DNA from: Chloroflexota bacterium
GTDB lineage: Bacteria > Chloroflexota > Anaerolineae > UBA4142
DNA: 64,000 nucleotides
Assembly (NCBI GenBank): GCA_016208315.1
Contig: JACQYF010000146.1
Coordinates: forward strand, 1-64,000
Direction: 5' to 3'
Below the pieces are notes generated by a model. It did no database searches. It had not been told where the DNA came from and saw only the letters and a program-made list of their open reading frames with translations. Positions 1 through 64,000 of the stretch are shown here, piece by piece. Positions within the stretch are counted from its first letter, which is position 1; each line of letters starts with the position of its first letter. A program made the position numbers and the translations under genes.

Positions 1-74
1 CAAGGCATTCGCCGTGTGCTCTTCGTAGCTTGTCTCTCGGGATACGGACGAATTGAAATCTTGGTTCTTCTTTC

Positions 75-106
75 ATTACGTACTACGCCCTCCGCAGTAC
101 GTAACG
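75..106. repeat. Short palindrome with word TACGTACT
   Basis: An ATTACGTACTACGC arm is followed within a few bases by GCAGTACGTAACG, an imperfect inverted repeat. The same word set recurs near 31457-31492, upstream of the ABC substrate-binding protein gene. Confidence 0.6.
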
Positions 107-143
107 CCATTCTTCTTCTGTTCAGTTGGTAAGGTGCAGAGAC

Positions 144-169
144 AAAAAAAGACCTGGCACTCTGCCAGG
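144..169 (-). terminator. Rho-independent terminator of the signalling operon
   Basis: Read on the minus strand, a perfect 7-bp stem CCTGGCA/TGCCAGG with a 3-nt loop is followed by TC and a run of seven T. It lies about 140 bases beyond the stop of the last gene in the minus-strand operon. Confidence 0.85.
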
Positions 170-312
170 CCCAGTCAGGCACAGCAAGATCGTGTCATCA
201 AAAACGCTATGCGGTTGCGCTGTCCTCGATTTTTGTCATATGGTGTCGTATCACCTCTACGCAGCGAATTATATGCAATTCATTCTATTTGTCAAATCGA
301 ATCCGCAAGGGG

Positions 313-1464
313 CTATGCGCTCGGCCGCTTGGCGATATACTCGACCATCGGCAGAATTTGTTGCGAGAAGGGATGCGTCGGTTGCGCGAGGATGATGGGC
401 GTGCCCCGGTTCACGCTCTGCACAACCGGTCGCCCGCCGCTCACCAATCGAAATGCGATGGGATGATTCAAACTGCGCGCCACCTCGCTTGGCAAGATTC
501 CGACGTCCGAGTTAGCGCGGTTCAGGATCACGTTAATTTTTCCCCGGTCAACATCCAATCGCTGCGCCAACTCCAGAAAGCTCCCGGCATTCACCAACGG
601 ACCTACTTCCGGAGTCACGACGAGAAAAATATGATCGGCGCGTTCTAGGATTTCCAAGGTGGGTTCGTCGTAAGTGGAATGGCAGTCTATCACGACATAG
701 TCATGGAGCTCCTGGAGCAATTCCAGAATCCGCCTGACGTGCTCGACGGTAATCAGCTCCACCCGTTCGCGCTGCAGCGGACTGAGCAAAACGCGGATGC
801 CCGAAGGATGCGAGAGAAGGACGTGCTCCACAACTTCCCTGTCCAATAACGCAATATCCTTGACGAGATCCAGCACCGTGCGGCTCGGCGGCAGATTCAG
901 TTGCAGCCCCAAATCCCCGAAAGAAAAATCGGCATCGAATAGCGCGATCGCCTTCCCGGTGTGCTTCCGTAACGCAATCGTGAAATTGGCGGCAATCGTC
1001 GTCTTGCCGACGCCGCCTTTCGCGCCGAAAAAGACAATGACTTGGCCGCGACGCGCGGCGTCAACTTGCGCCGCCTCGGGTTCGCGCGCGCGCACGAGAA
1101 GATTCTTGATGCGATAGGGGATTTCCTCCGGCTCGAAGGGTTTGAGCAAATAGTCATCCGCGCCCGCCTCGAAGCCGGCAATCTTGTCGCCGATTTCGCT
1201 CTTGGACGTCAGCATCAGAATTGGAATGGCGCGCGTGCTTGGGTTCTGCCGCAATCTGCGACAGACGGTATAGCCATTCATCCCCGGCAGTTTGACGTCG
1301 AGAATCGCGAGCGCCGGCGGTTGACTCACCGCTTGGGTCAAGGCGATTTCTCCGGACGCGGCGGTGCTAACGGCAAATCCCTCTCGGATCAAAATCAGCC
1401 GTAATAATTCGGTGATGGCCGGATCGTCGTCTACGACCAAAACCCTTATCGCGTTACTGCTCAT
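313..1464 (-). CDS. Receiver domain fused to CpaE/ParA-like ATPase
   Basis: 383 aa. Residues 1-125 form a response-regulator receiver with the acidic pair VDDD near 11-14, phospho-acceptor D56 in LAILDVKLPG and the Lys in LLKPF. A MinD/ParA-type ATPase follows, with a deviant Walker A (GAKGGVGKTT, about 147-156) and DADFSFGDLG. This is the CpaE/TadZ architecture, known for polar placement of Tad pili, but no other tad gene is in the window. The start is backed by TGAGG upstream. It is the last gene of a four-gene minus-strand operon, 25 bp after the diguanylate cyclase, and a terminator follows. Its exact role is inferred. Confidence 0.85.
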   Translation of the reverse strand: MSSNAIRVLVVDDDPAITELLRLILIREGFAVSTAASGEIALTQAVSQPPALAILDVKLPGMNGYTVCRRLRQNPSTRAIPILMLTSKSEIGDKIAGFEAGADDYLLKPFEPEEIPYRIKNLLVRAREPEAAQVDAARRGQVIVFFGAKGGVGKTTIAANFTIALRKHTGKAIALFDADFSFGDLGLQLNLPPSRTVLDLVKDIALLDREVVEHVLLSHPSGIRVLLSPLQRERVELITVEHVRRILELLQELHDYVVIDCHSTYDEPTLEILERADHIFLVVTPEVGPLVNAGSFLELAQRLDVDRGKINVILNRANSDVGILPSEVARSLNHPIAFRLVSGGRPVVQSVNRGTPIILAQPTHPFSQQILPMVEYIAKRPSA

Positions 1465-1489
1465 CAGTGCCTCAGATTTCTATCGCATC

Positions 1490-3115
1490 CTACCCGCCGG
1501 CGAGTACGATGCGGTTGCGCCCCTGGTGTTTCGCTTCGTACATGGCGCGGTCGGCGGCATCGCTCAGTTGGAGCGCGTCATGCCAATGCGGGTAAACGGC
1601 AATGCCACAGCTAAACGTGACAAAAAAACCGGCGCCGCCCGACGTATGTTGGATTTGAGCAAAGTTCACTCGGATTTCGTCCAACACGCGCGACGCGTTC
1701 CGGCCATCCGTATCCGGCAGGATGACGGCGAACTCCTCGCCGCCATAGCGGCCGATCACGTCGGTCTTGCGCAAACGCTGCTGCAATACGTGCGCGAGAC
1801 TCTTGAGGACGCGGTCGCCCACGGGATGGCCGTAGGTGTCGTTGATCTGCTTGAAATGATCGAGGTCGAGCATGGCATAGGCCAGCAAGCTGTGGCCCCG
1901 ATAGGCGCGCGCGACCTCGATGCCGAGCCGTTCTTCGGTCGCGGTATGATTGAGCAAGCCGGTCAGCCCATCGCGCACCATCAGGGAACGCAAGACGCGC
2001 GAGCGCTGCGAGCGGCTCGCGACCGCCGAGACCAGGTGAAACGGCTCGATCGGCTTCGTCAGAAACTCGTCCCCGCCCAGGCGCATCGCGTCGAGTTGTT
2101 TCTTGAGATTCGTCTCGGTCGAGAGATAGACGATAGGGATGCTGAGGTATTCGTGCTGCTGGCGAATCACGGCGGCTAATTCCAAACCGGTGCAGCCGGG
2201 CATGTAGAGGTCCATCAAAATGACATCCGGTTTGAATTCCTTCAGGGGCCCCATGACTTGCAGCGGATCATTGACCACGAGGGTCAGCATCCCGGCCTCG
2301 CGCAGATTCACCGCGATGAATTCCGCGGTGTCAGCGGAATCGTCCACGATCAAGATGCGAAAAGGATCGGCCGCGTGCCGCTCGATGAGCAAATCGAGCT
2401 GCTCGGCGAACTCGGTCACGTCAATCGGTTTGATGAAATAGCCGGTCGCGCCGGCCCGCACCGCGGCGAGCCGCGCGTGTAGATTGTCGTCGGTGGTGAT
2501 CAATATGATGGGCGGGCCCTCTTCGGCCGCCAGCTCGCTCAACAGATTGACATTCGGGCTATCGAGCACGATTGCGGCGGGAGCGTGGGCCGCTAGCGCC
2601 GCCTTTAATTGGTCAATTTGGGCAAACGTCTGAACGGCAAACCCAAAGTGCCCGATCTGCCCGCCCAGCTCCCCGCCGGTCTCGACATTTGGCACCAGCA
2701 AATAGATCGCCCGCTTGGTCGCGCGCGGGGGGATGGATGGCGCAGCGGTCACGACTCGTTCGGTCGGCGCGGAGACGAGCGGTTCGGTCGAGACGTTGAC
2801 CAAAGCCGAGAGCAGCCGGCTGATTTGGCCGCGTTGTTCGGCGTCCAGCGCGCCGGCATCCAGCAGGGACTTGACGAACATCTCGAGCGCGCGCGCGGCT
2901 TGACTGATCGCCGTGTAGCCATACGTGCCGCTCGAGCCGGCCAGCGAATGGACCAGGCGATGGAAACCCTTCAAGCCGGTTTCCGGCCACGCGCCATAAT
3001 AGAGCTGCTCCCAGCACCTTTCGATCTCGGCCATGCGGTTGGGCAGGTTCTCGGCATACTTGGTCCGGAGCGCGCCCAATTCTTTAGAGAACGCGTCGGC
3101 TCGGCTAGTTTCCAT
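1490..3115 (-). CDS. Hpt-REC-REC-GGDEF diguanylate cyclase
   Basis: 541 aa. Residues 1-105 resemble a histidine phosphotransfer domain, with H56 in FHRLVHSLAGSS. A first receiver (about 135-245) keeps an Asp (D185) but has lost the N-terminal acidic pair, so it may be a pseudo-receiver. A canonical second receiver (252-370) has D302. The C-terminal GGDEF domain (375-541) has an intact GGEEF (458-462) and an RxxD product-inhibition site (RKTD, 449-452) five residues before it. It should therefore make cyclic di-GMP from GTP under phosphorelay control. The start overlaps the upstream receiver gene by 11 bp, and GGAAGG precedes it. The likely phosphodonor is the hybrid kinase of the same operon. 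Confidence 0.9.
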   Translation of the reverse strand: METSRADAFSKELGALRTKYAENLPNRMAEIERCWEQLYYGAWPETGLKGFHRLVHSLAGSSGTYGYTAISQAARALEMFVKSLLDAGALDAEQRGQISRLLSALVNVSTEPLVSAPTERVVTAAPSIPPRATKRAIYLLVPNVETGGELGGQIGHFGFAVQTFAQIDQLKAALAAHAPAAIVLDSPNVNLLSELAAEEGPPIILITTDDNLHARLAAVRAGATGYFIKPIDVTEFAEQLDLLIERHAADPFRILIVDDSADTAEFIAVNLREAGMLTLVVNDPLQVMGPLKEFKPDVILMDLYMPGCTGLELAAVIRQQHEYLSIPIVYLSTETNLKKQLDAMRLGGDEFLTKPIEPFHLVSAVASRSQRSRVLRSLMVRDGLTGLLNHTATEERLGIEVARAYRGHSLLAYAMLDLDHFKQINDTYGHPVGDRVLKSLAHVLQQRLRKTDVIGRYGGEEFAVILPDTDGRNASRVLDEIRVNFAQIQHTSGGAGFFVTFSCGIAVYPHWHDALQLSDAADRAMYEAKHQGRNRIVLAGG

Positions 3116-3494
3116 AGTGGGCCTTCCAGATGTCGCGAATCGTGTTCGAGAGGGTCATGGGATCGAAAGGTTTCGCAATCACGTCGAGCGCGCCGAGTTC
3201 CTTAAAGTGCGCGACTTCTTGGGGCTGCGCTTTGGCCGTCATAAAGACGACGGGAATCGCCGCCGTTGCCGGCTCGGCCCGCAGCGCCTTGAGCGTGCTC
3301 GGTCCGTCCAAGCCAGGCATCATCACGTCGAGCAAGATCAAGTCGGGCGCAAGCGCGGCGACGATTTCCAGCGCCTGATTCCCGGAACTGGCGATCTCGA
3401 CCTTGAAGCCGCCCACCATCTCCAAAGCCATTTTGGCGATGGATTGAATGTCCGGCTCATCTTCGACCATCATGATGCGTGAGAGTGCCGCCAC
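3105..3494 (-). CDS. Single-domain response regulator
   Basis: 129 aa, receiver only. It has the acidic residues in MMVEDEP, phospho-acceptor D56 in [10 protein letters not shown], a Thr/Ala switch in VFMTAKAQ and the Lys in VIAKPFDP. It carries no output domain, so it probably shuttles phosphate (CheY-like) between the hybrid kinase just upstream and the Hpt domain of the next gene. The reading frame starts with GTG directly after the kinase TAG stop. An internal ATG (MMVEDEP) is an alternative start that would remove seven residues. Coupled translation with both neighbours is likely. Confidence 0.85.
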
Positions 3495-6400
3495 CTAACC
3501 ACCATTCTTGACGAACGCTTTGATCGTCTCGAGCAATTTCTCGTTCGAAGTGCGTGACTTGACGAGCGCGGCGGCGACTTGTTGGGCAATGTCCCGGCCC
3601 ACTTCTTCGGCGGAAAAGATGACGACGGGCGTTGCCGCGTGATCGCGCAGCATGGGCAGCAACTCGAGGCCGGAGCCGTCGGGCAGATTCAAATCGAGAA
3701 TGATGAGATCGAAATTCTGCTCCGCGAGCCGCTGCTGCGCCGCGCGCAGATTGGGCACGCGTTCGACCTCGGCGACCTGATCGAGAATCGTCGAGACGAC
3801 CTCGAGCACATCCGGATCGTCCTCGACGTGCAAAAAGCGCGGCTTGTGGTCGTTATAGCGCGTGACCGCCTCGCTCACGGCTGCGATGAGGCGGCGTTGA
3901 TCAATCGGCTTTTCGATCCAGTCCACCATTCGAAACGCGTCGCCGTTCAATTCCGCTTTGCCGTTTTCGGCGGTCACGGAAACGACGACGATCGGCAGGT
4001 TGCGCGTGCGTTCCTGTTCACGCAGTTCACGCGTCAACGATATTCCGTCCTGGTCCGGCAATTGCAGGTCGAGCGTCATGCCGTCATAGTTGTTCGCCGC
4101 GAGCAATTCCTTGGCTTGGGCGGCGGTGCGGGCCGTGTCTATTACGAAACCGCCTTGTTCGAGCATCATCCGCAGCAGCGTGGCAATATCGGCATCGTCC
4201 TCGCAGACCAGGATCCGGGCCCTGGCCGTGACCGGCGCGGCGGGCGGCGGCGCGGTGCGCCATTCCGGGAGATCAAAATATAACGTGGTGCCCACTCCTT
4301 TTGCGGTCGCAAAGCCGATCTGCCCGCCGTGTTTTTCGACAATCGCTTTGCTGATGCTCAAGCCCAAGCCGGTGCCGCCCTTTTGCCGCGTATCGGAGGA
4401 ATCGGCCTGGGCGAATTTTTGAAAGATGCGGCTCCGAAATTCGTCCGGGATGCCGGGGCCGTGATCGCGGACCGCGATCCGAATGTTGTCCGCGTGCGGC
4501 GCAACGGAAACCTGTACCGTGCTGTCACGCGGCGAAAACTTGCACGCGTTCGAGAGCAGGTTGGTGAGCACTTGGGTCAAACGGTCGCTATCGCCGTTCA
4601 CTTGAATGCCGGTGGTGGCTGGCTCTAAAGCCAGTTGGACGCCAAACTGAGCGGCATAGCCGCGGTTCACTTCAATCGCCTGTTCGATCAACGGCGCAAG
4701 CTCCAGCGGTTTGAAATGAAAGATCATCTTGCCCGATTCGATCTTTTCGATGTCGAGGATGTCGTTGATCAAGAGCACCAGGCGTTCGCTGTTCTTGTAG
4801 GCGATCTCGACGAGCGACTTGGCCTGCGGTGGGATGTCGCCCGTCACGCCGCCGACGATCAAGCCCAACGAACCGCGAATCGAAGTGAGCGGGGTGCGCA
4901 GCTCGTGGCTGACGGTGGAGACGAATTCGTTCTTCATGCGATCCACATTCTTGCGGTCGGTGATATCTCGCATCACGACGAGAATCTGATCCTCGCCGCT
5001 CGCGACGATGCGCGCTTCGCGATCGCGCAGTTGTCCGCCTTCGCTCCTTGTCTGATATTCGACGACTTGAGTTTCGCCGGTCAATTGCGCCTGCTTCGCC
5101 TGGCGCATGATCGTCTCGATCACTTGAGGAGAGGTCGTCGGGCCCGCGTGACCGTTGCCGGCGGTTTGTTTCGCGGGCTTGTAGTCCAGTATTGCGCCGT
5201 TGCTGGAGAGGAGCATGATCGCGTCTGGCAGCGCTTCCAAGAGCGCGCGATTCTTCGCCTCGCTTTCGCGCAGTTGCTTTTCGGCTTGTTTGCGCCGGGT
5301 AATGTCGCGCGAGACTGACACGATTTCAGAGACGATGCGTGTCCCATTATTGCGGACTCCTCGGCTCGTCGCTTCCAGCCAGGCAAATTCCCCGTTTTTG
5401 CGACGGAAGCGATAGGTGAATGTGTACATGTCGAGTTGGCGCAAAACTGCCGAGCGCGCGCGTCGAATCTCTTCTAAATCGTCGGGATGGCAAAACTCGG
5501 CCACGCTGCGTCCGACCATTTCGTCCGGTTCATAGCCCAGGAGCGTACGACACGCGGGCGATACATAGAGGAAACTTCCGTCCGGGTCGTGCCGCGCGAT
5601 GAGGTCGGTCGAGTTCTCGGCGAGCAGGCGGTAGCGCGCCTCGCTCTCGCGCAAATTCTGTTCCGCGCGCCGGCGCTCGGTAATGTCGTTGAGCGAGGCC
5701 ACTTCGCCGATGACCTTGCCGTTGGCGTCGTGCAAGGGTGACGCGTTGATGGAGACGATTAGGCGCGTGCCGTCGCCATGTTCAAACGCTTGCTCGATCC
5801 CGTACACGGGCTGGCCGGTTCGCGTAACCCGCGCAAAGGGCTGCTCCTCTTCGGGAAACGGCTCGCCGTCGGGCGTCGTGATTTTCCAGGTCGGATCGTT
5901 GTAGGAGAACCGCGTGAGTTGCTCGCGCGTCACGCCAAAAGTTTTCTCGGCGGCGGAATTGGCAAACGTCATGCGGCCCTGGCGGTCTACCAGGTAAATC
6001 CCATCGGCCACCGTATCCAAGATCCGCGTCAGCAGTTCTTCGCGCTCGCGCAGCGCGGCTTCCGCGCGTTTTCGCTCCTCCAGTTCGAGTCGCGCCGCGC
6101 GGTGGAATTGGGCGTTGGCTACCGCGGCAGCCGCTTGGGAAGCGAAGAGCTGCGCGAGGCGTTCGTCCTCATCGGAAAAGAGCTTGCCGGGCTGAGAGTG
6201 CATTAAAGCGAGCACGCCGACGACTTGACCATGCCACGCCATCGGCACGTTGAGCAGCGCGTGAAAAGTCGAATCGCCAAATGTACGGTTATGTCCCGGC
6301 CAGTGGCGATAATCGTCAACGCGGAAAGTTTGGCCGGCGGCAAAGCACTTGCCCGCCATGCCTTCGCCGCGCTTTAGACGACGCCCGCGCATCTGGCCCG

Positions 6401-6617
6401 GACCGCCGTCGTACACCACCGTGAGTTCTATTTCGTCGGCTGTGACGGGCAGCCATACGCCGCCGCCGTCCGCGTCGAGAAGAGATATGGCGCGGCGCGT
6501 AATCAGGTCAAGCAAGCGATCCAAATCGTATTGGGGCCCGCCCAGTTCCAGCGCAATCTCTGAGAGGGCGGCCATCTGCTCCGCGCGGCGGCTGTGCGTC
6601 TGAGTCAATTCTATCAT
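3495..6617 (-). CDS. Hybrid sensor histidine kinase (GAF-PAS-PAS-PAS-HisKA-HATPase-REC-REC)
   Basis: 1040 aa from the preferred start MIELTQ; the ORF track begins 25 codons earlier at 6692. Order: GAF domain, three PAS domains (the first two followed by typical PAC segments), HisKA with H-box SHELRTPL, HATPase with NLLSNACKF, DHGPGIPD and GTGLGLSI, then two receivers (Asp in MTLDLQLPD and IILDLNLPD). No membrane segment is evident, so it is probably a cytoplasmic sensor. The downstream start is preferred because AGAGAG lies just upstream of it, and because the longer start falls inside a hairpin that looks like the terminator of the preceding gene. It heads the signalling operon. The signal sensed is unknown. 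Confidence 0.9.
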   Translation of the reverse strand: MIELTQTHSRRAEQMAALSEIALELGGPQYDLDRLLDLITRRAISLLDADGGGVWLPVTADEIELTVVYDGGPGQMRGRRLKRGEGMAGKCFAAGQTFRVDDYRHWPGHNRTFGDSTFHALLNVPMAWHGQVVGVLALMHSQPGKLFSDEDERLAQLFASQAAAAVANAQFHRAARLELEERKRAEAALREREELLTRILDTVADGIYLVDRQGRMTFANSAAEKTFGVTREQLTRFSYNDPTWKITTPDGEPFPEEEQPFARVTRTGQPVYGIEQAFEHGDGTRLIVSINASPLHDANGKVIGEVASLNDITERRRAEQNLRESEARYRLLAENSTDLIARHDPDGSFLYVSPACRTLLGYEPDEMVGRSVAEFCHPDDLEEIRRARSAVLRQLDMYTFTYRFRRKNGEFAWLEATSRGVRNNGTRIVSEIVSVSRDITRRKQAEKQLRESEAKNRALLEALPDAIMLLSSNGAILDYKPAKQTAGNGHAGPTTSPQVIETIMRQAKQAQLTGETQVVEYQTRSEGGQLRDREARIVASGEDQILVVMRDITDRKNVDRMKNEFVSTVSHELRTPLTSIRGSLGLIVGGVTGDIPPQAKSLVEIAYKNSERLVLLINDILDIEKIESGKMIFHFKPLELAPLIEQAIEVNRGYAAQFGVQLALEPATTGIQVNGDSDRLTQVLTNLLSNACKFSPRDSTVQVSVAPHADNIRIAVRDHGPGIPDEFRSRIFQKFAQADSSDTRQKGGTGLGLSISKAIVEKHGGQIGFATAKGVGTTLYFDLPEWRTAPPPAAPVTARARILVCEDDADIATLLRMMLEQGGFVIDTARTAAQAKELLAANNYDGMTLDLQLPDQDGISLTRELREQERTRNLPIVVVSVTAENGKAELNGDAFRMVDWIEKPIDQRRLIAAVSEAVTRYNDHKPRFLHVEDDPDVLEVVSTILDQVAEVERVPNLRAAQQRLAEQNFDLIILDLNLPDGSGLELLPMLRDHAATPVVIFSAEEVGRDIAQQVAAALVKSRTSNEKLLETIKAFVKNGG

Positions 6618-6674
6618 TTGACACTCTCTGCGTGCCGTGGATTCACGACCCTTGCGAAGGTTGCGTAAGGGTCT

Positions 6675-6719
6675 AAAAACTAACGCCTTCACGTGCAGAC
6701 TAGTCCACGGTGAAGGCGT
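6675..6719 (-). terminator. Probable terminator after the beta-propeller lipoprotein gene
   Basis: On the minus strand, 10-bp arms ACGCCTTCAC/GTGAAGGCGT (6710-6719 and 6683-6692) are followed by TAGTTTTTAG. The hairpin begins about 50 bases after the lipoprotein stop. It spans the upstream ATG offered for the kinase, which argues against that start. A second, weaker 7-bp palindrome (GACCCTT/AAGGGTC) lies at 6647-6673. Confidence 0.6.
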
Positions 6720-6772
6720 CGTTGAGCGTCATTGTAACTGGAATCCCAAAGAGCGTCAATAATCAATGTGTA

Positions 6773-7882
6773 CTAATTCGTCCGCACGACTACCAGTTTG
6801 TCCACTCCCGATTCCGCGCCCCAGACCTCGCCGGGACGCCCCAAGATTTGGCGGACGTTTGCCGGAGAGCTGGGCAGGGGGAAACTCTCGAATTTCTCCT
6901 GGGCCGGATCGAACCGGACTAGGGCGTTCGCGCCGAAATCGCTCAGCCAGACTTGGTCCGCGTCGTCCACGTAAATCGCGTACGGCTGAGGACGCTCGCC
7001 CGGCAGACGCCATTCGCGCCATTGTCCTGTCGCGGGATCAAACATTCCGACTTGGGCCACATTCCACTCGCTGATCCAAAGTCGCCCGCGCGAATCGGAC
7101 CACACGCGGCGCGCGCCTTGCCGCGCGGTGGGCGGCTCGAGGACCGTTGCCGCCCCGTTCGGCTCAATTCGTCCCAGATAGCTTCCGGCGAGCGAGGCAA
7201 AGTAGACCGTGCCGTCAGGGGTCGCGGCGATCCCATAGGGACCTGCGCCCCTGGGCGCTCTGAAAACTTGCGGCTGTCCCGTCGCCGGATCAAGGCGTCC
7301 GAAGAAGCCGCTTTGCCCGGTAAACCACAAAATGCCGGCGCGATCAAACGCGGGTGTGTGCAAGCTCGCGCCGGCGCCCGACGCGGGCAAGGGAAAGCGC
7401 TGCACGGTTTCCGTGATTGGGTCCACGCGCACGATCGCGTTCAGTCCGCCATCCGTGACCCAGGGCGCGCCGTCGGGTCCGACGACGACGCCGTGCGGCG
7501 CGGACCGGTCGCCCAGCTTGACGTGCCTGGTTTTGCCGGTCGCGGGATCGAGTCGCCCCAGTTCTCCGGACCGCTGCGCGGTGTACCAAACGGTCCCATC
7601 GGGCGCGGGCGCGACATCGTGCGGGCCTGATCCCGACGGCACGGGAAATTCTTGTATCTGCGCCGCAGAAATTGTCGGCGCGGCGCTCGGCGGCGTCACC
7701 GCGGGCGCGGGCGCGACGGTCGGCTGCGCGCTGGGTGGTAGGGGCGGGGTGACCCCGCCCGTACTAGGCGGGGCGGACACCGTGGGTTGTGTCGGCGCTT
7801 GACAGGCGCTGACGAGCAATGGCAACACGAGAGCCAAGAGCATCCATCGTGTACGGTACGCGTATATCCTATATGCCTTCAT
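6773..7882 (-). CDS. Vgb/SMP-30-like beta-propeller lipoprotein
   Basis: 369 aa from MKAYRIYAY, chosen for AAGGAG six bases upstream; the track ORF is 25 codons longer. A lipoprotein signal (LLVSACQAP) is followed by a Pro-rich linker. Seven repeated blade motifs such as DGTVWYT, DGAPWVTD, AGILWFTG, RGRLWISEW and ADQVWLSDF make a beta-propeller like virginiamycin B lyase and related NHL-type proteins. The domain is common in surface proteins of unknown substrate, and I do not infer antibiotic lyase activity. The linker is encoded partly by a perfect GC-rich palindrome (7742-7760). A promoter lies just upstream, divergent from the metalloprotease promoter. Confidence 0.75.
   Translation of the reverse strand: MKAYRIYAYRTRWMLLALVLPLLVSACQAPTQPTVSAPPSTGGVTPPLPPSAQPTVAPAPAVTPPSAAPTISAAQIQEFPVPSGSGPHDVAPAPDGTVWYTAQRSGELGRLDPATGKTRHVKLGDRSAPHGVVVGPDGAPWVTDGGLNAIVRVDPITETVQRFPLPASGAGASLHTPAFDRAGILWFTGQSGFFGRLDPATGQPQVFRAPRGAGPYGIAATPDGTVYFASLAGSYLGRIEPNGAATVLEPPTARQGARRVWSDSRGRLWISEWNVAQVGMFDPATGQWREWRLPGERPQPYAIYVDDADQVWLSDFGANALVRFDPAQEKFESFPLPSSPANVRQILGRPGEVWGAESGVDKLVVVRTN
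7742..7760. repeat. In-frame GC palindrome within a lipoprotein linker
   Basis: Arms GGGCGGGGT and ACCCCGCCC (9 bp, perfect, 1-nt loop) lie inside the coding sequence. They encode the TGGVTPPLPP part of the disordered linker after the lipid Cys. It resembles the in-frame palindromes in the two E2 genes in location, though not in sequence. Confidence 0.6.
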
Positions 7883-7904
7883 CTTTTTTCTCCTTCGAGT
7901 CAGA

Positions 7905-7933
7905 ATTCTAACATGGAACGGACTGTGACTCAA
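7905..7933 (-). promoter_or_regulatory. Sigma-70-type promoter for the beta-propeller lipoprotein
   Basis: Minus-strand TTGAGT and TAGAAT are separated by 17 bp. The expected transcription start lies about 16 bases before the ATG, leaving room for the AAGGAG site. Confidence 0.65.
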
Positions 7934-7965
7934 GGCCGGTGCTGGCGCAGCAACCAAAAAACGAA

Positions 7966-7994
7966 TTGCCTTTGCCCTGGATTAGTGTTATACT
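7966..7994 (+). promoter_or_regulatory. Sigma-70-type promoter for the metalloprotease
   Basis: TTGCCT, 17-bp spacer, TATACT. It lies about 100 bases before the ATG and is back to back with the minus-strand promoter at 7905-7933. Confidence 0.6.
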
Positions 7995-8095
7995 CTGATC
8001 GGTCGTAGTCAGAATTTGCAGCACGGCTTGAGTTCGCCCCGATTCGCATCCAAACCCGCCGCATCCAGCGGCTCATCACATCCGGGAGGTGTACG

Positions 8096-10312
8096 ATGTC
8101 GTATCACCGCGTATTCCAACGGGGTTTGCTTTCGGCTGCGCTCGCGCTCCTCATCTTGTTCCCTTTCTTTGGTTCGTCTGGCTCTGCTTTTGCGTCTAGC
8201 TCGGCCACCCTCACGCGTCCGATCACCAGCAAAGCGTCGATGTCTTCCACGCCAACTGCACCTCCCTTGCCCGCGCAAACCTCGCAAGCCATGCCGAACG
8301 TACAGGAAAGAGTTCCGGATTCGCCTGCCGGTGGTAATTGGGTTCAAATTGCAGCTCAGGGCTTTGAAGGCACTTTCCCCACAGGAAATTGGATCGTTCG
8401 CGATCACGGCAGCGCTACTTGCAGCCTATGCTGGGGACGTTCAACCTATTGGTATTGGGATGGCACCCGCTACCGGTATCGCGCCAATACAGGTTCTTAC
8501 GCAGCATGGCCTGTAGCAAGCGGGAGTTCCTCGTATTCTCCTTACACAAACCCCAACTACGCCAACAATATGGATACCCGCATGATTTACGGACCTTTTG
8601 ATTTGAGTGATGCTATATATGCTGGAACAGATTTTTATCTCTGGCGACAGATTGAGCTACGGTATAACGACGAAATCTATTTCGACTATCTCGCGTTCGA
8701 GATTTCGCTTGACGGTGTCAATTTCCAAGAACTCCGTCGCTGGGATGGATTTGTCGAAAACTGGGAGGACGAATGGGTCCCTTATGATACCTATGTTGGC
8801 AACAGCCAGGTCTGGATTGCCTTCAGATTCCGTAGCGACTCTTTCGATACCTATCAAGGGCCTTGGGTAGATGATGTTTATGTTTGGAAATTCATCCCGG
8901 GGCAGATAACTGTCCAAGGCACTTTTTCGTATTTCGAACGTGACAATACGACTCTTCAGCCCGCTCGGCTCCTGACCGCCTATCTGTATGATTCCAATCC
9001 GAGCGGAATTGATGAACTCGTCGCCACGACAACCACATCATCGAATGGCTACTTTCAGTTTCCATCGGTGAGAAACTGGGAAGATGACAACACAACGCGT
9101 GACCTTTACGTGACTTGGGAGACCGCCTATAATGACTCTGGTGGTACATATGCCAATCCTACCCGGCGCGTCACGGATTTTGGAAACAACGCGTATAGAT
9201 ACGATAGTCCAGACTGTAGCTATTTTTACGGTACAAGTTGTCCTGACGGAACACTTGACTTTAGTTCTATTTGGCCAGTGGGCGCTGTTAACATAGAGGC
9301 GCTCTGGATTTTCCAAGACCTAAGACGGGGTTGGGAGTATATGCTGGGGCAAACAGGGAGCAGCCCAGGGTCGGCAACGGCCAGATGGCAGACCCTTCAG
9401 AATACGTTATCTCCATGCACTTCCGGCTCCTGCTTTTACGCTGCGCCTGGCGGACCATATATTTTCATCGCACATAGTGATACAATTTCAGCCGATACCG
9501 TGATCCATGAGTTGGGACATAATTACATGTACAATGCGTCGGGTTATTGGTTGTGGAATGACCCAGCGTGCCTGTTCGGTCATAATATCCGCAGTGCAAC
9601 AAGTCTGGCCTGCGCCTGGTCCGAGGGCTGGGCTGATTTCTTTCCCCTGGTCGCGAACGGTGATGCATGCTACGATTTTGGAAGAGGCCCTTGCACTGGA
9701 ACCCCGAATTCGGATCACTATAACCTTGAAACTCACAGTCGGAACGATACGCCACAATCGTTTGCGTGGGGTGACGCAGTGGAAGGCCGCGTGGCTGGCG
9801 CTCTCTATGATCTGTTGGATTACACCAATGACGGATACGACCAGATTGGGTTTGGCTTTGCCCCAATTTGGAACGTCGTCAAGGTTGCCCCTGTGAATTT
9901 TTGGAGTTTCTGGAGCTATTGGAAGACAAGGGGATACGAAAAGCACTATGCCTTGCAGTCAATCTACCAGAATACGATTGATTATGATACAGCTCCATCC
10001 ATTTCCAATTTACCAACCCTAACACTGCTGCAAGGCATCACTTACAATCACGCCGTTGACCTGTGGCCGTATACCGATGATCCTGAGAGCACTGATTCAC
10101 AATTGACGTACTCCTTCGTCAGTGCGACGGATGCGCGTTGCGGCACAAATGTGGATAGTCATTACGTGAATTTTGCGGTCCAGCCGGGCTGGTCTGGATC
10201 GTGCGGGGTAACCATCCGAACGAGCGATAATATCAAGGCGACCAACGGGACATTCATTGTGAACGTAGTACCAGTGCGGGCGCGAATCTATTTGCCGTTC
10301 ATTGCCAAGTAG
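8096..10312 (+). CDS. Secreted gluzincin-type metalloprotease
   Basis: 738 aa. An N-terminal signal peptide has the hydrophobic core LLSAALALLILFPFFG. Residues about 80-270 look like beta-sandwich modules. The zinc motif HELGH sits near residue 471 in VIHELGHNYMYN, and a downstream EGWADFF (about 510) supplies the likely third ligand Glu, as in fungalysin/M4-like gluzincins. A cadherin-like segment precedes the last residues IYLPFIAK. I recall similar short hydrophobic-basic tails in secreted Chloroflexota proteins; this was not verified. GGGAGGT upstream supports the start. Base use is more AT-rich than in neighbouring genes, which hints at separate ancestry. Substrate unknown. Confidence 0.8.
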   Translation: MSYHRVFQRGLLSAALALLILFPFFGSSGSAFASSSATLTRPITSKASMSSTPTAPPLPAQTSQAMPNVQERVPDSPAGGNWVQIAAQGFEGTFPTGNWIVRDHGSATCSLCWGRSTYWYWDGTRYRYRANTGSYAAWPVASGSSSYSPYTNPNYANNMDTRMIYGPFDLSDAIYAGTDFYLWRQIELRYNDEIYFDYLAFEISLDGVNFQELRRWDGFVENWEDEWVPYDTYVGNSQVWIAFRFRSDSFDTYQGPWVDDVYVWKFIPGQITVQGTFSYFERDNTTLQPARLLTAYLYDSNPSGIDELVATTTTSSNGYFQFPSVRNWEDDNTTRDLYVTWETAYNDSGGTYANPTRRVTDFGNNAYRYDSPDCSYFYGTSCPDGTLDFSSIWPVGAVNIEALWIFQDLRRGWEYMLGQTGSSPGSATARWQTLQNTLSPCTSGSCFYAAPGGPYIFIAHSDTISADTVIHELGHNYMYNASGYWLWNDPACLFGHNIRSATSLACAWSEGWADFFPLVANGDACYDFGRGPCTGTPNSDHYNLETHSRNDTPQSFAWGDAVEGRVAGALYDLLDYTNDGYDQIGFGFAPIWNVVKVAPVNFWSFWSYWKTRGYEKHYALQSIYQNTIDYDTAPSISNLPTLTLLQGITYNHAVDLWPYTDDPESTDSQLTYSFVSATDARCGTNVDSHYVNFAVQPGWSGSCGVTIRTSDNIKATNGTFIVNVVPVRARIYLPFIAK

Positions 10313-10350
10313 GCATGAACGCGTTGGTTTGACCATGAAAGGAAACGACA

Positions 10351-10950
10351 ATGAAACGCTTATTCGTATTTGCCCTATTGAGTCTGACATTAGCAGCCTG
10401 CGCAGGCGCGTCTGCGCCGGGGGGCGCAAAATGCCAACAGGGCGTCTGTATCAAAGCTCAGGTTATGGAGCCGGTGCGCGGAAACGCGCCTGTCGTCTTA
10501 ACCCTCACGGTCACGTCGGACAAGGACATGCCTGAACTTGGCGTATCGGTATATCATGATGCAGACGCGATTGTCGAGGGACCCCAAAACTGGGAACCCG
10601 CGGCGAAAAGTGGGCTAGTATGGAAGGGGGGAGCAAGTTGGAAAGTAGATGCTAAGGCAAAACAACCTTCAATGTTTACGCGCACGATTCGACTGCCACC
10701 AAGAGAAGGTTTTTTCACTATAGTCGTGGCCGCGAGTACGCCGCAAGTGCGTGTCGCAGACTCAGTCGGGATCTACGTCACGAGTGCGGGTGCGACCGTA
10801 TACTATTCAAACACGCCGGTGGCCATCACGCCAGGCACCGCCGTGCCGGGTCTGCCCCCCGGCATGGTTCCCGCCACGCCGCAGCCAAGTCCCACGCGCG
10901 GCGTCATTCCCACGCGAATTCCGACGCCCACGCGCCGACCGTACCCGTGA
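10351..10950 (+). CDS. Putative lipoprotein with Pro/Thr-rich tail
   Basis: 199 aa. The lipobox LTLAACAGAS indicates lipidation at the Cys. The middle (about 30-150) is predicted beta-rich and has alternating hydrophobic strands resembling an Ig-like fold. The last 40 residues are rich in Pro, Thr and Arg (TPQPSPTRGVIPTRIPTPTR). AAAGGAAACGACA precedes the ATG. It lies between the metalloprotease and the LysM/GH proteins and probably acts at the cell surface. No enzyme motif is visible and the function is unknown. Confidence 0.7.
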   Translation: MKRLFVFALLSLTLAACAGASAPGGAKCQQGVCIKAQVMEPVRGNAPVVLTLTVTSDKDMPELGVSVYHDADAIVEGPQNWEPAAKSGLVWKGGASWKVDAKAKQPSMFTRTIRLPPREGFFTIVVAASTPQVRVADSVGIYVTSAGATVYYSNTPVAITPGTAVPGLPPGMVPATPQPSPTRGVIPTRIPTPTRRPYP

Positions 10951-10981
10951 TAGGAATGAAATCGTATCAAAAAGGAGCCAC

Positions 10982-12118
10982 ATGAAAAGCAAACTTGGAC
11001 TGTACGTGATCAACCTGGGCGGCTTGGACATGGTGGGCTATTGCACGCAGGCGCAGCCGCGTATCATCGTGACGATGGAGCATAGTCTGGATACGTGGCA
11101 GCAGTTGAGGCAATGCTCGCCCAACACCTTTATCATTGGGCGGCACTATGTAGACGACGGCGATCAGATTTTCCTCGACAACCCCGAAGCGCGCGCCGAG
11201 AAATTCTTCAACGCGATGCTCCCCGCCGCCGAAAAGATGCGCGGCGTGTACGACGCGTGGATGGGCTATAACGAATCGGTAGTGAAGACGCCTGAAGAAG
11301 CGCAAGCCCTCTCGCGCTTTCACGTGCGCTGGGGCGACCTGATGCGCTCCGCGGGGCTGGTATCGTGCGCCTATTCGTTCGCCACGGGCAACCCGGAAAT
11401 CGAACTCTGGCCGCATCTCGTCGAAGGATTGCGCCACTGCGATTTGCTCTCACTGCACGAGTACAGCGCGCCGACGATGAACGTGTGGGAGACCTGGCTG
11501 TGCCTGCGTTATCGCCGGGTGATGGACGCGTTGCCGCCCGACGCGCGTCGCCAAATGGTCATTACCGAAACGGGCATTGACGGCGGCGCGGGCCCGGAGA
11601 ACAAGCCCCAGGAGGGCTGGCGCCGATTTACGGACGAAGCCGGGTATCTTGCCACGTTGAAATGGTACGATGAAGAAATGGGGAAAGACGATTACGTGAT
11701 CGGCGCGGCGATTTTCGCGATGAACGGCTGGGGCCTCCAGGGTTCCTTCGGCATGGCCGAACTGGGTTCGCTCCGCCATTACATGGGACAAGGCGGGCAA
11801 CCGCAGACCGTCGTCGTCAAGCCGCCGGCTGTCGCCAAACCGCCGGCTGTCGCCAAACCGCCGGAACCACCGCCTGCGCCCGAACCGCCCACACCGCCCG
11901 CGCCGGAACTTCCAACACCGCCGACTCCGCCCATGCCTCCACCCGTCCCAGCCGAGCAAGCGGCGACGACGTACACGGTCAAACCCGGCGATACGTTGTT
12001 TGCCATCGCGCGCAAACACGGCGTCACCGTGGCGGCGCTCGTCGCGGCCAACAATATCGTCAACCCGAGTTTGATAAAGCCCGGACAGGTATTGACGATT
12101 CCGGCTAAACAAACCTAA
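10982..12118 (+). CDS. Clan GH-A-like TIM-barrel protein with C-terminal LysM
   Basis: 378 aa from MKSKLGLYV, chosen for AAAAAGGAG just upstream; the track ORF begins 77 codons too early. Residues 1-270 resemble a clan GH-A glycosidase: GYNES fits the acid/base Asn-Glu pair and VITETGIDGG the nucleophile Glu. A linker rich in Pro, Ala and Lys (PPAVAKPPAVAKPPEPPP) follows, then one LysM module (about 329-376, TYTVKPGDTLFAIARK), which in other proteins binds peptidoglycan or chitin. No signal peptide or transmembrane segment is visible. It is the first of three adjacent proteins of similar design. Sugar specificity is unknown. Confidence 0.75.
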   Translation: MKSKLGLYVINLGGLDMVGYCTQAQPRIIVTMEHSLDTWQQLRQCSPNTFIIGRHYVDDGDQIFLDNPEARAEKFFNAMLPAAEKMRGVYDAWMGYNESVVKTPEEAQALSRFHVRWGDLMRSAGLVSCAYSFATGNPEIELWPHLVEGLRHCDLLSLHEYSAPTMNVWETWLCLRYRRVMDALPPDARRQMVITETGIDGGAGPENKPQEGWRRFTDEAGYLATLKWYDEEMGKDDYVIGAAIFAMNGWGLQGSFGMAELGSLRHYMGQGGQPQTVVVKPPAVAKPPAVAKPPEPPPAPEPPTPPAPELPTPPTPPMPPPVPAEQAATTYTVKPGDTLFAIARKHGVTVAALVAANNIVNPSLIKPGQVLTIPAKQT

Positions 12119-12133
12119 CCCTCGGAGGAAACC

Positions 12134-14455
12134 ATGCTGTACAAATTGGTCAGTCCGCCCGCCGTCGAAGAACATGGCGAGAACATTATCCATCTCTTTG
12201 TGCGCGATGCGAACGGCGCGCCCGTGCCGAACGCGCGCCTCAAGGTGTGGGCGGGTCCGCCGCCGACAGGCAGCCCGGCCTATTGGAATGACGATTTCCC
12301 CTTCCGCAATCCCAATGCGTCCGGTATGCTCGAGTTTGTCGCCGTGACCGGCCCGATGCCGGATACGCGCGATTACTGGATTCAAGCGATTGCGAATGAC
12401 GGCACGCCGCAAAGCGATCCGGTCCAATTCCATTTTCCGCAGGGCAGCACGATTTGGATCACGGCGACCCTTCAGCCCGAGGGCGCAACGTCGGGGCCAA
12501 CGCAGCCGGACGCGGGCGCGAGCGCGCCCATCGCCGTGCAATGGGACGCGCGCTTGACCGCGATGAACATCTCGATTGCGCCCGTTCCCGCGCTCGCGCC
12601 GGGCCAAAGATATTGGAAGATTATCGCGGCGCAGTATCAGGACGAGCAAGAGGCCGGCGGCAACCACAACGTCTACTATTCGGCGTTGAATCAAAATGGG
12701 AATCCGATGGCCGGCGTGCTGGTCCAAATGGATTGGCAAGGCCGCGAGCCGAATGACGTCCCAAGCCAATCGTACACGGACGGGAACGGCACCGCCAATT
12801 ACCCGCTGTACGCTGGCCCCGTGGGATGGAAGCCGCAAGAAGGGCCTGGGCCTTATGCCGCGTGGCTGGGCGATCCCGATCTACGCGGTCGCACGCCGAC
12901 GCAAATCCCCGGCGAGAAATTCGTGGGCGCGGGCTTGCCGATGAATCGGCATGTGAATTTTATCGTGACGTGGAAACAGGTCGTGGCCGCCAGCCCGGCC
13001 GACACGGTTTCGCCGGAACCCGACACGGTTACATCGCCCGAGCCAACGCCCGACACGGCCACGCCCGCTCCGGCAACTTACACGGTCCAGCGCGGCGACA
13101 CGCTTTCTGCGATCGCGCGCAAGTTCGACGTGACGGTCGCGGCCCTCGTCGCCGCGAACGACATCGCCAATCCGAATCAGATCCGAACGGGCCAGGTGTT
13201 GACCATTCCAGGTGTCGCGTCGGAGAATCCGCCGCCGACTCCGCCCGCGCCATCCACCACGACGTACACGGTCCAGCGCGGCGATACGCTCTCGGCCATC
13301 GCGCGCAAATTCGGAGTATCGGTGGCCGCGATCGTCGCCGCGAACAATATCGCGAATGCGAACCTCATCAAGCCGGCCCAAGTGTTGACGATTCCGTCCG
13401 CCGCGCCCGTCCCGCCAAAGCCGGTCGAGCCGTCTGAGCCGACCGTGCCGGAGTGGTACACGCCGCTTCCGCCTGCGACGCGTCCCGCCGGCGCATTGCC
13501 GTTGAACCAGTTCCCGCGCCCGCGGGACGACAATGGCCGCGGCATCCATTTCGGTTTGGACGTCAGTCAAAAATCACTCGACGCGCACGTCCCGCACATG
13601 GTCGAGATGGGCATCAAGTGGGTCCTCATGTATCCCGGCGATGAGTTGCAGGCCGAAAAATGCGCGGTGGCCGCGTGGAATGCGGGCATCATGCCGGTCC
13701 TGCGCCCCAAGTGCCGAATTGATGGCGGGCAGCCGAACTGGCTCGCCTTCGTGCAAGCGTGCAAGAAGCACGACATCCCGGCCTACATCCAAATTTACAA
13801 CGAACCGGGCGACGATCGCGAGTGGAACCACAAGCCCGCGGATAATGACCTGCCGCGGATCTTTGCGAGTAAGTGGGCGAATGCCGCGTCGTTGATCTAC
13901 GATGCGGGCGGATTCCCGGGGCTGCAAATCCTCGGCCAGGAAGAGTTGGTCGCGGCGGCGAATACGCTCCAAGCCAACAATCAAACTCACATTTGGAATC
14001 GCGCGTTTTTCGCGCTCCACAACTATGGTCTCAACCATCCGCCCGCGTATCCATACGACGAACGCAATCAACAAGACCATCCCCAGGCGACGATTCTCGA
14101 CGACGACGCGTGCGTGCTCGGCCTGATCGAGTTCGCCAAATGGATGTACGACGCGATTGGTTTTGTGCTGCCGATGATCGGCGGCGAGGGCGGCTGGCTC
14201 TACGACGCGGGCGAAGACAATCGTTATCCAAAGACGGTTCAACCCTATCACGCGCAATGGCACGTGGAGATGTACGACTGGTTCCGCCATGGTCGCTTGT
14301 CGAACGGTCAGCCGCTGCCCGATTATGTCTTTTCGGTCGCGCCGTGGATTCTGTCCGGCTTTTTGGAAGCCGAGGCATGGTACGGCGGACCGCTCGGCGA
14401 CAAGACGGAAACGATCAATGCGGTCAAGGCGATGACGCCATTCGTCCGCAAATAA
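12134..14455 (+). CDS. Two beta-sandwich modules, two LysM modules and a GH-A-like barrel
   Basis: 773 aa; CGGAGGAAACC precedes the ATG. Residues 1-115 and about 175-285 look like Ig/carboxypeptidase-regulatory modules (VRDANGAPVPNARL, LNQNGNPMAGVLVQ). Two LysM modules (about 315-361 and 376-421) are nearly identical in DNA and protein, so they look recently duplicated. Residues 470-773 form a TIM-barrel candidate with YNEP and GGEGGW as possible acid/base and nucleophile sites of a clan GH-A enzyme. There is no signal peptide. It starts 15 bp after the previous LysM gene, so the two are probably co-transcribed. Likely target is a cell-wall or chitin-like glycan, inferred from the LysM modules. 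Confidence 0.75.
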   Translation: MLYKLVSPPAVEEHGENIIHLFVRDANGAPVPNARLKVWAGPPPTGSPAYWNDDFPFRNPNASGMLEFVAVTGPMPDTRDYWIQAIANDGTPQSDPVQFHFPQGSTIWITATLQPEGATSGPTQPDAGASAPIAVQWDARLTAMNISIAPVPALAPGQRYWKIIAAQYQDEQEAGGNHNVYYSALNQNGNPMAGVLVQMDWQGREPNDVPSQSYTDGNGTANYPLYAGPVGWKPQEGPGPYAAWLGDPDLRGRTPTQIPGEKFVGAGLPMNRHVNFIVTWKQVVAASPADTVSPEPDTVTSPEPTPDTATPAPATYTVQRGDTLSAIARKFDVTVAALVAANDIANPNQIRTGQVLTIPGVASENPPPTPPAPSTTTYTVQRGDTLSAIARKFGVSVAAIVAANNIANANLIKPAQVLTIPSAAPVPPKPVEPSEPTVPEWYTPLPPATRPAGALPLNQFPRPRDDNGRGIHFGLDVSQKSLDAHVPHMVEMGIKWVLMYPGDELQAEKCAVAAWNAGIMPVLRPKCRIDGGQPNWLAFVQACKKHDIPAYIQIYNEPGDDREWNHKPADNDLPRIFASKWANAASLIYDAGGFPGLQILGQEELVAAANTLQANNQTHIWNRAFFALHNYGLNHPPAYPYDERNQQDHPQATILDDDACVLGLIEFAKWMYDAIGFVLPMIGGEGGWLYDAGEDNRYPKTVQPYHAQWHVEMYDWFRHGRLSNGQPLPDYVFSVAPWILSGFLEAEAWYGGPLGDKTETINAVKAMTPFVRK

Positions 14456-14460
14456 AGTGG

Positions 14461-14529
14461 GAAGTTGCAAGTGACTAAAGTGTCTAAAGTGTCTAAAGTT
14501 TACTTCGGACTTTAGTCACTTCCAACTTC
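14461..14529. repeat. Inverted repeat of tandem word GTCTAAAGT
   Basis: Arms 14461-14481 and 14509-14529 match at 20 of 21 positions. The loop repeats the word (GTCTAAAGT). The hairpin fills the gap between the stop of the LysM gene and the TGGAGG site of the amidase gene, so it should be transcribed. Confidence 0.85.
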
Positions 14530-14548
14530 GCACTTCCTGGAGGTTACG

Positions 14549-16612
14549 ATGTTACAATTCGGACAGTTTATCTTTGGCATGCACGACAGCGGCGGCGCGC
14601 AGCTGATGGTTGACGCGGGCAAGCCCGGCTGGGTGCTCGTCAGCGTCAAGGCCACGGATTCGCCCGGCGACTATTCCACGCTGGCAAATCAAGGGTTGGG
14701 TATTATCGGCCGCCTGAATCATGGCTATGAGTCCGACGGAACGATCCCGCACTCGGCGCAATACGACGCGTTCGCGCAGCGGTGCGCGAATTTTGTTGCC
14801 GGCTCGCGCGGCGCGAACATTTGGATCATCGGCAACGAGACGAACTTGGCGGCGGAACGCCCCGGCAATACCGGCGGCAACGACGGCGAGTTCATCACGC
14901 CCGACAAGTACGCCCAGTGCTTCGCCAAATGCCGCGCGGCAATTCTCGCCGTGGCCGGACACGCGCAGGACCTGATCGCGCCCGCGCCGCCTGGGCCTTG
15001 GAATCCGCAGACGACTTATCCGGGAAATCCCGGCGGCGATTGGGTCAAGTATTATCAGGACATTTTGAATCTCTTGGCGCAGATGGGTGCGCCGCCCGGC
15101 GCGCTCGCGCTGCACACGTACACGCACGGCTTTGACGCCGGGCTGATCGCGAGCGAGGACAAGGTGCTGCCCGCGTTCCCAAACTATCACTTTCACTTTC
15201 GCGCCTACCGCGATTTTCTGAACGCCGTGCCCGCCGTCTTGCGCGGGCTGCCGGTGTTCATTACCGAGGCGCAGCCCGCCGATCCGAGCTGGTGGCAAAA
15301 TCGAAATATCGGTTGGGTTCGGGCCGCGTATGCCGAAATCAACGCGTGGAATGCCGTGGCGGCGAATCAGCCCATTCAGGCGTTGTGCCTCTTTCGCTGG
15401 GACCGCGGCGATGACCGCTGGAGCATTTCGGAGAAATCGGCGGTGCTGGACGATTTTCGCGGCGCGCTGCAAAACGACTATCGCGTGCGCATGCCCGCGC
15501 CGGTGGGCACGCCGCCGACCCCCGTCAAGCCCAAACCCAAACCGACGGAGAGCGGCTGGTGTCCTTTTGCTATCAAGCGGCCCGTCACGGAGAACAATTA
15601 TGATGTCGGACGCAGCGGACACAAGGTCAAGGCGGTCGTTTTGCACATCGCGGCCGGGCCGATGACCGCGGTGTTCCCGACGTTCAACAATCCCCAAAAC
15701 CTCGCGTCAGCGCACTTTTGCGTCGGCAAGGATGGAACGATCGAGCAATATGTTTCGATGGACGATACCGCGTATGGCAACGGGCTAAAATTCTCGAACG
15801 GGCAATGGTTCAACGCGCGCGGAGTCGTGGTGAAACCGACCTGGCAGGATTTGCAGCCGCCGCACAATCCGAACCTCTACACGGTCAGCGTCGAGCATGA
15901 CGGTCAGCCGCAGAATTTGTGGACGCCCGAGATGTACGAGGCCAACAATCGGCTATTGATCTGGATCGGCCAACAATGCGGCATTACGTATGTGCCCCAC
16001 CGCACGCTGGTCGGCCACTTTGAAATCAATTCGGTGGACCGGCCAAATTGTCCTGGGCCGAACGTAAATTATGAGCAGATTTGCGCGGACGCGAATGCGG
16101 GGCTAGCCGGGACCGAACCACCCACCCCTGCGTCGGAAGCCATCCTGGCCGCGGCCAGCGAGGTCGCGCTCTTGCCGATCAACGTGGAATCGGCGCTCTT
16201 CAAGTTCGCGCAAGCGCGTGGTCTCGGCTGTCCCCAAAGCGACGAGACCGATTTCCAAATCGGCGGCGATGCGTTTGTGTGTCAAGTTTTTATGGGCGGC
16301 ATCATCTATGTGAAGAAAGGCGACTGGGGCAACATCCACTTTACGCCCAAGGTCGAGGGAGACGTCGCGATGCCCGCGGATGCCACGGCGGCGGCTGCGG
16401 TCGCGGCAGCAAAAAAGAGGGCCTGGCTGCCGATCAACACCGATGGCGCGTTGTATAAATTCGCGCAAGCCAACCGGCTCGGCTGCCCGCAGAGCAACGA
16501 GTTTGAATTTGCCGTGGAGACAGATTACTTGGGGCAGGTGTTCGCCAAGGGATTTGTCTACGTCAAAAAGGGCGATTGGGGCAATATCAAGTGGAGTGCG
16601 AAAGTCGAGTAG
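14549..16612 (+). CDS. GH-A-like barrel fused to N-acetylmuramoyl-L-alanine amidase with two C-terminal repeats
   Basis: 687 aa; TGGAGGTTACG precedes the ATG. Residues 1-310 resemble a glycosidase barrel (IGNETNL and FITEAQP as candidate acid/base and nucleophile). Residues about 355-520 are an Amidase_2/PGRP-type domain: VVLHIAAG, then HRTLVGHFEI and NCPGPNVN supply His/His/Cys zinc ligands. Two related repeats of about 58 residues (near 541 and 627) share LPIN, ALFKFAQ, LGCPQS and VYVKKGDWGNI. No signal peptide is seen. An enzyme that cuts both sugar and peptide bonds of peptidoglycan is plausible. It could be a lysin released by lysis or an unusual export route. A word-palindrome follows the stop. 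Confidence 0.8.
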   Translation: MLQFGQFIFGMHDSGGAQLMVDAGKPGWVLVSVKATDSPGDYSTLANQGLGIIGRLNHGYESDGTIPHSAQYDAFAQRCANFVAGSRGANIWIIGNETNLAAERPGNTGGNDGEFITPDKYAQCFAKCRAAILAVAGHAQDLIAPAPPGPWNPQTTYPGNPGGDWVKYYQDILNLLAQMGAPPGALALHTYTHGFDAGLIASEDKVLPAFPNYHFHFRAYRDFLNAVPAVLRGLPVFITEAQPADPSWWQNRNIGWVRAAYAEINAWNAVAANQPIQALCLFRWDRGDDRWSISEKSAVLDDFRGALQNDYRVRMPAPVGTPPTPVKPKPKPTESGWCPFAIKRPVTENNYDVGRSGHKVKAVVLHIAAGPMTAVFPTFNNPQNLASAHFCVGKDGTIEQYVSMDDTAYGNGLKFSNGQWFNARGVVVKPTWQDLQPPHNPNLYTVSVEHDGQPQNLWTPEMYEANNRLLIWIGQQCGITYVPHRTLVGHFEINSVDRPNCPGPNVNYEQICADANAGLAGTEPPTPASEAILAAASEVALLPINVESALFKFAQARGLGCPQSDETDFQIGGDAFVCQVFMGGIIYVKKGDWGNIHFTPKVEGDVAMPADATAAAAVAAAKKRAWLPINTDGALYKFAQANRLGCPQSNEFEFAVETDYLGQVFAKGFVYVKKGDWGNIKWSAKVE

Positions 16613-16619
16613 TGAGGCA

Positions 16620-16680
16620 GTTAATTAGTCAATTAGTCAATTGGTCGCTGGTTGACTAATTGACTAATTGACTAATTGAC
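16620..16680. repeat. Inverted repeat of tandem word AGTCAATT
   Basis: The left arm (about 16620-16646) and right arm (16650-16680) are built from AGTCAATT and its complement, with two mismatches over 27 bp and a 3-4 nt loop. The tract sits between convergent genes and could act as a bidirectional hairpin. The same word appears as a direct tandem at 22757-22800. Confidence 0.85.
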
Positions 16681-16685
16681 TCGTT

Positions 16686-17105
16686 CTACCTCGCCAGCTC
16701 TTCGGACAATACGCTGAATACTTCGGGGCTAAAGTACATTTCACCGCGATGCACGGCGCGAATCGCGAGGGGTAATTCCATTGGGTTGGCGGTCTTGACC
16801 AGGTATCCGTGGGCGCCAGTTTTCAGGGCCTGCCGCAAGACTAGTTCGTCCGCGTGTCCCGAAACAAAGAGCACTTTGATGTCCGTTGTCAGAGCGTGGA
16901 TTTGTTCCGCCGCTTTTATCCCGTTGACGTCCGGCATCATCAAATCCATCAACACCACGTCTGGCGCGAGATTGAGCGCCTCCTCTACCGCCTCTAACCC
17001 ATCACGAGCTTCTCCCACGACCTCTATATCCTTGGCTCTGCCGAGCATGGCTTTTAGCCCGTCGCGCATCAAGGCGTGATCATCTGCAATCAGCACTCGA
17101 ATCAT
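16686..17105 (-). CDS. NarL-type receiver lacking the DNA-binding domain
   Basis: 139 aa from MIRVLIADDH, chosen for GAGGTAAAGCG upstream; the track ORF is 26 codons longer. It is a receiver with DD, phospho-acceptor Asp in VVLMDLMMPD, the Ser in VLFVSGHAD and Lys in YLVKTAN. The sequence matches NarL/LuxR-family receivers up to the linker (GEMYFSPEV) and stops where the LuxR helix-turn-helix should begin. No HTH is encoded downstream. It is probably an output-less modulator. A strong promoter is at 17146-17174, so it is transcribed separately from its paralogue. Confidence 0.8.
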   Translation of the reverse strand: MIRVLIADDHALMRDGLKAMLGRAKDIEVVGEARDGLEAVEEALNLAPDVVLMDLMMPDVNGIKAAEQIHALTTDIKVLFVSGHADELVLRQALKTGAHGYLVKTANPMELPLAIRAVHRGEMYFSPEVFSVLSEELAR

Positions 17106-17145
17106 CGCTTTACCTCGTTTAGCCAGAATATGGTGCCTCGAGTCC

Positions 17146-17174
17146 AATATACAGGAGCATTGTCGCGCGGTCAA
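17146..17174 (-). promoter_or_regulatory. Strong promoter for the first receiver-only regulator
   Basis: Minus-strand TTGACC, 17-bp spacer, TATATT; five of six consensus bases in each box. The ATG lies about 40 bases downstream. Confidence 0.75.
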
Positions 17175-17238
17175 TAGGGACAATCCCTACTTGCCGCGCA
17201 AGATAACCCTGTGTTGACGCTTCGGCGGTACGCACTGC

Positions 17239-17325
17239 CAGAGGGGGAGACGGGGAGAGAGGGAGAGAGGGAGAGGGGAAGAGGGTGAGAATTCTCCCCC
17301 TCTCCCCCTCTCCCTCTCTTCTACA
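17239..17325. repeat. Polypurine/polypyrimidine inverted repeat
   Basis: About 45 bases of GGGGGAGA/GAGAGG-type purines are followed by GAATTC and about 35 bases of CTCCCC-type pyrimidines. They can fold into one long hairpin between the two receiver genes. The composition resembles the palindromes inserted in the E2 genes at 53.5 and 58.0 kb. Confidence 0.75.
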
Positions 17326-17347
17326 CTGCGTATGCGAGCTTTCACCA

Positions 17348-17761
17348 TCACCGTGTGTGGCTAAGAATCGTCGCAATAGCCGGACTCAGATAGCTCTTGC
17401 CGGCGTGCAGGGCGTGGATCGCGGCGAGGAGTTCCGCATAATCATCATTCTTGCGAATATAGCCCTTGGCCCCATTCCGCAGAGCTTGTCTCACCTGCGC
17501 CTCCTCGGAGGACATTGCAACAATAAGTACGGGCAAGTCGGCGTGTTTGGCATGAATCCTCGCCGTGGCATCCAGTCCATTCAAGCGCGGCATTTGAACG
17601 TCCATCAAAACAACGTCGGGACTCGTTCGCTCGATCATCTCGATGCCTTCCAGGCCATCGCGCGCTTCGCCGACCACTTGCATGCCGTCGGCCCGTTCCA
17701 ACAGCAGCCGAAAGCCCTGGCGCACAAGCTGATGATCGTCCACAATTAGCACACGAATCAT
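17348..17761 (-). CDS. Second NarL-type receiver lacking the DNA-binding domain
   Basis: 137 aa from MIRVLIVDDH; the track ORF adds 19 codons. AGAAGGTACGACC lies upstream. It has an intact receiver: DD, Asp in VVLMDVQMPRLNG and Lys in YIRKNDD. It ends in GKSYLSPAIATILSHTR, again exactly before the expected LuxR-type helix-turn-helix. It is similar to the neighbouring 16686-17105 product, so the pair probably arose by duplication after or with loss of the output domain. The flanking sequence codes for no HTH in any frame I checked. It may compete for phosphate or bind partner proteins. Confidence 0.8.
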   Translation of the reverse strand: MIRVLIVDDHQLVRQGFRLLLERADGMQVVGEARDGLEGIEMIERTSPDVVLMDVQMPRLNGLDATARIHAKHADLPVLIVAMSSEEAQVRQALRNGAKGYIRKNDDYAELLAAIHALHAGKSYLSPAIATILSHTR

Positions 17762-17796
17762 GGTCGTACCTTCTGGGATTCCAAATTTCGCGGCGG

Positions 17797-17825
17797 AGTA
17801 TACAAATCTTTGCATCAAAAGTCAA
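17797..17825 (-). promoter_or_regulatory. Strong promoter for the second receiver-only regulator
   Basis: Minus-strand TTGACT, 17-bp spacer, TATACT. It is placed back to back with the plus-strand promoter at 17845-17872. Confidence 0.75.
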
Positions 17826-17844
17826 TTAGCGGACGGTCCGAATT

Positions 17845-17872
17845 TTGGCTTTTGAATGACTGGTTGTATACT
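17845..17872 (+). promoter_or_regulatory. Promoter for the 17.9-kb lipoprotein
   Basis: TTGGCT, 16-bp spacer, TATACT, about 47 bases before the ATG. It is divergent from the receiver promoter. Confidence 0.55.
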
Positions 17873-17918
17873 GACCGGCGAAACCGAACACGATGGAGTC
17901 ATAGGAGTGAAACGCACA

Positions 17919-18491
17919 ATGTTCCGGGCTAGTCTGTTTTTGCTCGCCGTCCTGGTCGCCGCTTGCGCCCCCGCTACGCCGACCCCACTCGTAACGCCAA
18001 CGCAGCCCTTGCCGCCAACTGCCACGCCGACGGCGAATTTTAGAGCCACCGAGCAAGTCATCCTCTCGCACGTCTTTGGAACCTTGACCGCCGCCGCCCC
18101 CACGCGCGTCTCGCCGCCTCCCGAATCGCCGGCCGCGACCCCGCGTGTAACCACTGCGCCGGCCCGGGCAACGGTGAGACCGGCTAACACTGTGCCGCCT
18201 CCACCGAGTGGTCCCCAGCCCACGGCCGATCCGTATCTCCCCCAGATTCCAAAGGGGAAAGGAGGCGTGGTCGTCGCCAACTATGTCGGCGGCCGCGATA
18301 CCACCTTTACGATCAACGGCAAGGCCTACATCGTCCCCTCGAACGGCAAACAGCTTATCATCCTCGATCCGGGAGTATACACGTTCTCGGTTCAGATCAT
18401 CGGCGTGAGCGGCGGCGCGTGGTCTGACTCGATGGCGATCAGCGCGGACCAGTACCGGACCTACAACGTAACGGGCAACCCCAATCAGTAA
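17919..18491 (+). CDS. Putative lipoprotein with Pro/Thr linker and small beta domain
   Basis: 190 aa from MFRASLFLLAV; the track start is 21 codons upstream. TAGGAG precedes by 11 bases. The lipobox LAVLVAACAPA is followed by about 90 residues rich in Pro, Thr and Ala. A C-terminal domain (about 115-190) has GGVVVANYVGG, FTINGKAYIV and LDPGVYTFSVQ. That domain looks like a small beta-sandwich that could bind a ligand or cell-surface polymer. It is divergently transcribed from the second receiver-only regulator. Function unknown. Confidence 0.7.
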   Translation: MFRASLFLLAVLVAACAPATPTPLVTPTQPLPPTATPTANFRATEQVILSHVFGTLTAAAPTRVSPPPESPAATPRVTTAPARATVRPANTVPPPPSGPQPTADPYLPQIPKGKGGVVVANYVGGRDTTFTINGKAYIVPSNGKQLIILDPGVYTFSVQIIGVSGGAWSDSMAISADQYRTYNVTGNPNQ

Positions 18492-18530
18492 ACTCGCCAC
18501 CAATGGTGGCGCGTAAACAGTAAACAGTAG

Positions 18531-18636
18531 TTTGACAATGTCACATTCGATTTCCGTAGGCGCAGTGCCTTGTGCCTGCCCGTGCAGGGCGACCACAAGG
18601 GTACGCCCCTACGAAGGAATCTGACATTGTCAAAGT
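18531..18636. repeat. MITE-like element with outer inverted repeat
   Basis: The outer arms (TTTGACAATGTCA at 18531 and its complement ending near 18635) flank an inner palindromic element at 18556-18612. The inner element starts GTAGGCGCAGTG and ends GCCCCTAC. In reverse orientation the inner element matches the repeat at 51017-51126. Word tracts adjoin it: TAAACAG repeats before and TCCGATTG repeats after (18653-18690). Confidence 0.8.
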
Positions 18637-18689
18637 AGTCAGTAGCCAGATTTCCGATTGTCCGATTGTCCGATTGCCGGATTGACCGA

Positions 18690-20204
18690 TCACACCGGTA
18701 TGCGCCCATAGACACCCGTCAATTCCGCCAGCCGCGTGGCGATGTCGCCCCTCAGTTGCCCCGGCAAGAGCCGCCAACACCAGTTCGGCGCGCCGATCGT
18801 GCTCGGCGTATTCATCCGCGCCCAGTGCCCCAAACTCAACACATCCTGCGCGGTCGTTATCGCGGTATCGGCGACCGAAGACCAACCCAACCGGATCAAG
18901 TCCCACGCAATATCCGAGCCATCGCTGCGTAAGTAGCGCCGCGCATTATCGCGTTCCTGTTCAGTCGAGGTCACCTGGTACCAGCCGGCCGCGGTATCGT
19001 TGTCGTGCGTGCCGGTATAGACGACGAAATCGCGGCGAAAGTTATGAGGGAGAAAAGGGTCGCTTGAGCCATCGCTAAACGCGAAACTCAACACCTTCAT
19101 GCCTGGGAAGCCGAACTCGGCTTGGAGCGCGTCCACCCCCGCGCGCGACTCGGGCGTGAAATCGCCCAGGTCTTCGGCGATGATCGAAACGTCGCCCAGC
19201 GCGGCGGCAACCGCGTGGAACAAGTCTGCGCCCGGTCCGTACAGCCAGCGCCCTTTAACCGCCGTCTTTTCCCCGGCCGGCACCTCCCAGTAATTGTAGA
19301 AACCGCGAAAGTGATCAATGCGGACAACGTCCGCTTGCGTCAAGGCCATGCGAAACCGCGCCAACCACCAGTCATAGCCGTCTTGCTTCAACACATCCCA
19401 GCGATAAATCGGATGTCCCCACAGTTGCCCGGTCTTGGAAAAGTAATCCGGCGGTACGCCCGAGACGACCGTCGGCTCAAGGTCCTCGTCAAAGTGAAAT
19501 AGCCCCGCGTTCGCCCACACATCGGAACTGTCGTCCGCAACGTAGAGCGGAATATCGCCGATTATGCGGATGCCGCGCGCGTTCGCATAACGCTTGACGG
19601 CCAGACACTGCTCAAAGAACTGCCACTGCCGATATTTGTGCTTTTCGATTTCGTCCGCCAACGCTTGGCGCGCGCGCGCCAACGCCGCGGGTTGGCGGCG
19701 CGCAAACTCCGGTTCCCAGTCATGCCACGGATGCAGTTGGTGCGCTTCTTTCAACGCCATAAAGAGCGCGAAATCGTCCAGCCACGCGGACTGCTCGCGG
19801 CAAAAACGCTCGAACGACGCGCGCTGATCGCCGGAAGGTTGAGCGCGAAAGCCGGCGAAGGCGCGGTCGAGCAGTTCGCTTTTGTAAGGAATTACCCGCC
19901 CAAAGTCAACGCAATCGGCGGGGAAGGCGGGGACGTTTTGCAGGTCGGTTGTCGAAAGATGTCCGGCCGCGACCAGTTTCTCGGGCGAGATGAGCATTGG
20001 ATTGCCGGCAAATGCGGAGAGACCCTGATAGGGCGAATCGCCATAGCCGGTGGGACTGAGCGGCAAGACTTGCCAATAGGTCTGTCGCGCGCTCGCGAGG
20101 AAATCAACAAAGCGATACGCGGCATCCCCCAAATCGCCAATGCCGAAGGGGCCGGGGAGCGAGGTCGGGTGCAGCAAGATCCCACTGCGGCGCGGAAATT
20201 TCAT
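18690..20204 (-). CDS. malQ: 4-alpha-glucanotransferase (amylomaltase)
   Basis: 504 aa from MKFPRRSGIL, chosen for GGAGG upstream; the track ORF is 15 codons longer. This is a GH77 amylomaltase, transferring alpha-1,4-glucan segments between maltodextrins in the cytoplasm. Motifs: SGILLHPTSLPGPFGIGDLG at the N-terminus, the nucleophile Asp in VVRIDHFRGF, the acid/base Glu in IIAEDLGDF and the third Asp in YTGTHDNDT. Length is normal for the family. It stands alone here; no other glycogen or maltose gene is adjacent. A -10-like TAGAAT lies upstream on the minus strand but I could not pair it with a good -35. Confidence 0.95.
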   Translation of the reverse strand: MKFPRRSGILLHPTSLPGPFGIGDLGDAAYRFVDFLASARQTYWQVLPLSPTGYGDSPYQGLSAFAGNPMLISPEKLVAAGHLSTTDLQNVPAFPADCVDFGRVIPYKSELLDRAFAGFRAQPSGDQRASFERFCREQSAWLDDFALFMALKEAHQLHPWHDWEPEFARRQPAALARARQALADEIEKHKYRQWQFFEQCLAVKRYANARGIRIIGDIPLYVADDSSDVWANAGLFHFDEDLEPTVVSGVPPDYFSKTGQLWGHPIYRWDVLKQDGYDWWLARFRMALTQADVVRIDHFRGFYNYWEVPAGEKTAVKGRWLYGPGADLFHAVAAALGDVSIIAEDLGDFTPESRAGVDALQAEFGFPGMKVLSFAFSDGSSDPFLPHNFRRDFVVYTGTHDNDTAAGWYQVTSTEQERDNARRYLRSDGSDIAWDLIRLGWSSVADTAITTAQDVLSLGHWARMNTPSTIGAPNWCWRLLPGQLRGDIATRLAELTGVYGRIPV

Positions 20205-20294
20205 CCTGGAATCCTCCGTGGTCTGTGTCTTCGATCGCGATTCTATCATAGATTCAGGCGCGGAGAAAGCGGGCAGGTTGTCAGTGGGCAGGTT

Positions 20295-20390
20295 GTCATT
20301 GCGAGCGTACTTTGCGAAGCAATCTTCCTCTTCGCATCAGGGTAACAGGACGATGGTGAAGATTGCTTCGCACAAACCGCTCGCAATGAC
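20295..20390. repeat. MITE-like inverted repeat, GTCATTGCGAGCG family, copy 1
   Basis: Perfect 13-bp terminal repeats GTCATTGCGAGCG/CGCTCGCAATGAC enclose a second inverted pair (GAAGCAATCTTC/GAAGATTGCTTC). Copy 2 is at 22849-22948 and a half copy at 39178-39240. The family encodes no protein. Confidence 0.85.
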
Positions 20391-20453
20391 AAGGCGCTGA
20401 AGTCGGTAACGCGGCTGTCCGCGCCCCGTTTAACTCTATACGAGACAACGAAA

Positions 20454-20864
20454 ATGGACTGGCCTTTATCACAAGACGCAACCGTTCTCTTGTCAGCAGT
20501 TCTCTTGCTACTGGGCAGCATCCTCCTCATCGCGCTCGTGCTCATCGTCTGGGCCGTCTGGGCGATTCGCCGGATTGACCTGCCGCCCGGCGCGGACTAT
20601 ATCACCGCGCTGCGTGCGACGCCGCTGGTTGTCGTCATCATTCTTGATCTGCTCGACGCAAGTCTGGACATTTTCTCCGCGCCAATCACGTGGTTCCTGC
20701 TTGGACGCCTCGGCCTCGCGCCGCTGCGCGGGGTTGCCGTTATCGAAGGCCTCATCCCCTTGACGAATTTTATCCCACTGATGACAATCTCCTGGCTCTA
20801 TGCGCGTTTCATTGCCACCGAGGACAACCCCTTTCCAGTTGAGAGATTGCGGCTGCATCGTTGA
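20454..20864 (+). CDS. Small integral membrane protein of unknown function
   Basis: 136 aa. The N-terminal hydrophobic segment (LLSAVLLLLGSILLIALVLIVWAVW, about 12-38) is a clear transmembrane helix. A second hydrophobic stretch (VVVIILDLLDASLDIFSAPITWFLL, about 58-85) and a third (GVAVIEGLIPLTNFIPLMTISWLYA) follow. No recognised domain. No strong ribosome site is seen. It sits 46 bp before the ABC exporter on the same strand, so a link to it is possible, but the exporter has its own promoter. Confidence 0.65.
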   Translation: MDWPLSQDATVLLSAVLLLLGSILLIALVLIVWAVWAIRRIDLPPGADYITALRATPLVVVIILDLLDASLDIFSAPITWFLLGRLGLAPLRGVAVIEGLIPLTNFIPLMTISWLYARFIATEDNPFPVERLRLHR

Positions 20865-20894
20865 AATTCGTTGAGGCCGAACCCACTCAGATTG

Positions 20895-20903
20895 TGCTAT
20901 AAT
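20895..20903 (+). promoter_or_regulatory. Extended -10 promoter giving a probably leaderless mRNA
   Basis: TGCTATAAT is a perfect TATAAT with the extended TG motif. The -10 box ends 7 bases before the ATG of the exporter, so transcription should begin at or next to the A of the start codon. No Shine-Dalgarno site lies between. Confidence 0.65.
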
Positions 20904-20910
20904 CAGCGTC

Positions 20911-22758
20911 ATGCAAAATCGTTGGCAAGAATTCAGACGCTGGTTTGACGAGCGCCGCGCGAACGTTCAGGATTCCACCCGAAACATCCGCCGCGCGTTC
21001 GGTCTCGTTTGGCGCGCACATCCACCCTCCGCGATGGCGATGGCCGGCTGCACCGTCGTCGGCGCGTTCCTGCCGGCCGGGCAGGCCTGGGTCGGCAAGC
21101 TGATCGTGGACGCGGTGGTGAACGCGATTAACACGCGCACCCCTCCGGAAGCTGGATTGCAGGTAGTCCTCCCGCTGCTCGTGGCGGAATTTGTTCTGCT
21201 GCTGCTCCAAGCCGTGAACAACCAAGCGCGCACGCTCGCCGAGCATATCCTGCACGCGCAGATGAACCTGGCGATCAACACGCGCATCATCCGTAAGGCG
21301 CTCGAACTTGATCTCACCCATTTCGAAAACCCCGACTATTACGACAAGCTTCAGAACGCGCGGCGCGAGGCCGATTGGCGCGGGCTGCAGATCGCGAACG
21401 GGAGTTTCTTTCTCGTCCAGAATGTTCTGACGTTACTCTCGTTCGGCGCGCTCTTGTTTCGCTTTAGCCCGCTGCTGGCGCTCATCCTCTTTCTCGCGAC
21501 GATCCCCGCGTTTATCGCGCAGAGCCGCTATGCCGAGTTGACCTTTCGCGTGCTCTCGTGGCGCGCGCCGGAAGCGCGGCAGCTCAACTATCTCGAACAC
21601 CTGCTCACCGACTATGATGCGGTCAAAGAGATCAAGTTGTTCGGTTTGGGCGAGCCGCTGCTCGCGCGCTATGCCAAGCTCTTTTGGAAATTCCTGCAAG
21701 AAGACCAAGCGATTGCGCGCGGGCGCAGTCTGGCTTCCGTCGGTTGGGGCCTGATCGCCACGTTTTCCTATTACGGGTCGTACGCGTGGATCGTGTGGCG
21801 CGCGGTCGGCGGCGCGATCACGCTGGGCGATATGACGCTCTATCTCGGCATTTTCCGCAGCAGCCAATCCACATTCGAATCCATCTTTTACGGCTTGAGC
21901 GAGCTGTACGAGAACGGGTTGTTCATGAGCAACCTGTTTAAATTCCTCGAACTCGAGCCGCAGATGCCGGTAGCCCTTCATCCCGTGTCCATGCCGAGCA
22001 AGATTCGGCGCGGCATCGAGTTTCGAAATGTTTCGTTCAAGTATTCTAATCAAGAAACCTGGGCGCTGCGCGACGTGAATCTCACGATTCGGCCCGGCGA
22101 AAAGATCGCGCTGGTCGGTCCGAACGGCGCGGGCAAGACGACGCTGATCAAGCTGCTGACGCGTTTGTACGATCCGACCGTGGGACAGGTCTTGCTCGAC
22201 GGCGTGGACTTGAGGGAGTATGATTTGCGCGAGTTGCGCCAGAGCATCGGCGTGATCTTTCAGGATTTCGTCCGCTACCATCTGACCGCCGCGGAAAACG
22301 TTGGTTTCGGACAAATCGAACGACTGGACGACCGGGCGCGCATCGTCAACTCGGCGGAAAAGAGCGGCGCGCACAATCTCATCACCTCGTTGCCGGAGGG
22401 ATATGAGACGACGCTGGGGCGATGGTTTTGGAAGGGCCGCGATCTGTCGGGCGGTGAGTGGCAAAAGATCGCGCTGGCGCGCGCGTTCATGCGCGATTGC
22501 GAGGTCCTCGTGCTCGACGAGCCAACTGCCGCGCTCGACGCCGAGAACGAGATGCGCGTCTTTCAGCAATTTCGCGAACTGACGAACGACAAGACCGCCG
22601 TCCTCATTAGCCATCGCTTTTCGACCGTGCGGATGGCAGATCGAATCTTTGTGATCGAAGACGGACACGTGAGCGAGCAGGGGACGCACGGGGAACTGTT
22701 GGAAGTCGGTGGAACGTACGCGCGCCTGTTCAATCTCCAAGCCGAGTCGTATCGGTAG
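20911..22758 (+). CDS. ABC exporter half-transporter (membrane domain plus ATPase)
   Basis: 615 aa. Residues 30-345 form a six-helix type-1 exporter domain (AGCTVVGAFLPAGQAWVG, VVLPLLVAEFVLLLL, LLALILFLATIPAFIA). Residues 365-610 are the ATPase: Walker A GPNGAGKTTL, signature LSGGEWQKIALARA, Walker B VLVLDEPTAALD and switch His in LISHRFST. It works as a homodimer or with a partner, exporting lipid, peptide or drug; the substrate cannot be read from sequence. Transcription appears leaderless from the -10 at 20898. The TAG stop overlaps the first word of the AGTCAATT tandem repeat that follows. Confidence 0.9.
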   Translation: MQNRWQEFRRWFDERRANVQDSTRNIRRAFGLVWRAHPPSAMAMAGCTVVGAFLPAGQAWVGKLIVDAVVNAINTRTPPEAGLQVVLPLLVAEFVLLLLQAVNNQARTLAEHILHAQMNLAINTRIIRKALELDLTHFENPDYYDKLQNARREADWRGLQIANGSFFLVQNVLTLLSFGALLFRFSPLLALILFLATIPAFIAQSRYAELTFRVLSWRAPEARQLNYLEHLLTDYDAVKEIKLFGLGEPLLARYAKLFWKFLQEDQAIARGRSLASVGWGLIATFSYYGSYAWIVWRAVGGAITLGDMTLYLGIFRSSQSTFESIFYGLSELYENGLFMSNLFKFLELEPQMPVALHPVSMPSKIRRGIEFRNVSFKYSNQETWALRDVNLTIRPGEKIALVGPNGAGKTTLIKLLTRLYDPTVGQVLLDGVDLREYDLRELRQSIGVIFQDFVRYHLTAAENVGFGQIERLDDRARIVNSAEKSGAHNLITSLPEGYETTLGRWFWKGRDLSGGEWQKIALARAFMRDCEVLVLDEPTAALDAENEMRVFQQFRELTNDKTAVLISHRFSTVRMADRIFVIEDGHVSEQGTHGELLEVGGTYARLFNLQAESYR

Positions 22759-22806
22759 TCAATTAGTCAATTAGTCAATTAGTCGAGTAGTCAATCAGTC
22801 AATTAG
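22757..22806. repeat. Direct tandem word repeat AGTCAATT
   Basis: Three or more copies of AGTCAATT start at the stop codon of the exporter gene and degrade towards 22800. Unlike the 16.6-kb copy there is no second, complementary arm. The word supplies the TAG stop. Confidence 0.75.
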
Positions 22807-22848
22807 GCGACCAGGAACTATAGGGTCTTGGCAAAGCCGCGGGTGTTT

Positions 22849-22948
22849 GTCATTGCGAGCGGTTTTTGCGAAGCAATCTTCCTCTTTGCATCGGCGTTTA
22901 ATGACATTGAGGAAGATTGCTTCGGGCAAAAACCGCCCTCGCAATGAC
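22849..22948. repeat. MITE-like inverted repeat, GTCATTGCGAGCG family, copy 2
   Basis: GTCATTGCGAGCGGTTTTTG is paired with AAAAACCG...CTCGCAATGAC at the far end. The inner pair GAAGCAATCTTCCTC/GAGGAAGATTGCTTC matches copy 1 at 20295. It lies upstream of the iron-sulphur subunit gene and ends about 15 bases before its ATG. Confidence 0.85.
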
Positions 22949-22963
22949 ATGTGGAGATCTTAC

Positions 22964-23470
22964 ATGACCGACACACTAATCTATGGCCCCGGACGCACTG
23001 CAATCAAACTGCAAATCAATGGACAAGAGTATTTGCTCGATGTCCTCCCGATCCAAACCCTAGCCGAGATTCTGCGTAATCAACTCGGGTTGACCGGCAC
23101 GAAAGTTGTCTGCGGGATGGGCGACTGCGGCGCATGTACCGTGCTGCTCGACGGCAAGCCGGTGTACGCGTGCCTGCAACTCGCGATAGACTGCCAGGGG
23201 CGCGCGATCACGACGATTGAAGGACTGGCGCGCGACGGCGAACTGCATCCGGTGCAGCAAGCGTTCATCGCCGAAGATGCTTTTCAATGCGGCTATTGTA
23301 CATCGGGGCAGGTGTTGACGCTGGTCGCGTTCCTCGCAGACCATCCCGACGCGGACGCCGGCGCGATCCGCCAAGCCGTCGCGGGCAACCTCTGCCGCTG
23401 CGGCGCGTACCCCAAGATTGTGAGAGCGGGGCTGCGCGCGAGGCAGTTAACATTTAACAGTAAACAGTAA
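22964..23470 (+). CDS. Molybdenum hydroxylase [2Fe-2S] subunit
   Basis: 168 aa from MTDTLIYGPG, chosen for GTGGAGATC upstream; the track start lies inside the preceding MITE. An N-terminal plant-type [2Fe-2S] ferredoxin fold (CGMGDCGACTVLLDGKPVYAC) is followed by the helical [2Fe-2S]-binding domain (QCGYCTSGQVL, GNLCRCGAYP). It is the electron-transfer subunit of a xanthine dehydrogenase/aldehyde oxidase-type enzyme with the next two genes. The last residues (RQLTFNSKQ) and the stop codon come from the word-repeat tract that fills the gap to the large subunit. Confidence 0.92.
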   Translation: MTDTLIYGPGRTAIKLQINGQEYLLDVLPIQTLAEILRNQLGLTGTKVVCGMGDCGACTVLLDGKPVYACLQLAIDCQGRAITTIEGLARDGELHPVQQAFIAEDAFQCGYCTSGQVLTLVAFLADHPDADAGAIRQAVAGNLCRCGAYPKIVRAGLRARQLTFNSKQ

Positions 23471-23541
23471 CCAGTGGACACTGAACACTGGATACTGAAT
23501 ACTGAAAACTGTTGACTGCTGACTGTTAACTGTTCACTGGG
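23443..23541. repeat. Word palindrome of AACAGT/ACTGTT type
   Basis: AACAGTAAACAGTAACCAGTG on the left is answered by GACTGTTAACTGTTCACTGG on the right, with CACTGAACACTGGATACTGA between. It starts within the iron-sulphur subunit gene, supplies its stop, and ends a few bases before the large-subunit ATG, replacing any clear Shine-Dalgarno site. Confidence 0.8.
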
Positions 23542-23549
23542 GTTGAACA

Positions 23550-25874
23550 ATGGCCAAACTCATCCGAACTCGCATTGACATCGAAGGACGCATCAGCGAA
23601 GAGCTGGCGCTGGTGGAAGAGCCGCGCACGACGGCGTGGGACGTGGAAGAGGAGCTGAACGTCGTCGGCAAGCCAATTCCGCGCATTGATGGCGATCAAC
23701 GCGTGAGCGGTGGGGCGCGCTTCCCGTCTGACATCCAGTTGCCCGGCATGTTGCACGCGAAATTTCTCCGCAGCCCGCATCCCCACGCACGCGTGCTGCG
23801 CGTCGACACGTCGCGCGCGGAGAAATTGCCGGGAGTGCGCGCGGTTATCAGTCGCAACAACGCGCCGACCACGGAGTGGCGAAATAGCCAGCCGATATTT
23901 GGCGATAGCGTGCGCTATGCCGGCGATGAGGTCGCGGCGGTCGCGGCGGACAATATCGCCATTGCACGGCAGGCGGTCAAACTGATTCAAGTGCAGTACG
24001 AGCCGCTGACGTTCGTCCTCGATCCCGAAGCGGCTCTGCGCCCCGATGCGGTGAAACTTTATCCTAATGGCAATCTGCTCGACGGCAAACCGGACGAATA
24101 TGCCAGGGGCGATGTCGAGAAGGCGTTCAAGCAAGCCGATGTGATCGTGGAAGGCGTGTTCGAGACGCCAACCCAAATGCACAACTCGCTCGAAACCCAC
24201 GGCTCGGTAGTCACCTGGGAAGGCGACCAACTCACGATTTACGACTCGACCCAATACATACATGGCGTGCGCGACCGCGTCGCCGATTGGTTCGGGTTAC
24301 CCAAGAACAAGGTGCGCGTCATCAAGCAGTTTATGGGCGGCGGCTTTGGCAGCAAGGGCAGCGCGGGCAAATACACAGTCGTCGCCGCGCTGCTGGCGAA
24401 ACGCACGGGCCGCCCGGTTCGCCTATTCCTCGACCGCACCGAAGAGAATCTCGCCGCAGGCCATCGTTCCTTGTCGCGGCAGTATCTCAAAATCGGCGCG
24501 AAACGTGATGGCACGCTGGTCGCGATGGAATTGACGGGCTACCAACCGCTTGGCGCGTACGCGTCGTGGGGCGCGTCGGTGGGCGGACCGATGCGCGAAT
24601 TGTACGACTGCAAGAACGTGAGGACGCGCGAGTACCTGGCCCTCACCAATGCCGGATCATTCGCGCCGTTTCGCGCGCCGGGGTACGTGGAAGGCATGTT
24701 CGCGCTCGAGGTGTTGATGGACGAGTTGGCGGTCAAACTGCAAGTGGATCCGCTCGAACTGCGAATCAAGAATTATGCGCGCCGCGCGCCGATCAGCAAA
24801 TTGCCGTTTTCGTCCAACGGCTTGCTTGACGCGTATCAGGAAGGCGCGCGTGCCATCGGTTGGGAGCGGCGCGGCACGGTAGGGTACGGTCGCCGTACCG
24901 TACCTGGCGGGCCGATTCGCCGCGGGATCGGGATGGCAAGCCAGATTTGGAGCGGCGCGGGCGGGCCGCCGTCCTATGCCCAGGTCAAAATCCATCCCGA
25001 CGCCAGCGTAACGGTGATAACGGGGACTCAGGACATCGGCACGGGCACGAAGACGATTCTCGCGCAAATTGCCGCCGAGGAACTGGGCCTACCGTTAAAG
25101 AGCATTCGCGTCGAAATCGGCGATACGCAGTGGGGCCTGTACTCCCAGATTTCTGCCGGCAGCATGACCGCTGCATCGGTCGGCCCCGCGGTACGCGAAG
25201 CCGCGGCGGATGCCAAAGCGCAACTGCTCAAGGTCGCATCCCAGTTCTTGAGGGTCAGACGCAAAGGTCTGACGCTGCGCGACGGAATCCTGCGCGGCGA
25301 AAAGCGCGGCAAGCCGGTGGAGACGCCGCTCGCCGACGTGATGGGCGAACTGGGCGACGTGATGATCGTGGGTCACGGTTCGCGCGCGCCGAATCCGTCG
25401 AACGTCGAGATTCACACGTTTGGCGCGCAATTTGCCGAGATCGAGGTGGACGTCGAAACGGGCGTCGTGCGCGTCGTCAAGATCGTCGCGTCGCACGACG
25501 TAGGACGCGTACTCAATCCGCTCACGCTGTCGAGCCAAATCGAGGGCGGGGTGATCCAGGGGTTGGGGTTCGCGCTGATGGAGCAGCAACTGACGGATGC
25601 GAACACGGGCGCGGTAGTGAATCCGAATCTGGAGGGTTACCGCATTCCGACGATGCTCGACATTCCAGAGATCGAGGTGCGAATGATTGACCGCGCCGAC
25701 GTTCGGATCAACAACCTCGGTGCGAAAGGCGCGGGCGAGCCGCCGATCATCCCGACCGCGCCTGCGATTGTGAATGCGGTGCGCGATGCCATCGGCATCT
25801 CGTTTCACCAACTACCGCTCACGCCCGACCGCGTGCTCGATGCGCTCGAGAAGGCAGAGAAAAATGCCATTTGA
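23550..25874 (+). CDS. Molybdopterin-binding catalytic subunit of an aldehyde/xanthine oxidase-type hydroxylase
   Basis: 774 aa. Residues 40-150 are the aldehyde oxidase a/b hammerhead domain and the rest binds the Mo-pterin cytosine dinucleotide cofactor. Motifs: MGGGFGSKGSAG, the FRAPGYVEG loop, SQIEGGVIQGLG and the catalytic Glu in GAKGAGEPP. The carbon monoxide dehydrogenase loop AYRCSFR is absent, so CO oxidation is unlikely. A purine, aldehyde or aromatic substrate is more plausible. An in-frame palindrome (GGTACGG/CCGTACC, 24893-24909) encodes part of GTVGYGRRTVPG. No clear ribosome site precedes the start. It overlaps the FAD subunit by 11 bp. Confidence 0.9.
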   Translation: MAKLIRTRIDIEGRISEELALVEEPRTTAWDVEEELNVVGKPIPRIDGDQRVSGGARFPSDIQLPGMLHAKFLRSPHPHARVLRVDTSRAEKLPGVRAVISRNNAPTTEWRNSQPIFGDSVRYAGDEVAAVAADNIAIARQAVKLIQVQYEPLTFVLDPEAALRPDAVKLYPNGNLLDGKPDEYARGDVEKAFKQADVIVEGVFETPTQMHNSLETHGSVVTWEGDQLTIYDSTQYIHGVRDRVADWFGLPKNKVRVIKQFMGGGFGSKGSAGKYTVVAALLAKRTGRPVRLFLDRTEENLAAGHRSLSRQYLKIGAKRDGTLVAMELTGYQPLGAYASWGASVGGPMRELYDCKNVRTREYLALTNAGSFAPFRAPGYVEGMFALEVLMDELAVKLQVDPLELRIKNYARRAPISKLPFSSNGLLDAYQEGARAIGWERRGTVGYGRRTVPGGPIRRGIGMASQIWSGAGGPPSYAQVKIHPDASVTVITGTQDIGTGTKTILAQIAAEELGLPLKSIRVEIGDTQWGLYSQISAGSMTAASVGPAVREAAADAKAQLLKVASQFLRVRRKGLTLRDGILRGEKRGKPVETPLADVMGELGDVMIVGHGSRAPNPSNVEIHTFGAQFAEIEVDVETGVVRVVKIVASHDVGRVLNPLTLSSQIEGGVIQGLGFALMEQQLTDANTGAVVNPNLEGYRIPTMLDIPEIEVRMIDRADVRINNLGAKGAGEPPIIPTAPAIVNAVRDAIGISFHQLPLTPDRVLDALEKAEKNAI
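24893..24909. repeat. In-frame short palindrome in the large-subunit gene
   Basis: GGTACGG and CCGTACC (7 bp, perfect, 3-nt loop) lie inside the coding sequence, in a Gly/Arg-rich surface-type segment before GPIRRGIGMA. This may be a remnant of an inserted palindrome or chance. Confidence 0.4.
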
Positions 25875-26817
25875 ATTCACCTCACCGCAAACGCTCGACG
25901 ATGCGCTGAAATTGTGGCACACGGACGCGCGCTGGTTCGCGGGCGGGACCGATCTCGTACCCGAGTTGAAAACCGAACTCGCCAAGCCCACGCGCTTGGT
26001 CAATGTCAAAGGAATTGCGGATCTGTACGGCATCGCGGAAACGCCGAGCGGGTTGCGGATTGGCGCGCTGATGACGTTGACCGAAATCGCCGAGAGTGTG
26101 ATGGTGCGCGAACGGTGCCGCGCGGTAGCCGAATCTTGCGCGTTTGCCGCGACGCCGCAGTTACGCCACGTCGCGACGATTGGCGGAAACTTGGCGCAGG
26201 ACTCGCGCTGCCAGTATTATCGCGGCGCGTTCCGCTGCTGGCTCAAGGGCGGCGACGTGTGCTATATGCGTGAGGGCGAAAACCGCGAGGCCGCCGTTGG
26301 CGGCTATCACGATTGCGTTCACGTCCATCCGTCCGACCCCGCCGTCGCGCTCGTCGCGCTCGACGCTAAGATCGCGGTGCGCGGCAGAAACGGAACGCGC
26401 GAGATCGCGGCGGCGGAATTTTTCCATACGCCCGCGAGCGGCGATCGCCGCCTGAACAACCTTCAGCCCGACGAATTAATTACTAATCTCCAATTACCCA
26501 ATTTCCAGAATTCGCGCAGCAATTTTCTCAAGACGATGGACCGCGCCGTCTGGGCTTTTGCGCTGGTGAGCGCGGCCGTGCGGCTCGATCTCGACGGAGC
26601 AAAGGTTCGCGCCGCGCGCATCGTCTTGGGGGGCGTCGCGCCGATTCCCTGGCGCGAAGAGCGCGCGGAAAAAGTCCTGATTGGCCAGGAGCCGACTGAG
26701 GAATTGGCGGCGCGTGCCGCGGCCCAAGTGCTGCAATCCGCCGAGCCGCTCGCGCACAATGCGTATAAACTTCGGTTGGCGCGCGCGTTGGTCAAGCGAG
26801 GCATACTGCGTGGATGA
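25864..26817 (+). CDS. FAD subunit of the molybdenum hydroxylase with an extra Cys cluster
   Basis: 317 aa from MPFEFTSPQTL; the track start is 30 codons early. FAD-binding motifs FAGGTDLVPELK and ATIGGNLAQDSRC are present. An inserted segment carries four Cys (SRCQYY, FRCWLKGGD, VCYMREG and YHDCVHVHPSD). This matches the extra [4Fe-4S] loop of 4-hydroxybenzoyl-CoA reductase beta and PaoB/YagS subunits and is absent from ordinary CoxM. Gene order is small-large-medium. An AT-rich word (GAATTAATTACTAATCTCC) occurs in frame near 26473-26506. Confidence 0.9.
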   Translation: MPFEFTSPQTLDDALKLWHTDARWFAGGTDLVPELKTELAKPTRLVNVKGIADLYGIAETPSGLRIGALMTLTEIAESVMVRERCRAVAESCAFAATPQLRHVATIGGNLAQDSRCQYYRGAFRCWLKGGDVCYMREGENREAAVGGYHDCVHVHPSDPAVALVALDAKIAVRGRNGTREIAAAEFFHTPASGDRRLNNLQPDELITNLQLPNFQNSRSNFLKTMDRAVWAFALVSAAVRLDLDGAKVRAARIVLGGVAPIPWREERAEKVLIGQEPTEELAARAAAQVLQSAEPLAHNAYKLRLARALVKRGILRG

Positions 26818-27319
26818 TCGCGCCCGCTGGAATGAGCGCTATCGCGCCGGCCACGGTTCGGGCGAACCGAACGCGCGCTTGCGCCAATATCGCCATTTGC
26901 TTCGGCCCTGGCTGGCGCTCGACCTGGCAGGCGGGGCGGGCCGTAACGCGGCGCTGCTGGCGGGTTGGACAGTGATCCTGGCGGACATTTCGGATGAAGC
27001 ATTGGCACACGCGCCGGGTCTATGTGTGTTGGTCAAATCACCCGCGCTGCCGTTTCGGGCCGAGTCATTCGATACGATCCTGTGTACCTACTTTCTGGAT
27101 CCGCAGGTGGATTTCGCGGCGCTGCTCAAGCCGCGCGGAACCTTGTTCTTCGAGACCTACACAACTGCCGACGCCAAGTATCGTCCCGATTTTCCGTCGG
27201 CGTATCGCCTCGATCCAAAGCAACACTCCACGTTGTTCCGCGGTTTGGCGACGATCCTGTGGGAAGAGCATGACGATGGCACCCGCGTGTATGGGACCTT
27301 TATCGGTCGCAAAGTCTAG
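26810..27319 (+). CDS. Class I SAM-dependent methyltransferase
   Basis: 169 aa from a GTG at 26810, overlapping the FAD-subunit gene by 8 bp, with GAGG eight bases upstream; the track ORF start lies deep inside the previous gene. The SAM-binding motif I is LDLAGGAGRNA. Motif II-like LADISDEAL and the post-I acidic Asp are visible, and FDTILCTYFLD fits motif IV. It is short and resembles TehB/UbiE-like small-molecule methyltransferases. Overlap suggests it belongs to the molybdenum hydroxylase operon. Substrate unknown. Confidence 0.75.
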   Translation: MDDRARWNERYRAGHGSGEPNARLRQYRHLLRPWLALDLAGGAGRNAALLAGWTVILADISDEALAHAPGLCVLVKSPALPFRAESFDTILCTYFLDPQVDFAALLKPRGTLFFETYTTADAKYRPDFPSAYRLDPKQHSTLFRGLATILWEEHDDGTRVYGTFIGRKV

Positions 27320-27451
27320 GTTGGCAAATTTTCGGCTCCAATTATACTCCAGGCAACGCGCCAAACAAGAGGCATTGGCTCCAATGCTATGCCGCAGCTC
27401 TGGAAATGGTCAAAAGTTCGTCCGTCTTGTGGATTTGTTGATGGGTAACCC

Positions 27452-27480
27452 TTGACTAATCCTGAGAAAAAGGGTATGCT
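27452..27480 (+). promoter_or_regulatory. Promoter of the LacI-type regulator and catabolic region
   Basis: TTGACT, 17-bp spacer, TATGCT. It is followed immediately by an operator-like palindrome. Confidence 0.75.
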
Positions 27481-27485
27481 GATTC

Positions 27486-27497
27486 TGAAAAGTTTCA
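27486..27497 (+). promoter_or_regulatory. Candidate LacI-family operator
   Basis: TGAAAAGTTTCA has perfect TGAAA/TTTCA half-sites. It lies at the expected transcription start just after the -10 box, where a bound LacI-family protein would block initiation. A wider inverted repeat TTCTGAAAAG/CTTTTCAGAA (27483-27492 and 27511-27520) overlaps it. Autoregulation is inferred. Confidence 0.6.
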
Positions 27498-27530
27498 AAA
27501 TCTTTCCTCTCTTTTCAGAAAGAGCCACCG

Positions 27531-28583
27531 GTGAGCGAAAAACCCCGCCCAAATTTGCTCGATGTGGCGCGCCATGCCGGCGTATCTCCCGCAACCGTTT
27601 CACGCGTGCTGAACCATACGGCGCCCGTGCGCGCGAGTATCAGGGAGCGTGTCCTTGCATCCGTCAACTTGCTTCGCTACGAACCGCTTGCCACTCGCGC
27701 GGTTTCCCCCTCTGCCATCAGCACGATTGCGCTCGTGCTGCCCGATATACTCAACCCGTTCTTTACCGAAATCGTCCGCGGCGTGCAGGACCAGGCCGAA
27801 GTAGATCGCTTTATGCTCTTGTTGTTCGATACGGGCGAGGACCCGAATCGAGAGCGGCAAGCGCTGCAAATGTTGCTCCACCGATCGGTCAGCGGCATCA
27901 TCGTGTGCGCCTCGCGACTGCCGAGTCCAGAGCTGATCGCGATCCGCGCTCGCCAAAAAATCCCGATGGTCGTCGTCAATCGCAAGATTGACGATCCTGA
28001 GATGCCCTGCATCTTGCTCGATTTCGAGACCGGCGCTTATCGCGCCGCGCGCCATTTGCTCGATCTGCACCATACGCGCATCGGCTATTTCAAAGGTCCG
28101 GTCACATCCGAACCATCGCTGGCGCGTCGCCGCGGGGTTGAGAAAGCGCTCGGCGAGGCCGGTTTGGTATTGCGCCCCGAGTGCTGTCCCGCAAGTTTTC
28201 CAAATGTGGATGGTGGCTTTCAAGCGATGAGCACGCTCCTGGCCTTGCCGCCGACCGACCGGCCGACCGCCGTCATCGCGTATAACGACATGATGGCTCT
28301 CGGCGCGCTCCATGCCACTCGCGCCCACCATCTGCGTGTGCCGGAAGATATTTCCATCGTCGGCTTTGACGATATTGCGATGGCCGCGCACACGAATCCG
28401 CCGCTCACGACTGTGTCGCAACCCAAGCATCGCATGGGACAGTTGGCAATGAAAATCCTGGGTGGCCTGATCCGCGGACAAACTTTTCTGGGAGATGGAT
28501 ATACCATGTTGGAAAGCTCTTTGGTAGTTCGAGAATCTACGGGCCCCGCGCCGAGCGCATCGGGCTGTGGGGGAGCCGCATGA
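27531..28583 (+). CDS. LacI-family transcriptional regulator
   Basis: 350 aa, GTG start. The N-terminal helix-turn-helix is NLLDVARHAGVSPATVSRVL and is followed by the hinge helix region (YEPLATRAV). Residues 65-340 form the periplasmic-binding-protein-like sensor domain (ALVLPDILNPFFTEIVRGV, SIVGFDDIAMAAHTNPPLTT). Such proteins bind a sugar or sugar derivative and release their operator. It heads the catabolic region, and its stop overlaps the URO-D gene start (ATGA). Effector is probably a substrate of that region, inferred from position. Confidence 0.92.
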   Translation: MSEKPRPNLLDVARHAGVSPATVSRVLNHTAPVRASIRERVLASVNLLRYEPLATRAVSPSAISTIALVLPDILNPFFTEIVRGVQDQAEVDRFMLLLFDTGEDPNRERQALQMLLHRSVSGIIVCASRLPSPELIAIRARQKIPMVVVNRKIDDPEMPCILLDFETGAYRAARHLLDLHHTRIGYFKGPVTSEPSLARRRGVEKALGEAGLVLRPECCPASFPNVDGGFQAMSTLLALPPTDRPTAVIAYNDMMALGALHATRAHHLRVPEDISIVGFDDIAMAAHTNPPLTTVSQPKHRMGQLAMKILGGLIRGQTFLGDGYTMLESSLVVRESTGPAPSASGCGGAA

Positions 28584-29644
28584 TGACGCCGTGGGAACGT
28601 TTTGCGACGGTCGCGCGCGGTGGTCAAGCAGACCGCGTGCCGGTCGCACTGATCGTAGATAGCCCGTGGCTGCCCGGTTACGCGGACATTGACACGCTCG
28701 ACTACTTTCTCCGCGAGGATGAATGGCTGCGGATTAATCTTGCGCTCCTCGACCGATTCCCCGAGGTCGCGTGGATTCCCGGCTTTTGGATCGAGTATGG
28801 GATGGCCGCGGAGCCGTCCGCATTTGGCGCGCGCGTTCAGTGGAATCACGATTCGCCGCCTTCGATTGAGGCCGCGCCCGGCGGTTTGGCGGCGCTCGTC
28901 AATCTCGATCCGCCGAATCCCCAGGAGCATGGCTTGATGCCGCTCGTGTTGCAGCGCTATGCCGATGCCGAAAAGCGACTGGGTCTCGAGATCAAGATGG
29001 TCGCGGCGCGCGGACCGATGGCTATCGGCAGTTGGGTAGTCGGCGCTGCCGATTTTCTGCTCGGCCTGATGACGGAACCGGAAGCCAGTCACCGGTTCAT
29101 GGACATATTGACGACGACGATCATCGCGTGGCTTAAAGCGCAGTTGGCCGCGCTGCGCGCGCCGGAAGGCATCATGCTGCTCGACGATATTGTCGGCATG
29201 GTGTCGCCGCAGACATTTGAGGAGTTTGTCCGTCCCTACTACACGCGCATCTTTGCCGCCTTTCCCGGTCTCATCAAGGTCTATCACAACGATACGCCCT
29301 GCCCAAAGCTGGTTGAGCCGATTGCCACCCTCGGCTTTGACGTGTTCAATTTCAGCCACACGATGGACATTGCGACCGTGCAGGCGCGGATGCCCAACAT
29401 CGCGCTCATGGGCAACGTACCGCCGCTTGATCTGATGGTGCGCGGGACGCCGGAGCAGGTGGAGCAATGGGCGCGCGAGTGCATCCAAAAGACCGGCGGG
29501 CGCGGCTTGATTCTCTCCGCGGGTGGCGGCGCAAGCCCCGGTACGCGCGCCGAATGCATTGACGCGCTCGTCGCGGCGCGCACAGGGGCGATTGAAATCG
29601 CGGCGACACGAACGCAAAGTCGGCCTCCGCCGACTAGGATTTAG
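28580..29644 (+). CDS. URO-D-fold protein, copy 1 (possible methyltransferase)
   Basis: 354 aa; ATGA overlap with the LacI gene. It has the uroporphyrinogen decarboxylase/MtaA-CmuA TIM-barrel fold (TPWERFATVARGGQADRVPV, GEIMLLDDIVGMVSP-type core). Canonical HemE is improbable beside a sugar regulator. The zinc ligands of MtaA/MtbA-type methyltransferases (HxCG and a later Cys) are not conserved: YHNDTPCP replaces HxCG and SAGGGASPGT replaces the second Cys. It may bind metal differently or have another reaction. The last 13 residues (ATRTQSRPPPTRI) and stop come from an inserted MITE-like repeat at 29599. Confidence 0.8.
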   Translation: MMTPWERFATVARGGQADRVPVALIVDSPWLPGYADIDTLDYFLREDEWLRINLALLDRFPEVAWIPGFWIEYGMAAEPSAFGARVQWNHDSPPSIEAAPGGLAALVNLDPPNPQEHGLMPLVLQRYADAEKRLGLEIKMVAARGPMAIGSWVVGAADFLLGLMTEPEASHRFMDILTTTIIAWLKAQLAALRAPEGIMLLDDIVGMVSPQTFEEFVRPYYTRIFAAFPGLIKVYHNDTPCPKLVEPIATLGFDVFNFSHTMDIATVQARMPNIALMGNVPPLDLMVRGTPEQVEQWARECIQKTGGRGLILSAGGGASPGTRAECIDALVAARTGAIEIAATRTQSRPPPTRI

Positions 29645-29713
29645 TCCACGAAGGTGGACTTGGCGTTCGTGTTGCCGCGACCCCACCGAGGTGGCGACCT
29701 CGGTCGTCGGTCG
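29599..29713. repeat. MITE-like repeat, GACCGAGGTCGC family, copy 1
   Basis: Terminal arms CGCGGCGACACGAACGC (29599-29615) and GCGTTCGTGTTGCCGCG (29663-29679) match at 16 of 17 positions. Inside are AAGTCGGCC...GCCGACT and GTCCACGAAGGTGGAC hairpins. The right flank repeats GACCTCGGTCG. Copies 2 and 3 are at 45319 and 58745. The left arm lies inside the URO-D gene and gives it a new C-terminus. Confidence 0.85.
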
Positions 29714-29743
29714 CCCGGAATTACCGTGGAGGAGCACTTGATC

Positions 29744-30181
29744 ATGTTGCAACCCAAATTCGTATTTAGCACCCAAGACACCGTCCGCTATCGTTTCCCG
29801 ACCCACGTCAACGACCTGGTGATGGACCGCGCCGAGGCCGACACGTCCGAAGTGTTCGTCGTCGTGCTCGAACCGGGTGAAGCGCCGCCGCTCCATGTTC
29901 ACCATGACGCCGAGCAAATCTTTTACGTGATCGAGGGCACGGGCCGATTGGAAATCGGCGAAGAATTGAAATCCTACGGTGTCAAATCAGGCGACGTGGT
30001 GCGGATTCCGCCTCACACTTTTCATCGCATCCACTGCACCAGCCCCAAAGCGCTGCGCTACCTCAGCGTGGATTGCTTCGTCGGCGGCAAGCCGCAAGCC
30101 GAGCCGACGTGGGACAGCCATGTGCGGGAGATTTGTAGGATCAATGGGTGGGAGTACGACAAAGTAAAACGTGAAACGTAA
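29744..30181 (+). CDS. Single-domain cupin
   Basis: 145 aa from MLQPKFVFST; the track start lies in the preceding repeat. GGAGGAG is upstream. Cupin motif 1 is HVHHDAEQIFYVIEGTG, giving two His and a Glu, and motif 2 is PPHTFHRIHC, giving the last His; together they would bind one divalent metal. Small cupins in sugar regions often isomerise or bind sugars, but no substrate can be read here. The C-terminal KVKRET and the stop come from the GTAAAACG word tract that follows. Confidence 0.8.
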   Translation: MLQPKFVFSTQDTVRYRFPTHVNDLVMDRAEADTSEVFVVVLEPGEAPPLHVHHDAEQIFYVIEGTGRLEIGEELKSYGVKSGDVVRIPPHTFHRIHCTSPKALRYLSVDCFVGGKPQAEPTWDSHVREICRINGWEYDKVKRET

Positions 30182-30240
30182 AACGTAAAACGCAATGACC
30201 ACGGTGAGAGCATTTTACGTTTTACGCTTTACGTTTTACT
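30163..30240. repeat. Word palindrome of GTAAAACG type, copy 1
   Basis: Arms 30163-30192 and 30211-30240 match at about 27 of 30 positions and are built from the word GTAAAACG. The left arm supplies the end and stop of the cupin gene. The right arm ends 11 bases before the AGE epimerase start. The same word forms the palindrome at 57459-57520. Confidence 0.88.
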
Positions 30241-30251
30241 CTGGACAAACC

Positions 30252-31427
30252 ATGTCAATCAATTTCACTACACTACTCGAACAATACCGCTCCGAACTGC
30301 TCGACCGCACGATTCCATTCTGGCTCAAATACGGCCTGGATTGGAAGAATGGCGGCATCAATACTGGCATCGCCGATGAGGGCGAGGTGCTGAGCACCGA
30401 CAAGTACATGTGGTCGCAGCTACGCGCAATATTTACTTTTTCCGCACTCTATAATAGAATCGAGCGGCGGAAAGAATGGCTCGACGTTGCCGAGCAGATC
30501 TTTGACTTTACCAAACGATGCGGGCGTGATGAGGATGGATGCTGGGTATTCCTCGTAGACAAAGATGGCAAGCAGTTACAGGGCGCGACCAGCATCTACG
30601 CCGATGCGTTTGCCATTTACGGGTTCACCGAACTAGCCAAGGCCACCGGCAATCCAGAAGCGGTTCGCTTGGCGCGCGAAACGTATTTGAATGTGTCCAC
30701 GCGCTTGGCATCTCCCGGATCGTATCCAACGGCGCCGCATCCGATTCCCGTCGGACTGAAAGCGCACGGCGTCGCCATGACCTTTGCGCTCGTTTTTGAC
30801 GAACTGGGTCACTACCTCGACGACCCGACGATCAAGCATGCCGCGCTCGATCACGCCAATCAGGTGATGACGGTCTTTTTGCGACCAGAACGGCAGCGGC
30901 TCTACGAATTCATGAGATTGGATGATTCGTTACTAGAGCTTGCTCCTGGTCGCACGGTGAATCCGGGGCACGTCGTCGAATCCATGTGGTTCATGATCCA
31001 CATCTACCAACGGCTCGGCAACCAAGCGCGCATCCGGCAAGCCATTGACGCGATCAAGTGGCATATCGAGTTTGGATGGGATGACGAATTCGGCGGAATT
31101 TTCCTGGCGCGGGACGCAGAAGGATCGCGGTGGGAAAAGATTGCCGACACCAAGATTTGGTGGCCGCACACGGAAGCGCTTTACGCGCTGCTGCTGGCGT
31201 ACTCGATCTCGAAAGAGCAATGGTGCCTGGACTGGTTCGAACGGGTACACGATTATGCCTTTAGCCACTTTCCGGTTCCACAATATGGCGAGTGGATTCA
31301 GAATCTCGATCGCCAAGGGAACAAACTCGACGCGACGGTCGGCCTGCCCGTGAAAGACCCGTTCCATTTGGCGCGAGCGCTGGTCAATTGTATCGGTGTA
31401 TTGGAACCATTGGCAAAAATTCAGTAA
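30252..31427 (+). CDS. N-acylglucosamine 2-epimerase family (AGE) sugar epimerase/isomerase
   Basis: 391 aa from MSINFTTLLEQ; the track start lies in the repeat. An (alpha/alpha)6 barrel with family motifs: GATSIYADAFAIYGF, the catalytic His in NPGHVVESMW and the second His in IWWPHTEALYAL. Members interconvert ManNAc/GlcNAc, cellobiose/epicellobiose or mannose/fructose, and this sequence does not settle which. It follows the cupin and precedes the ABC importer in the same direction, so it probably acts on an imported sugar. The ribosome site is weak. Confidence 0.88.
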   Translation: MSINFTTLLEQYRSELLDRTIPFWLKYGLDWKNGGINTGIADEGEVLSTDKYMWSQLRAIFTFSALYNRIERRKEWLDVAEQIFDFTKRCGRDEDGCWVFLVDKDGKQLQGATSIYADAFAIYGFTELAKATGNPEAVRLARETYLNVSTRLASPGSYPTAPHPIPVGLKAHGVAMTFALVFDELGHYLDDPTIKHAALDHANQVMTVFLRPERQRLYEFMRLDDSLLELAPGRTVNPGHVVESMWFMIHIYQRLGNQARIRQAIDAIKWHIEFGWDDEFGGIFLARDAEGSRWEKIADTKIWWPHTEALYALLLAYSISKEQWCLDWFERVHDYAFSHFPVPQYGEWIQNLDRQGNKLDATVGLPVKDPFHLARALVNCIGVLEPLAKIQ

Positions 31428-31456
31428 AGGTTCTCGACTCGAAAGGAGGTGAAGCC

Positions 31457-31492
31457 GCAATACGTAATACGCAGTACGTAGTACGTAACGTT
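31457..31492. repeat. Word tract TACGTAGTACG
   Basis: AATACGTAATACGCAGTACG and following bases repeat the word TACG(T/C)A. The same word set occurs at 75-106. It lies in the gap before the substrate-binding protein gene, next to a GGAGGT motif at 31444. Confidence 0.65.
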
Positions 31493-31535
31493 TCGACCAT
31501 CAATTGTGCGACTCTCGAAGAGGAGGAATGGTACG

Positions 31536-33629
31536 ATGAACGACAGAATCAAATGGTTCGTGCGGTTGGCGAGCATCGTCCTCGTATTGACAGTGTTCGT
31601 CGCCGCGTGCGCTCCTGCGCCAACTCCGGTGCCGCCGACGGCTGTGCCACAACCGACGGCGGTCCCCGCGACCAAAGCTCCGGAGCCGACCAAGGCGCCC
31701 GAGCCCACCAAGGCCCCGGTAGCCACGACCGCCCCGGCGACGACTGTACCGGCGACGACGGCTCCAACCGCGGCGCCTGCCGCCAAGTACAAGGAATCGC
31801 CGCTGCTCGCCGATCAAGTGAAAGCCGGCAAGCTGCCGCCCGTTGATCAACGCCTGCCCAAGAACCCGCTCGTCATTCCCGGCGATGAAGTTGGGACCTA
31901 CGGCGGCGTGTGGCGCCGCGGCTTTACCGGTCCATCCGATTTTAACGGCGTCAATCGCGTGATCTACGACGCGCTTGTCCGCTTTTCGCCCGATGGCGGC
32001 AAAGTGGATATGAAATACGCCGAGAGCGTCACGTCCTCGGCCGATTTCAAAACGTGGACCGTGAAACTGCGCGAAGGCAGCAAGTGGTCCGACGGCGCGC
32101 CGTTCACGACCGACGACATCATGTTCTGGTACAAAGACGTCCTCTTGAACAAGGACTTGACGCCTTCGGTTCCCGCGTGGATGCAGAACAAGGACAAGTC
32201 TACGGCGGAAGTCAAAGCCGTTGACGCCGTGACCGTGCAGTGGATCTACAAAGAGCCGAACACGACCTTCTTGCTCGAGCTCGCGAACAAGGACTGGGGT
32301 GATCGCAACGTTCCGGTTCACCTGCCGTCCAAATACCTGAAGCAGTTCCACGCCTCGTATGCCAACAAGGCCGACCTCGACAAGATGGTCGCGGATGCCA
32401 AGTTCAAGACCTGGGGCGAGTTGTTCCTCGACAAAGTCAGCCCGTTCAACACTCCAGACCGCCCCGGTATGGCGGCGTGGATCGCCTCGAACCGCATCAG
32501 CGATCAAGTGTTCATCCTCAAGCGCAACCCGTACTTTGTCGGCGTGGACAAGGACGGCCAACAACTGCCGTACTTTGACGAAGTGCAACTGAAATTCTTC
32601 GCCGACACTCAATCGTTGAACCTGGCAGCCATCGCGGGCGAACTCGACCAGCAGGAGCGCCACATCGCTCTGGCAAACTTCCCTGTGTTGAAAGAGAACG
32701 AGCAGAAGCAGGGCAAGTACAAAGTCTCGCTCTGGTCGTCGCTCGGCGGCGCGGACGCCGATGTGACGATCAATCAGACCTATGCCAAGGATCCTGACCT
32801 CGGCAAAGTGCTCGCGAACAAGGATTTCCGCATCGCGATGTCGGTCGCGATCAACCGCAAGCAGATTCAGGAATCGGTCTTTCTCGGAACGGGCGAACCG
32901 CGTCAGCCCGTCGCGAAGAAGGGCCACCCGTACTATCCCGGCGATGACTACGCTTACAAGTACACCGAGTACAATCCAACCCTCGCCGGTCAGATGTTAG
33001 ACAAGATCGGGTTAGACAAAAAGGACGCGGAAGGTTTCCGCCTGATGGCGAATGGCAAGCGCGTCACGGTCGAACTCTCGGTCATCCAGGCGTTGGGCTT
33101 TGGTCCCGACTCGGCGCAGTTAATCGCCAAGGACTGGGAGAAGGTCGGCATCAAGACCAACGTCCAGATCCGCGAGCGCGCGCTGCACTTTTCGCTGCGT
33201 GAATCGAACGACCTGCAAGCCGAAGTTTGGAATCAGGATACTGCGGGCTTTCCGTTCACGGGCGCGACCAAGTACGATGTCCGCAGCGGCATCTACGGCA
33301 ACACGACGTATGGTCCGCGCTGGTACGATTGGTACCGCACCAACGGCAAGGAAGGCGTCGAACCGCCGGCTTACATCAAACAACTCGTCGAACTAGCCGA
33401 CAAAGCCAAGACGGTGAGCGCCGACGAGCAAGCCAAGGTCGCCCAGGAAATGTTCAAGATCTGGGTGGACAACATGGTCGAAATCGGCACCGTGGGCTTG
33501 ACGGCCATTGACCAAGGTGTCGCGGTGGTCAACGTGAATCTTCGCAACATCCCAACCACTGTGACGAAAGACTGGCCGCTGCGCACGCCCGGCAATCTGC
33601 GACCCGAAGTGTGGTACTATAAGAAGTAA
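31536..33629 (+). CDS. ABC importer substrate-binding lipoprotein, family 5
   Basis: 697 aa from MNDRIKWFVR, with GAGGAGGAA upstream; the track ORF is 10 codons longer. The lipobox is VFVAACAPAP, then a low-complexity PTKAPEPTKAPVATTAP linker to about residue 85. The rest is the SBP_bac_5 fold (TWTVKLREGSKWSDGAPFT, VNRKQIQ-type segments). It would bind its ligand outside the membrane and feed the two permeases downstream. The family is named for peptides, but large members also carry oligosaccharides, which fits the surrounding sugar genes. Confidence 0.9.
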   Translation: MNDRIKWFVRLASIVLVLTVFVAACAPAPTPVPPTAVPQPTAVPATKAPEPTKAPEPTKAPVATTAPATTVPATTAPTAAPAAKYKESPLLADQVKAGKLPPVDQRLPKNPLVIPGDEVGTYGGVWRRGFTGPSDFNGVNRVIYDALVRFSPDGGKVDMKYAESVTSSADFKTWTVKLREGSKWSDGAPFTTDDIMFWYKDVLLNKDLTPSVPAWMQNKDKSTAEVKAVDAVTVQWIYKEPNTTFLLELANKDWGDRNVPVHLPSKYLKQFHASYANKADLDKMVADAKFKTWGELFLDKVSPFNTPDRPGMAAWIASNRISDQVFILKRNPYFVGVDKDGQQLPYFDEVQLKFFADTQSLNLAAIAGELDQQERHIALANFPVLKENEQKQGKYKVSLWSSLGGADADVTINQTYAKDPDLGKVLANKDFRIAMSVAINRKQIQESVFLGTGEPRQPVAKKGHPYYPGDDYAYKYTEYNPTLAGQMLDKIGLDKKDAEGFRLMANGKRVTVELSVIQALGFGPDSAQLIAKDWEKVGIKTNVQIRERALHFSLRESNDLQAEVWNQDTAGFPFTGATKYDVRSGIYGNTTYGPRWYDWYRTNGKEGVEPPAYIKQLVELADKAKTVSADEQAKVAQEMFKIWVDNMVEIGTVGLTAIDQGVAVVNVNLRNIPTTVTKDWPLRTPGNLRPEVWYYKK

Positions 33630-33636
33630 GTCGTAG

Positions 33637-33740
33637 ATAGGTAAACAGGGAAACAGGTACACAGGGAAACAAGGAGACAAGGAAACTCTGTGTACCTGTC
33701 TACCTGTGTACCTGTCTACCTGTTTACTTGTTTCACTTGG
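33637..33740. repeat. Word palindrome of GGTAAACAG/CTACCTGT type
   Basis: GGTAAACAGGGAAACAGGTA and a following purine-rich stretch are answered by five CTACCTGT/GTACCTGT words. It fills the gap between the binding protein and the first permease and ends before its GGGAG ribosome site. Confidence 0.85.
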
Positions 33741-33751
33741 GAGATTGAAGT

Positions 33752-34741
33752 ATGCTCCGATTCATCATTCAGCGTCTGCTGCTCCTGCCGGTCCTGCTGC
33801 TGCTCTTTTCGGTAGTTGTCTTTTGGCTCGTCCAAGCGCCGGCGGGCGACTTTTTGACCAGTTATGTTGCCAACATCGCTTCGAGTGGTTCGTCTATCGG
33901 CGCGGATCAGGTCGAAGCCCTCAAGCGGCAATTCGGACTGGATCAACCGGGTTATATGCAGTATCTCCGTTGGATGGAGAGTCTGTCCAAAGGAGACTTG
34001 GGGCTATCGCTCGAGTATCAGCGCCCAAACACCGAGTTGATCGGCGAGCGGCTTTTGCTGACCGTGTTCCTCGCGCTCTTTGCGTTCGCCATCACTTGGG
34101 CCGTCGCGATTCCGGCGGGGGTTTATTCCGCGACCCATCAGAACTCGCTGCTGGATTATTTTTTCACCATGCTCAACTATGTCGGCGTGGCGACGCCCAA
34201 CTTTATGCTGGCCCTGATCTTGATGTGGCTGGCATTTTCGTATCTGGGCTTGAGTGTGACTGGGCTTTTTTCCCCGGAATATATCCAAGCGCCATGGAGT
34301 ATGGAGCGCCTGATTGACCTGCTCCAGCACATTTGGCTGCCTGCGATCGTGCTTGGCATTGCGGGCACCGCGCGCTTGACGCGCGTGATGCGCGCCAATC
34401 TGCTGGACGAACTCAACAAACCCTACGTCGTCACCGCGCGCGCCAAGGGCCTGTCGGAATGGCGTTTGATTTTCAAATACCCCGTCCGACTGGCGCTGAA
34501 TCCTTTGGTAAGTACGATCGGCTGGTATCTGCCCCAGCTTTTTTCCGGCAGCTTGATCGTGGCGACCGTGATGAATCTCCCGAACATCGGCCCGCTCTTG
34601 CTGCGCTCGCTGATTCAGCAAGACATGTACCTGGCCGGGAGCATTTTGTTGATCTATTGTTTGCTGACGATTGTGGGAACGTTGATTTCCGATATTTTGC
34701 TAGCTTGGCTCGATCCGCGTATTCGTATGGAAGGCGCATAA
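33752..34741 (+). CDS. ABC importer permease, DppB/OppB type
   Basis: 329 aa. Starts MLRFIIQRLLLLPVLLLLFS, the typical first helix of this permease class, and has about six membrane helices. The EAA-like coupling loop is VVTARAKGLSEWRLIFKYPVRLAL. GGGAG precedes the ATG. It pairs with the next permease to form the channel of the family-5 importer. Confidence 0.92.
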   Translation: MLRFIIQRLLLLPVLLLLFSVVVFWLVQAPAGDFLTSYVANIASSGSSIGADQVEALKRQFGLDQPGYMQYLRWMESLSKGDLGLSLEYQRPNTELIGERLLLTVFLALFAFAITWAVAIPAGVYSATHQNSLLDYFFTMLNYVGVATPNFMLALILMWLAFSYLGLSVTGLFSPEYIQAPWSMERLIDLLQHIWLPAIVLGIAGTARLTRVMRANLLDELNKPYVVTARAKGLSEWRLIFKYPVRLALNPLVSTIGWYLPQLFSGSLIVATVMNLPNIGPLLLRSLIQQDMYLAGSILLIYCLLTIVGTLISDILLAWLDPRIRMEGA

Positions 34742-34744
34742 CCT

Positions 34745-35896
34745 ATGGCTGAAAACCTTCAAGCCGACGTGCTGGCCGAGGAGATCAAGTCAACCGTATC
34801 GAAAGCCGAAGATCAGGTCTCGGTCGCGTCGAATTGGAAACTGGTCTGGTGGCGTTTTAAAAAGAATCGCCTCGCGCTTATCAGCGTCGTCGTCTTGGCC
34901 CTCTTTTACGCCATCGTGCTGGTCCCCGATTTTTTCGCAACCGCGGACCCTGAGGCGACCGAGGCCCGCGCCGCGTTCATTCCCTCGCAGGGGCTAAATT
35001 TCTTCGACGAATCGGGTTTCCATCCCTGGGTGCCCGCGCTCGTCGGCAAGCGCAACGCGGTGACCTTGCGGATGGAATGGGCGATTGATGCATCGAAAAA
35101 AACCTATCTGCGTTTGTTCGCGCCGGGGTTTAAATACTCGGTCCTCGGGCTGTTCCAAACGGATATTCACTTGGTTGGACTGGAAGACCAAAAATCCGAC
35201 GAAAAGTTGTATCTTTTCGGAAGCGACCGGTTGGGACGCGACCAGTTTTCGCGGATGATGTACGGCACGCGCACCTCGATGACCGTGGGCTTGTTCGCCG
35301 TCGCGCTCAGTGTGATTCTGGGGATATTGCTGGGCGGCATCTCGGGTTATTTTGGCGGCTGGGTGGACCTGATTATCCAGCGCGCCATCGAGTTGCTCCA
35401 AGCGCTCCCGACCATTCCCATCTGGCTCGCAATGACCGCGGCGCTGCCGCAGGACTGGCGACCTGACCAAGTCTTTTTCGCGATCACGGTGATTCTCGCG
35501 TTCATCGGCTGGACGACACTCGGACGAGAGGTGCGCGGGCGATTCCTATCGCTGCGCGAGGAAGATTTCGTGCTGGCGGCTGACTTGGCGGGATGCAGCC
35601 AGCTCCGCATCATCACTCACCACATGGTACCCGCGTTCATGAGCCACATTATCGCGACGAGCACGCTCGCCATTCCGGTCATGATCATTAGCGAGACGTC
35701 GCTGAGCTATTTGGGGTTGGGCATTCGACCGCCCGCGATCAGTTGGGGCGTTTTGCTGCAAGAGGCGCAGAACATCCAGACGTTTGCGCAAGCGCCGTGG
35801 CTGCTCATTCCCGGCCTCTTCGTCATCATTGCGGTGCTCGCCTTCAACCTCGTCGGCGACGGTTTGCGCGACGCAGCGGATCCGTACGGGCACTAG
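34745..35896 (+). CDS. ABC importer permease, DppC/OppC type
   Basis: 383 aa, starting 3 bases after the first permease, so translation is probably coupled. First helix ALISVVVLALFYAIVLVPDFF. A long extracytoplasmic insert (about 65-165) follows, and the usual LFGSDRLGRDQFSRMMYGTR motif begins the core. The coupling loop is DFVLAADLAGCSQLRIITHHMVP. The inserted segment makes it longer than the roughly 300 residues usual for DppC. The TAG stop lies at the edge of the following word palindrome. Confidence 0.92.
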   Translation: MAENLQADVLAEEIKSTVSKAEDQVSVASNWKLVWWRFKKNRLALISVVVLALFYAIVLVPDFFATADPEATEARAAFIPSQGLNFFDESGFHPWVPALVGKRNAVTLRMEWAIDASKKTYLRLFAPGFKYSVLGLFQTDIHLVGLEDQKSDEKLYLFGSDRLGRDQFSRMMYGTRTSMTVGLFAVALSVILGILLGGISGYFGGWVDLIIQRAIELLQALPTIPIWLAMTAALPQDWRPDQVFFAITVILAFIGWTTLGREVRGRFLSLREEDFVLAADLAGCSQLRIITHHMVPAFMSHIIATSTLAIPVMIISETSLSYLGLGIRPPAISWGVLLQEAQNIQTFAQAPWLLIPGLFVIIAVLAFNLVGDGLRDAADPYGH

Positions 35897-35966
35897 TCAG
35901 TAAACAGTAAACAGTGAACAGTGAACAGATCTTAGTGTTAACTGTTGACTGTTGACTGTTCACTTG
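35896..35966. repeat. Word palindrome of AGTAAACAGT/ACTGTTGACT type
   Basis: AGTAAACAGTAAACAGTGAA on the left is answered by GTTAACTGTTGACTGTTGAC and GTTCACT on the right, with a GATCTTA-type loop. It sits between the second permease and the first ATPase, within the importer operon. A GAGAG site precedes the next start. Confidence 0.88.
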
Positions 35967-35977
35967 AGAGATAGTCA

Positions 35978-37003
35978 ATGAACAATCAAACTCCTTTACT
36001 TTCAGTACGCGACCTAAAAACCTACTTTTATATGGACGAAGGCATTGTCAAAGCCGTGGACGGTGTGAGCTTTGACGTGCACGCGGGACAGGTCTTTGGC
36101 ATCGTCGGCGAAAGCGGCTGCGGCAAGAGCGTGACGATGAAAGCGCTTTTGCGCATCGTCGAGCCGCCGGGGCGCATTGCCGGCGGCGAGATTCTGCTCA
36201 ACAAGTCCAAAAACGGACAGCCGCAGATCGTTGACCTGGCAAAACTCAATGCCAACGGCGACGAGATGCGCGCAATTCGCGGCGGCGAGATTGCACTGAT
36301 TCCGCAAGAGCCAATGTCGTCATTCAGCCCGGTGCATACCATTGGCGATCAGATCGTCGAGGCGATCCAGCTTCATCGCCCGATGCCCAAGGACGCGGCG
36401 CGCAAAACCGCGGTTGATTTGCTCAAGGATGTGGGCATCCCGATGCCGGAACAGCGGCTGAACGAATATTCGTGGCAGCTCAGCGGCGGCTTGCGCCAGC
36501 GCGCGATGATCGCGATGGCGCTCTCGTGCCACCCGCGCTTGCTGATCGCCGATGAGCCGACCACCGCGATTGATGTTACGACGCAAGCCCAGGTGCTGCG
36601 GTTGCTGCGCAATCTTCAGCGCGAGCACAACGCCGCGATCATTTTCATCACGCATGACCTCGGCGTGATCGCGCAAATGGCCGATTACGTGATGGTGATG
36701 TATCTTGGCTTGGTGATGGAGCAAGGCCCGGTGGACGACATTTTCCACAATCCCAAACACCCCTACACCCAGGCCCTTCTGCGCTCGATCCCAAGCGTGA
36801 ATTCGACCCCGCACGTCACGCTGCCGACGATCAGCGGTTCGATTCCACACCCGTTCAACAAGCCAAAGGGTTGTCCATTCCATCCGCGCTGCACCAAGCG
36901 TATCGTGGGCAAATGCGACGTGAGTATTCCTCCACTCAAATTGGTCGGCGAAAAACAATCGGTCAGTTGTGTTTTGTACGAGGATGTAGAGGTGCCAGCA
37001 TGA
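35978..37003 (+). CDS. ABC importer ATPase, DppD type
   Basis: 341 aa. Walker A is [10 protein letters not shown], signature [12 protein letters not shown], Walker [14 protein letters not shown] and the switch His is in IFITHDLGV. The C-terminal oligopeptide-transporter domain has [16 protein letters not shown] with a further Cys (SVSCVLYED), a pattern that in some relatives holds an iron-sulphur cluster. It powers import together with the next gene, whose ATG overlaps this stop. Confidence 0.92.
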
Positions 37004-38019
37004 CGATGTCCAATGGTCAGCCGTTACTTGAGGTAAAAAACCTTCGCAAATACTTTCCGATCAAGAAAGGATTATTCCGCAGCACCGTCGGCAACGTCCG
37101 CGCGGTAGACGACGTGACGTTCTTTATCAACGAAGGCGAAACGCTCGGCTTGGTCGGTGAGAGCGGCTGCGGCAAGACGACCGCCTCGCGCTGCATCTTG
37201 CGTGCACTGGTCCCAACGAGCGGCGAGATGTTGTTCCGCCCGAAAAAGGGTGAAATCGTTGACCTCTCGAAATTGTCGCGCAGAGAATTGCATCCGATTC
37301 GCCCGCAAATGCAGATGATCTTCCAGGATCCTTATGGCTCGCTCAATCCCCGCATGACGCTCTTTGACATTGTCGGCGAGCCGTTGCTGGTGAACGGTAT
37401 GTCGAACCGCAAAGAGCGCACGGAACGCGTCGCCGAGTTGCTGCGCCTGGTCGGCTTGCGCGCGGAATACATGCAGCGATTCCCGCACGCGTTCAGCGGC
37501 GGGCAGCGACAGCGCATCGGCATTGCCCGCGCTCTCGCGCTCCACCCGCGCCTCGTCGTCGCGGACGAGCCGGTCTCGGCGCTCGACGTTTCGGTGCAGG
37601 CGCAGATTCTGAACTTGATGCTCGAACTGCAAAAGCAGCTTCACCTCACCTATCTTTTCGTCGCGCACAACCTCAGCGTGGTCAAGCACATTTGCGACCG
37701 CGTCGCGGTGATGTATGTCGGCAAGCTGGTGGAGATGGCGACGACCGAAGAACTGTATCACCATCCCAAGCATCCTTACACCGCCGCGCTGATGGCGGCC
37801 GTCCCCGTCGCCGACCCGCGCATCAAAACGGGCAGCGTCGAACTCAAGGGCGAAGTGCCCAGCCCGGCAAATCCGCCATCCGGCTGCTACTTCCACCCGC
37901 GCTGCGAGTACGCAATAGACCGATGCCGCCAAGACGCGCCCGTGTTCCGCGAAATCACGCCCGGCCATTTCGTCAGTTGCCACCGTGCCGACGAATTGAA
38001 TCTGCCGGGGATTGCCTAA
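37000..38019 (+). CDS. ABC importer ATPase, DppF type
   Basis: 339 aa from [12 protein letters not shown], overlapping the DppD-type gene by ATGA; the track start is 43 codons early. Walker [12 protein letters not shown], signature [15 protein letters not shown], Walker [14 protein letters not shown] and switch His in LFVAHNLSV. The C-terminal Cys-rich tail is [15 protein letters not shown] with FVSCHRAD. It completes a five-gene importer (binding protein, two permeases, two ATPases). Confidence 0.92.
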
Positions 38020-38021
38020 CC

Positions 38022-38110
38022 AGTCCCAGGTTCCAAGTCACAAGTTCCATTTGTGACCTGTAACCTGTGACCTGGGACTTGAGACCTGCGACCTGAGACT
38101 TGTGACATGC
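38022..38110. repeat. Word palindrome of GACCTGTGACCTG type containing the next start codon
   Basis: CCAGTCCCAGGTTCCAAGTC on the left is answered by ACCTGTGACCTGGGACTTG, followed by three more GA(C/G)(A/C)CTG-type words. The ATG of the epimerase lies inside the final word (TGTGACATGCGACTTG), with no separate Shine-Dalgarno site. Confidence 0.8.
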
Positions 38111-38925
38111 GACTTGCCCAATCTTCCTTCGTCTATTTCAACCACTCATTGCAAGATGCCATCCGCCGCCTGCATCAATTCGGTTACGAGGGCATCGAGA
38201 TTTGGGGCGGGCGACCGCACATGTATCGCCACGACCTCGACGCGGAATTGGACAGCATTAAGCAACTGCTCGACGAATTCGAGATGACCGTCCCCAACTT
38301 CATCCCGGCGCAATTCCGCTATCCCTCGATTCTCTCGTCTTCCAACGAGGCCGTTCGTCGCGACAGTGTGCGATACATCGAGGACGCGATTGACAACGCG
38401 CTGCGGTTGGGCGCGCCGTCCGTCAGCTTGTGCGCGGGGATGACGCTGCACGGCGAGAGCGTAGAAAAGGGCTGGGCGCAGTTGCGGCAGAGCATCGTCG
38501 AGTTGCTGGATTACACGGACAAAACCGACCTACGTCTCCTGATCGAACCGGCGCACCATTGGGAAAGCACGCTCATCCTCACCGTCAGGGACGGCTTGCG
38601 AATGATCCGCGAGATTGGCTCCGAGCGGTTGGGTATTTGCCTCGACACGGGACACGCGAACGTCAACGGCGAAGACCTCGCGCAAGCGGTCGCGATGCTG
38701 AACGGCGTGCCGCTGCACATTCACGTTGACGACAACAATGGCGACAGCGACACCCACGCGATTCCCGGCGAAGGCAGCATCAGCTTTGCTCCGTTTGTTC
38801 AGGCGCTCAAGGCAATCAACTATCAAGGGTTTGTCTCGGCGGAATTGGGATTCCAGTACACGCTGGAGCCGGACGCGGCGGTACAGAAGACGCGCGAAGC
38901 GCTGAGCGAAATGTTTGCGGTGTGA
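38107..38925 (+). CDS. FrlC-like sugar (phosphate) epimerase/isomerase
   Basis: 272 aa. An AP-endonuclease-2/xylose isomerase-type TIM barrel. The N-terminal FGYEGIEIWGGRPHMYRHDL and the C-terminal SDTHAIPGEG closely resemble the fructoselysine 3-epimerase FrlC as I recall it. Metal ligands are the Glu in LLIEPAHHWES, the Asp/His in CLDTGHAN, the His in HIHVDDN and the Glu in FVSAELG. It would epimerise a ketose or ketose derivative at C3 or interconvert aldose and ketose. The start codon is embedded in the preceding word repeat. Confidence 0.82.
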   Translation: MRLAQSSFVYFNHSLQDAIRRLHQFGYEGIEIWGGRPHMYRHDLDAELDSIKQLLDEFEMTVPNFIPAQFRYPSILSSSNEAVRRDSVRYIEDAIDNALRLGAPSVSLCAGMTLHGESVEKGWAQLRQSIVELLDYTDKTDLRLLIEPAHHWESTLILTVRDGLRMIREIGSERLGICLDTGHANVNGEDLAQAVAMLNGVPLHIHVDDNNGDSDTHAIPGEGSISFAPFVQALKAINYQGFVSAELGFQYTLEPDAAVQKTREALSEMFAV

Positions 38926-39356
38926 GAATGGCATCGGAACACAACACCGAATTAAGGAAGAAAGGAACGTCGGTTTCCATACGATGGCGTTCCGCGAGCG
39001 CGCGGGAGATCGGACGATCAATCGTCCGCCTCAATAGGCGAAAACTCGATAAATCGAGTTGACGCATCCAATCGGTGTTCAACCGATTTCTAGCTTTGTT
39101 AGCCGTCGTGTTTCGGCTAAAGCCCCCCTTTGGGGCAACCGACGGCGTTCGGCGACATCCAATCAACATTCATCTGTGGTTGCGAGCGAAGCGAAGCAAT
39201 CTTCCCTACCTACATCAAGTCCTGATGCGCAGGGAGAGGTGGTAGTTCGTAGTCAGCGACGCAGCGCAGCGGAGTCGCGTTGTTCACCTTGCAAAACGCG
39301 ACTCCACAAACTACGCTCCGTCGCTGACTACAAACACTTTGAAACAGGAAAGGGTA
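38926..39356. repeat. Palindrome array in a 431-bp gene-free gap
   Basis: No gene is visible. Five small hairpins follow one another, each with different arms: CGGACGAT/ATCGTCCG (39011-39028), AACTCGAT/ATCGAGTT (39043-39060), AATCGGT/ACCGATT (39070-39088), TTAGCCG/CGGCTAA (39099-39120) and GCCCC/GGGGC (39122-39136). A half copy of the GTCATTGCGAGCG family follows (39178-39240). Then comes a nested palindrome with 13-bp outer arms (39249-39261, 39319-39331) and 9-bp inner arms (39271-39279, 39297-39305). Confidence 0.8.
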
Positions 39357-40934
39357 ATGTCTAGAGTTCGCGTTATTTCCGCTCAAGACGCCGCCGCGCT
39401 CATTCCGGGCGGCGCAATTGTGTGTGTGAGTTCGTCGTCGGGTCTGAATACGCCCGACGCAATTCTGCAAGCAATCGGGGAACGGTTCGCCAAAACGGGC
39501 GAGCCGCGGAACCTCACCACCATTCATCCCATCGCTTCCGGCGACATGTATGGCATCGCCGGGATTGATCACCTCGCGCAGCCGGGCCTGCTCAAGCGCG
39601 TCGTCGCGGGGTCGTACCCCAGCGGCCCCACGTCCATGCCGTCTCCCAAGATTTGGCAAATGATAGACGGCGACGAAATCGAGGCGTACAATTTTCCGAG
39701 CGGCACGCTGTTTCACATGCTCCGCGAGGCCGCGGCCAAACGACCGGGCGTGCTGACCAAAGTCGGACTCGATACGTTCATTGATCCGCGCCGGCAGGGC
39801 GGGCGCATGAACAACATCACGCTAGCCGACATCGTGCGCGTGGTCGAGTTCGACGGCGACGAGTGGTTGTATTTCAAAGCGATTCAGCCCGACGTTGCCA
39901 TCATCCGCGGCACCACCAGCGACGAATACGGCAACATCTCGATGGAACACGAAGGCGCGTTCCTCGGCGCGTATGATGCCGCGCTCGCCGCGCACAACAA
40001 TCGCGGCACAGTGATCGCGCAGGTGAAGCGATTGACGACCGCAGGCGCGCTGCACCCGCAACTGGTGCGCGTGCCCGGCATTCTCGTTGATTACGTCATC
40101 GTCGTGCCCGATCAATGGCAGGCGACGCAAACGCCGTACGATCCCGCGATCAGTGGTGAGGTACGCCGCCCGCTGACCGAGTTCACTCCGCTGCCGTTCA
40201 ACATTGAGAAAGTGATCGCGCGGCGCGCGGCGATGACGCTGCGGCAAGGCGAAGCGGTCAACCTCGGTTTCGGCATCTCGGCGCTTGTCCCCGAAATTCT
40301 GCTCGAAGAGGGACTGCACGATGCGGTGACGTGGGTCATCGAGCAAGGCGCGGTGGGCGGGCTGCCGCTGACCGGTTTCCCGTTCGGCTGCGCGGTCAAC
40401 GCCCAAGCCATCGTCCCCTCGCCCGATCAGTTCACGTACTTTCAAGGCGGCGGGTTTGATCGCAGTCTGCTGTCGTTCATGCAAGTGGATCGTCACGGCA
40501 ACGTGAACGTCTCGCGCTTGAAATCGCGTCCGCACGTCACCGCGGGCGCAGGCGGATTCGTCGACATCACCGCGCACGCGCGCCACATCGCGCTGAGCGG
40601 CAATTTCACGACGGGTGGATTGGAATTGGCGGTCGAGGACGGCGAACTGCACATTCTCAAAGAGGGCAAGGTTCGCAAATTCATACCCGAGGTCGAACAC
40701 GTTACGATGAGCGGCTGTCGCGCGCGCGAATCCAATCAAGAGATTTTGTTCATCACCGAACGCTGTGTCATCAAACTCGAACCCGCAGGGTTGACCGTGA
40801 TGGAGATTGCGCCGGGTGCTGATCTGGAGCGCGACGTGCTGGCGCAAGCCGACATTGAGTTGCGGGTCAGCCCGGATTTGCAGACTATGGACGCACGCTT
40901 GTTCAGGCCGGAGCCGATGGGGTTGAAAATCTGA
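39357..40934 (+). CDS. Family I CoA-transferase, alpha-beta fused
   Basis: 525 aa from MSRVRVISAQ, with AGGAAAGGG upstream; the track ORF is 6 codons longer. Residues 1-260 and 285-515 are the two halves of acetate/3-oxoacid/propionate CoA-transferase (YdiF/Pct-like). The catalytic Glu fits WVIEQGAVGGLPL. Such enzymes move CoA between an acyl-CoA and a free carboxylic acid such as acetate, lactate or propionate. It begins a tightly packed run: one-base overlap with the MaoC gene, then ATGA with the next. Substrate undetermined. Confidence 0.88.
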   Translation: MSRVRVISAQDAAALIPGGAIVCVSSSSGLNTPDAILQAIGERFAKTGEPRNLTTIHPIASGDMYGIAGIDHLAQPGLLKRVVAGSYPSGPTSMPSPKIWQMIDGDEIEAYNFPSGTLFHMLREAAAKRPGVLTKVGLDTFIDPRRQGGRMNNITLADIVRVVEFDGDEWLYFKAIQPDVAIIRGTTSDEYGNISMEHEGAFLGAYDAALAAHNNRGTVIAQVKRLTTAGALHPQLVRVPGILVDYVIVVPDQWQATQTPYDPAISGEVRRPLTEFTPLPFNIEKVIARRAAMTLRQGEAVNLGFGISALVPEILLEEGLHDAVTWVIEQGAVGGLPLTGFPFGCAVNAQAIVPSPDQFTYFQGGGFDRSLLSFMQVDRHGNVNVSRLKSRPHVTAGAGGFVDITAHARHIALSGNFTTGGLELAVEDGELHILKEGKVRKFIPEVEHVTMSGCRARESNQEILFITERCVIKLEPAGLTVMEIAPGADLERDVLAQADIELRVSPDLQTMDARLFRPEPMGLKI

Positions 40935-41362
40935 TGGACACTTTCCCTGTTCACATCGGCGACGAAGTGACGTTCTCGAAAACGGTGTCTGAGAGCGATG
41001 TGTACTTGTTCGCGGGCATCACGGGCGATCTGTCGCCGAATCACGTGAACGAAGAATTCATGCAGCGCACGCGCTACGGGCGGCGCATTGCCCACGGGGC
41101 GCTCCTCGTCGGCTATATGTCGAATTGCTCGACAGCCATCTGCGCGCGCGCAAACACGCCGAATGAAACGCCTGTGTCGCTCGGCTACGACCGCATCCGT
41201 TTTATCGCGCCCGTCTTTATCGGCGATACGATCACGGTGACGTACCGCGTCGCCGAAATTGATGCGGCGAAACGCGAATCGAAGGCCGACGTGCGCGTGA
41301 CCGCGCGCGGCGAACTGTGCGCGGTCGCGACGCACATTCTGCGCTGGGTGGGCAACGGATGA
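40934..41362 (+). CDS. MaoC-like hydratase/dehydratase
   Basis: 142 aa, one-base overlap with the CoA-transferase stop. Hot-dog fold with the catalytic Asp/His motif FAGITGDLSPNHVNEEF and GRRIAHGALL. R-specific enoyl-CoA hydratases and related acyl-CoA dehydratases share this pattern. With the CoA-transferase it could activate and then dehydrate or hydrate a short acyl group. The paired genes have no obvious link to the nag genes beyond position. Confidence 0.88.
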   Translation: MDTFPVHIGDEVTFSKTVSESDVYLFAGITGDLSPNHVNEEFMQRTRYGRRIAHGALLVGYMSNCSTAICARANTPNETPVSLGYDRIRFIAPVFIGDTITVTYRVAEIDAAKRESKADVRVTARGELCAVATHILRWVGNG

Positions 41363-42021
41363 AACGAGCTCTTGCAATCATACTTGGGGCAACTGCGGCA
41401 GCGGTCGCGTACGCGCTCCTCGTGCGTCCGTGGATGCAACAATGGGGCGCGACGAGCGAAGAAGTTAGTCGCGCGTTGCCCGGCGACGCATTGGTGCGGA
41501 ATGCCAAGCTGAACGCGACACACGCCGTGACTATTCACGCGCCGGTCACCCAAGTGTGGCAGTGGCTCGTGCAGATCGGACAGGGGCGCGGCGGGTTTTA
41601 CAGCTACGATTTGATCGAGAACTTGATGGGACTCGACATTCACAGTGCGGATCGGATCGTGCCCGAGTTGCAGTACTTGCGGGCGGGAGACAAAATTCCC
41701 CTTGCCCCCAACGGATTTGGTGTGCCGGTCGCCATCCTTGAGCCGGGCCGCGCGCTCGTTCTGCACGGCGACACGCGTCTCGATCCCGCCGCGATCCCGA
41801 CGATGAAGCCGGGCGACTATTTCGCGGTCACGTGGGGCTGGTTTCTCGAAGAGATTGACGCGCACACCATGCGCTTGATCGAGCGCTGGCGCGCGGATTG
41901 GAAACCCAGCTTGCAGCAAACGATCTTTATGCGCGCGTTTCTCGAACCCGGCGCATTCTTGATGGAACGCAAAATGCTGCTCGGCATCAAAGAGCGCGCT
42001 GAATCTGCCCGAACATCCTAA
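41359..42021 (+). CDS. SRPBCC-type membrane-anchored protein
   Basis: 220 aa from MKRALAIILGA, ATGA overlap with the MaoC gene; the track start is 14 codons early. One N-terminal transmembrane helix (AIILGATAAAVAYALLV), then a START/polyketide cyclase-like fold (VTIHAPVTQVWQWLVQIGQGRGGFYSY, DYFAVTWGWFLEEI). Such proteins bind hydrophobic ligands. No catalytic residue can be assigned and the role in this operon is unknown. Confidence 0.7.
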   Translation: MKRALAIILGATAAAVAYALLVRPWMQQWGATSEEVSRALPGDALVRNAKLNATHAVTIHAPVTQVWQWLVQIGQGRGGFYSYDLIENLMGLDIHSADRIVPELQYLRAGDKIPLAPNGFGVPVAILEPGRALVLHGDTRLDPAAIPTMKPGDYFAVTWGWFLEEIDAHTMRLIERWRADWKPSLQQTIFMRAFLEPGAFLMERKMLLGIKERAESARTS

Positions 42022-42039
42022 TTGACGGAGAACAGCGAC

Positions 42040-42378
42040 TTGAATCACTCTTGGATCGAGGAATTCCCCGGCTCGGTTATCGCTTGCGATGAGAATGGAA
42101 TTATCCTGGAGATGAATGCCAAAGCGGCGAAGGGCTATGCCGACCGCGGGGGCAAAGCACTCATCGGCTCGAATTTGCTCGATTGTCACTCAGAAGCATC
42201 GCGCGCCAAGGTTGCGCAATTGTTAGAAACCAAGCAACTCGGCGTGTATACTATCGAGAAGAACGGCATCAAGAAATTGGTTTATCATTCGCCGTGGTAC
42301 CAGGATGGCAAATACGCGGGCATTGTCGAACTCGTGGTCGAGATTCCGTTCGAGATGCCGCATTTCGTTCGAAAGTAG
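42040..42378 (+). CDS. Stand-alone PAS-domain protein
   Basis: 112 aa from TTG at 42040, preferred because GGAG lies 9 bases upstream; the track start is a TTG at 42022 directly abutting the previous stop. The whole protein is a single PAS fold (GSVIACDENGIILEMNAKAA, YHSPWYQDGKYAGIVELVVE). There is no kinase or output domain, so it may sense a small ligand or redox state for a partner. It lies between the SRPBCC and NagA genes within the same run. Confidence 0.75.
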   Translation: MNHSWIEEFPGSVIACDENGIILEMNAKAAKGYADRGGKALIGSNLLDCHSEASRAKVAQLLETKQLGVYTIEKNGIKKLVYHSPWYQDGKYAGIVELVVEIPFEMPHFVRK

Positions 42379-42385
42379 GTTCACA

Positions 42386-43549
42386 ATGACTCGGCTAGCT
42401 GTCGTCAACGGTCGCGTCGTTCTGCCCAACGCGGTCGTAACTGGCAAGGCAGTCGTTATCGAAGAGCAGAAGATCGCCGGCATTGCCGATGCGGATGAAC
42501 TTGGCTCGGAGATCGAGCGAGTGGATGTGGGCGGGCGTCTGATCACGCCGGGCTTGATTGACATTCACACGCACGGCGCGCTGGGGCACACGTTCAACGA
42601 GCCAACCGCAGAGGCATTCGGGACGATCACGGAGATAAATGCGCGGCGCGGTGTTACGTCGCTGCTCGCCACGCTCGCGCCCGCGCCAATCCCTGACCTC
42701 GTTCGCTGTCTCGAGTTTTGTCGCGGGTGGATGCGCGGCGATCACGCGGGTTCGCAGGTTCTCGGCATGCACTTGGAAAGCCCGTACGCGAGCCCCGCGC
42801 AAAAAGGCGCGCTCGATCCGCAGAATCTTCGCACGCCCGACGACGGCACTGCCGATACACTGCTCGAATATCACGACGCGATCAAGATCATGACTTTCGC
42901 GCCGGAGCTGCCGGGCGCCCTGGAATTTACTGCAAAGCTCGTCCGGCTCGGCATCGTCCCATCGGCGGGGCACAGTTCGGCCAAAGAGGAGCAGGTGCTC
43001 CCGGCGATAGAGCGCGGCCTGCGGCATATCACGCACATCTGGAGCGCGCAGTCGTCCACGATTCGCGAAGGGCCGTGGCGCAAGCCGGGCCTGCTCGAAG
43101 TATCGCTCACCTGCGATGGGTTGACTGTCGAGATGATTGCCGACAATCGGCATCTCCCGCCGACGTTGATGAAGCTGGCGTACAAATGTATCGGGCCTGA
43201 TCGCCTGTGCGCGATTTCGGATGCGACGAGCGGCGCGGGACTGCCGGACGGATCGCGCTTTAGAATGGGCGGCATGGAGTACGAGGTGCGCGACGGGGTC
43301 GGGATGATGTTCGACCGCAGCGCGTTTGCGGGCAGCACGACACTCGTCAATCAGATGATTCCGATCCTAACCGATGTCGTCGGTATCCCGCTCGCCGAGG
43401 CGATTCGGATGCTGACGCTGACGCCCGCGCGCGTGATCGGCATCCAAGATCGCGTCGGCTTGCTTGAGCCAGGCAAGCCCGCCGACCTTGCGATTTTCGA
43501 CGACGACTATTCTGCCTGGCGCACGATGATTCGAGGGCAATGGGTATGA
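42386..43549 (+). CDS. nagA: NagA-like N-acetylhexosamine-6-phosphate deacetylase
   Basis: 387 aa from MTRLAVVNGR; the track start is 27 codons early. Amidohydrolase TIM barrel with PGLIDIHTHGALGH, metal-binding His in SAGHSSAKE and HITHIWSAQSS, and the catalytic Asp in ISDATSGAGL. It differs from classical NagA at two substrate motifs: HLESPYASPAQKGAL replaces HLEGPF...KGAH, and THIWSAQSS replaces THLFNAM. This could mean an altered acyl or sugar group. It overlaps NagB. Expected reaction: removal of an acetyl group from an amino-sugar phosphate. Confidence 0.82.
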   Translation: MTRLAVVNGRVVLPNAVVTGKAVVIEEQKIAGIADADELGSEIERVDVGGRLITPGLIDIHTHGALGHTFNEPTAEAFGTITEINARRGVTSLLATLAPAPIPDLVRCLEFCRGWMRGDHAGSQVLGMHLESPYASPAQKGALDPQNLRTPDDGTADTLLEYHDAIKIMTFAPELPGALEFTAKLVRLGIVPSAGHSSAKEEQVLPAIERGLRHITHIWSAQSSTIREGPWRKPGLLEVSLTCDGLTVEMIADNRHLPPTLMKLAYKCIGPDRLCAISDATSGAGLPDGSRFRMGGMEYEVRDGVGMMFDRSAFAGSTTLVNQMIPILTDVVGIPLAEAIRMLTLTPARVIGIQDRVGLLEPGKPADLAIFDDDYSAWRTMIRGQWV

Positions 43550-44316
43550 AACCGACTTACGAAACCAAGCTTGAGCAATTACCAATTACTATTTACGACA
43601 CGAACGAGGAACTGGGCCGCGCGGCCGCCGAAGAAGCCGCCGCGGTGATCCGCGACGCGGTCGAGCAAAGAGCCGTCGCCAACATTATCCTTGCGACCGG
43701 CAATTCGCAATTGACGTTTCTCACCGCGTTGCGACAAGACCGCTCGATTCCGTGGGACAAGGTCAACGTCTTTCACATGGACGAGTACATCGGCCTCGCG
43801 CCCGACCATCCCGCCAGCTTTCCGCTGTTCCTGCGCCGCCATTTGCTCGAATATGTGACCCCGCGCGCGTTCTTTCCAGTCCCGGCCAAACCGGAAGCGG
43901 CCGGCGAATACGAGCAACTCTTGCGCGCGCATCCCGCCGATTTGTGCGCGCTCGGTTACGGCGAGAACGGACACCTCGCGTTTAACGATCCCCCGTTCGC
44001 CGATTTCGACGATCCGGTGTGGGTCAAAGTAGTGAAACTCGACGAGCGTTCGCGACAGCAGCAAGTGGGCGAAGGGCATTTCGCCACGCTCGACGACGTG
44101 CCCACGCACGCGATGACGTTGACGATTCCTGCGCTCTTATCGGCCAAGCGCGTCTTGGCCCTCGTGCCCGAAGCGCGCAAAGCCGACGCGGTCGAGCGCG
44201 CGCTGCTTGGGCCGATCACCGAGGATTGCCCCGGTTCGATTCTGCGCCGGACGCCGCACGCGCACCTGTTCCTCGATCAAGATTCTGCGAAAGGATTATT
44301 GGGCAAGGCAAAATGA
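43546..44316 (+). CDS. nagB: NagB-like glucosamine-6-phosphate deaminase
   Basis: 256 aa from the ATG at 43546 (ATGA with NagA); the track uses an ATG two codons earlier. Motifs: FHMDEYIGL (catalytic base Asp), GYGENGHLAFNDPP (catalytic His region) and MTLTIPALLSAKRVLALVPE. The phosphate loop reads ATGNSQLTFL instead of PTGGTP. It should isomerise and deaminate GlcN-6-P to fructose-6-P and ammonia. LEQLPITIYD near the N-terminus is encoded by an AT-rich word CAATTACCAATTAC also found in sucA. ATGA overlap with the following Gfo/Idh gene. Confidence 0.85.
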   Translation: MKPTYETKLEQLPITIYDTNEELGRAAAEEAAAVIRDAVEQRAVANIILATGNSQLTFLTALRQDRSIPWDKVNVFHMDEYIGLAPDHPASFPLFLRRHLLEYVTPRAFFPVPAKPEAAGEYEQLLRAHPADLCALGYGENGHLAFNDPPFADFDDPVWVKVVKLDERSRQQQVGEGHFATLDDVPTHAMTLTIPALLSAKRVLALVPEARKADAVERALLGPITEDCPGSILRRTPHAHLFLDQDSAKGLLGKAK

Positions 44317-45317
44317 ACACGAACCAAAACATCATCCGCTGGGGCATCATCGGCGCCGGCAACGTCGCCGAATTCAAAAGCGGCCCGCCCCTCTATCGCA
44401 CCCCAGGTTCGGCACTCGTCGCGGTGATGCGGCGCGATGCGGCCAAGGCCGAAGATTTTGCGCGGCGGCACGGCACCAAGCGATGGTACACGGACGCCGA
44501 GGCGCTCATCGCCGATCCTGAAATCAACGCCGTATACATCGCGTCGCCGCACGATTTGCACGCAACTCACGTCACACTCGTGGCGCAGGCCCACAAATTC
44601 ATCTTGTGCGAAAAACCGATGGGCCGGAGTAGCGCCGAGGCGCAGACATGCGTGGACGTTTGCATAGCGAACGACGTTTCGTTGACCGTCGCCTACTATC
44701 GCCGCTTTTGGCCCATCACCCGCGCGATTCAACACCTGATCGCTCAAGGCGCGATCGGCCGCGTCGTCCAGGCGCGCGTGCAAGTGTGCGACTATACGGC
44801 AAACGATGCCGAGCGGTCGTGGCGCGAATCGCGCGCCCAGTCGGGCGGCGGCGCGTTGGCGAATACGGGGAGCCATTGGGTAGACTTGATCCGCCTCTTC
44901 CTTGGGGAAGTCCAAGACGTGATGGCGTATTGCTCGCCCGAACTCGAAGGCGATCAAGTGGATTTTTTCATCAGCGCGCAACTGCGAACCCGGTCCGGAG
45001 CACTCGTCAACATTGTCGTCAACCAGCAGTCGCCCACGAGTATCAACGAGTTGGAAATTCTCGGCACTGAAGGACGCATCCTCGGCAGTCCCTACTCCGA
45101 GGGCCGCTACCTGGTCGAGCGAGCCAATCACCAGCCCGAATTGGTTTCGTTGCCGAACTCGGGCCCCGCGCACACAGACCTCGTCGGCGAACTGGTGACG
45201 CGCTTGCAGACCGGCCAACCCGCGCCGATTCCCGGCGACGAAGCCGTCGCCGTGTGGCGCATCATGGAAGCGATCTATCGCTCGTGCGAAGAGGGGACGC
45301 GGGTGAAGGTGGCCTAA
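44313..45317 (+). CDS. Gfo/Idh/MocA-family NAD(P)-dependent dehydrogenase, copy 1
   Basis: 334 aa from MNTNQNIIRW, ATGA overlap with NagB; the track start is 98 codons early. Rossmann fold GIIGAGNVAEF, then the catalytic Lys in LCEKPMGRS and the substrate domain with GGGALANTGSHWVDL. Oxidises or reduces a sugar or cyclitol hydroxyl. It closes the NagA-NagB run and is followed by a MITE copy. Confidence 0.88.
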   Translation: MNTNQNIIRWGIIGAGNVAEFKSGPPLYRTPGSALVAVMRRDAAKAEDFARRHGTKRWYTDAEALIADPEINAVYIASPHDLHATHVTLVAQAHKFILCEKPMGRSSAEAQTCVDVCIANDVSLTVAYYRRFWPITRAIQHLIAQGAIGRVVQARVQVCDYTANDAERSWRESRAQSGGGALANTGSHWVDLIRLFLGEVQDVMAYCSPELEGDQVDFFISAQLRTRSGALVNIVVNQQSPTSINELEILGTEGRILGSPYSEGRYLVERANHQPELVSLPNSGPAHTDLVGELVTRLQTGQPAPIPGDEAVAVWRIMEAIYRSCEEGTRVKVA

Positions 45318-45318
45318 C

Positions 45319-45424
45319 GGGCGACCGAGGTCGCGGCAACACGAACGCAAAGTCGGCCTTCGCCGACTGGGAATCAGTCCACGAAGGTGGACTTGGTGTT
45401 GTTGTTGCAGCGAATTCATTCGCC
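45319..45424. repeat. MITE-like repeat, GACCGAGGTCGC family, copy 2
   Basis: Starts GGGCGACCGAGGTCGCGGCA and ends GAATTCATTCGCCC. The inner hairpins AAGTCGGCC...GCCGACT and GTCCACGAAGGTGGAC match copy 1 almost exactly. It lies between the Gfo/Idh gene and URO-D copy 2. Confidence 0.85.
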
Positions 45425-45449
45425 CGATTGCCAAATTGAAAGAGTTTCA

Positions 45450-46622
45450 ATGAATTCACGAGAACGAATCCTTGCCGCGCTGAATCACCAGGAACCCGAC
45501 CGCATCCCCTTCGACTTGGGCAGTACCCAAGTCACAGGCATTCACGTCGTTGCCTATCAGAGATTGCGCGACTGTCTCGGTCTGCCGCCGGTCGAGCCGC
45601 AGATGTGCGATACGATTCAACAGCTCGCGCTGCCCGACGACGATGTGATCGAAAGACTGGGCGTGGATGTGCGCGGCCTGTTTCCGCTGAATAGCCATAA
45701 CTGGAACATCGTCAGCCACGACATCGGCGACTATTGGGAATATGTGGACGAATGGGGCATCACGCACGATCGTCCCAAACCCGATGGGCTGTACTACTCG
45801 ATGGTGCGCTCGCCGCTGGCGGACGCGTCCGTTACCCAAGACAATATTCGCAACTATCGCTGGCCGAATACAGGCGATCCTGCGCGCATCGCCGGACTGC
45901 GTGCGCAGGCGCTCGCCTATCGCGCGCAAGGCAAGGCGGTGATGATCAAGGGCGTGCTCGCGGGCGTGTTCGAGATGGCGCAGCGCGTCCGCGGGATGGA
46001 CGTTTTGCTGATGGATATGGCGTCGAACGATACGCTGGCGGGCGCGTTCTTCGACAAGATGGTGGAACTCAAGCTGGCGTTCTGGGAAATGGCGCTGCCG
46101 CAGCTTGCAGACGCGGTTGACGTGATTTCGGAAGCCGACGATTACGGCACGCAGGTCTCGCAACTCATTTCGCCGCGCATGTTTCGCAAATTGATCAAGC
46201 CGCGGCTGGCGGTCTTGTTCAAACGCATCAAGGAACTTGCGCCGAATGCCAAACTCTTTTTCCATTCCTGCGGCAACGTGCGCCCGCTCTTGCCTGATTT
46301 CATCGAGATCGGCGTGGACATTCTCAATCCCGTCCACGTCCGCGCGACCGGCATGAATCCCATCGAACTAAAGCGCGATTTCGGCAAAGACATGGTTTTC
46401 TGGGGCGGCGGCGTGGATACGCAGGGCGTCTTGCCGACCGGCACGCCGCAAGAGGTGGAAGACGACGTGCGGCGCAATATTGACGCGCTCGCGCCGGGCG
46501 GCGGTTTCGTCTTTAACACGATCCACAACATCCAAGCCGACGTGCCGCCGGAAAATATTGTGGCTATGTGGGAGGCGGTGAATGAAACCTCTTCTTCCGC
46601 GAATCTCGCGAATCGTCACTAA
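45450..46622 (+). CDS. URO-D-fold methyltransferase-like protein, copy 2
   Basis: 390 aa from MNSRERILAALNH, with AAAGAG upstream; the track start lies in the repeat. URO-D/MtaA-type barrel with EPDRIPFDLGST. The zinc motif HxCG is intact (LFFHSCGNVRPLL), but the usual second Cys position is occupied by a His segment (VFNTIHNIQADVPPENI). This is the pattern I associate with non-HemE members near sugar or methyl-transfer genes. The last residues SSANLANRH are encoded by the left arm of a palindrome at 46596, and NuoE has the same SANLAN tail. Confidence 0.85.
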   Translation: MNSRERILAALNHQEPDRIPFDLGSTQVTGIHVVAYQRLRDCLGLPPVEPQMCDTIQQLALPDDDVIERLGVDVRGLFPLNSHNWNIVSHDIGDYWEYVDEWGITHDRPKPDGLYYSMVRSPLADASVTQDNIRNYRWPNTGDPARIAGLRAQALAYRAQGKAVMIKGVLAGVFEMAQRVRGMDVLLMDMASNDTLAGAFFDKMVELKLAFWEMALPQLADAVDVISEADDYGTQVSQLISPRMFRKLIKPRLAVLFKRIKELAPNAKLFFHSCGNVRPLLPDFIEIGVDILNPVHVRATGMNPIELKRDFGKDMVFWGGGVDTQGVLPTGTPQEVEDDVRRNIDALAPGGGFVFNTIHNIQADVPPENIVAMWEAVNETSSSANLANRH

Positions 46623-46663
46623 TCTTGGTTTTTCCTATTCGTGAGATCCGCGAGATTCGCGGA
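46596..46663. repeat. Palindrome of CGCGAATCTCGCGAAT type, copy 1
   Basis: Arms TCCGCGAATCTCGCGAAT (46596-46613) and its complement (46646-46663) match at 17 of 18 positions. The left arm lies inside the URO-D copy 2 gene and encodes part of its tail. The same element is at 62984-63050. Confidence 0.9.
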
Positions 46664-46691
46664 CAAAAAGCCCACCGCGAAACAGTGACGT

Positions 46692-47759
46692 ATGCAACTT
46701 ACGCTGAAAACTTTCCTTCCCCTCGAACTCGTCTTCAATCCCAACTGGTGGTACCATACCGCCGGCATCGCGTTTGACGAGAATTTCTATCTCGACGCGG
46801 CGACGCGGATCAAGAACGATGTGACGATGCGGCGCGTGCTGCACGAGCGTTACGGCGCGTTGGGCTTGGGCGAAGCGAATCCGCAGCCGCGGCCGATTAT
46901 CGGCTCGCTGCACGTCGCGGGCGGCTTTTGCATTCCCGCACTGCTCGGCGCGCGGATTCGGTTCGGCGCCAATGCCGCGCCGCAGCCCGAGCCGATGCAC
47001 CTCACCCTGGAGCAAATAAAAGCGCTGGAGATGCCTGACTGGCGTAACCAATGGCCGATGAAGCAACTGATTGCCGACATGGATTCGCTGCAAGCGCAGT
47101 ACGGTTACGTGGTCGGCGATCTGAATACGGATGGATTGTTGAACGCCGCGTATCATTTCTACGGGGCAGACCTCTTTGCCGATTTCTACGACGCGCCGGA
47201 TCGAGTTCGCCGCTTGCTTGAACTGATCGCCGAATTGATTACGGACATTGCCGAGTACATTCACCGGCGCACGGGCAGTTATTCGATCGCGGTCAATCGG
47301 ATGGCGGAGAATCTCACGCCGGCGCCGTTCATCCACGCCAACTGCTCGGTGCAGATGATCTCGCCCAAGAGTTACCGCGCGATGCAGTTGCCGATTGAAC
47401 AGCGCATGGCGGAACGACTCGCGCCTTACGGGATTCACCACTGCGGCAGCAACACTCACGTCGTCGCGTCCGAGTATGCCAAGTTGCCCGTGACTTTTGT
47501 AGATGTCGGCTGGGGTTCGGATGTGGCGCGGTGCCGCGAGTTGCTGCCCAATGCGTTCTTGAACCTGCGGCTGAATCCGGTGCGAATGCTCAACTGCACG
47601 CCGCACGAAATTGCCGAGGATACCGAAGGTCTGCTGCGCTCCGCCGGGCCGCTCGACCGCGCCGGCATCTGTTGTATCAACATGGATGCGGGCACGCCAG
47701 ACGACAATATCTCTGCAATGTTCGAGGTGGTTCAAAGATACCGAAGATATGGAGCGTGA
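46692..47759 (+). CDS. URO-D-fold methyltransferase-like protein, copy 3
   Basis: 355 aa. URO-D fold. It keeps both zinc features of corrinoid/CoM-type methyltransferases: HxCG (YGIHHCGSNTH) and a later Cys (AGICCINMDAGTP). This makes it the best methyltransferase candidate of the three. Substrate could be a methylated compound or a pterin; sequence alone does not tell. The ribosome site is weak. It is co-directional with copy 2, UxaC, Gfo/Idh copy 2 and the corrinoid protein. A word palindrome follows its stop. Confidence 0.82.
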   Translation: MQLTLKTFLPLELVFNPNWWYHTAGIAFDENFYLDAATRIKNDVTMRRVLHERYGALGLGEANPQPRPIIGSLHVAGGFCIPALLGARIRFGANAAPQPEPMHLTLEQIKALEMPDWRNQWPMKQLIADMDSLQAQYGYVVGDLNTDGLLNAAYHFYGADLFADFYDAPDRVRRLLELIAELITDIAEYIHRRTGSYSIAVNRMAENLTPAPFIHANCSVQMISPKSYRAMQLPIEQRMAERLAPYGIHHCGSNTHVVASEYAKLPVTFVDVGWGSDVARCRELLPNAFLNLRLNPVRMLNCTPHEIAEDTEGLLRSAGPLDRAGICCINMDAGTPDDNISAMFEVVQRYRRYGA

Positions 47760-47846
47760 TTCGGGATACGGGATGCGAGATACAAGATACGCGCATCCCG
47801 TATCCTGTATCTCGAATCCCGAATTTCGTATCAGAAACAAGGAGCT
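47758..47846. repeat. Word palindrome of GGGATACGGGATGC type
   Basis: ATTCGGGATACGGGATGCGA and AGATACAAGATACG are answered by CGCATCCCGTATCCTGTATC and CGAATCCCGAAT. It fills the gap up to the AAGGAG site of uxaC. Confidence 0.88.
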
Positions 47847-47847
47847 T

Positions 47848-49251
47848 ATGTCCAAACTGCCCGCCGACCGCTACTTTGATCCCGACCCCGCGCAAAAAGA
47901 AATCGCGCAGCAGTTGTACGATCAGGTCGCTAAGCTGCCGCTGATTTGCCCGCACGGTCACGTTGACCCGCGCCTGTTTGCCGATCCTAACTACGATTTC
48001 GGCTCGCCTGCAGATTTGCTCATCATCCCCGATCACTATGTCTTTCGAATGCTCTACTCGCAAGGCATTCCGCTGGAGCGCTTGGGCGTGCCGCGGCGCG
48101 ACGGCGGCGAGGTCGAGCGCGATCCGCGCAAGATTTGGCAGTTGTTCGGGGAGAATTTCTACCTGTTTCGCGGCACGCCGACGGGCATTTGGCTCCGCGA
48201 CGAGTTGGCGGAAATTTTCGGCATCGAAGAAAAATTGACCGGGGAATCCGCGTCGCGCATCTACGACCAGATCGCCGCGTGTCTTGATTCTCCCGAGTTT
48301 CGCCCGCGCACGCTTTACGAGCGTTTCAATATCGAGGCGCTGAGCACGACGGATGCGGCGACCGATACGCTCGAGCATCATCAAGCGCTTCGCGCGTCCG
48401 GGTGGAAGGGTCGAATCATTCCGACGTTCCGCCCCGACGCCGTCGTCAATCTCGGTACGCAGAACTGGCGCGAGAACATTGACAAGTTGAGCCAGGTAAG
48501 CGGCATTCAGGTAAACGATTATCGCGCGTTCGTCCAGGCGCTGGAAAGTCGCCGCGCCTTCTTCAAGACGATGGGCGCGACTGCCACCGATCACGCCGCG
48601 CTCACGGCATATACGGAAGAGCTGTCGGACGCAGACGCGATCTTGCAGCGCGCGCTGCGCGGGCAGGCGACTGCCGACGACGCGGTGCGGTTTACGGGTC
48701 ATATGCTCATCGAGTTTGCGCGGATGTCTACGGAAGATAACTTGGTGATGCAATTCCATGTTGGTTCATACCGCAATCACAACGCGGCGCTTTTCGACCG
48801 CTTTGGCGCGGACAAGGGCGCAGACATTCCCATCCAAAGCGAATTCACACGCAACCTACGCCCGCTCTTGAACAAGTTTGGCAGCGATCCGCGTTTGACC
48901 CTCATCCTCTTTACGCTCGACGAGGCGACCTATTCGCGCGAGTTGGCGCCGCTCGCCGGGCACTATCCCGCGCTGAAACTCGGGCCCCCGTGGTGGTTTT
49001 TCGACAGTTTCAACGGCATGCGGCGCTATTTCGATTTGGACATGGAAACGGCTGGCCTGTATAATACGACCGGTTTCAACGACGATACGCGCGCCTTTCC
49101 TTCGATTCCGGCGCGCCACGATCTTTGGCGACGCGTCGCCGCGAACTGGATCGCGGGCCTGGTCGTGCGCCACATCGTAGACGAAAACGACGCGGCCGAG
49201 ATGATCCACGCGGCGGCATACGACCTGGCGAAAAAGGCGTACAAATTGTAA
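47848..49251 (+). CDS. uxaC: Glucuronate isomerase family protein
   Basis: 467 aa from MSKLPADRYF, with AAGGAGCTT upstream; the track start is 79 codons early. PF02614-type amidohydrolase barrel: metal His pair in ICPHGHVDPRLF, then IIPDHYVFRMLYSQG, and a late segment WWFFDSFNGMRRYFD. It would convert D-glucuronate to fructuronate or galacturonate to tagaturonate. HGH replaces the HCH of E. coli-type sequences and the next steps (uxuA/uxaA, kdgK) are absent, so the substrate may differ. It lies between URO-D copy 3 and a dehydrogenase. Confidence 0.85.
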   Translation: MSKLPADRYFDPDPAQKEIAQQLYDQVAKLPLICPHGHVDPRLFADPNYDFGSPADLLIIPDHYVFRMLYSQGIPLERLGVPRRDGGEVERDPRKIWQLFGENFYLFRGTPTGIWLRDELAEIFGIEEKLTGESASRIYDQIAACLDSPEFRPRTLYERFNIEALSTTDAATDTLEHHQALRASGWKGRIIPTFRPDAVVNLGTQNWRENIDKLSQVSGIQVNDYRAFVQALESRRAFFKTMGATATDHAALTAYTEELSDADAILQRALRGQATADDAVRFTGHMLIEFARMSTEDNLVMQFHVGSYRNHNAALFDRFGADKGADIPIQSEFTRNLRPLLNKFGSDPRLTLILFTLDEATYSRELAPLAGHYPALKLGPPWWFFDSFNGMRRYFDLDMETAGLYNTTGFNDDTRAFPSIPARHDLWRRVAANWIAGLVVRHIVDENDAAEMIHAAAYDLAKKAYKL

Positions 49252-49320
49252 AGGATGAAGGATGAAGGATGAGGGATGAATCAACTTGAACCCTTTCATC
49301 CCTCGGCCCTCATCCTTGAA
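49250..49320. repeat. Word palindrome of AAGGATGAAGGATGA type
   Basis: AAGGATGAAGGATGAAGGAT plus GAGGGATGAA is answered by TTTCATCCCTCGGCCCTCATCCTT. The uxaC TAA stop touches the left arm. Confidence 0.88.
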
Positions 49321-49326
49321 TAAGAT

Positions 49327-50358
49327 ATGCAATCACTTGGATTCGGTATCATCGGACTAGGGAACATCGCGCCCATTCACGCGGCGGCGATCCGCGCCAC
49401 GCCCGACGCGAAACTTGTCGCGGTCGCGACGCGCAATCCCGAACGGGGGAGCACGTTCGCAGCCGAACATGGCGGGACGTGGTACGCGGATTACCGCGAG
49501 ATGCTCAAGCGCGAAGACATTCACATCGTCACGATCTGCACGCCGCACGACTTGCATTTGCCGATGACGCTCGATGCCGCCGCGGCTGGCAAGCACGTGT
49601 TGTGCGAAAAGCCGATGGCGCGGAATGTCGCCGAGTGCGATCAGATGATTGCCGCGTGCGAGCGCGCCGGGGTAACGCTCGGCGTCGTGTTTCAAAGTCG
49701 CTTTGAGCCGCTCGTTCGAAAACTGAAAACCGCGCTCGACGACGGTCAAATCGGCAAACTGCTGTGGGCGAGCACGAGCACGATTTGGTATCGCACTGAC
49801 GAATATTATCGCAGCGCGGCGTGGCGCGGGACGTGGGAACATGAGGGCGGCGGCGTGTTGATCAATCAGGCGAGCCACGCGCTCGATCTGTTTCTCTGGC
49901 TCACCGGTATGCCGGCGCGCGTCACGGCCAGAATGCGGACGCTCAATCACCAAATCGAGGTTGAAGACGCGGTGATGGCGCAGCTCGAATACGCGAGCGG
50001 CGCGCTCGGTTCCGTGCAGGCGACGACGATTGCGTTCCCCGGTTTCTCGGAACGGATGGAGTTTTTTGGCGAGCGCGGCAGTGTCATTTATCATAAAGGC
50101 GAGGGGCGCTTGGAGTGGCACTGGCGCGAGCCGCGCGAGGATCGCGTGGATGAGGCCGAGGCGTGGAGCGGCGCGACTGGACCGCAGACCGCAAGCGCCG
50201 CGCCACACGCCGCGCAGTTTCAGGATTTCGCGGCGGCGATCCGCGAACATCGCGCGCCGTTAGTGGATGGGCGCGAGGCGCGGCGCAGCATAGAAGTGAT
50301 CGAGGCAATTTACCGTTCGGCGCGTGCCGATCAACCGGTAAGTTTGCCACTGCAATAA
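49327..50358 (+). CDS. Gfo/Idh/MocA-family dehydrogenase, copy 2
   Basis: 343 aa. Rossmann start GIIGLGNIAPIHAAAI, catalytic Lys in LCEKPMARNV, and EHEGGGVLINQASHALDLFLWLTG in the substrate domain, a pattern common in inositol/sugar dehydrogenases. It is about 24 bp before the corrinoid protein, so co-transcription is likely. No strong ribosome site. The substrate should belong to the same pathway as the uronate isomerase and URO-D proteins. Confidence 0.88.
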   Translation: MQSLGFGIIGLGNIAPIHAAAIRATPDAKLVAVATRNPERGSTFAAEHGGTWYADYREMLKREDIHIVTICTPHDLHLPMTLDAAAAGKHVLCEKPMARNVAECDQMIAACERAGVTLGVVFQSRFEPLVRKLKTALDDGQIGKLLWASTSTIWYRTDEYYRSAAWRGTWEHEGGGVLINQASHALDLFLWLTGMPARVTARMRTLNHQIEVEDAVMAQLEYASGALGSVQATTIAFPGFSERMEFFGERGSVIYHKGEGRLEWHWREPREDRVDEAEAWSGATGPQTASAAPHAAQFQDFAAAIREHRAPLVDGREARRSIEVIEAIYRSARADQPVSLPLQ

Positions 50359-50381
50359 TTTTATTTCATGAGGAGTAAAGA

Positions 50382-51017
50382 ATGAGTACACTTGACGATC
50401 TCAAACAGAGCGTCATTGACGGGAACGCCAATCAAGCCAAAACGCTCGTCCAGCAGGCGATGACCGAGAGTTTGCCGCCCGAGCAAATCCTGAACACCGG
50501 CTTGATTTCGGCGATGGCTGAAGTCGGGCGGCTGTTCGAATGCGGCGAATATTATGTGCCGGAGATGCTCGTGTCGGCGCGCGCGATGAAGATGGGCTTG
50601 GAATTGCTGCGTCCCAGTCTCGCCGCGGCGAACGTCCAAGCCATCGGCAAAGTCGTCGTGGGCACGGTGCAGGGCGATTTGCACGACATCGGCAAGAACC
50701 TGGTCGCGATCATGCTCGAAGGGGCCGGGTTCAGCGTGATTGACCTCGGCGTGGATGTGCCGCCGCAAAAATTCGTGCAGGCCGTCAAAGAGCATCAGCC
50801 GCAACTCGTGGGCTTTTCGGCATTACTCACGACGACGATGGGCAAGATGAAAGACAACATCCAGGCGTTGCAGGAAGCGGGCCTGCGCGACCAAGTGAAA
50901 GTGATGATCGGCGGCGCGCCCGTCACCGAAAAATTCGCCACCGACATCGGCGCAGACATGTTCGCGCGCGATGCGTCGGCCGCGGCTACGCGCGCCAAAG
51001 CGGCGATTGCGCAGTAG
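50382..51017 (+). CDS. Stand-alone corrinoid (B12)-binding methyltransferase partner protein
   Basis: 211 aa; GAGGAG precedes the ATG. Residues 1-85 form the helical cap (B12-binding_2) and 88-211 the cobalamin-binding Rossmann domain. The lower-ligand motif DxHxxG is GDLHDIGKNL (D99, H101, G104), followed by VIDLGVDVP, a Ser-containing VGFSALLTTTM and MIGGAPV. It matches corrinoid proteins of methyltransferase systems (MtaC/MtbC/MttC-like), carrying a methyl group between two enzymes. It ends the plus-strand run containing three URO-D genes. No corrinoid reductive activator is in the window. Confidence 0.9.
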   Translation: MSTLDDLKQSVIDGNANQAKTLVQQAMTESLPPEQILNTGLISAMAEVGRLFECGEYYVPEMLVSARAMKMGLELLRPSLAAANVQAIGKVVVGTVQGDLHDIGKNLVAIMLEGAGFSVIDLGVDVPPQKFVQAVKEHQPQLVGFSALLTTTMGKMKDNIQALQEAGLRDQVKVMIGGAPVTEKFATDIGADMFARDASAAATRAKAAIAQ

Positions 51018-51126
51018 GGGCAATCCCTTGTGGTTGTCCCGGACGGGTAGGGGCAATCCCTTGTGGTTGCCCTGGACGGGCGGGCACAATCCTAACGGTT
51101 GGGCAGGCACAAGGCACTGCCCCTAC
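51017..51126. repeat. MITE-like repeat, GTAGGGGCAATCCCTTGTGG family
   Basis: Two direct copies of GTAGGGGCAATCCCTTGTGG are followed by GGGCAGGCACAAGGCACTGC and CCCTAC, which closes the palindrome. The reverse orientation of the same family is at 18556-18612. The corrinoid gene stop touches its first bases. Confidence 0.85.
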
Positions 51127-51173
51127 GTCACCCGATGTGGCGGCGCTCCATGGTGAGCGCCGTTTTCATTTCT

Positions 51174-51212
51174 GTTGACTGTTGACTGTTGACTGTTCAC
51201 TGCCCCTGTTCA
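51174..51212. repeat. Word tract GTTGACT
   Basis: Three GTTGACT words followed by GTTCACTGCCCC and GTTCAC. The same words form the right arms at 23.5 and 35.9 kb, but there is no left arm here. Confidence 0.65.
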
Positions 51213-51228
51213 CGGATTCGCCCACCCC

Positions 51229-51257
51229 TTGACGAAACCTTAGCGGTGAATAATAAT
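51229..51257 (+). promoter_or_regulatory. Promoter of the pyruvate dehydrogenase operon
   Basis: TTGACG, 17-bp spacer, AATAAT. A small inverted repeat GAATAAT/ATTATTC (51248-51273) overlaps the -10 box and start site and could be an operator. The ATG lies about 30 bases downstream with AGGAG in front of it. Confidence 0.65.
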
Positions 51258-51286
51258 ACCTCGACAATTATTCCCAGGAGCAGACT

Positions 51287-52297
51287 ATGGCGACAATGGT
51301 ACGTCCGACGGTTTCAGCGCCTGACCGCACCGAAAGCGGCCTGACACGTACTGAGGCGCTCGAATGGTTCAAGCAGATGAGCTTGATCCGGCGCTTTGAG
51401 GAACGCGCGGAGGAAGCATACGGCCAGGGCAAGATCGGCGGTTTTTTGCATTTGTATATTGGCGAAGAGGCAATTGCGGTCGGCGCGCTGGCGGCGTTGC
51501 AGCCGGATGACGACGTGGTGACGCACTATCGCGATCACGGCTATGTGCTCGCGCGCGGAGTTGATCCGAAAAAAGTGATGGCCGAATTGTACGGCAAGGC
51601 GACGGGACTCGACAAGGGCAAGGGCGGCTCCATGCACCTGGCCGATGTCTCCAAGCATCTCTGGGGCGGCTATGCAATCGTCGGCGGGCACGTGCCGCTG
51701 GCCGCGGGACTCGCGTTGGCGTCGCAGTACGAAAACCAATCGCGCGTGACGGCCTGTTTCTTGGGCGAAGGCGCGACCAATATCGGCACATTTTTTGCGG
51801 GTTTGAACATGGCCGCCGTTTGGAAATTGCCGCTGTTGATCATCGTCGAGAACAATCGTTATGGAATGGGCACGGCAGTCGAACGCGCGTCCGCGGTGAC
51901 GAACATTTCGGAAAAGGCGTGCGCGTTCAATATCCCCGCGACGCAAATCGACGGCGACGATGTCGTCGCGGTGAAAAATGCCGTCTTCGAAATGGCCGAG
52001 CGCGCGCGGCGCGGCGATGGCCCGCAACTCATCGAGGCGATGACGTATCGTTTCCGCGGCCACTCGATGGGCGACCCCCAGCGCTATCGCACCAAGGAAG
52101 AGGTCGAACAGGCGAAAAAGCTCGACCCGCTGATGCGTTTTCGGGAGCGCATCGTGAACGAGGGGTTAGTGACGCAGGCCGATTTGGAAATCATCGAGAA
52201 TGAGGTGGAGACGGAAGTGGACGAAGCCGTGGCGTTTGCGGAATCGAGTCCGGCGCCCGAACCGGATGAAATGTATCAAGACGTGTTGGCGGAATAA
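51287..52297 (+). CDS. pdhA: Pyruvate (2-oxo acid) dehydrogenase E1 alpha subunit
   Basis: 336 aa; CAGGAGCAGACT precedes the ATG. ThDP-dependent E1 alpha with GKGGSMHL, GGHVPLAAGLAL and a thiamine-binding motif GEGATNIGTFFAGLNMA ending in ENN. The usual GDG reads GEG, a conservative change at a metal ligand site. It decarboxylates a 2-oxo acid with the beta subunit, which begins 2 bases after this stop. Pyruvate is likeliest; acetoin or branched-chain substrates are possible. Confidence 0.9.
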   Translation: MATMVRPTVSAPDRTESGLTRTEALEWFKQMSLIRRFEERAEEAYGQGKIGGFLHLYIGEEAIAVGALAALQPDDDVVTHYRDHGYVLARGVDPKKVMAELYGKATGLDKGKGGSMHLADVSKHLWGGYAIVGGHVPLAAGLALASQYENQSRVTACFLGEGATNIGTFFAGLNMAAVWKLPLLIIVENNRYGMGTAVERASAVTNISEKACAFNIPATQIDGDDVVAVKNAVFEMAERARRGDGPQLIEAMTYRFRGHSMGDPQRYRTKEEVEQAKKLDPLMRFRERIVNEGLVTQADLEIIENEVETEVDEAVAFAESSPAPEPDEMYQDVLAE

Positions 52298-52299
52298 CC

Positions 52300-53271
52300 A
52301 TGTCACAAAAAACCTATCGTGATGCGATTCGGGAAGCTCTGCGCGAAGAAATGGTTCGCGATGAACGCGTTTTGATTATGGGCGAAGAGGTCGGCGTTTG
52401 GGGCGGCACATATGCGGTGACGCGCGGCCTGCACGACGAATTCGGCGACAAGCGCGTCAAGGATACGCCGATCGCCGAAGACGCGATCGTCGGCACGGCG
52501 GTCGGCGCGGCCATGGGCGGCTTGCGGCCCGTCGCGGAATTGATGACGATTAACTTTAGCTTGATTGCGATGGACCAGATCGTCAACAGCATGGCGAAAA
52601 TCCATTACATGTTTGGCGGTCAGGCGAAGGTGCCGATGGTCATTCGCACGCCCGCGGGTTGGGGACAACTCGCGGCGACGCACTCGCAATCGTTCGAGGC
52701 GTGGTTCGCGCACTTGCCCGGCCTGATCGTCGTGATGCCGGGAACGCCGTACGATGCGAAAGGCATGCTCAAGTCGGCGATTCGCTCCGAGAATCCGGTG
52801 ATGTTCATCGAGCACGCGCGCCTGTACGGCGTCAAGGGCGAGGTTCCGGACGAAGAGTACACTGTCCCAATTGGCGAATCGGACGTCAAGCGGACCGGCA
52901 AAGACGTGACCATCGTGACCTGGTCGCGAATGCTCCAAGTCTCGTTGGCTGCCGCGGACCAGTTGGCGAAAGACGGTATCGAGTGCGAGATCGTTGACCT
53001 GCGGACGTTGCGTCCGCTCGATATGGGACCCGCGTACGAATCGGTGCAAAAGACGCATCGCGCGCTCATCGTCGAGGAAGATTGGACAACGTGCGGGATG
53101 GGCGCGGAGATCGCGGCGCGCATCGCGCACGATCAATTCGATTATCTCGACGCGCCGGTCGAGCGCCTGGGCCAAGTCGAGGTGCCGGTTCCTTATGCCA
53201 AGAACTTGGAAGCCCTAATGTTCCCCGACGAGCCGCGGGTGATCGCCAAGATCAAAGAGATGGTGGCGTGA
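52300..53271 (+). CDS. pdhB: Pyruvate (2-oxo acid) dehydrogenase E1 beta subunit
   Basis: 323 aa. Transketolase-like fold: REALREEMVRDERVLIMGEE, HSQSFEAWFAHLPGLIVVMP and the C-terminal RTLRPLDMG and EEDWTTCGMGAEIAARI. It forms the alpha2beta2 E1 with the previous product and passes an acyl group to the E2 lipoyl domain. Its TGA overlaps the E2 ATG by one base. Confidence 0.93.
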   Translation: MSQKTYRDAIREALREEMVRDERVLIMGEEVGVWGGTYAVTRGLHDEFGDKRVKDTPIAEDAIVGTAVGAAMGGLRPVAELMTINFSLIAMDQIVNSMAKIHYMFGGQAKVPMVIRTPAGWGQLAATHSQSFEAWFAHLPGLIVVMPGTPYDAKGMLKSAIRSENPVMFIEHARLYGVKGEVPDEEYTVPIGESDVKRTGKDVTIVTWSRMLQVSLAAADQLAKDGIECEIVDLRTLRPLDMGPAYESVQKTHRALIVEEDWTTCGMGAEIAARIAHDQFDYLDAPVERLGQVEVPVPYAKNLEALMFPDEPRVIAKIKEMVA

Positions 53272-54488
53272 TGGCAACCAACATAATCATGCCGTCGCTG
53301 GGCTTTGACATGACCGAAGGCAAGCTTGCCAACTGGTTGAAAAAAGAAGGCGACCGCGTCGAAAAGGGCCAAGCCATCGCAGAGATCGAAACCGAAAAGG
53401 CGACCGTCGAAATCGAGGCGACCGAGTCGGGCCTTCTGCAAAAGATTATTGTGCCCGCGGGGCAGACCGTTCCGGTGGGGACGATTCTTGCGATGATTGG
53501 CGTCTCAACCTCACCCCCCTTCCCCCCTCTCCTGAAACGAAGTTCAGTTTCAGGAGAGGGGGAAGGGAGCAAGGGGGATAGGGGTGAGGCGCGCATCAAG
53601 GCCTCGCCGCTCGCGCGGCGGATGGCGCAAGAAGCCGGGCTGGACCTCGCGCAGATCAAGGGCACGGGACCGGGTGGGCGCATCATGGAACGTGACATTC
53701 AGGCGGCGGCTCCACCCCCACCCCGGCCCTCCCCCGTCCGCGAGAGCGGCGGACAGGGGAGGGAGAGACCCCCAACCCCTCTCCCGCGCGCGGCGGAGGG
53801 CCGGGTGGGGGTTCCGCTCAATAAGATGCGCCAAGCAATCGCGCGGCGGATGACCGAAAGCAAGACCACGGTGCCGCATTTCTACGTGACCGTGGAAGTC
53901 AACATGGCTGAGGCGCTCAAGATGCGCGAGCAACTGAATGCTGTCGCGTCGGATGCGGAAAAAATCTCGGTCAACGATTTGGTGATTGCGGCAGCCGCAA
54001 GGATTTTGCTCCAGTTCCCGAATTTCAACGCGACCTACCGCGATGGCGCGCTCGGACAACATCCGCAAATCGCCATCGGCATTGCGGTCGCGCTGGAAGA
54101 CGGGCTTATCACACCGGTCCTGCGCGAGCCAGACAAGAAATCGCTAAAGCAAATTGCCGCCGAATCCAAGGCCCTGAACGACCGCGCGCGCAACAACAAA
54201 CTGCGCGCCGACGATCTTGGCAACGGGACCTTCACCGTTTCGAACCTGGGTATGTTCGGAGTGGACGAATTCATCGCCATCATCAATCCACCGGAAGCGG
54301 CGATCCTCGCCGTCGGCGCAGCCGTCAAACGTCCAATCGTCGCGGATGACGACGAAGTCAAGATCGCGCCGATGATGAAGGCGACCATATCCGTAGACCA
54401 CCGCGTGGCCGACGGTGCGCAGTCGGCGCGGTTTATGCAAGCGTTGAAAAAGCTGCTGGAGAATCCGGTGAATTTGTTGGTCAATTAG
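53271..54488 (+). CDS. pdhC: Dihydrolipoamide acyltransferase E2 with in-frame palindromic insertions
   Basis: 405 aa from MATNIIMPSLGF; the track start is 63 codons early. Lipoyl domain 1-78 (ETEKATVEIEA with the lipoyl Lys), E3/E1-binding domain about 108-140 (ASPLARRMAQEAGLDLAQIKGTGPGG), catalytic domain 185-405 with active-site DHRVADG. The two linkers contain DNA palindromes. One at 53509-53589 encodes [20 protein letters not shown] and following residues. The other at 53714-53815 encodes PPPPRPSPVRESGGQGRERP and following residues. Transfers the acyl group to CoA. E3 is not in the window. Confidence 0.92.
   Translation: MATNIIMPSLGFDMTEGKLANWLKKEGDRVEKGQAIAEIETEKATVEIEATESGLLQKIIVPAGQTVPVGTILAMIGVSTSPPFPPLLKRSSVSGEGEGSKGDRGEARIKASPLARRMAQEAGLDLAQIKGTGPGGRIMERDIQAAAPPPPRPSPVRESGGQGRERPPTPLPRAAEGRVGVPLNKMRQAIARRMTESKTTVPHFYVTVEVNMAEALKMREQLNAVASDAEKISVNDLVIAAAARILLQFPNFNATYRDGALGQHPQIAIGIAVALEDGLITPVLREPDKKSLKQIAAESKALNDRARNNKLRADDLGNGTFTVSNLGMFGVDEFIAIINPPEAAILAVGAAVKRPIVADDDEVKIAPMMKATISVDHRVADGAQSARFMQALKKLLENPVNLLVN
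53509..53589. repeat. In-frame palindromic element, E2 gene 1, linker 1
   Basis: Inner arms of 16 bp (53522-53537 and 53547-53562; CCCCCTCTCCTGAAAC and complement) with an 8-nt loop. Outer arms are CCTCACCCC/GGGGTGAGG (53509-53517, 53581-53589). It lies wholly in frame between the lipoyl and binding domains. Same family as 57969-58049. Confidence 0.9.
53714..53815. repeat. In-frame palindromic element, E2 gene 1, linker 2
   Basis: Inner arms CCCTCCCCCGTCCGC and GCGGACAGGGGAGGG match at 14 of 15 positions. Outer arms ACCCCCACCCCGGCCCT/AGGGCCGGGTGGGGGT match apart from one extra base. In frame between the binding and catalytic domains. The sequence differs from linker 1, so it is a second family. 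Confidence 0.85.
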
Positions 54489-54494
54489 TCAACC

Positions 54495-54703
54495 AGTCAT
54501 CAGTAATCAGTGTTCAGTGGTCAGTTACTGAATACTAGACTTTATCGGAAATAAGAAAAGGACTTTGCCGGGCACCAAAAACCAGGTATCCCTTGCTTCA
54601 TGTTGCTACGTGTTGCAACCGCATTTTCAGATTGTTTGACTCGGCTATCCGAAGCCAGTCCTTATTTCCGATAAGGTCTACTGAACACTGATTACTGATG
54701 ACT
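54495..54703. repeat. MITE-like element nested in a word palindrome
   Basis: The outer arms are a perfect 24-bp inverted repeat (54495-54518 and 54680-54703, word CAGTAATCAGTGTTCAGT). Inside lies a 143-bp element (54537-54679) with 19-bp terminal repeats AGACTTTATCGGAAATAAG, 18 of 19 matching, and a non-repetitive 105-bp core. ACTGAATACT and ACTGAACACT directly abut its two ends, like an imperfect target duplication. No ORF in the core. Confidence 0.88.
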
Positions 54704-54717
54704 GATTACTTATTACT

Positions 54718-57468
54718 ATGAACGCCTGGCACGATTTCCCCGGCACGAATGCCGGGTACGTCCTCGAACTCTACGACCGCTATCGGCAAAACCCCAGTGC
54801 CGTCGACGCGGCGACCCGCGAGTTTTTTTCTCACTGGACACCTCCGACTGATGGGGCTGCTCCGGCAAGTACTGAATTACCAATTACCAAAGTAGTCGGG
54901 GCGGTGAATCTGGCGCACGCGATTCGCGCGTTCGGCCACCTCGCCGCGCAACTCGATCCGCTTGGTAGCCCGCCGCGCGGCGACCCTGCGCTGAATCCGG
55001 CGACGCATGGAATCGCCGAAGACGATTTGCGCCAACTGCCTGCCAATCTTGTAGGCGGCCCCGTCGCCGATGGCGCGGCCAATGCGCTCGAAGCGATCCA
55101 GCACCTGCGCGAGGTTTATTCCGGGACGACCGGCTACGATTACGATCACATCCACATTCCCAAAGAACGCGATTGGCTGCGTCAAGCTGCGGAATCGGGA
55201 CGTTTTTGCCCGCCGCAGGAACCGGTTGATGCAGTTGGATTGCTGGATCGCTTGTCGCAGATCGAAGCATTTGAGCATTTTCTGCGCCGAGTGTTTCCCG
55301 GCAAGACGCGCTTTTCGCTCGAAGGTGTGGACATGATGGCGCCGATCTTGGACGAGCTGGTCGGCGCAGCCGTCGAAGCCGGCACGCGCAGCATCCTAAT
55401 CGGCATGGCGCATCGGGGGCGACTCAACGTTCTCGCGCACATCCTTGGCAAACCGTACGCGCAGATTCTCGCCGAATTCCGAGATCCCGCGCGCGCCCAC
55501 AATTTTCGCGAGTCCATGGGTTGGACGGGCGATGTGAAATACCACGCGGGCGCGCGGCGCGCCATTGACGGCGATTTGTCCAAGAGCGTTGTGATCACTG
55601 TGCCGCCGAATCCCAGCCACGTCGAATCCGCCGATCCGTTGGCGCAGGGCATGGCGCGCGCCGCGAGCGAAAGTTGTGACCGCGCCGGCCCGCCGCGCTT
55701 GAACTCGTCTGTTGCGCTGCCGATTCTTATTCACGGCGATGCCGCGTTTCCGGGACAAGGGATCGTCGCCGAGACGCTAAATTATTCGCGGCTGGAGGGC
55801 TATCGGACGGGCGGGACAATTCACATTATCGCGAACAACCAGTTGGGTTACACGACCGAGCCGCAGGCGGGGCGGAGCACGTTGTACGCGAGCGACCTCG
55901 CCAAAGGTTTCGAGATTCCGATCGTTCACGTCAACGCCGACGACCCCGAAGCGTGCATCGAAGCGGCGCGGCTGGCGTCCGGCTATCGCGCGGAATTCCA
56001 CAAGGATTTTCTGATTGATTTGATCGGCTATCGCCGCTACGGCCATAACGAAGGCGACGAGCCGACCTTTACGCAGCCCCTGATGTATCAGAAAATCGCG
56101 CAGCATCCGAGCGTGCGCGCGTTGTGGTCGAATGCGCTCGTCGCGCGCGGGCTGATTGACGACGACGCGGCAAAGGCGATGAGGCTCAAGTACATGGACG
56201 AACTCCAGAGCGCGCTCGAATCGTTGCAGCCCGAGCGAGACTTGGTCGAGCCGGTGCCCGAACCGCCGCCTCCGAAAGCGGCGCAGCACGTCAAGACGGC
56301 GGCGCCAATCGAGCGATTGCGCGAACTGAACGCCGAATTGCTCAAACTGCCGGACGGTTTTGCGCCCAATCCCAAATTGGACCGCGCGATGAAACGACGA
56401 CGCAGCGCTTTGGATCATCCGGACGAAGCGAGTATTGATTGGGCGATGGCCGAGCAACTGGCGTTCGCCGCGATCCTCGCGGACGGCACGCCCATTCGGT
56501 TTACCGGTGAGGATGTTGAGCGCGGGACGTTTGGGCACAGGCATGCGGTTTTCCACGATGTCAAAACCGGCGCGACCTTCACGCCGCTGCAAGCAATGCC
56601 GCAGGCCAAAGCGGCATTCGCCGTATTCGACAGTCCGCTCTCAGAGAATGCCGCGCTCGGTTTTGAGTACGGCTACAACGCTCAGGAACCGGCGCGCCTC
56701 GTGATTTGGGAAGCGCAGTACGGCGATTTTGTGAATGGCGCGCAAATGATTATTGACGAGTTCATCATGTCGGCGCGCGCCAAATGGGGGCAGACGCCGT
56801 CGCTGGTGTTGCTTTTGCCGCACGGTTTTGAAGGCGCAGGTCCCGATCATTCGAGCGGTCGCTTGGAGCGGTTTCTGGAGCTGGCGGCGGAAACGAACGT
56901 GCGCATCGCCAATCCGACGACCGCCGCGCAATACTTTCACTTGCTCCGCCGGCAAGCCGCGTTGTTGAAAAACGATCCACTTCCGCTGATCGTGATGACG
57001 CCCAAGAGTTTGCTGCGTCACCCGCGCGCCGCGTCGCCGCCGCGCGATCTCGCCGAAGGTCGCTGGCAGCCGGTCATTGACGACGACCGCGCGCGAGATC
57101 AAATCAAGCGCCTCGTCTTTTGCAGCGGCAAGGTCTACATTGATCTCGTGACGAGTGAGCATCGCGAAAAGAATCCATCGGTCGCCATTATCCGCGTCGA
57201 GCAGTTGTATCCGTTCCCCGAAGCAGAAATCAGAGCGGTACTCGACGAATATCAGAAAATCGAAGAAATCGTTTGGCTGCAAGAGGAGCCGGAGAATATG
57301 GGCGCGTGGGCGTTCGTCCGGCCGTTGCTGGGCGAATTGACTGGCGAACGCGTACCGCTCCGTTACATTGGTCGCCCGCGCAATAGTAGCCCCGCGGAGG
57401 GTTCGCTGGCGCGGCATGTGGCGAATCAGAAACAATTAATCGAAAAGGCGTTTGAGAGTAAAACGTAA
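54718..57468 (+). CDS. sucA: 2-oxoglutarate dehydrogenase E1 component
   Basis: 916 aa. N-terminal FPGTNAGYVLELYDRYRQNP, then HLAAQLDPLG, the ThDP site IHGDAAFPGQGIVAETLNYS with ANNQLGYTTEP, and the transketolase-like C-terminal half (GHRHAVFHDVKTGATFTPLQ). It decarboxylates 2-oxoglutarate in the TCA cycle and succinylates E2. TELPITKVV at about residue 53 is encoded by GAATTACCAATTACC, an AT-rich word unlike the gene around it. No Shine-Dalgarno site is seen. The C-terminal FESKT and TAA come from the GTAAAACG palindrome. Confidence 0.93.
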   Translation: MNAWHDFPGTNAGYVLELYDRYRQNPSAVDAATREFFSHWTPPTDGAAPASTELPITKVVGAVNLAHAIRAFGHLAAQLDPLGSPPRGDPALNPATHGIAEDDLRQLPANLVGGPVADGAANALEAIQHLREVYSGTTGYDYDHIHIPKERDWLRQAAESGRFCPPQEPVDAVGLLDRLSQIEAFEHFLRRVFPGKTRFSLEGVDMMAPILDELVGAAVEAGTRSILIGMAHRGRLNVLAHILGKPYAQILAEFRDPARAHNFRESMGWTGDVKYHAGARRAIDGDLSKSVVITVPPNPSHVESADPLAQGMARAASESCDRAGPPRLNSSVALPILIHGDAAFPGQGIVAETLNYSRLEGYRTGGTIHIIANNQLGYTTEPQAGRSTLYASDLAKGFEIPIVHVNADDPEACIEAARLASGYRAEFHKDFLIDLIGYRRYGHNEGDEPTFTQPLMYQKIAQHPSVRALWSNALVARGLIDDDAAKAMRLKYMDELQSALESLQPERDLVEPVPEPPPPKAAQHVKTAAPIERLRELNAELLKLPDGFAPNPKLDRAMKRRRSALDHPDEASIDWAMAEQLAFAAILADGTPIRFTGEDVERGTFGHRHAVFHDVKTGATFTPLQAMPQAKAAFAVFDSPLSENAALGFEYGYNAQEPARLVIWEAQYGDFVNGAQMIIDEFIMSARAKWGQTPSLVLLLPHGFEGAGPDHSSGRLERFLELAAETNVRIANPTTAAQYFHLLRRQAALLKNDPLPLIVMTPKSLLRHPRAASPPRDLAEGRWQPVIDDDRARDQIKRLVFCSGKVYIDLVTSEHREKNPSVAIIRVEQLYPFPEAEIRAVLDEYQKIEEIVWLQEEPENMGAWAFVRPLLGELTGERVPLRYIGRPRNSSPAEGSLARHVANQKQLIEKAFESKT

Positions 57469-57520
57469 AACGTGAAACGTAAAACGTAAACTGCTTTTAC
57501 GCATCACGTTTTACGTTTTA
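57459..57520. repeat. Word palindrome of GTAAAACG type, copy 2
   Basis: Left arm 57459-57484 and right arm 57495-57520, about 23 of 26 matching, share the word with 30163-30240. It begins within sucA, supplies its stop, and ends at the AGGGG site of sucB. Confidence 0.88.
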
Positions 57521-57529
57521 GGGGTAGAC

Positions 57530-58738
57530 ATGTCAATCAAAATCGTCGTTCCCGAATTAGGCGAATCGGTCGTCGAGGCAACGGTGGGTCGCTGGCTGAA
57601 GAAAGAGGGCGACCACGTGGATGCCGGTGAGACGATCGTCGAACTTGAAACGGATAAAGTGGATTTGGAAGTCGGCGCAGAACGCGCGGGCGTGCTGGCG
57701 CGGATCGAAAAGAAGGAAGGCGAAGACGTAAAGGTCGGCGAGGTGCTGGGGATGATTGAAGACGCGCCGGAGAAAGTTGCGGCCGCGCCTTCCAAGCCAA
57801 CGCCCCCGCCGAGTATTCCTGAGGAAGCCGCGCACGTTGCGCCGCCCGCGGATGGCGATAAAGTGACTCCGGTTGCGCGGCGGTTCGCCCGGGAAAAGGG
57901 AATTGATTTGGCGCAGGTTGCCGGGACAGGCCCCGGCGGTCGCGTGACCAAGCAGGATGTGGAAGCGTCCCTCACCCCCCTTCCCCCCTCTCCTGGAACT
58001 GAACTTCGTTCCAGGAGAGGGGGGAAGGGGTTGGGGGAGGGGGGTGAGGAGCGCGTGCGCATGTCGCGGCGGCGGCGGACGATCGCGCAGCGGCTGCTCG
58101 AGGCCACGCAAACGACCGCGATGCTCACCACCTTCAACGAGATTGATATGAGCGCGGTGGTGGAGATGCGCCGGCGTCGCCGAGACACGTTCAAGGAGCG
58201 TTACGGCGTCGGTCTCGGTTTCATGTCGTTCTTCGTCAAGGCGAGCATCGGCGCGCTGAAAGCGTTTCCGCAACTCAACGCCGAAATCCAGGGCGACGAA
58301 ATCGTGCTCAAACACTATTACGACATCGGCATCGCGGTCGGCGCAAAGGGCGGATTGGTGGTGCCTGTGTTGCGCGACGCCGACCGCCTATCGTTCGCCG
58401 AAATCGAAAAGGCGATCGGGGAGTTGGCGCAAAAGGCGGAAGAGGGCACCCTGTCCGTCGAGGATTTGCGTGGCGGCACATTCACGATCACCAACGGCGG
58501 CGTGTTCGGCTCGCTCCTCAGCACGCCGATTCTGAACCTGCCGCAAGTCGGCATTCTCGGCCTGCACAAAGTAGAAGAGCGCCCCATCGCGTTGAACGGC
58601 CAAGTGGTCATTCGTCCGATGATGTACGTCGCCGTCAGCTACGATCATCGCATCGTGGATGGCCGCGAAGCCGTTCAGTTTCTCGTTCGAATCAAGCAGT
58701 TGGTGGAAGACCCCGAGGCGCTGCTGTTGGAGGGTTAG
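57530..58738 (+). CDS. sucB: Dihydrolipoamide succinyltransferase E2 with an in-frame palindromic insertion
   Basis: 402 aa; AGGGGTAGAC precedes the ATG. Lipoyl domain 1-78 ([15 protein letters not shown]), binding domain about 112-145 ([26 protein letters not shown]), catalytic domain from about 176 with [20 protein letters not shown] and active-site DHRIVDG. Between binding and catalytic domains, a palindrome (57969-58049) encodes [20 protein letters not shown] and following residues. It moves succinyl from E1 to CoA in 2-oxoglutarate dehydrogenase. It lacks an E3 neighbour. Confidence 0.93.
57969..58049. repeat. In-frame palindromic element, sucB linker
   Basis: Perfect 19-bp inner arms (57981-57999, 58008-58026; TTCCCCCCTCTCCTGGAAC) with an 8-nt loop, and perfect 11-bp outer arms CCTCACCCCCC/GGGGGGTGAGG. 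Same family and same reading-frame-neutral placement as 53509-53589. The total of 81 bases equals 27 codons. Confidence 0.92.
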
Positions 58739-58744
58739 GAGCGT

Positions 58745-58850
58745 CGGGCGACCGAGGTCGCAGCAACCCATGGCAAAGTCGACCTTCGCCGACTCTCTGT
58801 AGCCGACGGAGGTCGGCTTTGCTTTGTGTTGCTGCGACCTTGGTCGCCCG
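58745..58850. repeat. MITE-like repeat, GACCGAGGTCGC family, copy 3
   Basis: Terminal arms 58745-58767 and 58828-58850 match at 22 of 23 positions (CGGGCGACCGAGGTCGCAGC and on). Inner GTCGACCTTCGCCGAC and GCCGACGGAGGTCGGC hairpins. It lies between the convergent ends of sucB and folE and could act on both. Confidence 0.9.
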
Positions 58851-58852
58851 TC

Positions 58853-59545
58853 CTACCCGCCGCGATGCCCCCGCTCGTGTTCCAACCCACACGCGACAAA
58901 GAACTCGGCGCGGAGCGCGGGGTCGGTCGCATAGTGGCCGCGCCAGAAGGTCGTCCGCGTGATCGGCGAAATCTCACGCACGCCGCGCATCCGCGTGCAG
59001 GTATGTTCTCCTTCCAAATAGACCGCGACCCCGTGCGGTTTAAGCATGGCGCCGAGCGTATCCGCGACCTGTTCGCCCATGCGTTCCTGAAGCGTAAAGC
59101 GCGAGCCGAAGAGGCGCACCAGCCGCGTCAATTTGGAAATACCGATGATCTGTTCGTGCGCGATGTACCCAACGTAGGCGTGCCCTAGAATTGGGAGCGC
59201 GTGATGCTCGCACAAACCCGAAAAGTGAATCGGTCCTTCGATGACCTGGCTCAGCCGGCAATCGGGTTCGCCGCGGCATTCGGTCTCGAACACGGTCAGC
59301 AGTTTGGGATCGCCGTCGTACCCGCTCGTAATGTCGAACATCGCGCGGATAAAGCGGCGCGGGGTTTCTTTGGTGCCGGGTGTGTTGAGGTCCATTCCGA
59401 AGGTGGCAAAGATCTCGGCGGCATAGCCCTCAAGTCTCTTCATCTGCTCGTCCGATACCTTGCGACGGTTCCGCTCCATCGCTTGTCGAAATTCTTCCTC
59501 GTCCGGCTCCAGACCGGCCAGCGCATCCAAACCATCTGGCGGCAT
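58853..59545 (-). CDS. folE: GTP cyclohydrolase I
   Basis: 230 aa from MPPDGLDALAG, with AGAGGAGAAACC upstream; the track start is 18 codons early. Family motifs: GLCEHHALPILGHAYVGY, GISKLTRLVRLF and EGEHTCTRMRG, giving the zinc Cys/His/Cys set. It converts GTP to 7,8-dihydroneopterin triphosphate, the first step to folate or tetrahydrobiopterin. It stands alone, divergent from the nuo operon. A TTATAC-like -10 lies upstream, without a matching -35 I trust. Confidence 0.95.
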   Translation of the reverse strand: MPPDGLDALAGLEPDEEEFRQAMERNRRKVSDEQMKRLEGYAAEIFATFGMDLNTPGTKETPRRFIRAMFDITSGYDGDPKLLTVFETECRGEPDCRLSQVIEGPIHFSGLCEHHALPILGHAYVGYIAHEQIIGISKLTRLVRLFGSRFTLQERMGEQVADTLGAMLKPHGVAVYLEGEHTCTRMRGVREISPITRTTFWRGHYATDPALRAEFFVACGLEHERGHRGG

Positions 59546-59689
59546 GGTTTCTCCTCTCGTGTCTGTCTTCTCTACTGTATAACGGAGTCCAAGTTTCAAT
59601 GGATTGCCGCGCGCGTTGGAAATATGTGAGAATGGTAACTAGTACCAACTTGCGCCGTTATATGTTTGTGATATTTGGGAGAGTTGAAC

Positions 59690-60064
59690 ATGCAAAGCGG
59701 TCCTCTCTGGCCCTTGGCGGTCTACTTTGCCGCGGTCTTGATCCTTGTCGGCGGTATGGTCGCCCTCTCTTACGTCCTCGGGCAACGGCACTCGCAGCGC
59801 GCGACGGTCGAACCTTACGAATCAGGGATTCGGGTGACCGGCTCGGCGCGGCTGCGCTTTGACGTCAAGTATTACCTCGTCGCGATGTTTTTCGTCATTT
59901 TCGATTTGGAAACGGTCTTTATCGTCGCCTGGGCGATTGCGTTTCGAGAACTGGGTTGGGCGGGCTATATCGAAATCTTGATTTTTATCGGCGTGTTGGT
60001 CGCCGCGCTGATCTATCTGTGGCGATTGGGCGCGCTCGATTGGGGCACGCGAGTCAAGCGATGA
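59690..60064 (+). CDS. nuoA: NADH-quinone oxidoreductase subunit A
   Basis: 124 aa from the ATG at 59690, with GGGAGAG upstream; the track start is a TTG five codons earlier. Three transmembrane helices ([61 protein letters not shown]). The FDLE motif is typical of NuoA/ND3. First gene of the complex I operon. Confidence 0.95.
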
Positions 60065-60080
60065 CCGAGGTCACCTTCAG

Positions 60081-60713
60081 GTGAACTGGAATTTGACGAA
60101 ACCCACCCAAGCGCCGGTCGGCGAAACGGGCGACGGTCCGTTTGACGAGGTGATTGGCCGCGTGATCATGATGACGCGGCTCCAAGATTTGCTGGCGTGG
60201 GGCCGCAAGAATTCGATCTGGCCGTTCAACTTTGGGTTATCGTGCTGCTACGTGGAGATGGCGACGAGTCTCACCAGCAAATACGACATCGCGCGGTTCG
60301 GCGCGGAAGTGATTCGCGGCTCGCCGCGTGAAGCCGATTTGATGATCATCGCTGGCACGGTGTTCATCAAAATGGCGCCGGTCATCCAGCAATTGTACGA
60401 ACAGATGATGGAGCCGCGCTGGGTCATCTCGATGGGCTCGTGCGCGAATTCCGGCGGAATGTACGACATTTACAGCGTGGTGCAGGGCGTGGACAAGTTC
60501 CTGCCCGTTGACGTGTACGTGCAAGGTTGTCCGCCCAGTCCGACGACCTTCATGGAAGGGTTGATGCTGTTGCAGGATCTGGTCGGCAGCGAAAAGCGAC
60601 CGCTGAGCTGGATGATCGGCCCGCAAGGGATCATGCGCCCTGAGATGCCGTCCAGACGCGATTTGAAACGACCGGCGCGCCAACGCGCCACGGTGTTCCC
60701 TTCACCCGATTGA
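60081..60713 (+). CDS. nuoB: NADH-quinone oxidoreductase subunit B
   Basis: 210 aa, GTG start with GAGG 10 bases upstream. Cluster N2 ligands are in [19 protein letters not shown] and QGCPPSP. It holds the last [4Fe-4S] cluster before quinone. It lies 16 bp after nuoA and 7 bp before nuoCD. Confidence 0.95.
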
Positions 60714-60720
60714 TGGCACG

Positions 60721-62445
60721 ATGGACCTACTCCACGATTTGCAACGCGAATTCAGCGTGACGCTCCAAACGACCCGCGACGCGATCCCAACCATTTGGGT
60801 GTCGAAAGACGACGCGCCGCGGTTGCTTCGCCATCTGAGACAGGTGGCCCAGCCGTTTCGCACTCTGTACGATCTGACCGCGATTGACGAACGCGTGCGC
60901 GCGAATCGCGACGGCCAGCCCGACGGCGACTTTACCGTCGTCTATCATCTCATCTCCTACGAGCGCAACGCGGACCTGCGAGTCAAGGTTCCCTTGAAGG
61001 GTGAATATCCCGAGATTTGTACCGTCACTGACCTTTGGCCTGCGGCGAATTGGTACGAACGCGAACTCTGGGACATGTTCGGAATTACGGTCGCCGGGCA
61101 CCCGCACCTCACTCGCATTCTGATGCCCGCGTACTGGCAAGGGTATCCGCTGCGCAAGGAACACCCGGCGCGCGCGACGGAGATGGGTCCGTTTCAGATG
61201 CCGGAGCAGCGGGCGATTGCGGAACAGGAATTGCTGCAATTCAAACCGGAAGAATGGGGCTTGGCGCGTAACACCGAGGACGAGGATTTCATGTTCCTCA
61301 ACCTCGGCCCGCAGCATCCGGGAACGCACGGCGTCTTCCGGCTCGTGCTGCAACTCGACGGCGAAGAAATCGTGGATGTCGTGCCCGACATCGGCTACCA
61401 CCATCGCGGCGCGGAAAAAATGGGCGAGCGGCAATCGTGGCACACGTACATTCCTTACACCGACCGCGTGGATTATTTGAGCGGCGTCCTCAATAATCTG
61501 CCTTACGTTCTGGCCGTCGAGCAACTCGCCGGGATTCATGTGCCCGAGCGCGCGCAAGTGATTCGCGTAATGATGGCGGAACTGTTCCGCATCTCCAGCC
61601 ATCTCGTTTGGTACGGGACGTTCGCCCAAGACCTCGGCGCGCTCTCGCCCGTTTTCTACATGTTTAACGACCGCGAAAAACTTTTTGATATTGTGCAAGC
61701 GGTGACCGGCGCGCGGATGCATCCGAGTTGGTTCCGCATCGGCGGCGTCGCGCAGGATTTGCCCACGGGTTGGGAAACGCTCGTGAGCGATTTTGTGAAC
61801 TATATGCCGCGCCGCCTGGACGAGTACGACACGCTGGTTATGCAGAATCGGATTTTCAAAGCGCGCACGAAAGGCATCGGCGCGTTGACACTGGATCAGG
61901 CGATTGAGTGGGGTGTCACGGGACCGAACTTGCGCGCCTGCGGATTCGAATGGGACTGGCGCAAAAAGCGTCCGTATTCGGGGTACGATCAGTTCGATTT
62001 CGAGGTGCCGGTCGGCGCAACGGGCGATTGTTACGACCGCGCGGTCGTGCATGTCGAAGAGATTCGCCAGAGTCTGCGGATTATCGAACAGTGTCTCAAC
62101 AACATGCCCGCCGGTCCGTACAAGTCCGACCATCCGCTCACGACTCCGCCCATCAAAACATATACCATGCGCGATATCGAAACGCTCATCACGCATTTTT
62201 TGAACGTGAGCTGGGGGCCGGTCATTCCGCCTGGCGAGGCGTCGTTCGGCGTCGAATCGGCGAAAGGCAATAACAGTTACTATTTGATCAGCGATGGCAA
62301 CACCATCTCGTACCGCACGCGGATTCGCACGCCCTCGTTCGCGCACCTGCAAACGATTCCCATGCTCAGCCGCGGGCTAATGATCGCCGATCTCATCGCG
62401 ATTTTGGGCAGCTTGGATTTTGTGATGTCGGACGTTGATCGGTGA
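60721..62445 (+). CDS. nuoCD: Fused NADH-quinone oxidoreductase subunits C and D
   Basis: 574 aa. Residues 1-175 are NuoC ([38 protein letters not shown]). Residues 190-574 are NuoD ([30 protein letters not shown]). The C-terminal FVMSDVDR is the usual NuoD end. The fusion is known in several bacterial groups. The quinone-site residues of NuoD (His in GPQHPGTHG) are present. Confidence 0.95.
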
Positions 62446-62461
62446 GTGTGGGGGTGTGGGG

Positions 62462-62498
62462 GTGTGGGGGTATGGGCGTTACTCCCATACCCCCACAC
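62462..62498. repeat. Word palindrome of GTGTGGGGGTATGGG type
   Basis: Perfect 15-bp arms (62462-62476, 62484-62498) preceded by further GTGTGGGG words. It fills the gap between nuoCD and nuoE. Confidence 0.9.
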
Positions 62499-62518
62499 TC
62501 CCATACCGAGATGAACAA

Positions 62519-63046
62519 ATGTTGACTGAGGAAGAAACACGCGAGATTGAGGCCGAATTCCCCCGTTACGAGACGCGCGAGGCGGTGTGTATCGAGGCGA
62601 TGAAGATCGTGCAGCGGCATCGCGGGTGGGTGTCGGACGAGAGCATTCGAGACCTGGCCGAGTTTCTGGGCATGACGCCGGATGAATTGGATTCGGTCGC
62701 GACGTTCTACAATCTCATTTTTCGCGAGCCGGTCGGCAAGCACATCATTCTCATGTGCGACAGCATTACCTGTTGGATCATGGGGTACGAGCGTTTGCGC
62801 GCTCACATGCAACAGCGGTTCGGCGTCAACCTAGGCGACACAACCCAAGATGGTCAATTCACGCTCATACCGATTCAATGTCTCGGCACCTGCGACCACG
62901 CGCCCGCGATGATGGTTGACGACGACTTGCACCGCGATCTTTCGCCCGAACAGATTGACGGAATTCTGGCGAGGTACGATGGGTCCGCGAATCTCGCGAA
63001 TCCACGCGAATACGTCAAAAACATTAGCGGAGATTCGCGAGATTAG
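62519..63046 (+). CDS. nuoE: NADH-quinone oxidoreductase subunit E with repeat-derived tail
   Basis: 175 aa from MLTEEETREIEAEF; the track start lies in the repeat. Thioredoxin-like [2Fe-2S] protein with ligands in MCDSITCWIMG and CLGTCDHAP. The family normally ends near QIDGILARY; here about 20 further residues (GSANLANPREYVKNISGDSRD) are encoded by a palindromic repeat. URO-D copy 2 ends in the related SANLANRH. The tail is not expected to fold with the domain. Confidence 0.92.
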   Translation: MLTEEETREIEAEFPRYETREAVCIEAMKIVQRHRGWVSDESIRDLAEFLGMTPDELDSVATFYNLIFREPVGKHIILMCDSITCWIMGYERLRAHMQQRFGVNLGDTTQDGQFTLIPIQCLGTCDHAPAMMVDDDLHRDLSPEQIDGILARYDGSANLANPREYVKNISGDSRD

Positions 63047-63050
63047 CGGA
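62984..63050. repeat. Palindrome of CGCGAATCTCGCGAAT type, copy 2
   Basis: Left arm 62984-63003 and right arm 63029-63050, about 18 of 20 matching. The left arm is inside nuoE. The right arm supplies the nuoE stop region and the GCGGAGA site in front of nuoF. Confidence 0.9.
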
Positions 63051-63055
63051 GAATA

Positions 63056-64000
63056 ATGGAGCTACCTCTTACCCAGAACATCTCACAAGAAAACACACCA
63101 CGCGAAATTTACGCCTACGAAAAGGTCGGCGGCTATCATGGCGCGCGCAAAGCGTTGACGATGACGCCGAATGACGTGCAAAAGGTCGTGACCGACTCAA
63201 AGCTGCGCGGGCGCGGCGGCGCGGGATTCCCCACCGGGCCCAAGTGGAGCTTTGTGCCGATGGGCGACGCCGCGCCCCACCCCAAATATCTCATCGCAAA
63301 TGCCGACGAGATGGAGCCGGGCACGTTCAAAGACCGCCTGCTGCTCGAACGCGATCCGCATCAACTGATCGAAGGAATGCTGATTTCCGCGTACGCGATC
63401 CAGGCGGACATCGCCTACATCTTTTTGCGCGACGAATACCGGCTCGCGGCCAAACGTTTGATGCAAGCGATTCAGGAAGCATACCACGCAAACTATTTGG
63501 GCAAGCGCATTCTCGGCGGCGATTACCATCTCGAACTCTATTTGCACGTCAGCGCGGGACGCTACATGTGCGGCGAAGAGACCGGACTGTTGAACGCGCT
63601 CGAAGGCAAGCGCGCCAACCCGCGCAGCAAGCCGCCCTTCCCGCAGACGAGCGGCTTGTTCGGCAAGCCGACCATCGTGAATAACGTCGAAACGCTGTGC
63701 AACGTCCCGCACATTATGGCGCACGGCGCAGAATGGTTCAGAGGCCTGAGCGTTTCGAGCGATAGCGGTACCAAGCTCTACGGCGCGAGCGGCCGCGTGA
63801 ACAAGCCGGGGCTGTGGGAACTGCCGATGGGCGCGACCGTTCGCGAGATTCTTGACCACGCGGGCGGAATCCGAGACGGTTACAAACTGCGCGGTCTGCT
63901 CCCCGGCGGTGCCTCGACCGATTTTCTCACGCCGGAACATCTCGACGTCAAGATGGATTACGATTCGGTGACGAAAGCGGGCAGTCGCCTGGGCACGGGC
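63056..64000 (+). CDS. nuoF: NADH-quinone oxidoreductase subunit F, cut by window edge
   Basis: At least 315 aa from MELPLTQNIS, open to the last base of the window, so it is missing from the ORF track. GCGGAGA precedes the ATG. FMN/NADH-binding motifs: GRGGAGFPTGPKW, NADEMEPGTFKDRLL and GRYMCGEETGLLNALEG. The C-terminal [4Fe-4S] domain lies beyond the edge. It accepts electrons from NADH and passes them towards quinone via NuoE/NuoB partners. Confidence 0.93.
   Translation, partial: MELPLTQNISQENTPREIYAYEKVGGYHGARKALTMTPNDVQKVVTDSKLRGRGGAGFPTGPKWSFVPMGDAAPHPKYLIANADEMEPGTFKDRLLLERDPHQLIEGMLISAYAIQADIAYIFLRDEYRLAAKRLMQAIQEAYHANYLGKRILGGDYHLELYLHVSAGRYMCGEETGLLNALEGKRANPRSKPPFPQTSGLFGKPTIVNNVETLCNVPHIMAHGAEWFRGLSVSSDSGTKLYGASGRVNKPGLWELPMGATVREILDHAGGIRDGYKLRGLLPGGASTDFLTPEHLDVKMDYDSVTKAGSRLGTG

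Follow-up and report, generated by a model that had tools for sequence, protein, structure and literature searches.

The window analysed here is a 64,000-nucleotide stretch of a bacterial contig, and close to its right end the gene nuoE (62519–63046, + strand, start ATG at 62519) is followed in the same frame by nuoF (63056–64000, + strand, extending past the window). An inverted-repeat element (TCCGCGAATCTCGCGAATC...GATTCGCGAGATTAGCGGA, 62984–63050) lies between the two and overlaps the nuoE/nuoF junction: its left arm (62984–63011, + strand) codes for SANLANPRE of NuoE, and its right arm (63023–63050, − strand) bears the nuoE stop TAG at 63044–63046 through a TTAGCGG variant that 10 of the 100 surveyed arms share. 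The NuoE C-terminus reads ...RYDG|SANLANPREYVKNISGDSRD*, with 63 nt of the element read in the nuoE frame. Numbered from the TTG at 62522, the NuoE profile match ends at residue 152 of 174, and the element contributes a tail of 20 residues from residue 155 on.

A second copy (46596–46663) overlaps the 3′ end of a gene of the URO-D family (45450–46622, + strand), whose Pfam match extends to residue 379 of 390. Here the C-terminus is ...NETSS|SANLANRH*, with 27 nt of the element read; the last 8 residues are element-derived, as is the stop, the element's TAA at 46620–46622. A sequence-only reading of this DNA had proposed that the left arm of one palindrome family starts within both genes, and both the inverted repeat and the RNA fold bear this out at exactly these positions. 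It had given the shared tails as GSANLANPREY and SSANLANRH; in both, the part from SANLAN onward is indeed encoded by the element, and in SSANLANRH only the second S belongs to it, the one before being native.

A dispersed palindrome of the genome

Both window copies belong to an inverted repeat of about 67 bp. The left arm CCGCGAATCTCGCGAATC is identical between the nuoE-nuoF copy and the URO-D copy, including a common CCGCGAATCTCGCGAAT that has 6 matches in the window at up to 3 mismatches versus 0.98 expected. Across the genome, a single fragmented MAG of 210 contigs and 6.26 Mb, the arm has 140 matches at up to 2 mismatches, and the reversed control pattern has 0. The copy at 62984–63050 consists of 28-nt arms, 86% complementary, around an 11-nt loop, with a predicted RNA fold of −35.3 kcal/mol (z = −7.25); the copy at 46596–46663 gives −37.2 kcal/mol (z = −7.37). 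Our census covers the 69 copies with fetched loci rather than all 140 arms, and in these contexts the consensus is T-CCGCGAATCNCGCGAATC-nnCGC(T/G)AA-loop-GATTCGCGNGATTCGCGG-A, a long-armed hairpin made of 9-nt subrepeats with the ends TCCGCG...CGCGGA. Stem position 11 covaries between T-A, G-C and A-T (1 in 1000 shuffles), which suggests that the two arms spread or evolve as one unit. Nested palindromes occur at four loci (L029, 1501–1654; L030, 1501–1641; L061, 5726–5801; L063, 785–961), where another family (TGTCATTGCGA... or similar) lies inside the element loop or replaces it.

The exact two-arm pattern is present in 4 of 298 genomes of the class and 1 of 400 genomes of the phylum, the window's own genome being counted in each. 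Single arms with mismatches are frequent among several sister genera, and also in G030, which represents one other family of the class; elsewhere in the class and phylum the signal is much lower or none. We found no exact match among 2.9 million viral contigs, and Rfam 15 returned no match at either window copy with E up to 1. At five loci of a genome from genus g8 (G007; L138, L145, L148, L150 and L154) the element stands within a larger inverted repeat with the ends CAATACCTTCGCCAA...TTGGCGAAGGTATTG, and some copies there have apparent flanking duplications of 5–6 bp; judged from these features, the palindrome in genus g8 seems to have travelled with a bigger MITE.

Position at gene ends and reading frames

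Copies lie a median of 6 nt behind stop codons, and 88% of stop distances are 30 nt or less versus 28.5% under random intergenic insertion, a null built from the gaps of the same loci with genes called by a simple codon-usage script. In 21 of 24 gaps between genes of the same direction the element is closer to the stop than to the start (p = 0.0003), and overlap is found at 14 of 50 stop sides and 1 of 44 start sides. The element is one of several families placed in this way: of the 30 window gaps between genes that measure 25 nt or more, 17 are filled by strong hairpins that belong to different, unrelated families and consist of tandem units of about 7–9 nt, many of them flush with stops or overlapping them. 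Examples are the gaps at 14455–14535, 16619–16681, 23444–23539, 33633–33719, 35899–35964, 47769–47821, 57459–57520 and 58745–58850. The window also holds a 95-nt repeat with an inner inverted repeat, at 29586–29680 and 45319–45413 (86% identical).

Manual reading of the frames showed genes entering the element at their 3′ ends in 17 of the 69 surveyed copies, and about one in four adjoining genes has the repeat just ahead of its stop codon. Among these 17 entries, 11 use the frame SAN(L/R/H)AN, 3 use RESRES and 3 use PRISRI (frame bias p = 0.008). The SAN frame of the arm reads S-A-N-(L/R/H)-A-N-(P/L)-R and closes at an in-arm TAA (...CGCTAA), so that only some 8 residues are added when a copy lands ahead of a stop, which probably explains the bias. 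The earlier reading had proposed a search of the genome's proteins; at least 11 unrelated ones share this frame. The tail-bearing hosts include a GT2 glycosyltransferase, a polysaccharide deacetylase, an ABC permease, a Crp regulator, a hexapeptide transferase, a histidine kinase, an alanyl-tRNA editing-type protein, a luciferase-like monooxygenase and CobD, among others; in these host proteins the start of the element falls at the last conserved domain or behind it.

Complete read-through is seen in a few copies at most (L004, L005, L075). At L005 (421–2796, + strand) a glycosyltransferase reading frame crosses the arm SHPRISRIPKGL (1501–1518) into 430 more residues of unknown relation, with no homologue of this second half in 119 other genomes of the class; possibly, the frame represents two genes fused by the repeat.

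Orthologous gene ends and the rebuilt junction

The earlier reading had called for alignment of NuoE and URO-D orthologues at the C-terminus, and had held that the same tail in NuoE of distant species would refute it. It stood up to this test: the tail is absent from all 27 readable NuoE relatives outside the family in a GTDB contig collection (39–69% identical, several phyla); those from Acidobacteria, Nitrospira, Chloroflexi and others end ...RY-x* or equivalent. Likewise, none of 6 URO-D orthologues (79–84% identity), with alignments reaching query residues 378–384, bears it, and at the URO-D junction of G011, a genome of another genus, a different inverted-repeat-like sequence is in place. 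Within the family, NuoE homologues are also free of the tail with one exception, a NuoE paralogue of G011 (L046) that ends PANHANLH*, an independent event in which a copy of the element at that locus codes for the tail. The genome's own second NuoE (L059) has an element copy 4 nt behind its stop, and junctions of sister genera often have no element or a different palindrome. In G001, also from another genus, a different short repeat (CTCCAATCTCCAA, L045) supplies the C-terminus QSPTSNL* of a NuoE paralogue.

At the nuoE copy the SAN-frame TAA of the arm is replaced by GAA, and the nuoE frame goes on through the loop to the TAG of the right arm. But for this TAG, the nuoE frame would be open into the nuoF ATG (62984–63058); it alone keeps nuoE and nuoF from one polypeptide, and such insertions could create fusions. 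Removing 62984–63050 in silico yields GAT GGG | GAA TAA TG, that is ...RYDGE* with a stop overlapping the nuoF ATG, a junction as tight as many in relatives. A clean immediate stop after excision is obtained in only some cases. The shared C-termini had been ascribed to an element that overran the stops of unrelated proteins; the sharing is real, but the rebuilt junction makes the element appear inserted just upstream of the nuoE stop.

The right arm had further been credited with the ribosome site of nuoF. A GGAG (63048–63051, + strand) stands 4 nt before the nuoF ATG, and an upstream motif of this type precedes 20 of 53 window genes versus 5 in a control stretch, which makes its use as the nuoF ribosome-binding site plausible. 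Three of the four bases of this putative site, GGA, are the end of the element, and the last G belongs to the flank. Only a small number of copies are near enough to a start codon to act in this way, and a ribosome site might also have been available at the junction as reconstructed without the element (GGGGAATAATG).

Origin of the tails and comparison with known systems

These observations are very probably explained by a dispersed, non-autonomous REP/MITE-like palindrome that inserts at gene 3′ ends, with translation running into its arm until an element-borne stop is reached. The pattern behind stops is observed directly, and from the ends of orthologues we infer that the copies arrived by insertion. 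The palindrome would insert in short intergenic spacers, right behind stop codons; where a copy came to lie before the stop, the ribosome would enter the left arm and translate one of its frames. Reading would halt at the in-arm TAA in the SAN frame and, with GAA in its place in nuoE, would continue through the loop to the right-arm TAG. Insertion may be tolerated because the element carries its own early stop, and the shared C-termini would be a by-product.

Traces of the insertion process were sought at 31 paired copies, none of which has a direct repeat of 3–10 nt as a target duplication; their flanks are themselves palindromic (TTNT...ANAA). No linked transposase was found, and none of the five Y1_Tnp loci in the genome (2.1–3.3 kb each) contains an element arm. 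At locus L095 an IS110-family transposase gene (161–1405, − strand) adjoins an element arm (1674–1691), and contigs C144 and C55 end in the same outer flank, which suggests insertion into the palindrome.

An alternative that we regard as possible, if unlikely, is that the hairpin is a selected RNA element at 3′ ends, such as an mRNA stabiliser or processing site, with the coding overlap incidental. The way copies hug stops, the very stable fold, the covarying stem position and the many other palindrome families holding the same position in the window (17 of 30 gaps) would all suit such a role, but covariation is limited to that one position and junctions in sister genera often have no hairpin or a different one. 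An intrinsic terminator was rejected, with a T-tract (at least 5 T in 8 nt) in 2 of 31 copies and A-rich 3′ flanks. Selection for the RNA is compatible with insertion and differs only in the claimed benefit. A different route, by which the element enters the stop codon (T^AA or T^AG) and the SAN frame follows automatically, could account for the over-representation of that frame (11 of 17) and for nuoE, L008 and L029, where joining the flanking T to A(A/G) recreates a stop; however, 3 of 7 testable cases is no excess over the 37% of all flanks that would yield one by chance, one G011 copy is bounded by C...G, and we hold this route very unlikely.

It is highly improbable that the tail is a functional peptide, for targeting or degradation, under protein selection. 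The same SAN(L/R/H)AN does recur in at least 11 proteins, but these are functionally unrelated, the peptide merely mirrors the DNA of the arm, other copies are read as RESRES or PRISRI, and most copies lie behind the stop while orthologues do without the tail. That two coding ends came to be alike by chance is scarcely credible: the shortness of the motif is all that speaks for it, against 140 arms versus 0 in controls and strong palindromes with z of about −7.

Insertion of a mobile palindrome at gene ends, the reading that we prefer, has several parallels. REPs of the GTAG and CGTC superfamilies are short dispersed palindromes that for the most part lie no more than 20 bp from a gene 3′ end, in gaps of the same-direction and the convergent type, and their termini often supply a TAG stop (Di Nocera et al. 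2013, PMC3733652). The present element also adjoins gene 3′ ends at its median of 6 nt, but it has no GTAG or CGTC tag and no adjoining RAYT, and it forms one long-armed hairpin of about 67 bp. REPINs are inverted repeat pairs that form one hairpin unit and are dispersed extragenically (PMC3116915); our element is likewise an inverted repeat pair folding into a single hairpin, but no RAYT linkage was found and each arm is not obviously a REP palindrome. Like MITEs, it has terminal inverted repeats, no coding capacity and a high copy number, but target-site duplication was absent from the 31 paired copies. Among the copies surveyed in this fragmented assembly (210 contigs), no autonomous insertion sequence with the same ends was seen. 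Since it lacks the REP tag, the RAYT and the target duplication, we file it only as a REP/MITE-like palindrome.

Rickettsia palindromic elements (RPEs) lie mostly inside open reading frames and keep both reading borders. The tails described here are, unlike these, short and C-terminal, and coding continues past the element in at most a few copies. Shared with RPEs is a palindrome that is read as a part of host proteins (cited in PMC3733652). Enterobacterial RU-1/2/3 repeats produce in-frame C-terminal fusions past a conserved domain and do away with the native stop, as in the amidase ECA3499 (PMC2759123), but are 103–168 bp long, unrelated in sequence, from enterobacteria, and give longer tails. 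In Coxiella, QMITE1 and QMITE2 overlap all affected functional genes at their 3′ ends by 1–50 bp, EnhC acquires an extended C-terminus, and QMITEs attract IS1111 (PMC5896051). The IS110-family gene beside the arm at L095 resembles this last feature, although QMITEs are larger and of unrelated sequence. C-terminal tails from repeats are thus already established by REPs, RU repeats and QMITEs; the sequence family is new, with no description of it in the literature searched.

That some broader process in this bacterial family sets many unrelated palindrome families, the SAN element being one of them, specifically at translation stops, with repeat DNA rebuilding gene ends over and over, seems to us quite unlikely; the pattern may in that case reflect targeting to stop codons or to post-stop mRNA or DNA structures rather than mere tolerance. 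The group consists of MAGs of the same family, apparently Chloroflexota, in which we found no earlier description of such tails, and it offers a clear and countable example of core proteins, a subunit of respiratory complex I among them, whose C-termini are written by mobile palindromes. Shared C-terminal peptides and reading-frame extensions in such genomes should be treated with caution, as they may be repeat-derived.
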